Shown here: positions 1 to 64,000 of the stretch, one piece after another
Layout of the letters: every line of letters starts with the position of its first letter
Position numbering within the stretch: position 1 is the first letter of the stretch
DNA from: Podocnemis expansa
Lineage: Eukaryota; Chordata; Testudines; Podocnemididae
Direction of reading: 5' to 3'
Assembly (NCBI GenBank): GCA_007922195.1
Contig: ML682220.1
Coordinates: 740,095-804,094 of the forward strand
DNA length: 64,000 bases
Translations under genes and position numbers: made by a program
The notes under the pieces: generated by a model
Told to the model about the DNA's origin: nothing
The model's input: only the letters and a program-made list of their open reading frames with translations
Database searches by the model: none

Positions 1-42
1 GATGACCTCGTGGGGTCCCTTCCAACCCTATGATTCTATGAT
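1..42 (+). repeat. CR1 LINE, 3' end (cut by the window)
   Basis: Reads GATGACCTCGTGGGGTCCCT and then the typical CR1 terminal microsatellite ATTCTATGAT. Only the last 42 bp are in the window. Confidence 0.85.
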
Positions 43-655
43 ATGGTGAATGGGAGCTGATTACTATCAGTGTGGAATTATGAACACTGGGTCGGCTGAC
101 AGACTAAGTTCTTTACTTTTGATTTAGTCCATCATGACCATGTTTCTACTTACCAAGGAATGGCAGAGGAATTCTGTGCATAAATCCTGGGGCAAGTCTT
201 GTGTTTTAGTGGTCATTATTTGCCATGTGAGCAATCCTAATGAAATTTTAAATCCTGTTGTCTTGTATATCCGGCTGGCAAAGACTGGGATCTCGTTGGG
301 GACAGTATACGAAATTCAGCCTTTGCTTAAGCAAGTGCAGTGCCGAATGAAATCAACAGGACTTTTAACTCCTTATGCCACAAATGAAATAAGACCAATA
401 CAGGCCCCTCTTGCGGCTGGAGGGGGAAAAGTGTGTATCACGTATTGTTCAGAGGTTTCCTCTTCCAGCAAATTAGTTACAAGCTATGGTTATTCATCCC
501 AGATGGAGTTCTGTTTGGTTTCTGGTTTGATTATAAAGAAATGTATCTGCAGTACTAGACAGGTAAGACGACTGCTCATGAGAAATAAAACACTCCTGTC
601 GTAACAGTTGAAAGGGAAAGACTCCCAGACTTAGAAACTGAAGCAACATGCCAAT
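43..655. other. Region without recognised gene or repeat
   Basis: A 156-codon open frame (134-604, plus strand) has no recognisable motif, is antisense to NOD1 and resembles no protein I know. I looked here for the missing NOD1 last exon on the minus strand and did not find it. Confidence 0.4.
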
Positions 656-985
656 TTCCAAATGGGCAACCATGTTGGGATCTCAAATACATGGCCCGCA
701 GGCCGCATGTGGCCCCTCAAGCTATTTCCTGCGGCCCCCAACGACACTATTGTTACCGATATTTACAATATTGGTGTATGAAAAGGTTTCGGTGGTATGG
801 CTCTTGGGCTAATGTACTAGTCCTCATGTGGCCCTTGTGATTTGAGTTTGAGACCCCTGGTCTAGTTCATCAAAAGAAGCCAGGAGTCCTGTGGCACTTA
901 AAGACTAACAAATTTATTCATTGCATGAGCTTTGACAAAGTGGGATTTTCTCCCACGAAAGCTCATGCGAGAAATACATTTATTA
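656..985 (-). mobile_element. PLE 3'-end fold-back, split by a hAT element
   Basis: Begins TTCCAAATGGGCAACCATGTT (656-676), is interrupted by the hAT copy, then resumes GTCTAGTTCATCAAAAGAAG at 860 and runs through the 'gtcctgtggcacttaaagac' motif. It then turns into the opposite arm, with TTTTCTCCCACGAAAGCTCA, near 935-985. The motifs are those of the 3' UTR of the PLEs at 28 and 48 kb. Confidence 0.75.
675..859 (-). mobile_element. hAT MITE, family B (reverse copy)
   Basis: Ends in TTTGAGTTTGAGACCCCTG, the inverse of the CAGGGGTCTCAAACTCAAAT terminus of the copies at 44873 and 50494. The other end is degraded (TTGGGATCTC). It is inserted in a PLE tail: host sequence stops at 'ccatgtt' and resumes at 'gtctagtt'. 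The left target duplication seems to have been lost with a few bases. Confidence 0.8.
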
Positions 986-1696
986 AACGAAAAATGAAAA
1001 CTAAAAAAATGAAACTAATTCTCAAAAATCTCTCTCAGGGGAGAAAAGGGAGAACTTCCTTGAAGCGTTTTCTGAACTTGCTCAGCAAATTGAAATCCTC
1101 TGAGTGCCTTCAGCTAATGCAAGAGCATCTGGCTCAGGCTCAAGTGCAAGCATCTGCCAGGGGTGGTTTCCCATTCTGAAGCATCAGGTGGCTTAACCGA
1201 CTCAGCCAGGATATAACCGTGTCTGCTGGCACCAGGACCCATGCTTGCCTGAGCCACTGCGCCAGTACTGGCCCAAAGGTGGCTGTGCTCATGCTATTTT
1301 AAGGCAGATTTATAATAAACAATAGCCACAACATTCAAATGTAGTTGCTTAAAGCAAAACACCCTAAACCAAGGCCTCATTGTGTCTTCAGAGGCACTGA
1401 CTGACCAGAGCTTCCACTGTTTGCAACAGGAGCTGCAAGTGTAAAGTGCCTCTAAAAATCCAGATCCTTACTGAGGCACCTCAGTGCAGCTTACAGTGTC
1501 CAACTTGATTAAAAAGTTTTTAAAAAAATGCGAACTACCAGCTCCATTTTACTAGTCACCTATGAACTCCAGGAGTGCCCAAACATGTCCAGGCATCTCA
1601 GAAATGGCTCACTGTGACCTGCGCAGACTTGGAAGTAGAAGTGTGAATGTGATGACTGCCAAAGAGTCCGCATGTGTCTACGTGTAACTAACTCAC

Positions 1697-1780
1697 CATA
1701 AATGCGCTAATTTCTTGTTGACTCTCAGCATCTCTGCAAATCTTTCCGCAGCTTCGTCATCCAACGCATTTTTAGTCAAC
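1697..1780 (-). CDS. NOD1: NOD1 LRR exon 6 (84 bp)
   Basis: The acceptor is CTATTTAG and the donor is G|GTGAGT. The translation LTKNALDDEAAERFAEMLRV up to LAHLW matches the human repeat LTQNELNDEVAESLAEML. The good donor shows that splicing continues to at least one more exon, which I could not find between 1 and 1696. Confidence 0.95.
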
Positions 1781-4700
1781 CTAAATAGGAGAGCGTGTTT
1801 GTTCAGAAACCGCTGTTTCACATTTTGACAGTTGCTGCTCAATTATTTAAGTGCTGACAGTGCACTAAGCTTTGGACAAGCCACAAACAGTTCCTGTCCT
1901 GAGCAGTTTCTGAAGGCTGGACACCAATATACACTAGACCAGTGGTTTTCAAACTTAGGATCAGGACCCAGTACTGTGTCACAGCACCCCCTGCTGCTGC
2001 TGCCAGAAGAAATATATTTTTCAATGAGATCCCAAGAAAAAAAAAGTTTGAAAACCACTGCACTAGATAGAAGGCAGGAGAGGAAAAGAGGCTGCCTATT
2101 TGATTTGTACTACTAATGGGGCAGTGCTGGTATTTCACTGACGCGTGTGAGCAGGTGGGAGTCTCACAGAATGGAAAGGGGGTGTGAATGAGAAGGCAGA
2201 CACAATGTACTGGTAGCCGGGGGCAGGTTCACACATGGGAGTAGCATTGGTGAACCATAAAAGCTGTGGGAACCAAAAAAAAAAAAAACCACTTGTCCCA
2301 AGACAAAACCCAACAGTGACAAGACTCAGGGTGTGCTGCTGTAACACTTCAGTGACTACCCAACTAGCCCAACAGGAGGGCTCCTGCCATACCATAGTTA
2401 ATGTACGTCCCCAAGAGACAATATATATGTCGATAGAATAAACCCTCTCCCTTCACTCAGTGCTGTCTACACTAGGGGTTAGTGGGTATAACTACATTGC
2501 TTAGGGCTGTAAAGATTTCACACCTCTACTGCACAATGCAGGTTTGTTGGGTAGATCTGGCCTCAGGATATGTCTGTACTTCAAGCCAGAGATGTGATTC
2601 CCAGCTCAAGGAGCCGTACCTGTACTAGTTAGCTGAGAGTTACCACTCCACCACACCTCTGGACAAGACCTTTCTAGTTGTGCTTTACTGCTACACCCAC
2701 TCAAAAGGGAAATGATCTTAATTTTCCATTGAAAAAGTGTAAAATAAATTGCAACTTTTCTTTGCAGCCTATTAGCAATGAATAAGTAGGCTGGCCTTTC
2801 AACAGAACAAAAGGAAAATGATTACCAAAATATTTTCACGCTGTTGTTGTGCTCCAAAGCTTCAGCAATGCTCTTCCCTCCCTCTGTGGTGACACCATTG
2901 AATGCAAGACTGTGAAGCAAAGAAGAGAGAGGAATATATAAGGAGACCTGCCATCTCTTTTTTAAAAAGCCTGAATTGTCCTAAAATCAATGCTAACGCT
3001 TGAGCATGTAAAACACTATCTAAATGCTAAAGGGCTTTACAAACAGTAACTAATTAAGGGTTTACAAGTGAAAGCATTTTAACTACATGTCTCTGGTACT
3101 GTCATGCAGACTGGGTCTTATTCTGTCCTCAGTTACACAGGTCACAAGGTTTGGCAGTAGAGTTGGACTTAATGAGACTGACAACTGAATAGTGACCAGC
3201 GGCACTGAGTGCCAGGGTGGAAAATGTGCTATTTCCTTCCTCCCCAGTGGCTAAGTCAAAATGCCCCCAAAGAACCATGCAGGCAGCCAATCAGTGCAGC
3301 AAAAGAATAACTCCAGTATCACAGCCCTGCCCTCAAAGCTACTGTCCTGCTCACCTACCTCAGCACCAGCCTGGCTGAGTCATGTTTGTGTTTGGTGTCA
3401 TTACCACAACTCTACGTAAAAACTGGTCATTGATAGCTTGTAAATGGTGAATTTCAGCATCTAGATACCTAGATATTCTTGCAAACAGAGTGTGGAACTG
3501 CCTATGTAAATGGAAGCTTATCACACACAGTTTTTATTGCAAACCATGGGGTTTTTAAATTGTTCCCTCTATATTTATACAGCATTAGACAGCTGCTCTT
3601 ACCACTGTCTAGGCCTCAAATTCAGGAACTTTTAAAAGCAGCTCTTCCAAGCTCCTCTAGAAAGAAGCCACACATGAGCTGGCCATATTCCAAGAATGAT
3701 GAATGAAACCACTCCTGAGCAAACTGGGGGGGTCTAAGCACCACTTAACTCTCAGACACAAGCGTTCAGAATACTGCAGTTGGGGGATTTAAAGGCACAA
3801 AACTTCGTGCTGGCCAGTTGCACAGGAGTGAATTTTACCCATTATTTTTACTGGGTATCAGTGACATCCAAATTCAAGTGAGTCACATGTATCTGTTTTA
3901 CATCAGACTTAGTAAACTGCATTTTATGTAGCTGACACTGAGGGGAGCTCCGCTAGAGTGGAGAGCGAGAACATCATTTACTAACTGCCTCACATTTCCA
4001 CCAGGAACTTTATTTCTGTGTTCCAAGCACTGCTCCACAACTTATTGCTTGGATTCAAACACAACACAAGCAAGGGGGCAAGAAATGAGGAAAGTCTGTA
4101 GGCACCGTGGGGACGGGGTGGGGGAGAACACTTCCATGCATAGTCAGGCCTTCCAGTTGATTCCCAAATGCCAACAGGCAAAACTCTGAGCAGCCATGAG
4201 TGTGCTTGGCTCCAACAGTCAATGACCTAAAAGGCCAAGCCTGAGAGAACACACACAAGTCCATACTACTTTCCCAGCATTTAGGTTCTGAGTCAAAGCC
4301 CTTTGAAATCAACAGGAGTCTTTCCATTGACTTACTGGGGTTCAGAGCAGGCCCATGGACAATCTGTGGAATTTATTCCTTTACAGGCACAAACGAACCT
4401 GCTCTAAGGTGGGCTTAAATTGAGACAAGGGGATTCACACACAAAAGTACCATTGGTTGATTTTCTTCTTATTAGATGTGGAACTGGCCATGTTTATTTG
4501 CAACAGCCTCATCAGCGAAGCGCAGAAGCCTTAGATCCCCATGAAATCTGGTCAGAGGGCAGGCATCAGTGATGCATGACATTGTCTGTAAGGGTCTCAA
4601 CTGCATGTGGGATCCTCTCATTAGCTCTAGGTATAAAGCTGTGAGCACACTGACCCTGAAGTGTTCAAAATGGGCTCCAAAGGGCCCGTGAACAGCATGA

Positions 4701-7700
4701 CAAATCAAAGCCAGGTGTACAAATGGTTGTGTCAGTTATAAGAACCACTGACAATGCTGCATTTGGTGGCTGAGAGTCTGTCTACACTCATCAGCAGTAC
4801 CCTCAGGGCTTGCCCAATGGCTTAAATGTCACGGGGAGGAACTGCATCAGGAATGCTGGCTGGCGAGTGACTGAGGATTTCCAGTGCTGTTCAACAGTCA
4901 GATCATCAATTTCCCTGGTATGAACCAGGTAACGTGACCAGTTGAATTAAAACAACTTAAGTTAGACCAATGCAACTGCTGTGTGTAGACAAACCCTGAA
5001 GCAGGATCACTGACACCAGTGGGTATTCAGATTAAAATACTGTAAATTAAGAATGATCAATTACTTGGATGTAGAAATAGAGGGCATACTGATCAAACTG
5101 GCAGATGACACAAACTAAAGGGGCACTGCCAACACCTAGAGGATAGAGTTAAAATTCTGAGAAATCTTCATGAATTTGAAAAATGGGCTATAGGCAACAC
5201 AGTGATAGTCAATAAAGACAAATGTAAGGTACCAAAACCAAATGCAAAAATAAAGAATGGAAGATATCTGGTGTGGCAGCAGCACTGCTGAGAGGGATTT
5301 GGTGGTGTTGGTGGCTCACAACCTCAGCATGAGACAGCAACACAACGTGGATGCAAAAGAAGCAAATGCAATTTCAGGTTGCATTAACAGAGGCATAGCT
5401 CACAAGTCCCTAGCTGGCGTCGACTGGGCCTCAGTAGGAGTACTGCATCCTGTTTGGTCACAAATGTACAGAAAGGATTTAGAGAAATGGGAAAGGATCC
5501 AAAGGAGAGTGACAAAGATGATCAAAGTGGTGGAATATAAGCCATCTGAGCAAAGGCTGAAGGAATGGAGCATGTTTAGTTTGAACAAGAGGAGATTAAG
5601 AGGGGGGCATGATAATGGTCTTCAAATACTTGAAAGATGGAGAAAACTTTTATTCGCTTTCCACAGAGGGTATAACAAGGGTCAATAGATTCAAACTACA
5701 CTGCAGTTATAGTTATGCTGTAGTTACAAAGCATAGCAGATTTGGATCAAATTTCAGGAAAAAACGTCCTAACTGTAAGAATAGTAGGACAGTGGAACAG
5801 AGCGCCTCAGGAGGCTGTGGAAGCTCCTTTCCTGGAGATTTTTAAAAGGAGGCTGGATAGCCATCTGCCTTGGATGGTTTAAACCAGTGGTTCCCAACCT
5901 GTGGCCCAGGTCTTCCCTCCTGCTGGCTGCAGACAGAGTCGCTGCCTAATGACCCAGGTAAGAGTGCATTTCCAAAGGGTTGAAAGATCCCAGGCAGGCT
6001 AATTGCTGTAGCCACAGGGAATGGGAGATCAGTGCTCCTCTCCCCACTAGCCAGCTGTAGCAAGGCCCATGGCAAAGTGCCCTGTGTAGGTCCACAGACA
6101 CTAGGTGTCAAGAGATACACGTCTGTGCACGCTGGCTTATGATCTATATGACTTTTTTGTTCACATGTGCACTGTGATTGTATGATTTGATGCCAATTAC
6201 ATCATACAAGGTTTCTTTATAGATGCTCATAACCTGTTCTACATGATTGCTATGATGTGTTTCCTGCAGCGCCATGTATATGTACAGATGTATAGCATGT
6301 TCTGCATAGATCAGGGGGATGGGACACAGAACTCTCCCAAGCAACATATAAACAGTCACTGCTGTGAGCAAGCAAGTACCTGTAAGTTTTCAAAATTTTT
6401 GTCTCAGGACCTAGCTGAAATAAATCACTTATGCCTGCGACCCAACAATTACATCTTTGAGCCATGCATTCCAGTCATTTGGAAGGGGCAGCAGGGGTGC
6501 TGCAACACAGTGCCTTAGGTCTGTGACCCAGTACTGGGTCCTGGCCCTAAGTTTGAAAACCACTGCTGTAAGAGGTAACAAAGAATATGCAGATTGAGGT
6601 GGCTCAGCCTGGACAAACAGATCACCTCTGCCGGGAAGGGGAGGGGTTGAGCAGGTTTTGGAAACAAAGAGAGACACTTGGAAGGATTTGGTGCTTTTTG
6701 CCTGGGAATCTCCATCTTGAAACAACTTCAAGAAAGATCTGGGCCTTGCCTGGTCTCAGGCAGAGACTGGTTGTACAAATATCTGACAGCCGAACATCTT
6801 GAGCATAAACTTGGACATTAAGTTCAGTTTCGGTAGAGATATTAGGTTAGTATGCATGTTTCACCTTTTACTTCCTTATGGTCACTCCTGACTCATTCAT
6901 ATAATGTTTCTGCCTTGACTGGCTATCTGCTCACTTGGTATTGTAATCTGATCAATAAGCTAGTAGTTTTATCTAAGGATGTGTGGTCTTTAGAGGGTGT
7001 GAGTGAAGAAGGCTGGGCATGATCCATTTCTTTGTTAAATGGATGGACCTGAGCATATGGTGATTGGGAGTGGTTCCTAATCACAGGTAACTGAGGCCAG
7101 GGGTGCTCACTTGGAGACCGTCCCTTGAGTAGCCAGAGGGCATACACCCACTGCTTGGGATAGACTGGACGCAAGAGGCTGGAGTAGACTGACTCAGGAG
7201 TGGTCCCTTCACAAAGCGGGGTGAATCAGGGTTCAGGGGGTCACAGCAGCACACCGGACTGTATCTGGAGAGCAGCCTATCACACTAGGGTCCTAACTGG
7301 AGCTGGAGTGAGTGATGGGGGGGAAGCACAGACCTTCCATTCCCCCAGTGGCAGAAGGGAGCAATGGGACCCAGACAGAGCACACTGGTCTACATGCTGC
7401 ATGTCATTTCTCTGCTGCAGCCAGGGAGGCAGCCTCCTCCCTGAACTTCTGTCTGGCTGAAGTGGCGGGAGGACTGCTGGCAGAAACAGGTAGCCCTTCA
7501 GAGCCATAAACATGGTATCTGTGGCTCTTGAGTCAAAAAAGTTGGGAACCAGTGGTTTAGACTCAACAAATCCTACATCTTAGCAGGTGGGTTAAACTAG
7601 ATGACACTTGTAATCCTTTCTAATGCTATGATCCTAAGAACAAGTGCAGGTGCAATGGTTGGAGCTTGCTGGTACACTTTTTTTTTTTGCTTCTATAAGC

Positions 7701-10700
7701 ACTAAATTCATTAATTTAAAATTTGCCCCAGCGCAAGCGTCTCAGACAACCAAGCATACCCCAGCAGCTTAACGCTGGCTCAGAGTGCGTCACCGACAAC
7801 AGAAGACTTCTATAGTGTGGGGAAGGTAGCTCTCAGGTCGCTTTTATGTTTAAACAAAAATGTAGGTCCCAGCAGCTATTCATTGTTCGTTTTTGTTTAA
7901 GTCAATCCTCTGCTCAGAGAAAACCAGGCAGAGTTATAGCTATCAAAATACTGAGTTTGAGACAGCAGCAGCAAGATCCTGCATGACCTAGCCCCAGCGA
8001 CTAGCAAAACAAACAAGGAGTCTGGTGGCACTTTTAAAGACTAAAAATTTATGTATTGCTTGAGCTTTCATGGGAGAGATCCCATTTCATCAGATGCTTG
8101 AAGATGGAGAAGTTACAGGGGAGTTCTCCATCTTGAAACGTCTGATGAAGTGAGATTTTCTCCCACAAAAGCTCATGTGATAAATAAATAAAGACTAAGG
8201 CTATGTCTACACTTAGAATGTTAGTTCGAATTGACTGAATTCAAATTAATCAAGTTGAACTAATAATGATAAGTTCGAATTCAGTCAATTTGAACTAACA
8301 TGGCTACACTAGGAAAACCAATTCAAATTAGAATGTCCATGGACAGGACTTACTAGTTTGAATTGGAAGAGAGGCACCATGGGAGGTGTAGAAACATGGC
8401 CCCCAAGAAGGGCAATGCCACCACCCAATCTCCTGCCGGGCTTCATCCCCCCAGCCCAGCACAAGGAAAAGCATCCCCTGCCCAGCCCAGCCAGGGTGCT
8501 GCCAGAGCTGGGCAGGGGATGCTTTCCCCTACACTGGTCTCACAAGGCAGAAGCCTGGCAGGGGATGTTTTCCCCTGGCAGGGCTCTGGGGCCAGGGGAG
8601 AAGGGGCTGGGAGTTTAGACATGCATTTTTTTTAATTCAACCTAATGTTTATTAGGTCGCATTAAACTCTGTGTATAGGACATACCCCAGAAGTGCCACC
8701 TGACTCCTTGTTTGTTTTGCTGAACTAGACTTATACGACTTCCCCTTTGTAACCTCAATGACTGTGTCTCTATTACAGAAACTAGTGAAGTGTGCCATCT
8801 TGTGGGAAAATCAGGCAAGGACATTTGGAGTCCTGCAAAAGAAGCAAGGAGTCCTGTGGCACTTAACAAATTCAGTGGCCCTTGCAAAGACTAACACATT
8901 TATTAAGGATATCTGCTCTTTCTTTCAAGAGAGGGTCATGGAGTGAAGTGGAGAGACAAAATGGGGAGACAAAAAGAAAGTAACTGACAGCTGCAAGCTA
9001 AAAATAAAAGGAAGCATGCACTGAAAATGGGAAGTTCCAAAGGGGCAGCCGTGTTAGTCTAGTTCAGCAAAACAAACAAGGAGTCCTGTGGCACTTAAGA
9101 CTAACAGATTTATATATTGCAGGAGCTTTCATGGAAGAAAATCCCACTTTGTCAGACGCTTGAAGATGGGAAAGCTCATGCAATAAATAAAACTGTTAGT
9201 CTTCAAGTGCCATAGACTCCTTGCTTGTTTTGCTGAAAATGGGAAGTAACTTTAAAATTCACAGTGAAAAGGGAAAACATTACAAATGGATTCAAGTGCA
9301 GTCATGAGATTTACAGTGCTAGCTTCCTCTCTCACCATTTTGTCAATTTCAGACATTTTAGGGCTTTCAAATGCTAGCTCAAGCTTAGATACTGAACTGC
9401 ATTCCTAACACCTTCTCCTGGTAGTAGCCCTATTGTGTAAACACTTGACAAAGCCGATTTCCTCCCTGTACAGTTTATGTTATAAGAAATGGGACAGAGG
9501 CTGCTTGTTTCCCTGGAAGAGAGCACACTTTGCTAGTATTCAGTACACTAGGGGCCTTATTCTCCACCCCCACCCCTTTCTCACCAGTACGAAGTAGCAG
9601 TCACATGATAACACATGAGAATGATACCTTTCTGCATGCTCTTTGCACCAGTTTAAGGGACCATGAATAGTGAATGCAAGACAGGAAAGAAGGATGCCCT
9701 AGGCTGTCACTTGAACATTACAAAAAAAGAGAAAATGGCAGACCTACAAAGCACAACCTGTGTTGTGTCCCACCTAACCACAGAAGTCAGGATAGCCTTT
9801 TGTTTGACTCAGTGGCCTGCTAGACTACAGAGGTATGGCTTAATTACTAAATGAACTTCTTAGATCAAGTTCCAAAGGGGCAGTCGTGTTAGTCTAGGCC
9901 AGCAAAAGAATCAAGGAGTCCTGTGGCACTTAAAGACTAACAAATTTATTTATCACATGTAATTTTTATATAAATAAATTTGTTAGTCTTTAAGTGCCAC
10001 AGGACTCCTTGCTTCTTTTTCTCAGATCAAGTCTCTTGGGATCAGCTGATTTCAATGCACTTTAGAAAAGCTGGTGTTCTGTCAAGCTGATTTTATTACC
10101 TGACATTTGCTAAGGAGGGGTGATTCCTCAGTGCCTCTGCAAATGCCTTCGCACCTTCATCTCCAACCTGGTTACCCCACATTCTGGCAAGGAAAGGCAA
10201 CAAAGAGAAGTAAGAGATAAGGATCTAGTGTCACTCTTACCACAGTTCCCCTCTCCCCAGTTGCCTTATATTATTGACTAGGGTTCAGTCCTGTGTGGGA
10301 CTTAGCCTCCTTCACGCCCACTGATCCTTGTAGGTTTCACTCCCAGCACCTGGCAGGACTGAGCAGTGAGGGTTCAATTCTGCCTTAAGGGCACAGCCCA
10401 GAAGAACACTAGATCATTTGCCTCAGTGGGAGTGTCTCTTGGAGCCCACACACGTTCTCGGGAGCCACTTGCACTTACACCATTTCAGGGGCTACTTTCC
10501 CAATGCATGCTGAGTCTGCTCTGAGCTGGTGTGGTGGAGGGAGCAGCATCCTGTCTCTTCCTTGTCTCTTTGGTTGCTTAGCACAACTTTTGTTTCCATG
10601 CACGCAGGGACTGTTACTCTACTGCATCCTTAGCTAAGACACTGAACAGGTGCTGGGGAGGAGGGGTGCTGTTTTTGCCCAGCTCCCACCTCACACCACT

Positions 10701-13700
10701 GTGAGGACCAGGCATGAAATAGAGGTGGAAACAGAATAAGCCCCACAGGCTCTCTATCCTCAGTAATGTGATAATAAAATGGTGGTAGTTCTACCACCAC
10801 CACACCAGGCCAGAGGAGGAGCTGTCATCTCAAACAGCCACCAGGAACCTCTGCTGGCACTCTGCTAGTGAGCTCACATCTCTTCACAGCTGGGCCTAAT
10901 CGGAGCCATGCTACAACACAGGCCACAACCCCCAGAGTGGGTGGTGGGGCACAGCCCCATGGGACAGAAGCTGCTGCAGTTGGTGAGTGCAGAGAGCGTT
11001 CACCCTCCATCCCTCTTTTTGGGGCCTTTCCTCTGCACTGGGCTGGGATGGTGGACAGGGTGAGCAGGACGCAGTGAAGACAAAGGACACTAATCTATGA
11101 TTTTGGCCCGCCATATGAATTTAGGCCATAGGCACAGGCAAAGTTTGTCTATGTGTTAAGCTTGGCCCCGGACTCCTGGGGTCTGTCATTGATACACTCA
11201 GTGGGCCAGCTCTTCAGCTGCTGTGGACTATCCTGGTACTTTTGCCAGCCCCAGCGGCTGTCATGTTCAGCATCCTGCCAGGTGATAACTAATTTTACTT
11301 ACCCAATATCGTGAATCGTTCTGCTCTTCTGAACAGCCAGGGCAAGACATTTACCTCCTTCACTGGTTATCTTGTTTGCTCCCATTCTGCATGAAATATA
11401 TGCACTGTAAAGCTGCGGCTCTTAAAAAAAAGACAGCTTATCTATACAGCTGTTTGAACCCAGTTTAGGCACTGACCCTAAAAGTCAACTCCTATGGTAG
11501 ATAATTATGGGGGGCAATTATAGATACTGTAAATTTCCAGGGACTAAAATGTTGCATGCATTTAAACTTTGGGTTACAAGGTAACGGACCGAAGTTAGTC
11601 ATTTTATGCAGCAAAGTTTAGGCCCAAAGCCGCACAACTAGTTAGTGTGAGAGGTGGATTTTTCCACCCCTCTTTGTGTTTTCTTTAGCTGTGGCAAAAC
11701 TTCAGCTTGTCTTATGGAATGTGGCCTGTTAGGCCTCTACAATTAGATAGTGTTATCTCTTGACAGCAGGGAGTAATGGCCTTCAAGAAGAGTTACTGTC
11801 AGTATCCAAGCTGAGTGGGACCAGACCTGAAGAAGGTGATAAAATAAACTATACCTTACAGCTGCAAAACTTATGAGTTACAGATGAAAGACTTATGAGT
11901 TCCTCTACCGACCAGACCAGTGTCAGTAAGTTTCTATGACAACAAGCGATATGCTAATTTTCAGGGGTCCAAGGCATAAAGCCGGGGTTCTGGCTTAGGC
12001 ACGTTGGACAAGCGATAGGTCAGCAGCCTGTCGTGTTGCCAGGGGAGCTGGCCACCCCCTAGGCATCTCCCCACTCTTCACAAGGAAGAGTGTTAAACCC
12101 CTTGACTGATCACCAAGGTAGTCTGCAGGTTTTTTTTTTTTCCCTTTCTTTTTCGCAGATCTTTTTCTTTTTCTTTTTGAATTCTTTTATTAAGTCTTTA
12201 ATTTTCACCTGTTCACCCTGGAGTGGGAGGTGGGCAGTAGCCCTCAGGTGCTCTGAAGGGGGTGTCTGACCACTGCAGCTGGTCACAGTAGGCTCTGGAT
12301 TTGAAGGTCACAGGCAAGAGCCACGAGACTGCCTGTTGGTTGAGCCATTTTAACACCGGGCTGTTCTATCACATCTTACTATCCTTCTCTCAAAGAAACA
12401 GGTCTGCTGTCTGTCACTCTGGAGATAACATCCAAATGTGGTAAATATAATCTGGTCAAATTTGGGATTTAAATTGGGAAATGCTTTTTAGGAATGTGTG
12501 TATGTGTATTATTACTGCTCTGAACACAAATCAGAATTAAGCAAGTGTTCCACAATCAAATTAAGAAACAGCAGTGTGAAAAAAGTGTGATGAAAGAATA
12601 AATCCATTCATGTTCCCCGCCAGGCACCCCAGCTGACCCTTGTAACTCCTAGCTGCAAACAGACCATGGCTAGCCTCACTGGGCAGTGATCCATGGTGTC
12701 TGGAGAGCCAGGGGGAGAAGCAAGGTGTTCGTGCTGTCCTGAGCTGTGTATGATGTTTTAGTGTAATGTTTCAGTGTGTGTATGTGGTAAATAGCAAAGC
12801 TCTTTTGCCTACAAATTGTGTGCTCTCTCTCTGTCTCTCATAAACTCCACTCTGTTAAATTATATCAGTCAGGATTGGAACTGGGGGGTTTAATTCAGGG
12901 TTAGGCATAAAAATGAGGATAAATGTTATAGTGATATTTGCGCTCTATTTTCTGTTCATTGGGCAATTAATTTGTACTTAGAAGATCTTTAAGAAATAGA
13001 GTTCTAAAACCGCAGTTTGCATGAGTTTTAAGTGTAATTTAATAGGAATTGCAAGTTTTAATTTTTGTAATAGGAATATTAGTAATTAGATAATATTAAC
13101 CTCTTATTTAACCTTTTTTTCTCTTCTTTCTTTATGTAATTTTATTTATCTCAATAAAAGTCATATAGAAAGTAGTTAACCCAAAAAATTGTAGTTTGGT
13201 CTCTTGCCTCTTGATTGGGACTCCTTCTTGCAGTGTGGGGATCGTGCCCCCTACTCCCACTCCCCCACAACAGTTAGTAGCAGAGCCACAACTAGAATTC
13301 AAGTGATCCTGTCTCACAATACCACCTTCACACCACTAACTCACACTGCTTCTCTTGCCTCTTTTCATTTTCTTTGGTAAAAAATAATCACGCTACAAAT
13401 TAACATGGCTTAACCTTAGATGAAAGCTGACATTATGCATGGCAAGGAGGTTTGCAGAAGGTCCCTGTCACCAATGGTAATGATTCACCAGTTGCATTTT
13501 GGTAATTCCTTCATTGAAATATAATATGTATATAAGTAAATTCCTTCCCTTTGCCCATGAACAGGTTGGGCCTAAACAAACCTGAAATTAGTTAAAATGG
13601 GGGAAAGCATCTCCACGCAGAAGTCCCAGCACACAGTTTATGAACTAGTGAAGTCCTTCTCAAGCACTCAAAACAGGAGCTAAGTGGAATAAAGGTCTTG

Positions 13701-16700
13701 CACTAACCTTTTGCATAAGGCTAAATGCTGCCCCCACCATGCAAAGCAGCCTTTAGTAAAGATTAAGCATTAAAGGAATGGAACCATAGCAGTCATAGAG
13801 TATTATAAGGAAGTATGTAATTTTTGAAGACCTAATTTTTGTTTCTCTCTCTTTTAAAGCTCGTTTACTGTAATTATGGTACCCTGTAGCATAACAAGGA
13901 AAAATAGGGTGCATACTTAACATATGTAAGGCTTGAACATTCTTCAATGAGTCTTGCAACGTATTTAGCTCCAACATCAGTAACTTGGTTATTGTACAAC
14001 CTTAAAGAAAAATAACATGGGTAAAAATAGATTATTTCTGCTGTTACCTGATATATAACTTGGATGTTTTGATATACACTGAGTATCTAGCTTTATAAGA
14101 ACCCTGTACAAAGATATGTTTCTTTTTAGAGATGGAGGTTAATAAAATGGTCAAGAATTACAAATTTAACAAGAGCAGACAGATTTATCTGAAGGAACAT
14201 GTTTATATGTACAAGGAAATGTAAATGATCTCCTTCAACAAACCCAGCTTCCATTTTTTGGTGCCAATATGAAATTATGCTTCCATAAAAGTTCTGAAAC
14301 CAGATATCATGCAAAATATGTGCTTGTTCTTTTATTAGATTCCTAAGAGCCCTCTGCAAATTCATCCTGTTTTTGAGCACTGCTCACATCATTCAGTTAC
14401 AGGTGTCTACATGCTGCAGTGCACGGTTATCCGGAAACTCTTTTGCCCTAGTTGGGACAGGGTCAGTGGCCACTGCCCACTCCATGCTGCAACCACAGCT
14501 ATATATATGACCCTGAATCTGACCCCCCCCCCCAGTTCCTTCTTTCTGCCCCCAGTGATGATACTGGAACAGCCCACCGTTGCCCCTTGGGTAAGTGCCT
14601 GTCTTGTTCGTTACCCCCACCCCCTTTTTAAGTATCTCTCTGGCTCCAACAGAATCCCTCACCGGGAGCCCAATTTCTGTTCTACCACCAATCATGCCCA
14701 GATTCAAACCCTACGTGAGCTGCGGCAAGGCCTTCCTGATGGATGATCCCCATGAGAAGTGTCTTAAATGCTGGGGTGTGTCCCTTCAGGCGGATAAAGC
14801 CTCCACTGCAGATCCTTCAAACAGAGGACTCAAAGACAGGGAGTGAAGGCTGCGCAACACTGCCCGGGAACAGGACTCGCAGTCAGTGCCAGGTTATGTC
14901 TGAAGTGCCTAAGGATTCACTGGCACAATGTGCCAGGTTGGCACCTGAGCCCACATGGCACAGCTCTCTGACTGAGAATAAAAAGCCGCGATCAGCCTCT
15001 GACTTAGCACCCTCTTGGCGCCATGGCGCCCCATTGCTGGCACCTCCACCCTAAGGAAAAGGGCTGAAGCACCTGCCTGTGCTCTCAACTCGGGAGGCCT
15101 TTGCAGCAGCAAAGGCCCTCCTCCAGCTGCCAACCCCCACTCCACCGAAGCCCATACAACCTAGAGCAGGGGTACTCAAATGGCGGCCCGCGGTCCACAA
15201 CCCGGACCGCAAAGACATTTCTGGTGGACTGCCCCCCGCACAGGGAAGGCTGCCGGCCGTGCAGGGCCGGCAGCCAGAGGCCCTGCTCACAGCTCCTCTG
15301 GGGCAGGGAGTTGTTAAAACTCCCGCCCAGAGAAGCTCTAATGGAGCATGCCCAGAATATCTGAGCATGCTCCGTTAGTGCTTCTCCGGCCCCAGGAGCT
15401 GTGAGGGCCATGCAGGGTAAGCAGGGGAGGGGGGGCCTCCAGGATCTGGCCTGTGGGGGGGGCAGGATTGGGCCCGGGGGGCGGGGGCCCATGCAGTGAG
15501 CAACAGGAGTTGCTCAGCTGCCAGTGGGTCTTAGAGGGAACATTGGCAACAGTAATGTTGCCTCTAAGGGGAGAGGGCAGCGAGCAACTCCAGTTGCTCG
15601 CTGCACTGCCCCCCCCGCAGGGCCCGCTGCGCTGCCCCCCTGCTCCCACTCGCCCCCGCCGCTAGCCCCCCCCCCCGCTCCCGGCATTACCCCCCACTCC
15701 TGCTAGCCCCCTCCGCTCGTGGCATCAACCCCCCTGCTCCCACTAGCCCCCCCGCTCCCGGAGCACACCCCCCTCCGCTCGCGGCATCACCCCCCCTCCC
15801 CCCCGGAGCCCCCCCCCCCGCTCCCCGCATCACCCCCCCCCTGCTCCCAGCAGTAGGCCTACCCTAGTTGCCTGTGGACCCCGATGAATGGTGGAAGGCT
15901 GAATGTGGACCAGCTCGCAAAAAGTTTGAGCACCCCTGACCTAGAGGGAAACCAGCCTTCCTATCAAAAGAGTGGGCTACTTCAACACATGGACCATCAC
16001 TGGCACCGTGATCGCCAACAAGGTCTCCTCCAGCTGCAGGTGGGCACTGGCCCGGAACCAGAGCAGGGGACAAGGAATGAATCTCTCTCCTCCCCCGAAT
16101 CCTCACGTGAGCCCTCAGTACCGTGCTCTCAGGGATCCAGACGTTCAAAGTCTGATTCTGGCTCTCATGCCTCCTCCGATGCCGAGCCCCAGCACTGGCG
16201 TTCCCCATCTATCCTGACTCAGACCATGTCAAAACCTGCTGGGAAACGCCACCAGAACCACTCTCTGACCCCCCTCATGCCAGGAGGAGTATCCCGAAGG
16301 ACCCTTGGTGCAGACAACCTCAGCATCGACCCCTTCCCCAATAACCCATCCGGCACTGGAAAGGACCTGAAGTTGGTCACGTACCCATCGGCGCAGCAAT
16401 GACCACCCCCTGAGTAGACTGGGGTTGCTCCCCAGCACACCCTGACTGGGCACCACGCTCCTCCCAAGAGTGGTCTAGCAGATGGACGAACTGGCCTACA
16501 GAGGAGAAACCCTAGTCCAACGGCCCCTCGGTATCACCCTTGTCTAGGACCTCCTGCTCGACAGAGGCCTTGGATGAAGAACCCGACCCCAGCAACGATC
16601 AGCACAGCAGATCGCAGCTACCCTCATCCTCCTCGGACGAAGCCATGTACCAGAGACCTCTTGTGTACAGCCTTTTAGGTTGTCAAAGAGGACCTTGACC

Positions 16701-19700
16701 CTCTCTTTGATGTGGGTGATGCAGCCCCTCCCGCAAGAGTCTCTGTCCCCGTACACGAAGGGGTACATAAAATCACGAGGGCATGGTGGCAAACTCCTTC
16801 GTCGATTCCCCATGTCCAAGGCTGCTGATCAGACATACCACATCCCATCTGAGAAGTTTGCTTTCCTGCTTCATCACCCCACTTGGGGGTCCCTAGTGGA
16901 GGACACTGTCAATTAGAAAGAGAGACAAAGTCAACCAGCCTCCACCCCTTAGAATAAGGAGGCAAAGAAGTTGGACATCTTTGGGATGAAGGTCTACTCC
17001 ACCTCAGCTCTCCAATTGCATATCACCAACCACCAGGCTCTCATGGGTTGATACACTTTCTACCTCTGGAGACCTGTGGAATGGTTCAGCAACATAGTCC
17101 CGGAGGTGTTCCCTGGGAACTATGATACCATGGTACAGGAAGGCGTCTTGGCCTCACACAACGCCTTGACAACCTCCTGGGATGCATCTCACACTGCCTC
17201 TCGCAATGTTGCCTTCGCGGTAGCAATGCAGTGATCTGCCTGGCTGCAGGGGTCTGGCCTCTCACAGCAGATGCAGCGAGCGATACAGGACCTCCCCTTC
17301 GAAGGCCCTGCGTTGTTTGCAGAATCTATGGATTCCCAATTGCATGGTATGAGGGACTCTAGAGCCACCCTGAAGTCTCTAAGAATGTATATGCCTCAAG
17401 AGACCAGACGCTCCTTCAGACCCCAACAGACTCAGCAGCAACCCCAACAGATGCAGTAGCAGCAGCACCATCAAGGGTCATGTACAAGGTCATACCAGCA
17501 ACTTCAGCTCCACTATGGGGGGTCTGACAGGGAGAGGGGCCAGGCAGGCAGGGGCTCCAAAACCAAGCCTACATCCCAGGCTCCCCTCACCCTGCTGTCC
17601 AAAGACAGCGTTTTTGACAGTCTGCTAGAGGGCTGCCATACCCCCACCACCCAGCCCCTGGTCTTCAAGAACCGCTTGGGCCCATTTTCACATCACTGGG
17701 CCAACATCACAATGGACCGCTGGATACTAGACACAGTATCCATACATTTAAAATCTACACCCTGAGACAGAAAACCACCCCCCTTGCCCAAATCTCAGGG
17801 ATCCAGAACTCAAACTGCTGCTGCAAAGGGAGCGCAAGACATGGCTCTCCCTAGGAGCAACAGAAAGGGTTCTAGGGCAGCAGCGGGGAAAGGCTCCTAC
17901 TTCCACTACTTCCTAGTCCAAAGCAGAACAGCAACCTGAGACCCATCCTAGACCTCAGGGCTCTGAATAAACACTTAAGGAAAATAAAATTCCAGATGGT
18001 TTTCCTGCCACAAATCATCCCAGCTCTAGAGCAAGGGGACAAGTTTGCAGCCCTCGATCTAAAGGACGCCTGCTTCCACATAGCGATAAGACCCCCCAAC
18101 CACAGAAGGTTCCTTTGATTTGTGGTGGGAAGGGTACTCTTCCAGTTCACATCCCTCCCTTTCAGCCTCACCTTAGCCTCCAGAGTGTTCACAAAATGCA
18201 TGGTTGCCATGGCGGCATACCAGAGGAAGCAGGGCATAAGGATACACCCTTACCTCAACAATTGGCTAATAAAGGGAAGATCAAGACATCAGGTGCAACA
18301 CAGTGTCAAAGTGACAAGATAACTGTACAATTACCTGGGGCTTTGTATAAACTGAGAAAAAATCAAAGCTTTCCCCAACTCAAAGAACAGAGTTTATAGG
18401 TGCTCTCCTTGACTCCATAAAAGGGAAAGCATCCCTGCCCCATCAATGTTTCAGTCCATTTGCACCATCAGTTTGGAGTTCCAAAATGCCCTGATCACCA
18501 CAGTCAGGCGCTGCCTTCAGCTCCAGGGCCACATGGTGGCCTTTACCTCCATGATAAGAATGGCCTGCCTGAAGATGAGGTCCTTCCACCTCCAGAGGCA
18601 CCTTCTGAACAAGGTACTCTCGGTTCCCAGCAATGTCCTAGAAACACTGGAGATCTGGCAGGACACACTATTCACCCTGGGGGGGATTCCCTTTGAGACC
18701 TCCAACCCCTCGGTGATGCTGATCACTGAGGCATCAGACATGGATTGGGGAGCCCATATCTTGGGAGGCCTATCAACTCAAGGCAACTGGTCATACAGGG
18801 ACAGCCTCCCTCACATAAACGTGAAAGAACTCAGAGCCATCCACCTGGCCTGCACGGCTTTCCTGGACATGATAAGGGAGAAAACAGTCCAGGTCCTGAT
18901 GGACAACACAACAGCCATATTTTACATGAATTGTCAGGGGGGTATTCACTCCCCTATCCTTTGCATGGAGACTACCAACCTGTTGGACCTGGCCCTGAAA
19001 TACAACTTTACCCTGGTAGCAGCCCATCTTCCAGGGACAGACAACAGCGTAGCAGACTCACTGAGCAGGACATTCCTGTCTCCTTGTGAGTGGTCCTTGC
19101 ACACAGAGACTGTGTCCTACATCTTCAGTTGGTGGGGCACAGCCGAAATGGACCTGTTCACAGTGCCCCAGAACCAGAAGTGTTGTCACTTTAGCTCGCT
19201 CAGGGGTCAGGACAGGCTTGCTGCCCTTGGGGGGCCCTGCTGATGTATGTGTTCCCCACCCCCAATCTCTCTGATTCACAGAGTCCTCCTGAAAATAAAA
19301 AGGGACAGAGCAGACATAATGCTAATAGCTCCAGCTTAGCCCAGACAACACTGGTACTCAACCCTTTAGGACCTATCGGTAGACACACCACTCCGCCTCC
19401 CCTGCAGGGCAGACCTGCTAACACAGGACTCAAGCCAGTTATGGTGCCCAAACCTGAAGGTGCTACACCTTACAGCCTGGAGGCTGCATGGGTAAACGAG
19501 ACTGAGAGACACTGCTCAGAGAGAGTTAATGAGGTACTGACTGGTAGGCAGAAGGCCCTCCACTAGGGCTACCTGCACTGCTAAGTGCAGGGTCAGGGCG
19601 CTGGAGTGTCCCGCCCCACTCCCGAAGAGTTTCGGCCGCTTCATCCACAACTCCCCCCGCCCCAGCCTAAATCAGCATGCTCCATGGCTTTTGGGTGGGG

Positions 19701-22700
19701 GGGGGGCAGGGGTAAAGTGGCCGAAACTCTTTGGGAGCAGGGCGGGCCACTCCAGCGCCCTGACCCCGCATGCTGCAGCTCAGCACGGGCACCCTCAGCC
19801 CCCCAGGGAGGCACGACCGGCTGGGGGTAGGCTTGGCTGCCTGCTACACTCTGCTGTGGTGAGGCTGGGCAGGCAGTGGAGCTTGGGGGGGCAGGATCAG
19901 GCCCACATGGGGGTGCGCGCAGTGAGTAACATGTTGCTCAGCTGCATCGCCTCTTAGAGGGAACGTTGGTCAGGGTGCACTCAATGAGAGTGCAAGCATC
20001 TTCAATGGCCTTCCTTGCGCAGGTCCTGATCCAGGAGATCTGCACAGCAGCCATGTGATCATCAGTACATGCCTTCACGATACACTACGCAATCACCCAA
20101 CAGGCACAGGAGGATGCTGTGCTGGACGGAGCCGTACACAAAGTGGGTAAGCTGTAACTCCACATGCCATTCTGGGTATGGCTAGCAGTCAGCTGTAACT
20201 GAACGATGTGAGCAGCACTCGAAGAAGAACAGACTGTCCCTTGTCAAAATGGGCTGCTCACATACATTCAGATCCCTCCCTTCGTCCTCTCTACTTGGAG
20301 TTGGTGAAAAGAACTGACTGAGGTGGGTCAGGGTCAGGGTCATATATGTAGCCGTGGTCACTGCACAGAGGGGGTGTTGGCCGCTTACCCTGTCCTGACA
20401 GGCTAGGGTAAAAGAGTTTCCAGATAACTGTGTGCTATGGCACATAGATACCTGTAACTGAATGTATGTGAGCAGCCCATCTCTCAGAATAATGGTTACA
20501 TCGGTAACCGACCATGCCTTGCACTGCAAAGTCAAATACCTAAGCAGACAAACTGCCAATAGGACATAGATGAAAGCAAGCAATTTCTGGGACTTGCATT
20601 CACCTTTCTCAAAGTAACACCATCATTTAACCAAAAGTAGCACATAACAGCTAACAGAGCCCCCCCCCCCAGCTTAACTAAAAATTGATTTTCTTTTAGG
20701 TCATCAAGGAAATCGATGCTTTCTGCATGGATAAGTGTGGTTATGCAAAAAGATCCAGTAAGCATGACACCTTGAAAGTTAATCCTTTCAACACCTTTCT
20801 CCCCTGTAAACTGCATTTACTTTGTATAGAAGAAATAACTTTAGTAGAGGTGGATAAAGACAAAGGCGATCAAGTGCTGGCTGCAAAGCTGTGCACGCCT
20901 GATCAGCATAACAACATGAGCAAGGTTTGCCTTTGGTAGGAGTCCACTTTGTGATAAAGATCGACAGGAGAGAACGGTGGGTTACTTACCGGTAACCGTT
21001 CTTCTTCGAGATGGCCTGCTTGCATTCATTCAGTAATAGGTGTCTCTGTGCTGGAGCACCTGATTGGTCAGAACTTTTTGCCCTAGCCTGTCAGAAGAGG
21101 GCAGGCAGCCACCGCCCCCCACGCCACCCCATGCTATATATGTGGCCGCCATCCAACCCCTCCCCAGTTCCTAGGAGTCACCAACTCCAGAGGCGGGGAC
21201 GGGGGAGGGTTCTGAATGAATCTGAGTAGCCATCTCAAAGAAGGACGGTTACTGGTAAGTAACCCACCGTTCTTCTTCGAGCGCTGCTCAGATACATTCA
21301 GTAATAGGTGACTGGTAGCCATGCTGATGGATGGTGGGTGGAGTTGGCTTTTCTACCTTCAGCACAGCATAACTCCAAGATGGGTAGTTGTCCAACGAAC
21401 AAGGTCCTCAAGGGATCTTAGAAATTGAACTAAAGACCTTCATCCAGGCGACTGTAGCCTGGGATTGTAGGACCTAACCCAGTGGAGAGAAGTGAGCCCA
21501 GCTTGTCCGCGTACCAACTGGCACGTGTGGGGACAGGACGGCCTGAGGTCACCATACGCATAACTGTGGTACCAACGCATTGTGGTTACTGTTGACGAGT
21601 GCAACTCTAACTGTTCTGCCTGAAAGGGTATTGGCAGAGGCATGAGAAGGCCAGAGGATTTAGTGCTCTGGCAGCCACACATGGTGGTGTAATTCCTATG
21701 AGGGAATTCAGGAGACCTTAGGGTTCCTAGGCTGGCAGTGGCGGTTACCAGTAATGCAATAAATGGTGGAAGGGAGTCAGCCGTGTTTCCCTCAGTCTGG
21801 CAGTGTGAGGCACCTGCAGGCCATTTGCCAGATGGGTATGTGAATCTGGTGCACTCAGCGTCCCACAGGAGGGATGGGTATTAAGAGCGGGTGAGGAGGA
21901 TCCAGGAGAGATTACTTTGTCCTAGATTAAAGGGGAATGTGAAAGACCAAAAGTGATGGGTGGCGACGCCAAACAGCACACTTATAGAGATGCGCCCAGA
22001 CTGGCATGGGGAAAACTAGGTACCTGATACACCCAAGGGCACTATACCAGACAAGCCCAGTGGGAAACTTCCCCTGAGCTTGAAGAATATTTCCCAGGCC
22101 TACGCGGGCACACCGATGACACCATGACGGTCCCTTTTTAAGGAGGGCTGTCAGCATCGATAACCTTGCGAAGACACAAGGAAGTGGTATTATCACTGTT
22201 TTCCCCTTTATCTTTTTTTTTTTTTTTTAAACCAGCAGTTGGTAAATGGCCACAGCAGGTGAGGAGCTGATCGTAATAACGCAACGCCCAAGAGTAGGCT
22301 CATGAGTGGGAAAGCCTCAGAAGCCAGATCCCATGGCCTATGGGATTAAGCTCACATTGGCTTATGTGACCTCGTGCACCAGGAAGAGCCCAACCCGATA
22401 TGATACTGACCTTAAGCCCAGCAACGCACACAGGTGTGCGTCAGCATTGAGGCTCACCAAGAGAAGGGGCCCTAGGGAGAACTGGGATGTATGGAAGGAG
22501 GAAGTAGCCTCCTTCAAAGGAAGCAGAGCGAGGGTATGCCACCCCAAGGGGGCACATCCGGCCATCTCCTTTAAGACACTTTAGAAAATCCAAAGTATCC
22601 TCTATGGGCGTGCTATCGTTGTTATTAGATCTTACCCTGAAGAGAGAATTCTATCAGGGGGCAGCTAGCTCCCAAATTCCCAATTGCTGGTCGGAATTTC

Positions 22701-25700
22701 GGGGTGGGTCTAATATAAGTTCCATAGAGTTAGAAAACCCCTAGTAGTCACTTAGGACATTAGTATAATACCAAGTTGTGACTACTAAGGCTAGAAGACC
22801 TTCTGACCATGATGAGAAAGAAAGAGTTGTATCCACAGGATGCCCAGGTGAGGGCATCCTGGAGCTAGGCCTAGATAACCATGGCACTATGGCCATCCCC
22901 AGAGGATGAGCTACATGAGGGGCACTGCTGGATAAAGCTCCAGGAAGCGACGACTGGGTCCTGGTTAGTACCCGCCTGCAAGAATGGTTTACGGACCATA
23001 CTGGAGGGACTTAAACAAATGTGCCTTTTACAGCTCTTGAACCCCAATTTCCAATGTTAAAACACCTTGCCTACCCACTGAGCTATTGTAGCATTTTTTG
23101 ACTGCGAGTTTAATGAGGAAGGCAGAAGGATGAGTTTCTCCATGTTTGACCGAATGACAAAGGGGTGGGATCCAAGTGACATTATTATGTCATCTCCTCT
23201 GGTTGTCCGTGACCTGAAGGTCTCCTGATTTGAGTGGAAGGGAGTGGCCATGTTAGGGGCAGAGCGAGAGAGAGAGGAGGGGAGAGTGGTTCAAGTTCAC
23301 TTTGTCAGGGGAGAAACCCCATATACAGGGGTTCCGGCCTTACGGCACAACTCGGGTAGCTGTGACAAACAAATCTGGGGGAGGGAAAACAATCCATTGT
23401 TCATAAGGTAGCCTCTTTTCTGTATGGGGATAGGGAGGACAGAAAGCGGGGCGAAGGTCCAGTTAATGAGACCCCTCACCAAGGTGTTCACCCAGACTGT
23501 GGACCAGCTGGTAGTAGCGAGTACTGGGGTTCGTGTCCCGCGTGGAAACCACGTGCGATTGGCCAAATTCCTGTGTTGCCACCTTTGTGTCTGGTACTTG
23601 GCAGGCAGGAGAGATTTGTCTGCTCTATGGGTCCAGGAGGGGTTGAAGTACCCCTGAGCTAGAAGCATAGACCTTTGGACCCTGGATAGGGTTGATCGGA
23701 CCTGAGCTATAATTAAGCACCAGCTAATTCCATTGGTGACATAGGAAAGGGTTGGCTAGGGCAGTATATAAGAAAGAGTGGGACGCTCCCGCCCAACTTT
23801 CGGGGTAGGGGAGCAAATGCCTTCTGTGGGAAGGGAAGCAAGAGCCAACAAGAGTTTCTCCAGCCATCTGGTTGGAGGGGCAGAATAGTAGGGCTTTGTC
23901 CATGGAGAAGTGTGCATGAGTGTAGCTCCCTGATACAGAAATGGCCCCAAGAGGTAATGCCCCGTTTAGTTCAGAGCAGGGATCAACGGGATGATACACT
24001 CTTCGATATTTGGAGTGTGTTCCCCAAACACTTCTGTGTCTCAGAAGGGGTGAGGGAGTTGCCACCCGAGGAAGCAGGAGGGAGAAGGGGGGCTTTCCCC
24101 CCCCGCTGGAGAGGTGTTGTGCACGGGGCGTGATCGCCCCTTGGGAGTCAGCACTGTTGGCTAAGGGTTGCCCTTGGGGTTTCAGACTGCAGGTCTCCAT
24201 TGTGACCACTATGGTGGTCGAGGACACTTGGATAGTGAGAGGGTGAAGTCCTCTCAGGTGTTGGAAGCATTAGGGTCAATAGAGGGGGTATGGATATGGG
24301 TTGACCTTGATCCTACTCAAAGGGGACAAGGCTGCTTAACCTCTGAACTGCCCATTCTCACCGAGAAGGAGAGGGCTGTCTGTCACCTCTGAGGGATGGT
24401 TGACAGAGAGACTGGTGATTATAATCAATACTGCTGATTAATCAGTTGGAATCCCTCCCCAGAGTTGCGCAGGGGAGGGACCTTACCAGGGAGGGTCCCC
24501 CAGGTGGGTTTCAAACTGAAGTTGTGGTGGTGAGGAATAAGTCCTCACCAATAGCTATTGTAAAATGGGGGGCCGGGGGAGGGAGGTTTACTATTGGGCT
24601 TTATGGGGCAGGAGGATGTGGAAGAGGCCCTGTCAGGAGAAGACCGAGATATTTTAGCCACCTCCCCAAGGCTCACAAGCGGTACCCAGGATGGCCAAGG
24701 TCTCCAGTGGGAACAGGGCATTGCCCCGAATGGCAGATCGAAGGCCACTTGTTGTGAAGCTGGGGGCACTCTGGCTTCCCATAGCCAAGCTGCGCAGCGC
24801 AGGGTTACAGCTGAGGCCATGGTGCAGGCCGCCGTATCCACCGCGTCCCACGCTGACAGGAGGGAGTCCTGGGATGCTATTTTACCCTCCTCCAGGAAGG
24901 CATCATCATACTCCTCCCTGGCCTCTGGTGGGAGTAGATGTCTAAATTTGTTTATTGACTCCGACATGTCCAACACAATCTGCTGGTTAGGGCCTGGTTG
25001 TTCGTGACCTGCAACTGGAAGGCCAAGGAGGAGTATACTTTCCGGCCCAGTAACTCTAACTCCCTCGCATCCCTCAATGTCAGGAGGGGATCACAGGGAG
25101 TCTGCCCCAGCCCTGAAGCCGCTTCCACCACAGCACGAGGTTGGACTGGGTGGTGGGTGAGTGAAGGGAACTCTAACCCTGGTACTCTGTACTTGAGTCC
25201 CACTGTATCTGAAACCAGGGAGATGGAACCAGGTTTTGCCAGCAGGAGTAGGCCAGGTCCCAAACGCTAGGGTGGAGGGGAACCGTGACTGGTTCTGCCG
25301 AAGAAAACATGGGCCCAAATAAGGTGTCAGAGGGCGCTTCGGAGGATTGGACCACCATTCCCATGTGGGCTGACATGGCACAGGAGATCAAAATGCACCG
25401 ACAAATTGCCCGTGTAAGAGCACGGCACCGGGTTTAATGCTCTCCCCAGTGCCGGGGTGGAACTGGTGTGGTTACAGGGGCCTCCTTCGGGGACCATTCG
25501 TGGGGGCCGGTACCAGAAGGGCGATGGTGCAGAAACCTGGCACTGGGGCTGCTTGGAGCCCCTTGAAGCCCCCTTCCCTGGGCTAGAACAGGGGGAAGCA
25601 TCTTGGGAGCCTTGGGGCAGTACTGGGGACAGCAGGGTGATATTTTGCCAAGGGGATGGCTCCACGGTACCAGGACACAAGGGGGTGATGGGCTGCAGTG

Positions 25701-28700
25701 TTCAGGAGCCAGTGGCAGAGAAGGGGAGTGGTGCTGTTTATGCTGTGCCCAGACCTTCGAAAAGAAGGCCGGTTTCCCCTTTCTAGTCGGTGCTGGAGAG
25801 AGAGGTGTAGGCAACAGGAGGAGCGCCCTCACTGCCTCCGGGGTTGCCAGGATCAGCACCGACCCTGACTGGTCCTGAGGGGTGTCCCGTGTCAAAGACA
25901 CGGGGTTGTGCCACTCCTGCGTTACCGAGGTTGGTACCGAGCTGGTCCTGCTGCCCCGCTGGCATAGTGCCGGGCGGATTCCGGTGCCGAACTGGCACGC
26001 AGTACCGCAGGAGGTCCTGAAGCCTTGGGGTAGGAGTGCTGAGCCTGCTTGGACCTAGGGCACGGCGCCTGCTCCCTGTCCTTGATTGTCCTTGGTTTGA
26101 AGGACAGGCAGATGGAGCAAGTGGTGACCATGTGGCTTTTGCCCAGGCACCAGAAGCACTTCTTGTGGGGATCATCCTGCGGGAAGGCCTTGCCACATCC
26201 AACACAGGGTTTAAACCCCAGCATGGTGGACAATGTAGGAGTGCGATATTCCGGCCCGAGAGGGGAAATCTCCTTTGGTGGAACTAGGTCCACAAATAAA
26301 TGCTCCCAGTCGGGCAAAAGGCTCATAAAGTGATCAAACGGACAGGCTGCTTGTGAAATGCAAGGAGTGGGCAGTTCCACAACCAATGCAAAGGCGGAAG
26401 AAATGAAAAAGGGGAGGGGTCGGGTGGCAGCCACATATATATCCAGGGGGTGGCCGCCTGCCCTCTTCTGACAAGCTAGGGTGAAAAGTTCTGACCAATC
26501 AGCCGCTCCGGCATGGAGACACCTATTACTGAATGCATCCGAGCAGTGCTCGAAGAACTGCTGTGTGGGGAAATGGCTGTCCCTCTCCTGCAGAGCTGCC
26601 TCACAGACACCACATCACATCTCACTACACTATGGCTATGTCTACACTAGCAAATTAGTCCAGGTCAAGGAGGCTTAACCTGGACTGATTTGCTCCCTGT
26701 CTACACTAGTCTTCGCCTAGTTTGAACTAAAAAAAATTTTAAAAGCTTAGTTCAAACTAAGCTCTTAGTTCAAATTAGTGTGATGTAGCTGTGCTGGTTC
26801 GAACAAAATAAGTTTGAACGAAGCGGTTAGTTCAAAGTAGCTGCAGCTTTTAATTTGAACTAGCCATGCTTTTTTAGTTCAAACTAAAAAGTTAGTTTAA
26901 ACTAAGAAACGCATGGCTAGTTTGAACTAACCAGGAACTGCTTAATTCAAACTAAAAAAATCCAAACTAAGCTTCCTGGTGTAGACAGAGCCTATGACAC
27001 AAAATGCAGCCTTACAAAATCTGCCCTGTTCTGGTTCAGTAAACAACAGGGATGTATAGAAACACCAAGATAAAAGACCCGGACCATGGTGAGCACAAGC
27101 ACAGTTGACCTGGGATAGCTGACTCAGGTTCCTGGGGCTATAAAATTAGAGTGTAAACATTTGGGCTCAGACTGGTGCCCTCAGACCCCAAGCCAGCTGA
27201 CCAGGGCCAGCCACAACTCTTTTACTGAAGTGTAGACATACTGCACCAAAGCTGGAGGGGCTTCCATCCTTTGCAGGCTAGTGTCAGGCCGCTAGTGTTA
27301 AGGAATCATTCAGGATGAAAGGTGCTGTAATGTAACTATATTCTCTGGTGCTGTGCCCAGTTGATACATACCCCAAGAAAGTCACAATTTTGTACTTGGA
27401 GAGCTCATCATACAGTACTCTTACTCCATGATCTGTGATCTGATTGACATTCAGCCTAAAATAAGACAGAAGAAAATCAATGCTGTTCAGCAGAGATTAT
27501 AAATGGTTCACCAACTTCATGGATTGCTGGAGAGTTACACACATTTTCCTCTGACATCTTAACAGAGCCTCATACTTAGGTGTGTTAAAGCCATTAACAG
27601 AAATGCGAATTCAGTTTTAAAAACTTACACATTAAAAAAAAAAGAAAAGAAAAAAGAATTCCAAGCAAATGCTCTGTCTGCTGCACACACAATTAGAGAG
27701 AGAAATTCAGTAGCTCAGCACCACACAGACAGATCCCCATCTTCCCAGAGTTTATTGTAATTACAGGCAATGCTCTACTCAGCATCTGCACAAAGACATC
27801 TAACTCAGCAAAACCCAACCCCTCCCAGGCCCCTAGTCATCTGCTAAACATCCATCCCCATACTCAGTGAAAGCCTAGAAAACATAAGAGGACAGAAGCA
27901 TGTTCTGAAGTTCATAACCTGTACGCCCTAGTGAACCATAGGCAAAACACAGAACTTACATCCCCCAGAAAATTTTGTCCCAATTCAGGGCAAAAAGAAA
28001 TTTCAAAAAGTCAAAACACTGAAATTTTTCATGAAACAAGATCCAAAGGGGTAGCTGTGTTAGTCTAGTTTGTGAAACAAACGAGGAGCTCTGTGGCCCT
28101 TCAAGACTAACAAATTTATGTATTGCATGAGCTTTCGTGTGAGAAAATCCCACTTGGTCACATGCTTTGAAGATGAGGTAACAGGTCACACTGTAACAGC
28201 AAATCAAAACAGTTGTTGAGATTCAAACACTGGGAAACAGCATACAGAGGAAGATAAGGTCAGATCACCTGCTATAATGCAAGAAAAATCCAATGTCCTG
28301 ATTAAGTTCTGAAGTAATGCAACCGAATTTGCAAATGAATTCAATTTCCCTAGCTTCTCTTTGAAGCCTTGATTTAGTATTCATTTGTGTGAGCACAGCA
28401 ATTAATAAATTGTTAATGGAGTGACCACGAAGATTGAAATACTGACCCACTGGTTTTAGTTTGTTGTGGTTTCTGGTGTCAGTTTTGTGCCCATTAATTC
28501 TTTTGCACAGAGTCTGTCCTGTCTGTCCAATATATAAGGCAGAGGAGCAATTCTTGCACATGATGGCATACATCACATTGGTGAATGAGCCTGTGATAGA
28601 GTAGCTGGTTTTATTAGGTCCTGTAATAATATCTTTTGTACAGATATGTGGGTAAAGCTGGCAGTGTGCTTTGTTGCCAGGATATGTGCCTGCTCTTTCC

Positions 28701-31700
28701 CAGTGTTTGAATCTTAACAACTGTTTTGATTTGCTGTTACACTCCCCTGCATTTATTCCCCCCATTCCGTAATTTCCCTCATCTTCAAAGCATCTGCTTC
28801 TTTTCATAGGACTCACTGTGAAGTTAGGTTCTGTTGTTACAAATATCACTTTCTGTCCTACAGGAATTAACAAATGGAAATGGAAGTTCTCACGTCAGGT
28901 TGAGAGCCATGTTAACGCTGTTCTGATCAGCAGTTGCTATAAAAGGCAGGTTCCTCCCACCGCTGTATTTCAAAGCCAGGACAGGCCCTTGAATTTTCAT
29001 GTAAGAGAAGTAGTGCCAAAGACCACTTCTCCTTCCCTGCTTTCCCCACATCGCTTTCTCAGAGCTGGCTCACTTTCAAGATGTAATCTGAAATGGACCC
29101 AAATCAAAACCACTGACCTAACCACCACAAACGTCTGGTGGCATTTTTTACAATTTGGATTGAAAATTCACACAGGTTCCAGAGCTGCAGCCATGTTAGT
29201 CTAGTTCAGCAAAACAAGGAGTTCTGTGGCACTTAAAATCTACATAGTTGGTCAAAGTTGCTATCCTATGTTTCCCAGACACATCCCCCAAAAAGATCTG
29301 AAATTCGCAACTCTGGGATGTTCAAAATGCTGATCCAATTTTTGGCTGTCTCTTCTTAATTATCTGCTTTTAAAATATACTGAGGTGATCATGCTGAAAT
29401 AAGACTTTAAAAACTGCACATGGTTTATTTCCAGGAACCTGTCAAGCTTTAAAGGGTTTCTTAAGGCTCACATTGTGCAATAAATCTAAGAGAAACAGTC
29501 ATCTGCCATGACATCCTACCTGATCACGGTAAGCTTATTAAAACAAGGTAGAAGCTGTTTCACTCCATAGTCGTTGATATTATTGTTGTCTAGATCCAGG
29601 CCCAGGTGCTTCTGAAAGTGCTGCATGACAAAGGAAATGGCACTGCAATCGGCCGAATAGGCATTGCAATAGGTGAGTTTCAGGTAGTTGGCCCTCATGC
29701 CTCTGACAGTCTGCTTGGCTAGTTTTTCACTTTGAGTCTCATAAATGCACCTCAGCATCCAAACAAAATTGGGCATGACCTGAATCTGTTTATAACCCTT
29801 AATCCTTGCCCGCAACAGATTCTGCATATGAGATTTCATGCTTGCCAAGAGGTATGTGATGAGTGCCTTTCTTTTCCTTTTCATGGCTCTCGGTGAAACC
29901 AAATGCCTGATGAGCTTCTGCTTGGATTTGGAAAGCAAACCACAGAGGAAAAGGTTGGTAAAATGAAAATGTTCTTTATTTCGGAAAGGGTCTTCTCCAA
30001 CAGACACATTTTGCAGCCACCGAATAGGGAGACAAGTAGTTGGACTAGTCTCACTGGAAGAGCATTCTGCAAAAAACTTCAGTAGTTCTTTTGTACTCGC
30101 TTTCTCTTCTGTAACAAGGAACAAAGCGGTGAAAAAAGACTGTAAGGTCAGGTGGAAAAATTCAAACGAGGACTGCTCTCCACAGCCACCATAGTCATAA
30201 ACTGTCCTGAGGAACCCCAGATGCAAATCCTGCTCTGACATATTTAAGGATGTGACTTCCTCCTGGTCAAAGATAAAAAGAGATTTCTCCATCCCCATAT
30301 GTGCTATTTTACCCAAGGAGAACAGCGTTTCCTTTTTTGTCCTGAATGTCTCCACTTGGCTCCTGGTGTTCTTCTTCAGCAAATCTGTTTTCAGAGTTCG
30401 GTTCAAGTGAACTTCACTCATAAGCAAAAAGATGTCTGTCAATGTAACTGTGTAGCTTGGAAGCTCATGACTGTCAAACGTGGAATGGAAATGTTCAAAG
30501 CATTTAAAGATAATCCAGCAAAATAAAGGCACTGAACACAAACTGCAGAGACTGGGGTTTGCTTCCAGCTGATTCAATATTAACACACAACACTTCTCAT
30601 CTCTGAAGAAATTCCTCGCATATTCCTTCAGGTTATTGCTGGAAAACCCTCGGAGCAGTACTTTCTTCCTAATGATGTTCTGATGGACCTCTGTTCCTGT
30701 CCTTGCTGTCAGAACTTTCCTTGATCCCTTAAGAAGCTTTCCACTCAGAAGATTCACCAGCAGGACAAGTGGATGAGTGGGCTCTTCTGGTGAACAGATA
30801 TCAGGGATGCTGTTCAGGTCAAAGTCAGAATGCATCTCATCAAAGCCATCAAATGTGAAGAGTACTGTGTGAGGGAACTGTAGGATGTGGCTGAATACCT
30901 CCTCAGGGTCCTGGTCTGGGTAACAGTTGTATTTGAACAGGAGATCTTTCAAACAGATGGCTTCATTCTCCTTAAAACAGTTAAACATCCTGCACCTGAA
31001 CCGGAAGAAAAATTTGGCACCTACATCTAATTTTCCTTTGGCCCAAAGATTTTGCATCTTTTGCAGCAAAATGGATTTTCCAATACCTGCATCACCAAAA
31101 ACATATACAGTCTCTCCATCTTCATTGATTACCCCAATTCTATCATCAAACAGATCTTCTAAGCAGCTCACGTTGCCGAGGCTCTCATTGGTATAACTGA
31201 CCAGCTCAACAAGACTAGCAGCATAGGTTTCCTCAAGCAGCATCTCCTCCTGCTGAGCATAGGACATAACAAACTTTGTGTCCCGTCCCAATTCATATTT
31301 GAGTTTCTGACGGTACCTGCTAACTAAAATGAGAATTGATTATTAAAGGAGATCGAATCTAACATAAGGACTACACTATACAAAGGCTGCCATGCTTGAG
31401 AACTAAAGAGCAATGATTGGACATATACACTCATTTATGACTGTGGATCTTAGGTAAATAAAAGCAACAGGCTACTGCTAACTCCCTTCTACAATATTAC
31501 ATCAAATACTTGCTCTCTCTGTTTGTGTTTAACCTTATGATCTTGACCTCTGCAAATTTTGCAAAAAGTTTTAACTAGAATGCACTGTTCATTTCTTCTC
31601 TCAGCACAAAAAGCTACAGAAGTATATACAAAGTTGGGTCTTAGTTTTCCATTAAATGATCAATATTTAGAAACTTCCATTTCCAGTACCAAATGTGTCA

Positions 31701-34700
31701 TGAATCCCCCAGTTTCTAGAGAGGAAACTTCAACGCTTTCACAGAGGCTCTCTGGGCTTTTTCAGTAACAAGCAGCATTTGTTTGGAGAAGGAAGCAACC
31801 TGTAGTAGTGGCTTCCCCCTCTCCCCCGCCCTTTGCATGTGTTCAGAACAAATCTGAAAGGCACTACCAAAGCTCCTGTCAGGGTAAGAAAGATTATTTC
31901 TGCTTAGCAACATTCTCCAACTCTGTGCTTTCTAGACAGTCTGGTTTTTCAATCCAAAGGAACAAACTAAGAGCAATTAGTTGTACAGCTTCATGTCCTT
32001 TTCTACATGCCAAGTTAAAAGATTAGGACTATTTCAAAGATATGGTTGCTAGTAGTTCCCAACTGCCTTTGGAATTCCTGTCTCATAAATTCTTTTCCCG
32101 CAAGTTTGAACTGATGTAATTAATTACATGCTCCATAAAGCTACTTCGCCACTCCAGAACTTCAATAGGAAGCTACCTAGGATGTGGTGCTAGGGATTGG
32201 GTAGAAAATATTCTTCTCTTGGAGTCAGTCCTGACCCAGTGATGCAGCACTGTCTTTTGGGGCACTGATTCTAGATGGTGCCATCTTTTGGACAAGTCGT
32301 AAAACCTGGGACGGTCCTAACTATATGTACTTATGAAAGACCCCAACACCTCTTTTTCAAAGGTGGGAAGGTCCAGGCAATGGACAGTTTAGATGGTTAC
32401 TCTTTCTACTTTACCTGGCAGTTTCAACTGCCACAAGGCTCATCTAGTCTAAACCCTGTCAAGATGAAGAACTCGTTGTGTTCAAAAAAAACCATCCAAG
32501 ACAGATGGCTATCTGGCCTCCTTTTGAAACCTCTAGGGAAGAAGCTTCCACAACCCACTGAGGTGCTATATTCCATCGTCCTACTGTTTTTAACAGTTAG
32601 GAACATTCTTCCAAGATTTCATCTAAATGTACTATCCTGTAGTTTGAACCCGTTGCTTCTTGTCCTGGCCTCTGTGGCAAGACAACCACTTTTCTCCAGC
32701 TTTTTTATGGCAGCCTTTCAAGTATTTGAAGACCGCTATCATAATCTCCTTAATCACCTCTTCTTCTCCAAACTACACATACCCCATTCATTCAGCCTTT
32801 GCTTATATGATCTGAATTCCATCCCTTTGATCATGTTTGTTACTCTTCTTTCTTTGCCTATTTTTTGGTTTGATGATCAGCATCATCCCATGCCCTAGGC
32901 ACCTCAACAGATTTAAAAAAACAATTCTTAGACAAATAAAAGTTCTAACATTCAGGCAATGTTGCTGTGTGTCTTCATTGCAAAGGCGGCCACACATGAG
33001 AAGGGTGGTCAAGAATCCTGTAATTAAACAGTGTGGAAAGTGCTTCGGGACCCCTTGAGATGAAGGCTATATAAAATTGTGGTATTTTAACTTTAATGAC
33101 ATAACAAAAAATCTACTAATTGTCACTTTGCTAAAGATAATCACAGAGCAGTTAATTTGTGCTCTGTATTAAAAACTAATCAGTTCTGCGGCTGATGTGA
33201 GACTGTGATGCAACACCATTCGAGAAGTGAAAATAAACAAAAAAGTACTTGAGGTTTAGAAAATCAAAAGCTCTGTAAACAAAGCAAAGTATACATGTTC
33301 AACTAAACCAGCATGACTATATTCCAGTATTGTGGCTTGGCTGCTGTCAGGCTACACTTAATGTTACTACATTTTATGTAGCTGCTGAGTGTGGGTGTTT
33401 ACATATTAGTTGTCTTTCGCTGGTGTTGGCACAAACCCTACAGAATACCTATGTTTCTTGCTACTTCATGCACAATCCTAGATACTCACCGCACTGTGTC
33501 CTTATCACACTATTCCCTGCTTGTTGTCTATATAGGTAATGTGGGAGTCATGCTGGCACAGTACTCAAGCTTCTTCTACAATCCCAAGCAAAAATAGGAT
33601 TGAAAGTGAAATAGATAAGGTTGATGATTTAATTGCTGTTATTAGGGTACAGGATTAAATGAAAGTTCTAGTTCACCTGAAAAGGCTGATCTGATATACC
33701 ACAATGAAGATGTCACATATGATCCCTGGTAAGTTTTTTGAACCACCCAGCTGCAGTGAGGTAGCTGTTCTTTCATTATTTTGCTTTAAATATTGCTAAA
33801 GCCAAATGCTTTTAGAGACGATTCACTTAAAATATTTTAAAGGGAGTTGTATGGCTGACTGTACTGCTAGTTATTACTGGCCAGACTTGGAGGCCTACAT
33901 GGAGAGGGCTAAAGAGACTTTAATCCACCTATAAGCCCTCATGATTCTCAGCCTTTAGGATCTAAAATGACTCCTACCATAATTTATTTAGAACGGCCCC
34001 TTCTGCTACCCAAGTCCCAACAGCCTAGTCCAGTACCACCCAGGGTCCCCACAGTGCTAAGTTCCCTGCCCTTATACATCGCCTAACTGTTAAGAGGCCT
34101 GTGGAGCCTACAGCTGCCCTACACAATGCATTCATTGACCCTCCAGTTTTTACAGGCCCTGTAGGTTGCCACAGTCAGTAATGGAGTGTATATAAAAAGC
34201 TTATTCCATATTACTCATCCTGAAAACAAGAACCATAGTGTAGATTCTCTCCCTGGTTACGTATTTTTAAAGCTTGATTCCTAAGACTGGGGGAAATTAG
34301 GACAAATAGTGAGACTAAGCAATAAATGACATTAATCTTGTAATATTAACACACATTTCTCTGGAGACACGTTTTCTACAGAGAATTGACCTGTATTTTG
34401 GTTCTTACACCTCTTCCTACCTGGATCTGTATTTACAACAGGTTTAGTCTGAATATTCTCTGAAGGGTGGAAACCTATTTCATCCAACCAAGGGTGTAGT
34501 TCGTAATATGCATCAGAGACTTCCTGTAGGACATAGATGAAATATTCTGAGACTTCTTCTCCTTTGCTTTGAACCAGATCCAGAATTTTACGAACCTGAA
34601 GAAATATCATGTAGCATGTTAGCAACAGGTAGGATTGTACAGCACCTACAGTTTTACAATGCTGTGATGACTGGAGATGGAACTCCAGTCAAAGCCCTGA

Positions 34701-37048
34701 GTCAACTCTACCAATCCGAGTGTATGGAATCTGGATCAGAACCTGAACCATCCCCAAGTTCAGTGTGTTGGGACTGGGTGTTCAGATTCAATCATTGCAA
34801 AGAGGCTGGATCTGCAGCTCTGGTTTGGATGAGATGTTTTCATTTGAGCTCATCTCCACAGCTCTGTATGTATAAAGAAGAGGGAGAGATGCTAATCCAC
34901 AGGGTAGAATACAAAGGAAATCCTGATCTAGGTGGACATCATGGTTGTGGCAGGAGGTTTCAAATCTTGCCTAGACTAATATGAAATCAGAGAACTTATT
35001 TTTGGCTTCCTGGCCTGTTCCTCTCATTTCTGAAACTAATTTACATCAGTTAATTTTATATTAGAATCTTATCTAGCCTGACCTGCAGTGTGGGCAGCAA
35101 AATCTCTCTATGGATTTGATTGTAGGGCCAAACACTGTTCCTTCTTTAAACACAGCAGTTTAACTCTGTAAGGCCACCTCTCCTCACCCCACCCATAACT
35201 CTGTAGATGGCTGGCTTTTATTACTATGTTACGTTATTGACCTCTCCAAAAAAAATCCATGATGATGATACAATGAGCCACTGTTCAACTCCCAGATTTG
35301 CCTAGCGCCATAGAGTAAGCACTACAGTTACCATTTCCACATGCCAACAAGAGTCGTCATACTCAGGAAATGTGCACTTTGATGAAGCCCAAGATTCTGA
35401 ATATTTTGTAGTTCACCCTCTTCTAGCTGTGACACAGCTCTGAAACATCTAAAGCTGTGTAACTGGCTCCTAAGGGAAATCAGATTTGGTGTCATATTCA
35501 ATCGTTATAACAGGAAGAAATGCCTGGTGCATTTTCACTTGCAGAACAACTGGAAACCCAAGCAATTTTTGCTTTTATTTGCTTCTTGAGACAGAAATCT
35601 AAAACCAAAATGTGTCAGGATATCCAGGTTTTTCCTAATTTCATGAAGGACACAGAATGCAATTAGACTTTTAAAGAGAAGTATATAGAAAAAGTTACTA
35701 TAATTTTAAATTGAACACGTTTTCCCCATCAAACTAGGACCTGTTTAGGATCTCTTCTATACCACAGTAAAATAAACTCAAGCATTTTGTTTGGTAACAG
35801 TGCTCCAAACTGCACAGGTGTGCAATTAAAAATGTGCTTATATCATAGTTTTGGTGGGTTCTGGTTTGTTTTGGTAAATTTATTTACTTAAAGCTTTTCT
35901 TGTAACTGCAAACAAACATTTACAGAGATTAATTTACAAGGTATAAAGAGACAATCCAGCTCCCACTGAAATCAGCAGAAAGGCAATCACTGATTATCAT
36001 AGGAGTCGGCTCAGACCCTAACAGAATATTGAGTGCTGGTCTACTCAGGTAAAGTGAACAGATGCAGAGCTGGACCAACATGCAGTGCTTTGAAAGTTCC
36101 CTCCCACAGTATTGCTTTTGTTGCATCCTGTTTCTTGGTAACCAGGCATATTGCCAATTCCTACCTCTGTTCAATTGCCCAAATAATGAGTGATTTCCAG
36201 CCGTATACAAGGTCTTATTACATTCATTCGTTTTCCATGTGACTCTAGTGTTTGTCAAAGCTGCTGAACTGGCAGCCTTGCTGACTTGTGTTCTCCACAG
36301 AGCAAAGGTAGCAACTGTATAAACTTTCTGAGATTGCCTTGGCATGACCCTACTATTGGGAAGGATGACTTGAGAAAATTGCTCAATCATCATACTATTC
36401 AATAGCCTGCTAGCTGAGTCTACTCTGGACTGCCAGTTAGGAGCACTGATACTTGAGATGGGCTCTGTCTATTAGGAACTAGACAGAGCACCAAACACAA
36501 CAGACATCTAAAACAGGGATGGACAAAACTGGCTAACATCTAGGTATCAACAATTTTAGTTTTGGTCACCAGAGGGCACTCCTCCAATACATTTCTGCAG
36601 TGGAACTAGGCAACTGGCTACTAAAAGTGGTCACTGTGGTATCCAGAAATAGAGTTTTTGATCCCAAGTCTAAAAGACAGTTGAGCTAAAGTTACCAGAG
36701 ACACTTCAATGTATTGAGTATAACATGTTTAACAAAAAGCTCAAGCTGGCTAGTGAAATAAGAAAATACCTTGTCAGCTTGTGTAGAAAACTGTGCAGCA
36801 ATCTCTGCATCCTCTGTAGAAAAGTAGTCATTCTTAATCAGGTTGTCAATCAAACACTGAGTGTTCCGGATTTTGCTGACTAAAACTTCTCGATGTATTT
36901 TCAGCACATTAAGGAAGGACGAAGAATTTGATCCTGTGCTTACTTGCTGGATAATGTCTGTGTTACTACAAGGCTGATCTTCCATTGTTAAAAAAGCAGA
37001 AGATGATTCTTCTAACTTCATCTCTGAGTGATTGTAGATTTGCAGCAT
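1697..37048 (-). CDS. NOD1: NOD1, spliced coding region (nine exons visible, 3' end missing)
   Basis: Intracellular NOD-like receptor that senses iE-DAP peptidoglycan and signals through RIPK2 to NF-kB (established for the family). Coding exons on the minus strand are 37048-36770, 34595-34421, 31323-29520, 27455-27372, 14000-13917, 11386-11303, 10183-10100, 2909-2826 and 1780-1697. Together they give about 920 residues: CARD (about 50-150), NACHT ATPase (about 220-390), winged-helix and linker regions, then LRRs. Human NOD1 has 953 residues; the final LRR and C-terminal tail must lie left of position 1. All introns are GT-AG, phases match between exons, and no stop or frameshift was found, so the gene looks functional. 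Coordinates come from reading splice sites by eye. The 13.4-kb intron between LRR exons 1 and 2 is expanded by two DIRS elements. Confidence 0.96.
1940..2060 (+). mobile_element. hAT MITE, family A (121 bp)
   Basis: Terminal inverted repeats are CAGTGGTTTTCAAACTTAG and AAAGTTTGAAAACCACTG. Flanked by CACTAGAC (1932-1939) and CACTAGAT (2061-2068), a 7/8 duplication. It lies beyond NOD1 LRR exon 6, in the intron towards exon 5. Confidence 0.92.
2061..2825. other. NOD1 intron 8, remaining part
   Basis: Contains an A-rich run (2275-2290) and a fragment around 2460-2540 with 'gctgtctacactaggg' that resembles the ends of the Harbinger-like MITEs. Nothing else was recognised. Confidence 0.35.
2826..2909 (-). 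CDS. NOD1: NOD1 LRR exon 5 (84 bp)
   Basis: The acceptor is CTTCACAG and the donor is G|GTAATC. The translation LAFNGVTTEGGKSIAEALE up to VKIFW corresponds to the human repeat LASNGISTEGGKSLARAL. Phase is 2-2. Confidence 0.95.
2910..4773. other. NOD1 intron 7, unannotated part
   Basis: No coding signal. Around 4285-4350 there is a fragment of a palindromic MITE ('tctttccattgacttactgggg' type) common in turtle and crocodile DNA. The rest is unrecognised. Confidence 0.35.
4774..4996. mobile_element. Harbinger-like MITE (223 bp)
   Basis: Termini are GAGTCTGTCTACACTCATC and, inverted, GGGTTTGTCTACACACAGC. A 3-bp duplication TGA flanks it (4771-4773 and 4997-4999). Three-base duplications fit PIF/Harbinger elements; the family name is an inference from end sequence. 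Confidence 0.65.
5885..7554. mobile_element. hAT element inside CR1 (1670 bp, non-autonomous)
   Basis: Termini CAGTGGTTCCCAACCTGTGG and AAAGTTGGGAACCAGTG are inverted copies with one mismatch in 14. Target duplication is GTTTAAAC (5877-5884) and GTTTAGAC (7555-7562). No transposase-like frame was found. It carries a second, smaller hAT (6387-6565). Confidence 0.85.
6387..6565 (-). mobile_element. hAT MITE, family A, nested (reverse copy)
   Basis: Ends CCTAAGTTTGAAAACCACTG, with internal 'cacagtgcct..ggtctgtgacccagtactggg' typical of the family. The other end has lost the first bases of the terminal repeat and begins TTTTCAAAATTTTTG. CTGTAAG occurs at 6380-6386 and CTGTAAGA at 6566-6573, the probable target duplication. 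Confidence 0.75.
7641..8005. other. NOD1 intron 7, no recognised feature
   Basis: T-rich run at 7680; otherwise nothing recognised. Confidence 0.3.
8006..8755. mobile_element. PLE 3'-end fold-back, interrupted by a MITE
   Basis: Left arm 8006-8124 runs from 'agcaaaacaaacaaggagtc' to 'cagatgcttgaagatgg'. The right arm starts at 8130 with the same sequence inverted (CCATCTTGAAACGTCTGATG). It is cut at about 8198 by the 8199-8687 MITE and resumes with AGAAGTGCCACCTGACTCCT to about 8755. Confidence 0.75.
8199..8687. mobile_element. Harbinger-like MITE inside the PLE fold-back
   Basis: Starts GGCTATGTCTACACTTAGAA like the copy at 26634; the other end, inverted, is GGGTATGTCCTATACAC. Internal 'agttcgaatt'/'aattcaaatt' tracts match the 26.6-kb copy. 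A clear target duplication is not visible. A GC-rich stretch at 8380-8600 may be a further insertion. Confidence 0.6.
8833..8905 (-). mobile_element. PLE 3'-end fragment
   Basis: Contains GAAGCAAGGAGTCCTGTGGC and CTTGCAAAGACTAACACATT, with a short internal duplication. Single arm only. Confidence 0.6.
9036..9232. mobile_element. PLE 3'-end fold-back unit with target duplication
   Basis: Left arm begins TCCAAAGGGGCAGCCGTGTT and contains the TCCTGTGGCACTTAAGACTA motif. The right arm repeats it inverted and ends TTGCTTGTTTTG. CTGAAAATGGGAAGT stands on both sides (9021-9035 and 9233-9247), a perfect 15-bp direct repeat, although the first four bases could belong to the element. The pair was therefore inserted as one unit. 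Confidence 0.85.
9871..10023. mobile_element. PLE 3'-end fold-back unit with target duplication
   Basis: About 70 bp arms around a short A/T centre: AGTCCTGTGGCACTTAAAGA on the left and its inverse on the right, nearly perfect. Flanked by AGATCAAGT at 9862-9870 and 10024-10032 (9-bp perfect duplication). Located 75 bp from NOD1 LRR exon 4 on the downstream side. Confidence 0.88.
10100..10183 (-). CDS. NOD1: NOD1 LRR exon 4 (84 bp)
   Basis: The acceptor is TTGCCAG and the donor is AG|GTAATA. The translation MWGNQVGDEGAKAFAEALRN is identical to human over this stretch, which makes it the most conserved LRR exon here. Phase is 2-2. It lies only about 75 bp from a PLE fold-back insertion that ends near 10023. 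Confidence 0.96.
10184..11302. other. NOD1 intron 6
   Basis: About 1.1 kb between LRR exons 4 and 3. No repeat family or gene recognised; the open frames near 10825-11114 have no motif. Confidence 0.35.
11303..11386 (-). CDS. NOD1: NOD1 LRR exon 3 (84 bp)
   Basis: The acceptor is CATGCAG and the donor is GG|GTAAGT. The translation GANKITSEGGKCLALAV then TIHDIG corresponds to the human repeat GKNKITSEGGKYLALAV. Phase is 2-2. Confidence 0.95.
11387..13916. other. NOD1 intron 5
   Basis: Mostly unrecognised. T-rich tracts occur at 12130-12180 and a CT-rich run at 12825-12840. At 13150-13270 a TCAATAAAAG signal is followed by 'ggtctcttgcctcttg' and a C-rich end '..cccccacaaca', which looks like the R-U5 part of a retroviral-type LTR. 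Its partner and internal region are not evident, so this is only a suggestion. Confidence 0.25.
13917..14000 (-). CDS. NOD1: NOD1 LRR exon 2 (84 bp)
   Basis: The acceptor is TTTAAG and the donor is A|GTATGC. The translation LYNNQVTDVGAKYV up to LTYVK matches the second human LRR exon. Phase is 2-2. It sits about 380 bp from the left end of the first DIRS element, so the giant intron begins immediately upstream. Confidence 0.95.
14377..14545 (+). repeat. DIRS-1 left inverted terminal repeat
   Basis: GAGCACTGCTCACATCATTC, CAGTTACAGGTGTCTACATG, GGAAACTCTTTTGCCCTAG and ATATATGACCCTGAATCTGA all recur inverted near 20300-20490. Identity by eye is about 75-80 percent. Confidence 0.8.
15167..15938. 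mobile_element. hAT element inside DIRS-1 (772 bp)
   Basis: Termini CAGGGGTACTCAAATGGCGG and AAAGTTTGAGCACCCCTG. Perfect 8-bp duplication ACCTAGAG at 15159-15166 and 15939-15946. Internally GC-rich with long C runs at 15660-15845 and a hairpin at 15497-15600. It carries no transposase. Confidence 0.92.
15497..15600. repeat. Long inverted repeat within the hAT
   Basis: Arms of about 46 bp: GAGCAACAGGAGTTGCTCAG .. TTAGAGGGAACATT and, inverted, GAGCAACTGGAGTTGCTCGC .. TTAGAGGCAACATT. The loop is only about 10 bp. The left arm is also found at 19915-19968, so it is the end of a separate repeat family that has been duplicated head to head here. Confidence 0.7.
17920..18340 (+). pseudogene. DIRS-1 reverse transcriptase, inactivated
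   Basis: Frame with stops reads LRPILDLRALNKHL, then FAALDLKDACFHIAI, LFQFTSLPFSLTLA, RVFTKCM and GIRIHPYLNNWLIKG. The catalytic aspartate pair expected in this position is replaced by two asparagines (codons 18257-18262), and a TGA follows RRFL near 18118. The enzyme is dead. Confidence 0.85.
18446..19243 (+). pseudogene. DIRS-1 RNase H region (265-codon open frame)
   Basis: The longest open frame of the element. Features are MDWGAHILGG, HINVKELRAIHLA, VLMDNTTAIFYMN, AAHLPGTDNSVADSLSR and WWGTAEMDLF, the usual order in DIRS RT/RNase H proteins. The first catalytic acidic residue is Glu (ITEASD) instead of the expected Asp. The frame has lost its upstream reverse transcriptase, so the first Met is not a real start. 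Confidence 0.85.
19585..19968. mobile_element. Palindromic GC-rich insertion in DIRS-1
   Basis: CAGGGTCAGGGCGCTGGAGT and AGAGTTTCGGCCGCTT (19590-19645) return inverted at 19717-19772. The right end (19905-19968) matches the 15488-15546 repeat, ending CTCTTAGAGGGAACGTTGG. It replaces most of the recombinase region. Left boundary uncertain. Confidence 0.55.
19969..20150 (+). pseudogene. DIRS-1 tyrosine recombinase, C-terminal remnant
   Basis: Reads RVHSMRVQASSMAFLAQV, then ICTAAM-stop-SSVHAFTIHYAI. The HSxRxQA motif and the following (W)SSVHxFxxHYA segment are those of DIRS recombinases, with the Trp codon changed to TGA at 20056-20058. The rest of the gene is missing. Confidence 0.7.
20300..20490 (-). 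repeat. DIRS-1 right inverted terminal repeat
   Basis: Inverse of the left repeat: GGGTCATATATGTAGCCG, CTAGGGTAAAAGAGTTTCC and CCTGTAACTGAATGTATGTG. The stretch 20180-20290 ('gagcagcactcgaagaagaac' then 'gggctgctcacatacattc') looks like the internal complementary region of DIRS elements. Confidence 0.75.
20496..20984. other. Spacer between the two DIRS elements
   Basis: About 490 bp with no gene. A C run lies at 20661-20670. 'ggttacatcggtaaccg' after DIRS-1 and 'ggttacttaccggtaaccg' before DIRS-2 are related, probably DIRS end sequence outside the terminal repeats. Confidence 0.4.
21000..21175 (+). repeat. DIRS-2 left inverted terminal repeat
   Basis: Inverse of 26400-26560. It is followed at 21235-21310 by a second shorter copy (GAGCGCTGCTCAGATACATT then CAGTAATAGGTGACTGG), which fits the internal complementary region that DIRS elements carry at the 3' side. 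Confidence 0.75.
21700..24430. other. Unexplained segment within DIRS-2
   Basis: No DIRS protein is recognisable on either strand. On the minus strand there is a tRNA-like A box/B box pair (23085-23033) and, 0.8 kb downstream, a poly(A) tract (22231-22209). Frames of 123 codons (23668-23297) and 167 codons (24227-23724) have no known motif. It may be one or more retroposons, or a DIRS central part too decayed to recognise. Confidence 0.4.
23033..23097 (-). repeat. tRNA-like sequence (possible SINE head)
   Basis: On the minus strand TAGCTCAGTGGG (A-box type) is followed about 30 bp later by GGGGTTCAAGAGCT (B-box type). The spacing suits a tRNA. The stems are poorly paired, so it is not a functional tRNA gene. 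Confidence 0.45.
24545..24976 (-). pseudogene. DIRS-2 gag core frame (143 codons)
   Basis: Reads LLPPEAREEYDDAFLEEGK, then AWDAVDTAACTMASAVTLRC and AAWLWEARVP; the last part parallels SAWLQGSGL of DIRS-1. The frame loses homology after about residue 90. Confidence 0.6.
25922..26434 (-). pseudogene. DIRS-2 gag N-terminal frame (170 codons)
   Basis: Contains FKPCVGCGKAFPQDDPHKKC then FWCLGKSHM: Cys77, Cys80, His90, Cys93 and Cys96 form a zinc-binding pattern also seen in DIRS-1. It continues into a basic, Pro/Ser-rich stretch and then stops. Gag is presumed to package the RNA intermediate. Whether the beginning is authentic is unknown. Confidence 0.7.
26400..26560 (-). repeat. DIRS-2 right inverted terminal repeat
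   Basis: Contains CCACATATATATCCAGGGGG, GCCCTCTTCTGACAAGCTAG, GTTCTGACCAATCAGCC and GACACCTATTACTGAATGC. This is the 5' side of the element. Confidence 0.75.
26634..26992. mobile_element. Harbinger-like MITE (359 bp)
   Basis: Ends GGCTATGTCTACACTAG and, inverted, GGCTCTGTCTACACC. TAT stands on both sides (26631-26633 and 26993-26995). The interior is a chain of short inverted 'agttcaaact'/'agtttgaact' units. It lies 70 bp outside DIRS-2. Confidence 0.75.
27105..27245. repeat. MITE fragment
   Basis: Has CAGCTGACTCAGGTTCCTGG, TATAAAATTAGAGTGTAAAC and the end 'gaagtgtagacatactg', a common reptile interspersed repeat. Boundaries approximate. Confidence 0.45.
27372..27455 (-). CDS. NOD1: NOD1 LRR exon 1 (84 bp)
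   Basis: The acceptor is ATTTTAG and the donor is GG|GTATGT. The exon encodes LNVNQITDHGVRVL and on to KYKIVTFLG, matching the human repeat LSVNQITDGG. It is phase 2 at both ends and codes for exactly one 28-residue leucine-rich repeat. Confidence 0.95.
28033..28800 (-). mobile_element. Penelope-like element with GIY-YIG frame and inverted tail
   Basis: Minus-strand coding (28669-28265) is followed by a 3' UTR that ends at about 28036 with CTAACACAGCTACCCCTT. On the other side an inverted copy of part of that UTR (28690-28800, 'gtttgaatcttaacaactg' and 'ttttgatttgctgttacac') precedes the coding part. TTTTCAT flanks the unit (28026-28032, 28801-28807), a weak candidate duplication. It lies in NOD1 intron 3, sense with the gene. 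Confidence 0.8.
28265..28669 (-). pseudogene. PLE GIY-YIG endonuclease domain
   Basis: The open frame includes NVMYAIMCKNCSSALYIGQT (GIY and YIG motifs), CKRINGHKTD with the conserved Arg, and AREIEFICKFG with the expected catalytic Glu. The reverse transcriptase that should precede it is absent. The frame continues upstream to 28873, but those first 68 codons are read through the inverted UTR and are spurious. The domain nicks target DNA for PLE insertion (known for the family). Confidence 0.85.
29172..29245 (-). mobile_element. PLE 3'-end fragment
   Basis: GCAGCCATGTTAGTCTAGTT and CAAGGAGTTCTGTGGCACTT; the end orientation corresponds to a minus-strand PLE. Single arm. Confidence 0.7.
29520..31323 (-). 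CDS. NOD1: NOD1 coding exon 3 (NACHT, winged helix, start of LRR)
   Basis: Single exon of 1804 bp. I chose the acceptor TTTTAG|TTAGCAGG because it restores DPVSRY, as in human; the AG five bases downstream breaks the frame. Walker A is GDAGIGKS (about residues 228-235) and Walker B with the following acidic residues is LFTFDGFDE (about 304-314). Later landmarks are LTARTG, FEFFHLTLQSFFTALFL in the winged-helix region, FVWMLRCIYETQ, and the first LRR LDLDNNNINDYGVKQL. The donor is AG|GTAGGA, phase 2. The NACHT module binds ATP and drives oligomerisation. All key residues that I can check are present. Confidence 0.97.
31324..32249. other. NOD1 intron 2, part without features
   Basis: AT-rich, with no recognised repeat or frame. 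Next to the NACHT exon acceptor. Confidence 0.3.
32250..33090. repeat. Old interspersed repeat split by a CR1
   Basis: The left part (32250-32400) has GTGCCATCTTTTGGACAAG and 'aaagaccccaacacc'; the right part (about 32940-33090) has 'gtggaaagtgcttcgggaccc' and GATGAAGGCTATATAAAATT. These are the two ends of a widespread vertebrate repeat whose name I cannot give with certainty. Confidence 0.45.
32440..32870 (-). mobile_element. CR1 LINE fragment
   Basis: Minus-strand CR1. On the plus strand it reads CATCCAAGACAGATGGCTAT, CTTCCACAACCCACTGAGG and CCGTTGCTTCTTGTCCTGG, the inverse of the CR1 3' coding end. Much diverged. Confidence 0.7.
33091..34420. other. NOD1 intron 2, second part
   Basis: AT-rich. 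The open frames at 33330-33597 have no motif. No repeat recognised. Confidence 0.3.
34421..34595 (-). CDS. NOD1: NOD1 coding exon 2 (rest of CARD)
   Basis: The exon of 175 bp follows a TTCAG acceptor and ends at a G|GTAGG donor. It encodes VRKILDLVQSKGEEVSEYF and continues through the last CARD helices to PVVNTDP, which is nearly identical to vertebrate NOD1. It starts in phase 0 and leaves one base for the next exon. The CARD recruits RIPK2 by homotypic CARD interaction (known for the family). Confidence 0.94.
34596..36513. other. NOD1 intron 1, main part
   Basis: A 157-codon minus frame (36402-35929) has no motif and is probably chance. Nothing else recognised. Confidence 0.3.
36514..36667 (+). 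mobile_element. hAT MITE, family C (154 bp)
   Basis: Begins CAGGGATGGACAAAACTGGC and ends TTTTTGATCCCAA. ATCTAAAA (36506-36513) and GTCTAAAA (36668-36675) form a 7/8 duplication. A second copy lies at 41088-41241. It is about 100 bp from NOD1 coding exon 1. Confidence 0.8.
36770..37048 (-). CDS. NOD1: NOD1 coding exon 1 (N terminus and first part of CARD)
   Basis: Ninety-three codons ending in phase 0 at a GTATTT donor (36769). The CARD core includes RNTQCLIDNLIKNDYF and STEDAEIAAQ, very close to human NOD1. The N terminus is about 26 residues longer than in human. I chose the ATG at 37048 because the NHSEM residues that follow resemble the human start region, but its Kozak context is poor (T at -3). 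The in-frame ATG at 36985 has a strong context (A at -3, G at +4) and would remove 21 residues; either could be used. A possible acceptor (TGCACAG at about 37107) would place a short 5' UTR in the same exon. Confidence 0.93.
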
Positions 37049-37069
37049 GGAATCACAATGGAGATTAAT

Positions 37070-37096
37070 TCAAGTGAACCAGACATTGTCCTCCAT
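37070..37096 (-). promoter_or_regulatory. Possible upstream ORF in the NOD1 5' leader
   Basis: An ATG at 37096 opens an eight-codon frame ending in TGA before the proposed NOD1 start. It matters only if this stretch is part of the mRNA, which depends on the weak evidence for an acceptor at about 37107. If transcribed it could lower NOD1 translation. Confidence 0.25.
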
Positions 37097-37106
37097 GCTA
37101 TTGCAC

Positions 37107-39468
37107 CTGTGCAAACAACAGTATGGAATTTCTATTTAAAAAAAGCCATTCAACTGTAGAGACTTGCTCCACAGATACCAAACAAAATATTTCCAGTCTT
37201 TCAAGAACCCTGACTTCCTAAGCAGCTGAACTCACACTGCTCTTGGGGAAAGGCTACTTAATGGTCAAACCTAACAAAAGAATACATAATACCCTATAAT
37301 AAAGTGTAGTGTATTCTACCTTCACTGTGCTTATGTCTGCTCTACTTGCTCTCCTTTGGTGTATGATAATATCAAATATTCTATCCTTCTGCGTTTCACT
37401 GGATAAGGCAGGGCATTTGTCCAAATGTCTTGGGAACGAAAGAAAGGAAATAAAGAGATGCTGCATCACAACATCATTATTTCTTACAGATTAGGCCGGT
37501 TCTCATTTACTGAAGTAAGTAAAAAATCTGTTTGAAATTTTGCCAATAGAATATTTGTCCCTATACACAAAGCCTTGTGAACCTGTGACAGTTTCTAATA
37601 AATTAAAAACGTGGGGGAATGGGTACCTGGGAAATTTAGGAGGTAGTTTGGGGTATGAAGATCACACCAGTGTGATGTTTCTGTAAAAATGATCAGGCGA
37701 GAAATAATAATGTTGACAATTAAAGTAAGACCAGTAGGTTTCGAAATTAACACTCAGTTGATATGCCAGAAGCAGTTCCTCCCTCGTAGAACAACTGGGT
37801 CACTTATGCAGAGACTCAGGGAAATGTCACAGCATTGGGTTAGACTTGTTTCATCTTTTCAAAGTTACCTCTGCAAACATTCTAGCTAGCGGTGTGGGTC
37901 CCCTCCCCCCCAAAAAAAGACAAACAGCAGCTTCAATCCTGGATTACAATTTTGTGATAAGGGATAACTGAAAATGATGTGGAATCACAGAACATTCATG
38001 ATTTTACCTAGAAGGATCAACAAAAATTGAGGACCTCTATTTGTGCACATCATCACAGCACATTTCCCAACATACATAGCCTTTTTTTGTTGATCAAGTA
38101 CCACCCACATCTGTCTCTAGCTAGGTCTTTAATGTAGTGTGACTAGATATTCAGTTTATGACCATCAACAGAACATTTGGTTATCATGTGATCAATGGCT
38201 GTGTAGCCACATTCCTTGTTAGACATGCTTTGTCACTCATTGCTCTTCCGACTATATTAGGTTGGATCAAGAAGGCTGCTAAAACCAAATCAATTGGAGG
38301 AGGCAGCTGGTTGGTTCAACTATGAATATCTCCACATTTTGCAGAATACATCTATTTGCATATCTGCAGACTATCCTTGCAGATCAGTACAAATTTTCTG
38401 TCTGTGCAGGTTTCTACAAGATGTTCTGCCACTATCTGAAGATAAGTTACAACAGTCCCTTCCCACTCCATCCATGGTTACCTAGATACTGGATATGATC
38501 ACTAACACAGATGAGGGAACTGTGCGCTGGAAAGGCCTGTTAAAGAAAACAAATACAGGTCTTTTTGCTATATCTATTTTAGCTTCTGAGAAAGTCAGTC
38601 CTGTACATCGAAGCACAAAATCAGCCTGCCTATGTGCATTAATGTTATGTATCCCTGTTGTCTTATGGTGATGGGAGGCAGAGGTCTTTTTATCTGGATA
38701 AACTACTACCATTTCCTCAATCAGCATGGCTACTGAGCTGAAAGACAGCACTACGGAAGAGGAATGAACTGGTCTATTTAAACAAAAGCTGTGACTACAT
38801 ACTTGGGTTTTTTGGATACCAAATACCAGCTACTGCATCTGGCAGAGAACTGACAAAACTGTACTGTAACTCATTGCTGTTACTTGTACTTAAATAGAAA
38901 TATAATAAAAATACATATAATTACTATTACAGTACACACACTGTACCTACATTTAATTTATTATCTAAGAACCAGACATCTTACACGGTCACCATCAAAT
39001 CTGTTCTAAATACCATCCAATAATGTGCAAATTGAACCTGAATTGCTTTTCCCTAAGTGTGGCCTACAATTACAAAACTGTAAAGACTGGGTGAAACCTT
39101 GACACAGCATGTCCATTGAGAATTTTGAGAATCCTTCTAGATTTCTCATTGTAGTAATAACAGAAAAGTCTCCCTTTCATCTCTGTAAGAAAACCAGCAT
39201 AGTTGCTTTAAAGAGTTTACAGTTTCCCAAGGCATTCACAATGCAGAAAAGCTTTCCACACCCTCCTTTCTTTCTTAGCTATCAATAAGGCCTTATCCAT
39301 ACTTACTCCCCATAGCAATCAGACACCAGTGCAAACTCACAGCACTTTGTATAGCCACACTAAAAGCTGCAAGACAGACCAATGCAGATTACCCATGCTT
39401 GAAACTGGGATATTATGTGAGTCACACTCGTATGGTTTGTAATGATTTTGCTTAGCTACACTAAGAGC
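37107..39468. other. NOD1 5' region, first part
   Basis: Probably 5' intron or promoter-proximal DNA of NOD1, whose noncoding first exons I could not place. No repeat recognised. Open frames are short and without motif. Confidence 0.3.
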
Positions 39469-39562
39469 CAGATTCAGAGCTAGTGTAAATTTGTATAGCT
39501 CCATTGTCCATCTTAATTCAAATATGAACTTCACTAATTTACACCAGCTGAGAATTGGGCCC
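39469..39562. mobile_element. Palindromic MITE
   Basis: GAGCCAGATTCAGAGCTAGT and, inverted, GGGCCCAATTCTCAGCTGGT, around a central 'agctccattg'. This is a short palindromic repeat common in turtles, crocodilians and birds. Confidence 0.55.
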
Positions 39563-41087
39563 TACTGCTTTGCACAGCTTAGAAAAGTTCTAAATGCCAC
39601 TCATTCCTTTTAACTGAATGTAATGACACCTAAACAGTCAGACTAAGATTTTCAGCTACAAGTTAGTTATCTGGCATTATAAGACAAATCCCTCTTCATT
39701 ACACCATTCATGTTACCGACACAGCTGAGCTGGCTGTTTCCTGATTCACTTGGGTTCCTGGAAGCCATGCTGCCATTTCTCTTTGTCGGAGGAATCTCAT
39801 TTTGCAATAGCATGAACTTCGATGACTAAACCATTTTTCAAACACCCACTTAATTCTAAAGTTTTTGGAAGCTTTAAAGGGACACTATCATCTTAAAATA
39901 GGGTCAGTAAAACCATTTGTAACTCTCTTAAAATACTATGCCCAAGGTCATTTTTCTTGTAATATTTTATTATTATTTATATTATTGTAGTGCCTACAAG
40001 GCTCAAGTATGAACCAATGACTCCATTGTTGGATTGTTTGCTTTTGTCTTCCCGTTCCATAAAAGATCACATAAACATTCAGGGACACTTACCATTTAAT
40101 CCTGTGCCCTCATCTGCCAACAGCCCCAACACCAATTCTGGTCCCCTCAGCCTCACCACTGCTCTTCCTGCAGTTGCTGGAGTTCTTCACCCTTACGCGC
40201 AGGCCTGGGACACCTGCGGTCTGCCTTCTGCCTCTTCCGAGGCAGAGTTTTATAAGAATGGGGGTCAGGGGGGAGAAGAAGGGTGGCTGAGAAGAGCCAT
40301 CCCATTACTAAAACAGAACCTTGATGATGTGATAATGCCTCAAAGGCCCCAAAGAGGATTGGAAACCTTTTGTGGCAGTTGCCATGCACACACACAATCA
40401 CTGTGCAGAAGAGCTTGCAATATAGAAATTTGATAGTAAAAATCTTCCTTGCTTATCCCCCCCCCAATTGTTCATTCCTTAAAGACCAGAGCGAAAATGA
40501 TGACATCATCATACCTATACACTCATCTGCCAGTCCATGGACTCCTTCTTTAGAAGGAACATTATCTGACACAGCTAATCTACCATTATGTCTTTTGAGA
40601 TGCAGCTTATGTTGTCTTGCACTGTTATGAAGCGCTGTGTGTTCATCATTATGAGCTTGCAATATTAGTTTTATTATTAATCAGATTCACACACACACAT
40701 CATTGAAGGGGGACAGGTAAATTTTTTACAAAATTAGAAATATGTGCTGAAAGAATGAACTTGCTAAGTTCAGAAGTGCCTACATCTCGGCCATGTAGTT
40801 GCTGGCTTCTGTTTGAGTGCAGTATTCCAGCATGTAGGATTCTGCTGGAAAAGTTGGTGTGGGGGGAGGGGGGGCGTTTACAAGAGAACGGCAGCTATGT
40901 TAGTATCATAAATAGCTTTTGAAAAAATATGGAGTCAAGAAATATTATATGTAGCTGACGTAGCATTTACGACACATTAAATGAACAAAATTGATCCTCA
41001 GGTAACCTCTGAACCTTGGGATGGTTTTAGCACATATAGTGGCCATTTTAAGACAATCCATCATAATACATCACTCAACTGAGATCA
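39563..41087. other. Upstream of NOD1, no recognised feature
   Basis: Contains a (CA)n run at 40688-40700, a C run at 40457-40466 and a G run at 40860-40875. A 147-codon plus frame (39990-40433) lacks any motif. Confidence 0.3.
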
Positions 41088-41241
41088 GGCCTTGACAAAC
41101 AACACATTTCTGGTTGCCACGGTGACCAGTTTTAGTAACCCGTTACCTGGCTTCACTGCAGAAGTTTAATGGAGAAGAGTCCTCTGGCAACCAAAAGTAA
41201 AATTTCTGTGCCTAGCTGTGAGCCAATTTTGTCCACCCTTG
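41088..41241 (-). mobile_element. hAT MITE, family C (reverse copy)
   Basis: Ends AGCCAATTTTGTCCACCCTTG, inverse of the 36514 copy. The interior TTTCTGGTTGCCACGGTGAC and CTTCACTGCAGAAG is also shared. No clear target duplication. Confidence 0.7.
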
Positions 41242-41689
41242 ACTAAAATGGAAATGAACTCCTCTTCTAGCAATACTGCCACAACAGTCTGCAAGTATAA
41301 CTAGCGTGCACTTCTACAATAACTCAAATATATCTGCATAGGCTAACTACAATAGATACATACATACCTGAGTGGCCTAAACACCCAGAAAGAAGGGGTT
41401 GAACTGATGATGAGAACAAGGAGAAAGATTTTGTCAAAGCTGAAAAAGGGTGGAATTTAGAGTTGTTAAGGGACACAAACTTTCCACTTGCTTACAGTAC
41501 ACCAAAGCCACAAACCTGGATAGCCAACAGTGTTAGAGGAACAAGTGTATGGGCAAAAACTAGCATATGTTTTATTACAGACATACAGAGTTTGAGCTGG
41601 GACAGAAACATCTGAAAGGAGATAATCAAATGCAGGTGCGGGCTGCACAACTTACCAAAAAGATGGAGATGGATAAGTGGTTAAATATA

Positions 41690-42480
41690 ATTGGTGGGCC
41701 CTGGAACCTTCCTGAATTTACGGGCCCCTTTCATGCATGCTGAAACCCCTTCATGCATGTCTGGGCCCCCTTTACCCACCCCAGCTACTGCCTCCCAAAT
41801 GCCTGCTCCCCTCCACCTCAGGACTCCCCCCCAAAATGCCTACTCCCCATCAGACCCCTCTTTCCCCATGTCCTCCTCAGCCCCCATCCCCTAAGCCCCC
41901 TGCCCCCATGTCCCCACTCTGGCCCTCCTAAGCTCCCCCACCCTCAGCTCCCCCATCTTCACTTCACCTCCCTTCAGCTGCCCAACCCCCTCCATGCCTC
42001 CTCAACCCACCATCCTGACCCCTTACCACCACCCCACCCACCTTTGCCCTTTCCCTTCCAGCTGCCCGACTGTCCCCCCAACCCCCCAAGCTCCCTTACC
42101 TGGTGGGGCAGGGGAAAGGTGTGTTGGGGACTCTTGGCTACTGGCATTGTGGCCGAGGAGCCAGCGTGGGCCAGCGGGGGGGGGAGGTTGCAGCTGCAGC
42201 ACTGACTGGCTGGCAAGAGGGGGCACAGGTACCGGGACTTGGTCCAGGCCACTCATGCTTCCCAGGCCCGGCAGGAAGGGGCAGGGCCACTGCAGACACC
42301 AAGAAAAGGGGGGGGGTGGCCAGGCTTGCTCCTGACCGCAGCCCCTTGAGCTGGCCCTGGGGGGAGCAATCAGAATGCTGCATTCTTGATGCGTTTTTCT
42401 ATTGTTCAAGTGGCCCCAGAACACTGGCCTCTAAAAATGGTGGGTGGGTGCATTCCGGCTTACTTTAACCCTTGAGATGG
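41690..42480. other. GC-rich segment with a pyrimidine-rich half
   Basis: 41760-42100 is almost entirely C/T on the plus strand; 42100-42360 is G-rich. Open frames here on both strands are composition artefacts. A CCCCACCAG|GTAAGG donor-like site occurs on the minus strand at about 42100, which would fit a noncoding NOD1 exon, but nothing else supports it. Confidence 0.4.
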
Positions 42481-42767
42481 AGAGATTTACAGCCCCTGGG
42501 TCTAGTTATGACAACTGAATCAGTGCAATCAAGTAAGATTGCCGAAGGTAAGAAAGCAGAAGACTGAATCCTGACAAACTGGACTCTGGCAGCGAAGGCA
42601 AGGAGGGCAGAAAAGCTTATGAAGAAAGGCTGAAGGAACATTAAGAATGTGTTGTCTCATAACGTGGAACAGCCATGAGTGTTGGGGTGGAGAAGAGGAG
42701 GGCATAATGAGGCTACAAAAAAGCAGTTGCTTTGAGGATTGTTTCAGTGGTTTGAATGGGCAAAATC

Positions 42768-42896
42768 AATCAATCAATCAATCAATCAAATCATAGGGCT
42801 GGAAAGGACCTCATGAGATCATCAAGTCCAACCCCCTGGGAATTGAACCCAGGACCTTCTGCATGTTAAGCAGAGGTGCTAGCCACTACAAAAGCC
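42768..42896 (-). mobile_element. tRNA-Val-derived SINE with CR1-like tail
   Basis: On the minus strand TTTTGTAGTGGCTAGCACC, then an anticodon arm with AAC (42867-42865), then GGTCCTGGGTTCAATTCCCA: this follows vertebrate tRNA-Val(AAC). Next comes TTGGACTTGATGATCTCATG and GGTCCTTTCCAGCCCTATGA, the CR1 3' end, and a (TGAT)n-type tail of about 22 bp. The tail lets a SINE use CR1 machinery (inference). Confidence 0.8.
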
Positions 42897-43658
42897 AGAA
42901 TGCATGAGCTGAAAGAACTAGAGGAAGAGATACCAAGATAGCAGACAGCTCAGCTAAGGAGTACAAGAGGCAAAGTAAAGGAAGGAATTAGAGCAATAGG
43001 CAGGTGAAATTATGAAGGTATCTGCTAGACAGAGGAAACAACTGTGACACTGGAACAGATGGAAAGAGGAATGAACTGTTGGGGACAATGGAAGATGGGA
43101 GGGGACAGGATAAGACTAGGGTGAGAGAGAAATGAAAGGACTTGGGTCAAGACTTGCCATAAGTAAGTAGAAGCACTACTTAGCACTTCCATCAAGATTG
43201 TACAATCACTGAGCTGCAGTCATGCAAAGAACAAATGAATAAGATGATGCCATTTTGATGTAGTCAGACTGGTGATTACAACACCTCTTTAAAATGGCCA
43301 TCTTTGTGCAGCCAAAAAAAATTGGCTCTGCTTTCTATTGTTCACATCCTCTTTTTGCTACAATTGTTTCTCTCAAATCCCAAGAAAACTGCTGCTCATG
43401 CCTGCCTCTCCCGGTGAAGCAAGAAACATCTAATTTTCTGGTACTGAGGATGTGTTTCATTGCTACTATAAATATTTTTTGCAGAAGAATCTTATTGGAG
43501 CACCTTAATATACATGCATGCAGCTGAGAAAGAGTGAAGGGTTTGTAAAAAGAGCATGAAAAGTATTTACTCTATTAAGCTTAGTTTCTGATTAAATTAG
43601 CTTTTCACAGAGAGTATAACAAGATGGGGAAGCAAAATCAAGCTTGGCCTTAGTCTCT
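42897..43658. other. Intergenic, no recognised feature
   Basis: Purine-rich between 42900 and 43150; otherwise plain sequence. Confidence 0.3.
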
Positions 43659-43938
43659 GAGGCCATGTTCAGATTAGGGAGCATGCTGCAGCTCCATTGT
43701 ACTGATGTAGCTGCACCACGATAAGATGTCTCATGTAGCCACTTTGTGCCGAAAGAGCTCTCCTGTCAACATACTGTCAATGAGCAGTAATAACTACGTC
43801 AGCATAAGATCTCCTACCAACACATTCCAGACTGATGCTTATGACAGTGTAGCTTTTGTTGCTCAAGGGGGGTGGTTTATTCACTTCCCTGAGTAACATA
43901 AGTCATAACAACATAAGTGATAGTGTAGACATAACCTT
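43659..43938. mobile_element. Probable Harbinger-like MITE, diverged
   Basis: GGCCATGTTCAGATTAGG at one end and, inverted, GGTTATGTCTACACTATC at the other. It resembles the 4774 and 26634 copies. No target duplication. Confidence 0.45.
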
Positions 43939-44467
43939 TGTTTTCAAAGTAAATGAAGAACTAATTTAAGACTAAGATGGTTTCTCTTTAAAGAATTAAA
44001 CCAAATGAAAAATCCAACCTATATTGGTTCTGTTCTGATTGTCCAGAACAGATCGTTCTTACAGACTTTCTGTAAATAAGAACTATGACACATCACTGGC
44101 TAACTTGGTTGCTAGGAGTGAGAAGATCTCATTATCTTTGACTTTCCATAGCACTGTTCATCCCAGTATGCAAGGCCTCAATTTAGGAAAAGAAGCCTAA
44201 TTAGGATATTAAGTTAAGCACAAATTTAAAAAGTAAAATTGCACTGAGGCCATGGGACAAGCACATGCTTAAAGATAAGTTTAGAAATTAGCTGTAAATG
44301 TTTAAAAGTGGCAGATGCCAAATTCATGGTATGTGACCTTTCCTAATTTTTTTGAACATACTGTATTGTTGATTTCTATATTGCACACCTGTAACATTCC
44401 ATTAAGATCTGGCATTCCATACACAGATGTCTTTGAGTAATTAGATGCTCTGATAATTAACCTAGGA

Positions 44468-44567
44468 AACTGATCCTGCACTCCTACCTACTCCTACTTC
44501 TGCAAAACTCCTGTGCAAGTCAATGGGGATTTTGACTTAGTTAGGCATGAAGGATTGGGCTCAGAGT
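44468..44567. mobile_element. Palindromic MITE, diverged
   Basis: GAAACTGATCCTGCACTCC at the left and GGATTGGGCTCAGA at the right, around 'aagtcaatggggattttg'. Similar fragments occur at about 44180-44290 and 45998-46090. Confidence 0.45.
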
Positions 44568-44872
44568 ATTTTTCTGATACCATTTTGAAATGAATACCAA
44601 GTACACTCGCCTTAATTTCACAGTGTGACAGAGACAAATGCATATAGTGCATCAATTATTTATTTCTGTTTTACATATATGGTTCCTTTTTTTTATAAGC
44701 CAAGTAAACAGTAGCAAAAATATAATTTTTTAATGCACTACGATGGTTGTGTTTCAATGGTGAAAAATCAAGCAGTTCAGGTACAGTTTCCCATAGAAAA
44801 TAAAGATATCCCTTCCCACACTGCTATATTTACACAAACTTTAACACAAACTTATTTACACAAACTTTAACA

Positions 44873-45064
44873 CAGGGCTCTCAAACTCAAATCACCACGA
44901 GGGCTGCATGCTGACTAGTACCAGGCTGCATGAGGCTTAGTATGTTAGCCCGAGGGCCGCACCACTGAAACCTTTTCATACAATGATACTGCAAATATCG
45001 GTAACAACAGTGTCATTGCGGGCCGCGGGAAATAACTTTAGGGGCCATGTGTTTGGGACCCCTG
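44873..45064 (+). mobile_element. hAT MITE, family B (192 bp)
   Basis: CAGGGCTCTCAAACTCAAAT at the left and GTGTTTGGGACCCCTG at the right. Perfect 8-bp duplication CTTTAACA (44865-44872, 45065-45072). The interior is 'gggctgcatg..actagtac' as in the other two copies. Confidence 0.93.
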
Positions 45065-45390
45065 CTTTAACAGTATTTAGAGTGCCTTTTATATTCAGAA
45101 TAGTCTCTACTACTTTAAGACCTAGGGAAATGAAGAATGGTGTACATTGTATGTGTGCTTCTGCCTCCCCAAAGAAATAAAATCTGTCTGGCGATAAAAG
45201 CAGAAGTAACCCATGGACTTTACTCAGTCCCTTAAAAGTTTGTATTCTCCTCCCACCTTGCAGGAAGAGGAGAGAGCCTCATTCCCTTAACACTTCAAAG
45301 CCCTGCCAACAGACAAGAGCCCCTGGATTATTCTCAAGCCACCTTTACAACAGCCCAGTGTATAATACCATCTACAGTGTTCCTATAGCA

Positions 45391-45838
45391 CAGGGGTGGC
45401 CAAACTTATGGAACTCAAGAGCCACATAAGTTGATTATTAAACCTTTGAGAGCCGCACTGAGGCCTATAGCCATATACTTTTACCTACTCCAAAATTACT
45501 AGGTTTAAAATTCATTGCACACTTTAATTTTATCATAAAAAGAGGACAAATATCAATCCTACTAATGTCAGATTCTAATAACTACTTAGGGTTACCATGA
45601 AAATTAAGCCTATACAGTAAAAAAAACTTAGCTGCTGCTCAATGTAGAAGACTGCAGGCTAGTGGCAAGTTTTTTAAAATCCCGACCATGCCGCACTTCT
45701 CCCCACTGTCCCAACCTCCTCCTGAACTCCTAGGCTGGGGCTGCTTTCCTGAATTGATTTGCTGACATTCTTCTGGGAGCTACAATTTTTCATTCAAGAG
45801 CCACATGTGGCTCCCGAGCCGCAGTTTGGCCATGCCTG
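45391..45838. mobile_element. hAT element (448 bp)
   Basis: CAGGGGTGGCCAAACTTATG and, inverted, CAGGCATGGCCAAACTGCGG. Target duplication CTATAGCA (45383-45390) and ATATAGCA (45839-45846). 'Gagccacat' repeats lie near both ends. It has no transposase. Confidence 0.92.
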
Positions 45839-45846
45839 ATATAGCA

Positions 45847-46719
45847 TTTGGTATCCACAGACTTGATCGCACACTGCAAAAGTAGATAAGCATCATTACC
45901 TCTGAGGCCCAGAGAAGTGAAGTAATCTGCCCATGATCAAATAGCAAGGCAGAAAGAGCCTAGAATAAACACTCACTTCTCAGAACCCTAAATACTTAGG
46001 CCCTGATCCAGGAAAGCACTCAAGAACATACTTAAATCCCTCCCAATTCAGCACCACACATCAAAGGCACTCGTCTGCCATTAAGTCAATGGAGAATTTT
46101 AAAACTAATTAATGTTTTAATTATCCCACGCAAAAGAAAAAGAACAGAACTGAAGTGAGTCACAGCATTTGCAGACATTTTTACTTAATAAAAGCCACAT
46201 TGACAATTCACACAAAAAACCCACACAGATTTTTACAATACTCTCTCTAGAAAAATAAAATAAATATACTATGTGTAGAAGAGGACATATCAACATAAAA
46301 GTAATATTTTCCAGAACCTGAACACAGGTGCTCATGAAACTGCATTTTCCAACATAATCATAATGGTGCATGCAGGGCCATAATGAAAGGGGACACACAA
46401 AAAAACCCCACCCTCACAGTACGCTTTTTAATTATCTAACATTCCAGCAACACAACCATTACTTGCTACTCCAGCAACACAACCATTATTCGCTAACAGG
46501 GGTGGAATTTCTGCCCACTATCCCAATACTGCATTAAAATTATCTGACAAAAGGACTTACCCCATGATGGTGAGATTTTCTAGATAAGATAGGGTTTTGC
46601 CAGTGTCTGGCAAGATTCCAATAGAAATGTTCTAATCTGACTAAAATCCAGAATTCCAATGAAACAGCTTGCCTTGCAGATAAAGAGAGTCTATATTTAT
46701 TTGTGCCTCCCTCTAAAAC
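45847..46719. other. Intergenic
   Basis: A fragment of the 'ggccctgatccaggaaagcac' repeat lies at 45998-46090. The 93-codon minus frame at 46117-46398 has no motif. Confidence 0.3.
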
Positions 46720-47215
46720 AGCCCTTCTCAACCTTTTTGGGTTCAGGACCCATTTGTAAATGGTTATGGCCTCTTGAAACTCAGTAAATAGTCTGAGGCT
46801 AGAGGCCCAGGTGTGGTTTCAATTAGATCTTACCCAGCACTCCTTGGACAGAGACAGATCTTGCGCTCTGGGGTCACTGGCCAGGTGTGGCTCTCCACTC
46901 CAGGGGGTTGCAACCTCTGGAGTTACAGCTCTGGTCTCATTTCTCCCACCTACATGGACTGGCCCAAATTGGAGTAAGAGGAATTGTCTTCACGGCGTTG
47001 CCATGCCACTTACTCAGTATTCATATTCGGCCTACCCAGATGGTTTAAACTTGAGTGGCACTGGGACCCAAGAGGATGCATTACCTGGAGCAGAGGCAAG
47101 TCCAGTCAGCCCCATGGAACAGAAGCCACAGGGGCTTACAGAGACCCTATGATACATGCTGGTGCCCCAGTTTTGAGTCCTGGTCATAGATTTCTCAACC
47201 TGTCCAGAAATAAAC
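46720..47215. repeat. Possible truncated hAT-like repeat
   Basis: CAGCCCTTCTCAACCTTTTT followed by 'gggttcaggacccatttg' resembles a hAT end. The other end is not identifiable; 'gagtcctggtcat' at about 47177 may be its remnant. Confidence 0.35.
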
Positions 47216-47270
47216 CCAATCCATTTCATGCCTCTGAAGTAACTCTGATTATCTCCTTACCTTACACTGT

Positions 47271-48405
47271 TCCAAAGAGGCAGCAGTGTTAAGTCTACTA
47301 AAGCAAAAAAAAGCAAGGAGTCTTGTGCCACTTAAAGACTAACAGATTTATCTATCACAGGAGCTTTCATGGGAGAAAATCCCACTTCATCAGACACTTT
47401 GAAGCGGGGGAATTTACAGAATGGGATGAAAATAGATGCAAGGGAGTATAAAACATGGGATCAGGTCATACTGCAACAGCAAATCAGAGCATTTGTAAAG
47501 ATTCAAACTCTGGGAAACAGCACACAGAGGAGGGTGAAGTCAAATTACCTGTTATTATGGGAAAAGCAGCCATAGCCATGATTCAGTCCTGTTGCAGAGG
47601 TCTCATTAAGGACCTACAGTCTATTTGAAAAGATGACCCCTCACTCTCTCCCCCCTTGGGAGACAGACCTCTCCTTGCCTACAGACAACCCCTGAATGTT
47701 AAACAGATACTCACCAGCAACTAAAAACAGAAACATTAAAGGAGGCACATATCCCTGCAACAAACCATGCTGCCAAAAGACACCAGAGGACCAAATCAAG
47801 CCAGTTACTCCGTCAAAGGGTCATTCACCTGCTCATCCACTAATGTGATTTATGCCATCATGTGCTGGAAATGCCCCCCCCCATTATAGATTGGTCAAAT
47901 AGGACAGCCCACACACAGAAAAATAAATGGGCACAGAACTGACATCTCACACACACACACACACACACAAAACAGTTGCTGAGCACTTTCATCTTCCTAA
48001 TCACTCCATTGATAATTTGCTAATGATGGTCCTCAAGAAAATCAATGGGACATCAGGACTTGAAAGAGAAAGAGCCAAAATCCAACTAATATGCAAATTA
48101 GACTGTGTGAAAGCAGAACTGAATCATAACTATGGCTTCTTTTCCCATTATAACAGGTAATTTGATTTCACCTTCCTCTACGTGCTGTCTCCCAGAGTTT
48201 GAATCTTTATAAATGCTCTGATTTGCTCTTGCAGTATGACCTGATCCCATGTTTTACACTCCCTTGCATCTATTTTCATTCCATTCTGTAAATTCCCCCT
48301 CTCGAAAGCATCTCACGAAGTGGGATTTTCTCCCACAAAAGCTCATGCGATAAATAAATCTGTTAGTCTTTAAGTGCCACAAGACTCCACACTCCCCCCC
48401 TGCCC
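47271..48405 (+). mobile_element. Complete fold-back PLE unit (1135 bp) with 12-bp duplication
   Basis: Left arm 47271-47590 is the inverted 3' UTR; the middle 47590-48160 is GIY-YIG domain coding on the plus strand; the right arm 48161-48400 is the 3' UTR in normal orientation. The arms match over about 280 bp. ACCTTACACTGT stands on both sides (47259-47270 and 48406-48417), perfect over 12 bp. So the inverted arrangement was present at, or made during, insertion. Confidence 0.9.
47590..48160 (+). pseudogene. PLE GIY-YIG domain, decayed
   Basis: Pieces SSTNVIYAIMCWKCPPP, then EHFHLPNHSIDNLLMMVLKK, GLERERAKIQLICKLDCV and LNHNYGFFSHYNR-stop parallel the 28-kb copy. The YIG segment is damaged by a C run (47874-47882), and a (CA)n expansion sits in the coding part at 47950-47970. 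Confidence 0.8.
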
Positions 48406-48417
48406 ACCTTACACTGT

Positions 48418-50152
48418 ATTTCCATATCTGTGTCCCCATATCTATTCTGGGTGAAATTCTGTCTTTTTTCTTACAGCTGGTAATCTCATTGCACCACTTC
48501 TCATCAAAACTTGCAAATTTTCAATGCAGAAAAATTTAAATAGCTGCATCTAAAATGTATTATTTTAATTACTCTTCTCAATGTCACCTTATACATTTCA
48601 CATGTACTTCGTAAAACATTTGAGGTTCTTTTAAAAGAGACTATAGTCAGAAAAGTAATTCTCTCAAAGTGACATTTGGGAATGTTATATTCTCTTTCAT
48701 TCACTTATTTGACTTACAATTCAAAAGTTTATGTAGATGTTATTGCATCACAAACAAAATGGGATCTGAAAAGTCACCCTCTTTCTGGCTCCTGAAATGT
48801 GCCCCCAACCCAGATTCTTACTGGACTCTTATTGCAGCATGAGGCAAAAGACTGTCCCCATCTCCAGCTCTCCCATAGATGCACTGACTCTGCAAAGCAA
48901 CCGTTAGTAGAAAACAATGGGTTTTGGTCAATAAAAAATTTTAACTTGAAAAGACAGAGAGAGCAGATCTATTCATAAATGTACTATTTGCCCATTCATC
49001 TTACTAGTGATCACATGTTCAGCACTGGTATTGATATACCACCAAAAACTAGAACAGACCTCAAAGAATCCACTAGGCCAGGCCAGTAGGAAACTTTCCT
49101 GGGCAAGGACTGTTACCTGCAGAATCTAAAATTTTCATTTTTTGTAAAGCTTTTTCTTATGAAGAAATTTTGACTATAACTGAGGCAATCTTGTCTTCTC
49201 ACATCTGCATACAGACAGCTGCAGTGTCTCCTGTGCTTCCACAAATTGCAGTGGAGCATATTGGCAGTTTCATTGCTGCTATTCAGAACGATGTTACCAG
49301 CAGTGACACCTCACAAATCAGGTTATTTTCATTCTGTTTTAGAGAAATCTGAGCAACAACAGAGGCAGGCACCCAAGACACTCACTGAGAAATACTTAAC
49401 ATGAAGGCAGGGGAAAGGGTGGAGTAGTGGAAGCAACCGTCTTGCAGGATCCAGAGAGCTAAGGAGGGAGAACAGTGGGCTCCTGATCTTTCAAATCCAT
49501 CATGTTTAGTCTTCTCACTAGAAGGTATCTGGTAAAATTTCCAAGCCTTGTGTATGGGTTTGTGGATGGGGGTGGGCAGGAGAGTCAGGTAGAAGTGTTG
49601 GGTAAGTTAGAAAAGAGAAGTAGGCTGTGCACAAGTAGAGAAGAGAGGCTTTGGAGGGAGGGAAGCCAGAGGCGTGACAGGAAAAAGCAGACGTTGGGTG
49701 AGATTCTCACTCATTCTAGTCCCTGCATGATGGGTAAACAGGCTCTAAAAGCCCCAGGTCTGATCAGACACAGGAACTGAAGAGAGCAGCAGGCCGTCTT
49801 CCAAGGGCCCCCACGTACACCCCTCCCCAGTGAAGGCTGGTGGAAGAGGGCACACTGCAGAGATTCTGAGCACCTGCTGCAATGTACAGGTATCCAGCAA
49901 CAAACTGCTGTATGTAGGCTGATCCCTACTTCTGTCTGTTTGACCACAGCTGGCTTTGGCTCCCAGTTCACCCCAGACACAGGAGGATAAAAAATGACTT
50001 AAAACCACCTTATCCCTTTTCCCCTGGGCTGCAAGTTTTGTCGTGCTACACCTCCTGGAGTCACAAGATTATAATAAAACTACTGCATTACTATAGTGTG
50101 TCCCACATCCCTGCACTGATTTTAAAAGATGTTTTGTGTCTATGAGCTAAAG
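48418..50152. other. Intergenic
   Basis: No gene or repeat recognised. Open frames of 60-92 codons lack motifs. Confidence 0.3.
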
Positions 50153-50338
50153 CAGTGGTTTTCAAACTTAGGGTCAGGCCCAGTGTTAGGCTGCAGACCA
50201 TCAGGCACTGAATCATGGCACCCCCTACTGCCACCACCAAAAGACTGAAATGCACGGCTGATGGATTTAGTTGTCAGGTCACAGGCACAAATGATTTTTT
50301 TCAGCTGGGTCCTGAGAAAAAAAGTTGGAAAACCACTG
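50153..50338 (+). mobile_element. hAT MITE, family A (186 bp)
   Basis: CAGTGGTTTTCAAACTTAGG and AAAGTTGGAAAACCACTG. Perfect duplication AGCTAAAG (50145-50152, 50339-50346). Confidence 0.94.
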
Positions 50339-50493
50339 AGCTAAAGTATGTTTTTTACATCACAGTTGAAAGTGCCAGTGTAAATACTGCCTTCAATGTT
50401 ACTTATATCAGCAATGTCTTGGGGCCATATACTCATCTCATACTAGTGTAAATCCATAGTCTGCCTTGTGGATGACCTTGAGTTACTTTAGCT

Positions 50494-50703
50494 CAGGGGT
50501 CTCAAACTCAAATCACCATGAGGGCCACATGAGGACTAGTACGGGGCTGTATGAGGACTAGTACCGTAGCCTGAGGGCCGCTCCACTGAAACCTTTTCAT
50601 ACAACGATATTGCAAATATCGGTAATGATAGTGCTGTTGCGACCTGCAGGAAACAGCTTCAGGGGCTGCATGCAGCCCATAGACTGTGTGTTTGACACCC
50701 TTG
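50494..50703 (+). mobile_element. hAT MITE, family B (210 bp)
   Basis: CAGGGGTCTCAAACTCAAAT and TGTGTTTGACACCCTTG. Perfect duplication CTTTAGCT (50486-50493, 50704-50711). An internal 24-bp unit with 'aggactagtac' is doubled. Confidence 0.94.
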
Positions 50704-50711
50704 CTTTAGCT

Positions 50712-52808
50712 CCACTCTACCATAACCAAGTGAGAACAGCATCTGATCTTGAGGCTTTTTCCTCTCTCCTTTAAATTCAGAGTAAGCTTTGTTAGTTACT
50801 CCTGGTAGTTTGAAGAGCAATAGATTTGTAGGAACCAGAAGACAGAAGATATTATTTGTGCCCACTGGCAGATTGATAACCTTTGTTTCTTCTAAAGGAA
50901 GCTCTTCCATATAAATGGTTAAACAAGCAATTCTTAGTACTGGCTTGGTGTTCTTGTTAACTTAGCCTCCATCTATTTTGACCTTGATATTCCTAACATT
51001 ATCCTCTTCTTCAATGAAATCTTTAATTCCAGGCTTTGGTGAGGGGACAAATCTGTTCCACTAAAGAAATTTAGCACGAGCTTCCTAGTAACTCCCGTTT
51101 GGATTTCCTCAGACCCTTTGACAAAGCTGAACATGCTGCTACTAAAAAAGAAAGACAAATATATTCTTGATCTGAAATGTAATCAAGAATCTCTCTCCTT
51201 GCTTCTTCCAGACAAATTTATTGGTCCTTCTAAAAAGACAGCTGGTATTTACCCTACTTCTTAATATAATGTTCATCAGTAGCGACTGATGAATAATGCA
51301 GTTAAATTGCAACACTGTTTTCCTGTTTCTCACACTCATAACTTTCCTTTGGGAATGAAATTTTCCATGCTTGATCTTTGATCTAGATTGGCACAAGACT
51401 AATTTCTGCCAGAGACCATCTGTTTGTTAAGTGGGTAGACAGCACCTAGCACAAAAAAGGACTCTAGGTGCAACTGTGATACACACAGTGTAATAATAGC
51501 CACTGGGCTCAGAGGGAAACATGCTAGGGAGCCTGCTCCTGCTCCACTCCCCTATCACGCCTTCACCTGATCCACAGATCTTCAACCTAATTCAGAGGAT
51601 CGGGCAAGCCAAAGAGCCTTTCCTGATCCCTTTTACATCTCCTACAACTTACTTCTGCTGGCTTCTGCTTCTGCCCTCTTCCATTAGTAGGGAAGGCATC
51701 AGCATATAGCCTAAGCTGTACTTATGTGCAAGTCATATTTGTGTGTGTGAACGTAGCGTAGGGAAAAGCAGCTGCATTTGGATTTTCCTCCTGCTTTGCC
51801 AGTGGGCTACGCTTTATTACCCTCTGGCTGTTAGTTTTAATTCTCTTCCTAAAACCTGCTCAGCACACTTTTCAAGCCCTGCCTAATATGGTTTATTGTC
51901 TGTCAAATTTCTAAGGTATGGGAGTGTCCCTCTCTGAGAAATCCTGAAACTAAAACTTTACAATTTAGGAATAGAGCCTGGGTTCATATTTATGAAGTGT
52001 AAGTATTAGATTAAAAAACATACTAAAAAGCCCCAACTTAAACTACAATAAGAATCAAAAATATTTAACACTGATACAACACAGTTATAGAAAACATTAC
52101 TGTCTCCCTATCACCTAATAATTTGACTTTGGATGTATATCACTGCCCAAACTTTAGATGAGGACACATCTGAAGAGAATGAATCTTATAATACAACCTC
52201 CCAAAATGTGGGGGAAAAAAAATCGATCACATCTGGTTAATTTTTCTAGCCTTCGGTAATTAACTTTGTATATTTCTCTGCTTTTCTTTCCTCTCAACTC
52301 CACTAGCCCACTTGTCTCATTATTCCCTCTCGCACTGTACTCACTTCACTGGCCCTTCTCCCACACAAATTCATCTCACACTACCTAGTACCACCCTGAA
52401 AATGAAGAAATAGAGAGAGAAAAGAGATGGAAACCAATCAAGATCTGGGCTACCTGAAATATTTTGCTCCCACAGCACTGGATATCTGAGTGGTGTTCTT
52501 TTCCTTTACCACTACTCCAAATAAAACAATTCAATGTTGGCAAAGCCATGCAGAGAGAGCCAATAAGAGGCACAGGACCAACAAACCTTCGGGTAAGAAA
52601 AACAGCTCTCAGACAACACAGGGCCACTGGACTGGGATGAAGAAAACTCTTCCACACCTCACAAATACACATACAATCAGTCATCAGGCAACCTAAGCTG
52701 AGGGCTTTAAATAATGAAGTCCACTGGCTATTTAAATCAGGGCCTCATTATTCTTTAATTCACTACTCTTTGCATTGATAACTAACTACCTTTGAAGGAC
52801 ATCTACAC
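50712..52808. other. Intergenic
   Basis: AT-rich with no recognised gene, repeat or motif-bearing frame. Confidence 0.3.
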
Positions 52809-53011
52809 CAGTGGTTCCCAACCTTTTCTTCTGCCATGATGCACCATGCAATGAGGTTGCTTGCAGCTCCTGGACCCTGCTGCTGTGGGCAGCTCCCAGC
52901 CAGGGCTGGATCCTGCCACCTCTGGGGTTCCCCAGACCATGGCCAGGGCCACGTCCTGTCCCCGCTGGCAGCACACGTATGTGCTGCAGCACAGTGGTAA
53001 GAGAAACGCTG
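52809..53011. mobile_element. hAT element (203 bp)
   Basis: CAGTGGTTCCCAACCTTTTC at the left and TAAGAGAAACGCTG at the right. ATCTACAC (52801-52808) and ATCTATGC (53012-53019) match 6/8. Related to the 54293 element at the left end. Confidence 0.75.
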
Positions 53012-53308
53012 ATCTATGCAATCCAAAATATATTCATACACAACTCTGCAAATAGCCAGCTATTCACTTGGCCAGGAAGGTCTGCTTCCCCCTTCTCCCT
53101 TCCCTGGTACAGAAGGGCGGAACTCGTTTTCAGATGCTGAGTTTTTTATTTTTGTACAAACCACCAGCAGCAACATCTCAAAACCCTCTAGCAATCTCTG
53201 GAAAGGAACTACAGGGGGGGGCAGTCACAGAACCCAGCTGGCTGCCACCCTGAAATTTAAACAGAGCTTTGGTGCCTTGCGCTAACTATTCATTCACCTC
53301 ACCTAGGC

Positions 53309-53502
53309 CAGTGCTTTTCAAACTTAGGGTTGGGACCCACTACTGGATCTCAGACCCTCAGGCACTGGGTCATGGCACCCCCTGCTGCTGCTGCCGAAAG
53401 GCTGGAATGCATTGCTTGGAGATGTAATTGTTGGGTCGCAGGCATAAATGATTTTTTTCAACTGGGTCCCCCCCACAAAAAAAACCAGTTAGAAAACCAC
53501 TG
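53309..53502 (+). mobile_element. hAT MITE, family A (194 bp)
   Basis: CAGTGCTTTTCAAACTTAGG and CAGTTAGAAAACCACTG. Perfect duplication ACCTAGGC (53301-53308, 53503-53510). Confidence 0.94.
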
Positions 53503-53518
53503 ACCTAGGCCCTATGTT

Positions 53519-53755
53519 GTGACCACACCCCCACCCATCACTCCTGGCCCAACCACGGGCAGGCTCACCCCCAGCACTGTGACACCCCGCCAGCCACACC
53601 GGCAGGGACACACACACCCCTCCTGTCTCTTCTGCCCCCAGCAGCTCCCCAGCTCTGATACCCCCACCTATCCTGCCCCCGGCTGCAGCCCTGCACTGAC
53701 ACCCCCACTTCTGGCCCCAAGCAGCCCCTCCAGCACTGGGACAACCCCATCCCTT
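53519..53755. repeat. C-rich tandem-like sequence ending at the gap
   Basis: Irregular repeats of 'gacacccccac..ctggccccaagcagccc' type with a period of roughly 35-45 bp. Tandem GC-rich DNA is a likely reason for the assembly gap. The open frames reported across the N run are artefacts. Confidence 0.55.
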
Positions 53756-54155
53756 NNNNNNNNNNNNNNNNNNNNNNNNNNNNNNNNNNNNNNNNNNNNN
53801 NNNNNNNNNNNNNNNNNNNNNNNNNNNNNNNNNNNNNNNNNNNNNNNNNNNNNNNNNNNNNNNNNNNNNNNNNNNNNNNNNNNNNNNNNNNNNNNNNNNN
53901 NNNNNNNNNNNNNNNNNNNNNNNNNNNNNNNNNNNNNNNNNNNNNNNNNNNNNNNNNNNNNNNNNNNNNNNNNNNNNNNNNNNNNNNNNNNNNNNNNNNN
54001 NNNNNNNNNNNNNNNNNNNNNNNNNNNNNNNNNNNNNNNNNNNNNNNNNNNNNNNNNNNNNNNNNNNNNNNNNNNNNNNNNNNNNNNNNNNNNNNNNNNN
54101 NNNNNNNNNNNNNNNNNNNNNNNNNNNNNNNNNNNNNNNNNNNNNNNNNNNNNNN
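53756..54155. other. Assembly gap (400 N)
   Basis: Exactly 400 unknown bases. Length may be nominal. Confidence 0.99.
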
Positions 54156-54225
54156 CAAAGCTCATGTGAAAAATATAGCTGTTAGTCTAAGTGCCACAGA
54201 ACTCTTTTTTTTTTTTCCTCATCTT
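54156..54225 (+). mobile_element. PLE 3'-end fragment after the gap
   Basis: CAAAGCTCATGTGAAAAATA then CTGTTAGTCTAAGTGCCACA. Its left part is hidden by the gap. Confidence 0.65.
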
Positions 54226-54326
54226 AGTATAAACCCTGTTCACCGCGTAAAGCTGCTTAAGCATTTGGTATCCAAGCCCATTATGTTTAGGGCAGTGGTT
54301 CCCAGCCCTCTCTGCTGTGGCACACC

Positions 54327-54696
54327 GTGTTTTGATTTGCTGTTACAGTGTGACCGGTTCCTCCAACTTACACTTCCCTGCATTTATTTATTACCATTCT
54401 GTAAGTTACTCCATCTCCAAAAAAAATGCAAGGAGTCCCGTGGCACTTAAAGACTAACATTTATCTATCATATTTATTTATTTATGCAGTAAATAAATCT
54501 GTTAGTCTTTAAGTGCCACAGGACTTCTTGCTTTTTTTGCTGGACTAGACTAACACGGCTGCCCCTTTGGAACCCATCTTCAAAGCATCTGATGAAGTGG
54601 GATCATCTCCCACAAAAGCTCATGCAAAAAATAAAATTTGCTAGTTTTTATGTGGCAGAGGACTGCTTGTTTGCTTGATACCTTTAATTATTATGA
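54327..54696 (+). mobile_element. PLE 3' UTR copy inside the hAT, itself interrupted
   Basis: TTTTGATTTGCTGTTACAGT at the start and CTTCAAAGCATCTGATGAAG after the inner insertion; ends GGACTGCTTGTTTGCTTG. GGCACACC flanks it (54319-54326, 54697-54704). Confidence 0.8.
54421..54573. mobile_element. Inner PLE fold-back unit
   Basis: GCAAGGAGTCCCGTGGCACT and its inverse around a short AT centre, ending GACTAACACGGCTGCCCCTT. CCATCT near both junctions is a possible short duplication. Confidence 0.75.
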
Positions 54697-54859
54697 GGCA
54701 CACCAGCATAGTCTCTAACTGAATTCATGAGTCTATGCAGAACTCTTTTAATAGACTTTCAAAATACTCCATGGCACATTACTCAGGCCTGACAGCGAGC
54801 ACACCTGTATGCCATAGCACACTGGTTGGGAAACACTGGTCTAGGGTCACCAGGTGCAT

Positions 54860-55029
54860 CTAATTCAGCCAAACCAGCAAGGAGTTCAGGAGCAATTAAA
54901 AGACTGAACAGATTTATTTATGGCATGAATTTTCATGAGAGAAAAATTCAAGAGTATTTTCTCCCCAAAAAATCTCATGTGATGAACAGATCTGTTAGTC
55001 TTTTAAATGCCAACAACTCCTTGTTTGTT
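54860..55029. mobile_element. PLE fold-back unit with 9-bp duplication
   Basis: CAGCAAGGAGTTCAGGAGCA on the left; TGTTAGTCTTTTAAATGCCA and ACTCCTTGTTTGTT on the right. CAGGTGCAT at 54851-54859 and 55030-55038. More diverged than the 9-10 kb units. Confidence 0.8.
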
Positions 55030-55038
55030 CAGGTGCAT

Positions 55039-57667
55039 TCAGGGGAAAAAAAAATGTTTACAAGAGCTGGAGGCACACCTCACAGCACACTCAAGGCTGA
55101 AGCAGCATTCAGGATCCACAAAAGAAGATCCCATGAAAGGACAGGGGTGATTAGCACTTCTGGCTTACATACTGGAATTTGCAGGAAAAAAGTGAAATAT
55201 TATAGGACAGGACAACTCTATAACTGTTACTGCTCCAGTTACCTACAGTGTAGGAAGTGACAACCTCCCTGCCACTGGCTTGCATTTGCCACAGCAACAA
55301 GACCATGACAGAAGCTGGGACTGTACCACAAAAATTGGGCTGTCAGCCTGTAAGCTGACATCCTCACAGAAACCTATGCTTTTTAAAGACAGGAAACAGA
55401 TAAAACTAGAGTTACATATGCTTGAACTGTAAAACTAATTACAATAAAGATTTCAAGAAGTATTTCTCATGATGCATCTCTGTTTAAGTTACTTTAATAA
55501 AGGAGGAGACCGAGATCCAGGCAGGATAGCATGTTCCTTGGATCAAAGATAGTAGAGGTTTAACTCCATTTCTTTTGTCCTTCCTTCCACTGAAATCTTT
55601 GATCTCCTTCAGGGGTACAGTTACAGGATCCCCCCCCCCCCGGGGCCGGCCCTCCCCGTTCCACTACTACATGATTTGTACCTACATTGTCCTTTGAAAG
55701 CTTTCCTTTTCTTTCACTTGACAATTATTTTAGCCTTACTCTTAATTAGCAAAGCATATATGTTGGTATGTTTGTAAACAATTTAAGTTACAAATTGAAA
55801 AATAATGTTTAATTGGAGTTGCTGAAGTACCAATTTAAAAGATGAGTTTTGAAAGAAACCAGCTTAAGCAAAAATTGGCATTCTGAAGGATCTTTATTTC
55901 AAAACTTGATTTCTTTTTCTATACATGTGCACACAGAAAGATTAATGTACAGATGCATAAAAACAAGCCCAATATGGTATATTTCCTTTAGACATTCATA
56001 CAAATCAGTTTTTGCCTACATGAGCAATGCTGAGCATTCTTGAATAACAGGACTTTCATTCTCTGTGCACTGAATAGGCATGGAAATAATCCTTCTTATG
56101 TACTCTAACTTTCAGTGCATATTACTTCTTACACAGACACACTGTCAAACCCCCGATTGGAACTAGATAAGGCACAAATAAAATCTTGGCTCTTAAGCTG
56201 CATGAACTGTTGAGATATGGATGTGAAATGGACTGCTCTTGCACATACCCAACAGAAAGTTTATGAAGTGAAGACAAATTATTAGTTCCTCTGTGTATAC
56301 TGTCAGACGTCAATCACATAGCAACTCTGAAGATCTCATATCCTGTTTATATTAAGAACAAATTCTTGGACACAGATCTTACATATAAAAGAAAAAACAT
56401 TCAGTTATTCCCCCCCCCCCACCCCAAGTTGTTCAATTCCCAACTTTCTCTAAAAGTAATTGCTCAATTTAGTCCGAAAGTATCACAAACAGGAACTCTT
56501 GCAAAGATTTACAATACTCTGATTTGAGTTGGGCTGCAAATACCATGAAGAGAGACTCTGTTTCTCTAGTGGGACCTGATGAGATGGGTCAGTGAAGAAT
56601 TCCTGTGAGCTCTGATCAGGCCTTAAGTTTACTCCCTGCAAAAGCCAGGAAGTTAATGCTATAATTTAAAGGGGGGGGGGAGAGAGTCAGTTAGCCAGCT
56701 CTTTAGAATTTAAAATAGATCTATTCATCCATTTTATTTTATCTGACCTGTTTCATCCATCTCTAACAATTATATCACAGACAGCATGCCATTACAGGCA
56801 GAATGCTCTGCTTTGATGGCAACTACCTTGTGGGCATGAATTACCTATTGGACTAAGATTTTCAAAACAATATTTTCTATGGAAAATATTTGTGTTTTAA
56901 ATGCCTTTGTTAAATGAGCTTTTAAATGACCAGTATCCAGTGGTATATTGGTTCACAGGGAATGATTGCACAACTAATGGGTAAACACCAACCAATGACT
57001 AACTTATAAAGTCAAATGGATACACCTCCTGGATGAAGAGGAAAAAAGAAATCTTGCTCTAAAAGTTACATATGTTAAAAATTCAAATACGTATCAGATT
57101 AAAAACCCATTTTGCATTCCATGAAACATATGTATATTGAAAAAAACTAAACCTGCTAAGAGAACAGTGAGCACAAACACGGAATCTGATCCTCAACTCT
57201 TAATTCTAGAGCACAGTAGCACGTGCGCATCACCACCAGGCTTGCTTTTCTCTTCAGTTTTCTGTTGATAGATGTATTTAAAAAACAATATAAACCTTGC
57301 CAGCACTGCATGAGAACTACAGAGAGGTAAGCTCACATTTGCAAAGATTTATACATGTTTAACTTTAGACAAGGTGCAGACAGTTAACTGCATATAGATC
57401 TTTGCAAGATCAGGACTTTAAATTGCACATTAAATCTAATAGATATGCTTCTATAATTCAGTAACAAGTCTGCCCTTCTCTATCAAAGAAATGAATTACA
57501 ACTAATGAGCACACTGACAAGACAGATGCCTAAATCAAGATGAAAAACATACATTCCAAGGCCAAAAAACCTCACTGTGATGCTCTAATTCAAGGTCCTG
57601 TACAACACAGGGCACAGAACTAAATCAGGCAAAGAAATGGAACTAGAAATATTTTGGGGATGTTTTT
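55039..57667. other. Region downstream of GGCT
   Basis: Presumably GGCT 3' UTR nearest the stop codon, then intergenic. C runs at 55629-55642 and 56409-56420, G run at 56670-56680. No other gene seen. Confidence 0.35.
56733..56738 (-). terminator. Candidate GGCT polyadenylation signal
   Basis: AATAAA on the minus strand about 930 bp after the GGCT stop codon. It would give a 3' UTR of ordinary length. Another AATAAA lies at 55898-55893. Neither can be confirmed without transcripts. Confidence 0.3.
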
Positions 57668-57817
57668 CTACTGTGTTGTTGTTTCCTTCTGTTTAATAGC
57701 ACCTTCAATTTCTTGAAAGATTAACACTGGTCCTGTATAGTTGTTAGTTTCTATAGCTTCTAATTTCTTCTGATAGGCAGCTGGCAAGCCATTCTGGTTT
57801 GCTCCCATACAGATGAC
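57668..57817 (-). CDS. GGCT: GGCT terminal exon with stop codon
   Basis: The exon follows a CTGTAG acceptor and encodes VICMGANQNGLPAAYQKKL, then AIETNNYTG, and ends KQKETTTQ before TAG at 57670-57668. Human GGCT reads IICMGAKENGLPLEYQEKL in the same place. Phase 0 matches the preceding exon. A PLE fragment lies only about 20 bp upstream of the acceptor, in the intron. Confidence 0.94.
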   Translation of the reverse strand, partial: VICMGANQNGLPAAYQKKLEAIETNNYTGPVLIFQEIEGAIKQKETTTQ

Positions 57818-60800
57818 CTACAGTTAAAAGAAAAGTTCCAGATTTGTTAGTCTTTAAGTGCCACAGGACTGCTTGCTTCTTTTAAGTATTGAATGCTTCT
57901 CTTTTAATTAACAATGACAGAGTCAGATCTCACAAATGTTTACTGATCTAATTAGAATCATAGCATGGGAAGGGACCTCAAGAGGTCATCTAGTCCATTC
58001 CCCCACATTTTATGCAAGGACAGTTATGTAGACAATCTTTGACAGGTGTTTGTCTAATTGCTTTTAAAAGTCTCTGCTGATTGAGATTCCATCCCTAAAC
58101 GATTTATTCTGGTGCTTAGCCACCACCCTAGATAGGAAGTTTTTCCTGAAGTTTACCCTAAATGTCCCTTGTTGCAATTAAAGTTCATAGCTTTTTGTCA
58201 TATCCTTAGAGGTTAAGCAAAACAATTTTCCTTTCTCCTTCTAGTAACATCTTTTTATGTCCTTGAAAACTATTATGTTTCCTCTTCAGTCTTCTATTCT
58301 CCATACTAAACAAATCCAGTTTTTTCAATCTTCCCTCACAGGTCCCATTTTTAGACTTTTTTTCTTTTTTTGGGGGGGGGGGGGTCTTCTATGGACCTTC
58401 TCCAATTTGTCCACATCGTCCCTGAAATACAGCACCCAGAAAAGGACACTATACCACACCTGAGGCCTAATCAGCACAGAGTACAGCAGAAGAATTACTT
58501 ATCTGCTTATAACACTCCTGATGATAAATCCCAGAAGGTTTACTTTCCTTTGGTACACTGTTACATTCTTGACTCACATTTAGCTTGTGATCCACTGTGA
58601 TTCCCAGATCCCTTTCTGCAGTACTCCTTCCTAGGCAGTCATTTCCCATTTTGTATGTGAACAAGCAATTGTTCCTTCCTAAGTGGAGTACTTAACACCT
58701 GTCCTTGTTGAATTTCATTCTGCTTATATTGGACTGTTTCTCCAGTTTGTCCACATCATTTTGAATTTTAATCCTAACCACCAAAACACTTGCAACCCCT
58801 TCCAGCTTGGTACCATCCACAATCAGTGTATTCTCTATGGCATTATTTAAATCACCGATGAAGATATTGAACAGAACTGGACCCAGAACTGATCCCTGTG
58901 GGACCCCACTTGATGCACCCTTCCAGCTTGACTGTGAGCCACTGACAACTATTCTTGCGGACCAATCTTTCAGCCAGTTATATTGCTGCTTAGGTAGCTC
59001 CATCTAAATTGTATTTCCCTAGTTTCTGTGAGGGTCACTCAAGACAGTATTCAAAAGCTTTACTGAAGCTGGGATACAATACATCTACCACTTCCCCATC
59101 CACAAATGTTTTACCCTGTCAAACAAGGCTATCGGGGTGATTCGCCACAACTTGTTCCTGACAAATCCATGCCGACTGTTACTTATCACTTTATTATCTT
59201 CTAGGTGTTTGCAAAATGATTGCTTAATTATTTGCTACATTATCTTCCTGGGGACTGAAGTTAAGATGAGTTGTGTAATTCACCAGGTTCTCTCTATTCT
59301 TTTTTTAAAGCAGATTGGCACTACAGTATCACTAAAGGTGATGGGACTAAAATGAAACCCTGTGCAAACCCTACTTAACTAGAAAAGGGAAGGCAGCCAA
59401 AGACTCCATGGAGAATACTAAATCTCTCTCTAGTGCCAACATAATTAACCTCAAGCAGTTCAGATACTGCCAGAATGGACAATAGCACAAAACCCCTAGG
59501 AGGCTATTGGGTAAAGCACCAAGAGATGAGCCACTTAAGGATTCAATTTATTTCTGCCTTCAAGCTACAGAATATTCAGTCTTCAACAAGGTTTAGCATA
59601 AGTTCTTTTAAGTGAGAAGTACCTATAGTACTGGGGTTATCAAAAAAAATGCTGAGATGGTGCACCAACAGCTGCTGGGTCTCTCTCATAATAGGGTCAT
59701 CCGGGGGGAGGGGAGGGGCCTGGCCCCACAGTACTGTGGGCCCTGCACTGTCCTGATGTAAGCAGGGCAGCATGGGGCCCACATCCTTGCCCACCAGCCC
59801 CTCCCCACTGCTTTCGGTGTGGAGCCACCCTCTGCCCTGGGTCTGCTCAGCCCGCCCCCAGGGCAGAGAACAGGCCAGCCCACAGGCTCTGCTCTGCTCT
59901 CCTGCCCCTCCCCTGGGCTGGCTGTTCCTCCCTAGGAGTGGGGAGGGCCGGCCCAGAGATGGGGCAGGAAACCAGAGTCCAGTCCCCGGACCACCCCACT
60001 CCACTCCTGGCTCAGGGGAGGAGTGGGTGTGCAGGCATGGGGAGGCAGTCTGGGGGTCCCCCACCGGCCAATCACACCAGACCCTGCAACCCCCTAGGGA
60101 AAGCCCTGCATTTGAATGGACACTGATGAACAGTAAGTAGCATTGGAGATTGTCTAAGAACTTCAGTAGCAAACCATTTAGATGCATCATAAGGGAAGAC
60201 ACTTTTTCTGTTTTACAACAACTTTCCTTCCCCACAAAAAGCTACGTGATAGTTCGCAGTTTAAGCCAAAACTATTCATGCGAAAAGGAGAAAAAAAATA
60301 CAGGAAATTACTAGGGGGAAGGCCACAAAAATAGAAACCACTTATCCCAGACACCAAGATACCACAGATGTGCACATAGTGCATTTAATCACTAACTCAA
60401 GAACCACCGCATTTGTCCGCTTAAAAATAAAAAAAGCCCCTCTCTATAGAAGAAAAAGGTTGAAGAGACTTGCAGAAAAACCAAGAGAGATTCAACTAAG
60501 AACACTTTGAGTTCTCTTACAGAGCTGATACGACTACAATGAAGAGTCAGACTTGTTTTGAGCCACTGACTGTACAATTGTTTTGAGGGAGGAGAGTCAG
60601 TGAGCACTGATATATAGGTATGTTTTAAAAGCTAAGGCAGCAAGATATTATTGTGATAAAAGTCAGTCCACTAAGTCAGCGGTTTTCAAACTTAGGGTCA
60701 ACACCCAGTATTAGGTCACAGTTCCTCAGTACTAGGTCGCAGCACCCTGCGCTGCTCTCTCAGAAGACTGGAATACATTGCTCAAAAATGTAATTGTTGA

Positions 60801-62622
60801 GTCATGAATATAAATTATTTTTTTCAATTGGGTCCCACAAAAAAACCTTTGAAAAGCCACTGTACTAGGTTAATACACGAACAGTGGAGAATTTAAATAT
60901 GCAAACCAGGAAGCTACAATTCCCATAATAGTTTCAGTTTTGCCACAATGATATGACTTACTGTACATGTGTCATACTGTACTAGATTACAAAGTTTTAC
61001 TTCCATGGGATAATTTTGTTTGATAAACAAGAGATCAGTTTTTCCATATCTTGATACACATGTAGCATGGCAAGGAAAGACCCAGACTCTATATAAATTA
61101 ATCAGCTTTGACATTTGTTTTAGCCTAGCTGCATTTCTTTAAACTCCCTAAGAATCCCTCTGATGAGAAAAATAAGCGGGAGTGATGACTGGCCAGAATG
61201 AGGGTTAATGTTACTTAATAAAAAACAGATTCTAATCTTCAAATTCCCAATTGGTATCTGCATTAGTCTAGTTCATCAGAAACAAGCAAGGAGTCTGACG
61301 GCACCTAAAAGACTAACAAATTTATCTATCACATGAGCTTACATGGGAGAAAATCCCACTTCATCAGATGCTTGAAAATGGGGAACTTTCACCCTCAAGC
61401 ATCTGAGAAAGTGAGATTTTCTTGCACAAAAGCTCATCTGATAAATAAATGTTAGTCTTTTAAGTGCCATCAGACTCCTTCTTTGTAATCCTGCAAGCTA
61501 ATCCATAGAGATAGTCCTGTTGGCCCAGGGCCCGACACACATAAGGATTGTGGGATCAAGCCCAGTTGGTTATTTTCAGTAGAAAGTCACTATGGTAACT
61601 TGATTTTATCTGTAATTCTGATTAGCTAAGCATTTCTAGATATGTTGCCACATCACCTCTGGCTAGGGCCTCATAAACTAAGCAAGTCCAGCCTGCTCAG
61701 TGGTTAGACACACCACCAAAAAAAAGAGTCTATATGTTGCAGAGTGGTGCTGGTGACACCGCCTGTGGAATTCTTCTTCCAAATCAGTACTGAACTGGGG
61801 GGAGGAGTACAGATCACTGTATACATCACTCCCTCTTCAGTGCCAGGCCTGGGCTGCGGAAGATAGTGATCCAACCAGTGGAGCAAATTCAGCAATGAAT
61901 CCTGGTCCTGGTCACGTGCCATTAGAGGCACATGGTGCATATGTTAAGCAGCACTAAATCAAACCCCCAGGACAGTGTTACAGGGCCTCTAATATTAAAA
62001 AGGTCAAGTCTATTAATTACTTGTAGTCATTAAAAATCCTATGGCTCTTTTACAAGAGTGGAAACAATTAAAATTTATGTCCTTGCCAGAGTCCAGGTCA
62101 AGGAGTTATGTTCAGTCTCCTGAAATTCCCTCTGTTGCTTCAGTCGTATACCATAATCTTTTCTGTCCCAAACTATTTTGTAAATTTGCCAAGTGCTTGT
62201 GAGCAGCTGATGCCACTCCACAGATGGCTGCATGTTAGTTGAGGATAAAGTAATTCATAGGCTGCTGAACATGCTTTACGCACAACAGGCCAGATTTACC
62301 TTTTTCACTGAAGCCAGCAAAGTAACAAGAGGGATGCATTGGTTTGATACATTTGGAAAGGACTGAAATGCAACTTTAAGGGACTATGCTACATGGCAAA
62401 TGTTATTGTAAAAAACTATTTAAATGTCAAATAATAATACAATATCCACTTCAGTTCAGGCTTTTAAGATACACAGTGATGCCTACCTTTTTATAATGTG
62501 GAGATGGGAGACCACAGACACAGTCGTTCATCTGATAACTTCGACAGGTCAGTACTTTTCCCTCTTGTGTGTGAACATTAACTTCTATTGGATGGTAAAT
62601 ACCATCTTCAACTCCTTCTTGC
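57668..62622 (-). CDS. GGCT: GGCT, 3' half of the spliced coding region
   Basis: Gamma-glutamylcyclotransferase converts gamma-glutamyl amino acids to 5-oxoproline and the free amino acid in the gamma-glutamyl cycle; it is a cytosolic enzyme (established). Two exons are visible on the minus strand, 62622-62487 and 57817-57668, giving 94 residues plus stop. That is about half of the 188-residue human protein. The exons with the YGSN substrate loop lie beyond 64000; nothing resembling them occurs in 62623-64000. The intron between the two exons carries a 1.4-kb CR1, a hAT MITE and PLE fragments. Neighbouring NOD1 on the same strand supports the call. Confidence 0.93.
57838..57892 (+). mobile_element. 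PLE 3'-end fragment in the GGCT intron
   Basis: GATTTGTTAGTCTTTAAGTG and CCACAGGACTGCTTGCTTC, single arm, about 20 bp from the GGCT terminal-exon acceptor. Confidence 0.75.
57953..59340 (-). mobile_element. CR1 LINE (about 1.4 kb) in the last GGCT intron
   Basis: Starts with the inverted 3' end AGAATCATAGCATGGGAAGG. A 103-codon minus frame (59003-58692) has GVPQGSVLGPVLFNIFIGDL, the reverse-transcriptase motif region. Nearby pieces are STAERDLGITVDHKLN (58630) and others in broken frames. The element is 5'-truncated and inactive. Confidence 0.9.
59576..60235 (-). other. 219-codon open frame of unknown nature
   Basis: The middle (about 59700-60100) is GC-rich and its translation (Gly/Pro/Trp/Arg-rich) looks like noise. 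The outer parts (LMMHLNGLLLKFLDNLQCYL and LVHHLSIFFDNPSTIGTSHL) are more protein-like and could be two pieces of a transposon protein separated by a GC-rich insertion. I do not recognise it. It lies in the GGCT intron. Confidence 0.3.
60677..60862 (+). mobile_element. hAT MITE, family A (186 bp)
   Basis: CAGCGGTTTTCAAACTTAGG and CCTTTGAAAAGCCACTG. CACTAAGT (60669-60676) and TACTAGGT (60863-60870) match 6/8. Confidence 0.88.
61245..61495. mobile_element. PLE fold-back unit (about 250 bp)
   Basis: Left arm with CTAGTTCATCAGAAACAAGC and GGGAGAAAATCCCACTTCAT; right arm with its inverse and CTTTTAAGTGCCATCAGACT. Arms are about 110 bp. Possible but poor duplication TAATC near both ends. Confidence 0.75.
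61496..62486. other. GGCT intron, no recognised feature
   Basis: Plain intronic sequence up to the donor at 62486. Confidence 0.3.
62487..62622 (-). CDS. GGCT: GGCT internal exon with the catalytic glutamate
   Basis: The exon of 136 bp has a TTTACAG acceptor and an AAG|GTAGGC donor. It begins with the last base of a codon and then reads QEGVEDGIYHPIEVNVHTQE, followed by CRSYQMND and SPHYKK. The second residue E (codon 62618-62616) aligns with Glu98 of human GGCT, the proposed catalytic base. The protein is clearly diverged from human (GIYHPIEV against GMYVVIEV) but alignable without gaps. Confidence 0.94.
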
Positions 62623-64000
62623 CTGTAAAGAATTGAAACATTTCCTTTCATTCTGAACCAGTGACACATGGCAGACAACTATCTTGTATTTTAAACATGT
62701 TTTGGAACACCTGAGTTTTAGCATGTTTAATGTAAGCTGACTTTGGGCTGCAGTACTGAGTAAAACAATTTTGATCAATACTTCCATCTCAGAGTACTGA
62801 AATAAGAGTGAGTAATACCACTACCTTAGTTTTTAGATCCAGAACTAATACCATAACTGCAAGTCTATTCTCGCAAACATGCAAGTTAAACACCAATATT
62901 ACTTTTTGTACCTCTTGTGAATCAGTTAGTATTTGCTATATAAATAAAAGAATGCCAGAATCATTAATTTCCACTTTGATAATGAAACAACTGTAATATT
63001 TTACCTTGTCCCTTTAATTATTTTTAAGTTGAGATACTACAGAGTGAGGAAACTCCTACAAGTTTCTGGCAAAGCACATCCCTATGAACAACTGAGCACA
63101 TCCATCAACATGCCCAGACGTCACGGTTCATATGTAAAACTTGCACAATAGCAGTGAGCTATAAGATTATATCCAGAACTGCCATAACCAGTTTCTTTCA
63201 AAAGAAAGATTTGCCTGGAAGCGGAGGCGAGACAGTGAATTAAAAACACAGAAACCAAGTATAACTTTTTAACACTAAACTGGCTGGTGAAATGTCTCAT
63301 GAGATCAGGAATAAACTTTAGATACAATAGTTAACTGCTTGGTTGAATATATGTACACGGTAAAAATGTGACTATTTAGAATACCCTGTCTAGCTGCAAC
63401 AATATTCATCACAATGGCAACTGAGTACCTGACAAATTATATTTTCAAAAAGACAACATCTAATCACTTTTACAAGTAGTTTAACATTCTAACAGAATAC
63501 GTCTCCAACTGGTTCATTGCATGCAGACTCATACGCCTGCATGGAACCAGCTGCAAGACTGGGGCCTACAAACAAATAGAATGTAAAATTCAGAAACAGG
63601 TTTCGGGGTCTAAACGAGGGGCAAAAATCAACAAGGCAATAGCATCTTTTCTTGGGTTTAAAAGAAAACGGTGCCAGGTCAAACAATCTTTACATAAATA
63701 TTAGTCTAAGACAATACAATCAAGAGAAGTATCTGCAAGAAGTTGAATACCAAGGAAAACTTAAAGGCAAAAGATCCTTCTCAGTTGTTTGCAACCCAAG
63801 TATTGTATTGTTTAGCTAGTATATGAGGAACTAAAAGTGAAACTGACTAACTGATGTTCAAGAGGCAAAGACTACCTTCCTGCCAAGAAAAAGTGCAAAA
63901 AAATGAAAAAAAAGATACCAAAAAGCAGGATTAGATTTTTGAGGTTTAATAAGTCAGTCTTTTTCTAACATAAGGAGAATTAGCTATAGATAAAAAAAAA
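62623..64000. other. GGCT upstream intron
   Basis: AT-rich intron with no exon, repeat or motif recognised. The preceding GGCT exons must lie further right. Confidence 0.4.

What the first reader, a model, noticed from the sequence alone, without database searches (positions are those of the whole stretch)
47271..48405. A Penelope-like element inserted as a fold-back unit with a perfect 12-bp target duplication
The left arm is an inverted copy of the right 3' UTR (about 280 bp), with GIY-YIG coding between them, and ACCTTACACTGT flanks the whole. A later inversion or a second insertion would not leave one duplication around both arms, so the inverted structure arose before or during insertion. 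PLEs are known for complex, partly inverted copies; a symmetric inverted-UTR unit with a clean duplication is less familiar.
Basis: partly seen in the sequence, partly recalled or inferred. Interest (0 to 1): 0.8.

Follow-up and report, generated by a model that had tools for sequence, protein, structure and literature searches.

The report
Ordinary head-to-head Penelope retrotransposon insertion
This is one old insertion of a Penelope-type jumping gene, built of two copies joined head to head, in a form that is already known for this class; its sister copies hint that each such insertion uses two different copying start points.

Summary
A 1,135-bp unit (47271-48405) lies between exact 12-bp duplications. 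Its 275-bp arms are 90% complementary, with a truncated RT-linker/GIY-YIG coding piece between them. The arms lie 8.4% and 8.0% from the family consensus, share nine derived states and carry 14 and 13 private changes, so they entered together.

The layout is not unusual. Penelope-like elements (PLEs) flanked by inverted pseudo-LTRs, often with 8-10 bp duplications and a 31-bp 'tail' on one end, were described in 2013 (PMC3846280). In this window and 39 other fetched places of the same genome I listed 31 head-to-head units by hand, the window unit included; 15 of 31 have duplication-like repeats, against 4% of mispaired flanks.

Of 31 units, 26 have exactly one tail, one scores as two (probably a miscall), four are unresolved; independence predicts 47% with one. 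In a lizard PLE the tail is the stretch between two RT start sites, and the enzyme cuts and extends both target strands (PMC11167929). Best explanation: target-primed cDNA synthesis from both sides of one staggered break, joined head to head. Known kind; the one-tail rule is the fresh point.

The parts
47259..47270 (+). left target-site duplication ACCTTACACTGT
   Evidence: exact 12-nt direct repeat
47271..47316 (-). 3' tail of the left arm (sense ends ...CTGCCTCTTTGGA), absent from the right arm
   Evidence: 44 copies, this one included, reach within 1 nt of the same tail end
47317..47591 (-). left arm: ORF end plus 3' UTR (pseudo-LTR) in reverse; its sense strand holds a hammerhead-like CTGATGA...GAAA stretch at 47349-47393
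   Evidence: inverted repeat; no Rfam match at E up to 1
47583..47590 (+). head-to-head joint; 8-nt stretch TCAG(T/A)CCT shared 7 of 8 by the two copies
   Evidence: alignment with six long copies; BLAST alone leaves an 11-nt gap here
47592..48113 (+). core of the right copy: 5'-truncated coding sequence (RT-to-endonuclease linker and GIY-YIG region), with frameshifts, stops and a (CA)n run
48114..48388 (+). right arm: ORF end (stop 48158-48160) plus 3' UTR, tail-less
48389..48405 (+). 17 nt of unrelated C-rich sequence between the right arm and the duplication
48406..48417 (+). right target-site duplication ACCTTACACTGT

Best explanation
One insertion of a 5'-truncated, endonuclease-bearing Penelope-like retrotransposon. 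The element's GIY-YIG enzyme made a staggered break (12 bp apart). Each exposed 3' end primed reverse transcription of element RNA: on the left from the distal start site (leaving the tail), on the right from a start about 44 nt further in (tail-less). The left cDNA stopped after ~320 nt, the right one after ~800 nt; their ends met head to head, probably by pairing of an 8-nt near-match, and fill-in made the duplication. Shown here: one insertion event, head-to-head order, one tail, closely related source for both arms. Taken from a lizard PLE studied in vitro: cutting and extension of both strands and the two start sites. Inferred only: the joining step.
For: Flush 12-bp duplication. Arms 23/275 and 22/275 from the consensus of 47 other copies, nine shared derived states (0.09% of 1,120 background pairs share as many), private 14 vs 13. 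31 head-to-head units listed by hand; duplication score of 8 or more in 15 of 31 vs 4.1% of 930 mispaired flanks, 10 or more in 10 of 31 vs 0.4%. In an automatic list 10 of 27 head-to-head neighbours (9 of 26 without the doubled window unit) vs 0 of 27 neighbours in other orientations. Exactly one tail in 26 of 31, two by threshold in 1, unresolved 4. PMC11167929: lizard PLE protein cuts and extends both strands, tail = stretch between two RT start sites. Joint with 7/8 near-match; BLAST gap at the joint -7 to +5 in 23 of 29 units. Nested unit 54422-54573 with a paralogous empty site.
Against: [quoted passage not shown] Sharing of derived states by the arms in 6 of 8 tested units would fit copying of one arm from the other as well as two cDNAs from one source. 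The 17-nt filler at the right end is unexplained. 16 of 31 units score below 8 for a duplication.
Confidence: 0.72

Rival explanations
1. Snap-back (self-priming): a single cDNA, or an antisense template as proposed in 2013, folds back and copies itself, so that the second arm is a copy of the first.
For: Proposed for A. vaga Penelope from head-to-head repeats with palindromic joints. Arms of five of eight units (L021, L023, L034, L038 and the window unit) share clearly more derived states than 1,120 background pairs, and L032 moderately so.
Against: A self-copied arm cannot carry a tail that its template lacks, and one copied from the tailed arm would have to stop 28-49 nt short each time; 26 of 31 units have exactly one tail. 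No palindrome at this joint: a 522-nt core lies between the arms. L047 arms share 0 derived states (10 vs 25), so they look like two sources, though 10 vs 25 could partly be uneven decay.
Confidence: 0.12
2. Twin priming on one tandem (dimeric) RNA: the tailed arm is primed at the RNA's 3' end and the tail-less arm at an upstream pseudo-LTR of the same RNA. This is a variant of the best explanation that I cannot separate well from two RNAs.
For: Would explain one tail per unit and a common source. The lizard PLE is organised and transcribed in tandem repeats. L1 5' inversions arise by a related route (recalled; only the listing of PMC2912911 seen).
Against: I identified no tandem pseudo-LTR copy in the sequence held, but did not search for one systematically. 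The tailed arm is the longer one in 10 of 25 units (lengths entered by hand), so it is not simply the short end.
Confidence: 0.12
3. Two successive insertions, or an inversion after insertion.
For: PLEs do insert into PLEs here (nested unit at 54422-54573).
Against: One flush duplication around both arms, equal private changes, and 30 other listed units with the same order.
Confidence: 0.02
4. Assembly artefact (false palindrome).
For: Fold-back artefacts exist in long-read assemblies (recalled).
Against: The arms differ at 10% of sites, and an exact target duplication flanks the unit.
Confidence: 0.01

Closest known systems
Endonuclease-bearing Penelope elements of Adineta vaga (Pen2a_Av and others; PMC3846280, passages and Discussion seen)
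   Same: inverted pseudo-LTRs, head-to-head, 9- and 10-bp duplications (8 bp for a mobilised gene), 31-bp tail optionally on one of the inverted pseudo-LTRs; 5'-truncated members flanked by inverted pseudo-LTRs (one such described as without duplication)
   Different: 12-bp duplication here, left arm extends 46 nt beyond the right, 5' truncation with no direct pseudo-LTR; no palindrome at the joint
PAc, the Poseidon-clade PLE of Anolis carolinensis (PMC11167929, main text read)
   Same: tail interpreted as the stretch between two RT start sites; enzyme cuts and extends both target strands
   Different: there no apparent start-site difference between strands in vitro; here the two ends of a listed unit nearly always differ; flank preference ACTT at the tail end here, ATT cleavage motif there
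L1 twin-priming inversions (recalled)
   Same: inverted joint inside one target duplication
   Different: in L1 the two pieces come from different parts of one RNA (recalled); here both pieces contain the 3' end

Membership tests
Penelope-like elements with GIY-YIG endonuclease | GIY-YIG endonuclease region downstream of an RT in one ORF | tested here: met
   Two window fragments align to turtle protein P0003 at 236-264 and 292-355, either side of and overlapping its GIY-YIG domain at 255-304 (Pfam E 1.3e-6, above cut-off). Against: Pfam scans of the window, L025 and L043 fragments themselves gave no GIY-YIG hit. An RT fragment of a longer copy (L043) gave RVT_1 at E 5.5e-4, below Pfam's cut-off; the RT is truncated away in the window copy.
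Penelope-like elements with GIY-YIG endonuclease | pseudo-LTRs, direct or inverted, with short target duplication | tested here: met
   inverted form with 12-bp duplication
Penelope-like elements with GIY-YIG endonuclease | optional 30-40 bp 3' tail on one end | tested here: met
   tail on left arm only; 26 of 31 units with exactly one
Penelope-like elements with GIY-YIG endonuclease | hammerhead ribozyme in the pseudo-LTR | tested here: inconclusive
   CTGATGA...GAAA with a stem in the left arm (motif recalled), but no Rfam match at E up to 1
Penelope-like elements with GIY-YIG endonuclease | tandem arrangement pLTR-ORF-pLTR | not tested
   this copy is 5'-truncated and cannot show it; no systematic search for full tandems was made in the fetched loci
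Penelope-like elements with GIY-YIG endonuclease | clade (Neptune, Poseidon or Penelope) | not tested
   no tree was built

The most novel reading that the evidence does not exclude
In this PLE family the two ends of a two-ended insertion are obligately different: one strand starts at the distal RT start (tail), the other at the proximal one, never two of a kind. That would mean an ordered, asymmetric two-strand reaction (for example by the predicted enzyme dimer), which turns the 'optional tail' into a readable label of the two strands' synthesis.
Probability: 0.5. Interest if true: 0.5.

Novelty: new member of a known kind. Interest (0 to 1): 0.3.

Why it matters
The unit itself is ordinary. 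The set of units around it is useful: PLE integration is poorly understood, and a genome in which such units are dense gives many independent products in which both RT starts, the joint and the duplication can be read. If the one-tail rule holds genome-wide, it gives a test of whether PLEs insert by ordered synthesis from both target strands rather than by self-priming.

Tried and rejected
Two independent insertions, later inversion and assembly artefact: rejected (single flush duplication, equal arm ages, 10% arm divergence). That L002/L047 is a second copy of the same unit, amplified as a fold-back: rejected. It looked collinear (query 2-1118), but its long arm runs ~30 nt further and its flanks differ, so it is an independent event with a similar layout. 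Hammerhead search in Rfam: nothing. Exact search for 22 nt of the tail in viral contigs: 0. Empty site of this unit in related species, or in a second copy of its flanks: not obtained.

Dropped or unresolved rows. L048 is the same place as the window unit; it is in the 27 pairs and their null (so that null holds true pairs and is slightly too high) and in none of the 31. One search listed 34 joints: six were not taken (second joint of L011, L026, first joint of L031 and L040, in which one arm has no 3' end; second joint of L032, a nested single copy; L048), and three units were added by hand (L012, L038, 54421-54571), giving 31. L030 was left out: a wide, near full-length minus/plus pair whose left end is tail-less and whose right end is cut off by another repeat, so it would be unresolved. 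In the one-armed list the script merged a host copy with the nested unit (54333-54571); this row was not removed from the 46 resolved. In the arm-length count the left reach of the unit at 61265 was set by hand, since the script's value was an artefact.

Full report
Observation. The window holds an exact 12-nt direct repeat, ACCTTACACTGT, at 47259-47270 and 48406-48417, flush with a 1,135-nt unit; inside it, 47317-47591 and 48114-48388 are inverted repeats of 275 nt at 90%. The piece between them reads, in broken frames on the + strand, as the linker and GIY-YIG region of a Penelope-like element: two window fragments match turtle protein P0003 (66% over 29 residues, 41% over 64), on either side of and overlapping its GIY-YIG domain at 255-304. 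Pfam scans of the window fragments themselves found no GIY-YIG. The right copy is 5'-truncated at ~47590 and runs to its 3' end; the left copy is a shorter one in reverse. The order is head to head with both 3' ends outward.

The left arm carries 46 further nt of the element's 3' end (47271-47316) that the right arm lacks; the right arm ends in 17 unrelated nt. The window alone holds eight further head-to-head pairs that I listed (872-985, 8003-8189, 9036-9231, 9871-10020, 28042-28796, 54421-54571, 54876-55029, 61265-61484); of these, the first two and the pair at 28042 have an end that I could not resolve.

Own genome. The window lies in a 2.39-Gb assembly of 1,487 contigs. A search with the unit gave 101 matches; 16,071 candidates were seen at first look and 40 scored. 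I fetched all 40 places with flanks, one of them the window's own. That the host is a turtle rests on the best protein matches, most of them from turtles, with frogs and lizards further down.

Duplications. For adjacent copies taken automatically, 10 of 27 head-to-head pairs (9 of 26 without the doubled window unit) had a flanking repeat scoring 8 or more; 0 of 27 pairs in the other three orders did; mispaired head-to-head flanks gave 1.9% of 702. For 31 units listed by hand, 15 of 31 scored 8 or more against 4.1% of 930 mispaired flanks, and 10 of 31 scored 10 or more against 0.4%. Sixteen of 31 scored lower; age would explain that, but I did not show it.

An empty site. The unit 54422-54573 lies in an older PLE 3' UTR with an 11-nt duplication (one mismatch). 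Joining its flanks gives an unbroken UTR that aligns to two other copies over 175-178 nt at 75-80%. This is a paralogous empty site for a sister unit, not for the unit of the finding.

Age of the arms. Against a consensus of 47 other copies, the left arm has 23 and the right 22 differences in 275; nine are shared, which 0.09% of 1,120 background pairs equal; private changes are 14 and 13. So the arms came from the same or closely related source copies and have decayed equally, about 5% each since insertion. By plain distance the arms are not each other's nearest relatives (rank 11 and 8 of 47), which I put down to private decay. Of seven other two-armed units, L021, L023, L034 and L038 show a close common source, L032 a moderate one, L022 none clear (28% of background pairs share as many), and L047 shares 0 (10 vs 25 differences).

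One tail per unit. Calling an end 'tail' if it reaches within 25 nt of the distal end and 'none' if it stops 26-50 nt short, 26 of 31 units have one of each; L015 scores as tail/tail, although searches suggest that its left match runs into the duplication; three have a tail and an unresolved end, one a tail-less and an unresolved end. A further pair, L030, left out of the list, would be tail-less and unresolved. Among 59 one-armed copies 29 have the tail, 17 not, 13 are unresolved; independence would then give 47% unlike units, and 26 or more of 27 has P 3.5e-8. The list was made by hand after seeing the data, and this P takes no account of that. The tailed arm is the longer one in 10 of 25.

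Target. Of 44 tailed ends, the next four bases in element sense are A in 40, C in 35, T in 32, T in 29. In the units at 9036 and 9871 these bases lie within the duplication, hence in the target; at 54572-54573 two of them (AC) lie between the tail and the duplication, as if copied from RNA. I infer a short pairing of a target 3' end (AAGT) with RNA; this is not shown.

Joint. The joint of this unit falls in TCAG(T/A)CCT, shared 7 of 8 by the two copies in alignment with six long copies; BLAST ends alone leave 11 nt there. Over 29 units the BLAST gap at the joint is negative in 12, 0-5 in 11, larger in 6; no control was run for chance overlap.

Comparison with print. PMC3846280 (passages, Discussion) describes inserts flanked by inverted pLTRs with 9- and 10-bp duplications (8 bp for a mobilised gene; [quoted passage not shown] PMC8969392 (passages) mentions inverted pLTRs and 3' extensions as peculiarities of PLE copies. 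PMC11167929 (main text) reports that a lizard PLE enzyme cuts and extends both strands and starts internally, and that the tail corresponds to the stretch between two RT start sites, with no apparent strand difference in start. PMC12910113 (passages, 12 of 19 places) added nothing on this. A key paper, PMC8557442, is not held. I did not find the strict one-tail rule stated in what I saw; eight searches were made, and the library lacks most subscription papers.

Verdict. The finding is real and correctly read as one insertion, but it is an ordinary PLE product. I favour two-ended target-primed synthesis (0.72); priming twice on one tandem RNA is a variant that I cannot separate well. The one-tail rule is the part worth following.

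Noticed in passing
window 54333-54672: A small head-to-head PLE unit (54422-54573) nested in an older PLE 3' UTR with an 11-bp duplication (one mismatch) and a readable paralogous empty site.
   Followed up: yes
window 872-985, 8003-8189, 9036-9231, 9871-10020, 28042-28796, 54876-55029, 61265-61484: Seven more head-to-head PLE pairs; nine listed units in all, including the nested one and the finding, in 64 kb.
   Followed up: partly
44 tailed ends in the window and L009-L047: The flank at the tail end is strongly ACTT in element sense, a target or pairing preference.
   Followed up: partly
L026 2178-3377, L031 2052-3365, L040 2018-3165, L011 1997-3397: Copies with an inverted 5' piece but only one 3' end, reminiscent of L1 5' inversions.
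   Followed up: no
L017 2399-2425: A head-to-head unit whose tailed arm is only 27 nt long, the tail alone.
   Followed up: no
window 8190-8250; L011 left of 1702; L016 after 1833; L030 after 3318: Similar GGCTATGTCYACAC-like sequence abuts truncated or interrupted PLE arms, apparently another repeat family that inserts there.
   Followed up: no
L047 (G000:C108): Unit with a 13-nt exact duplication whose two arms share no derived states, hinting at two different RNA sources in one insertion.
   Followed up: partly
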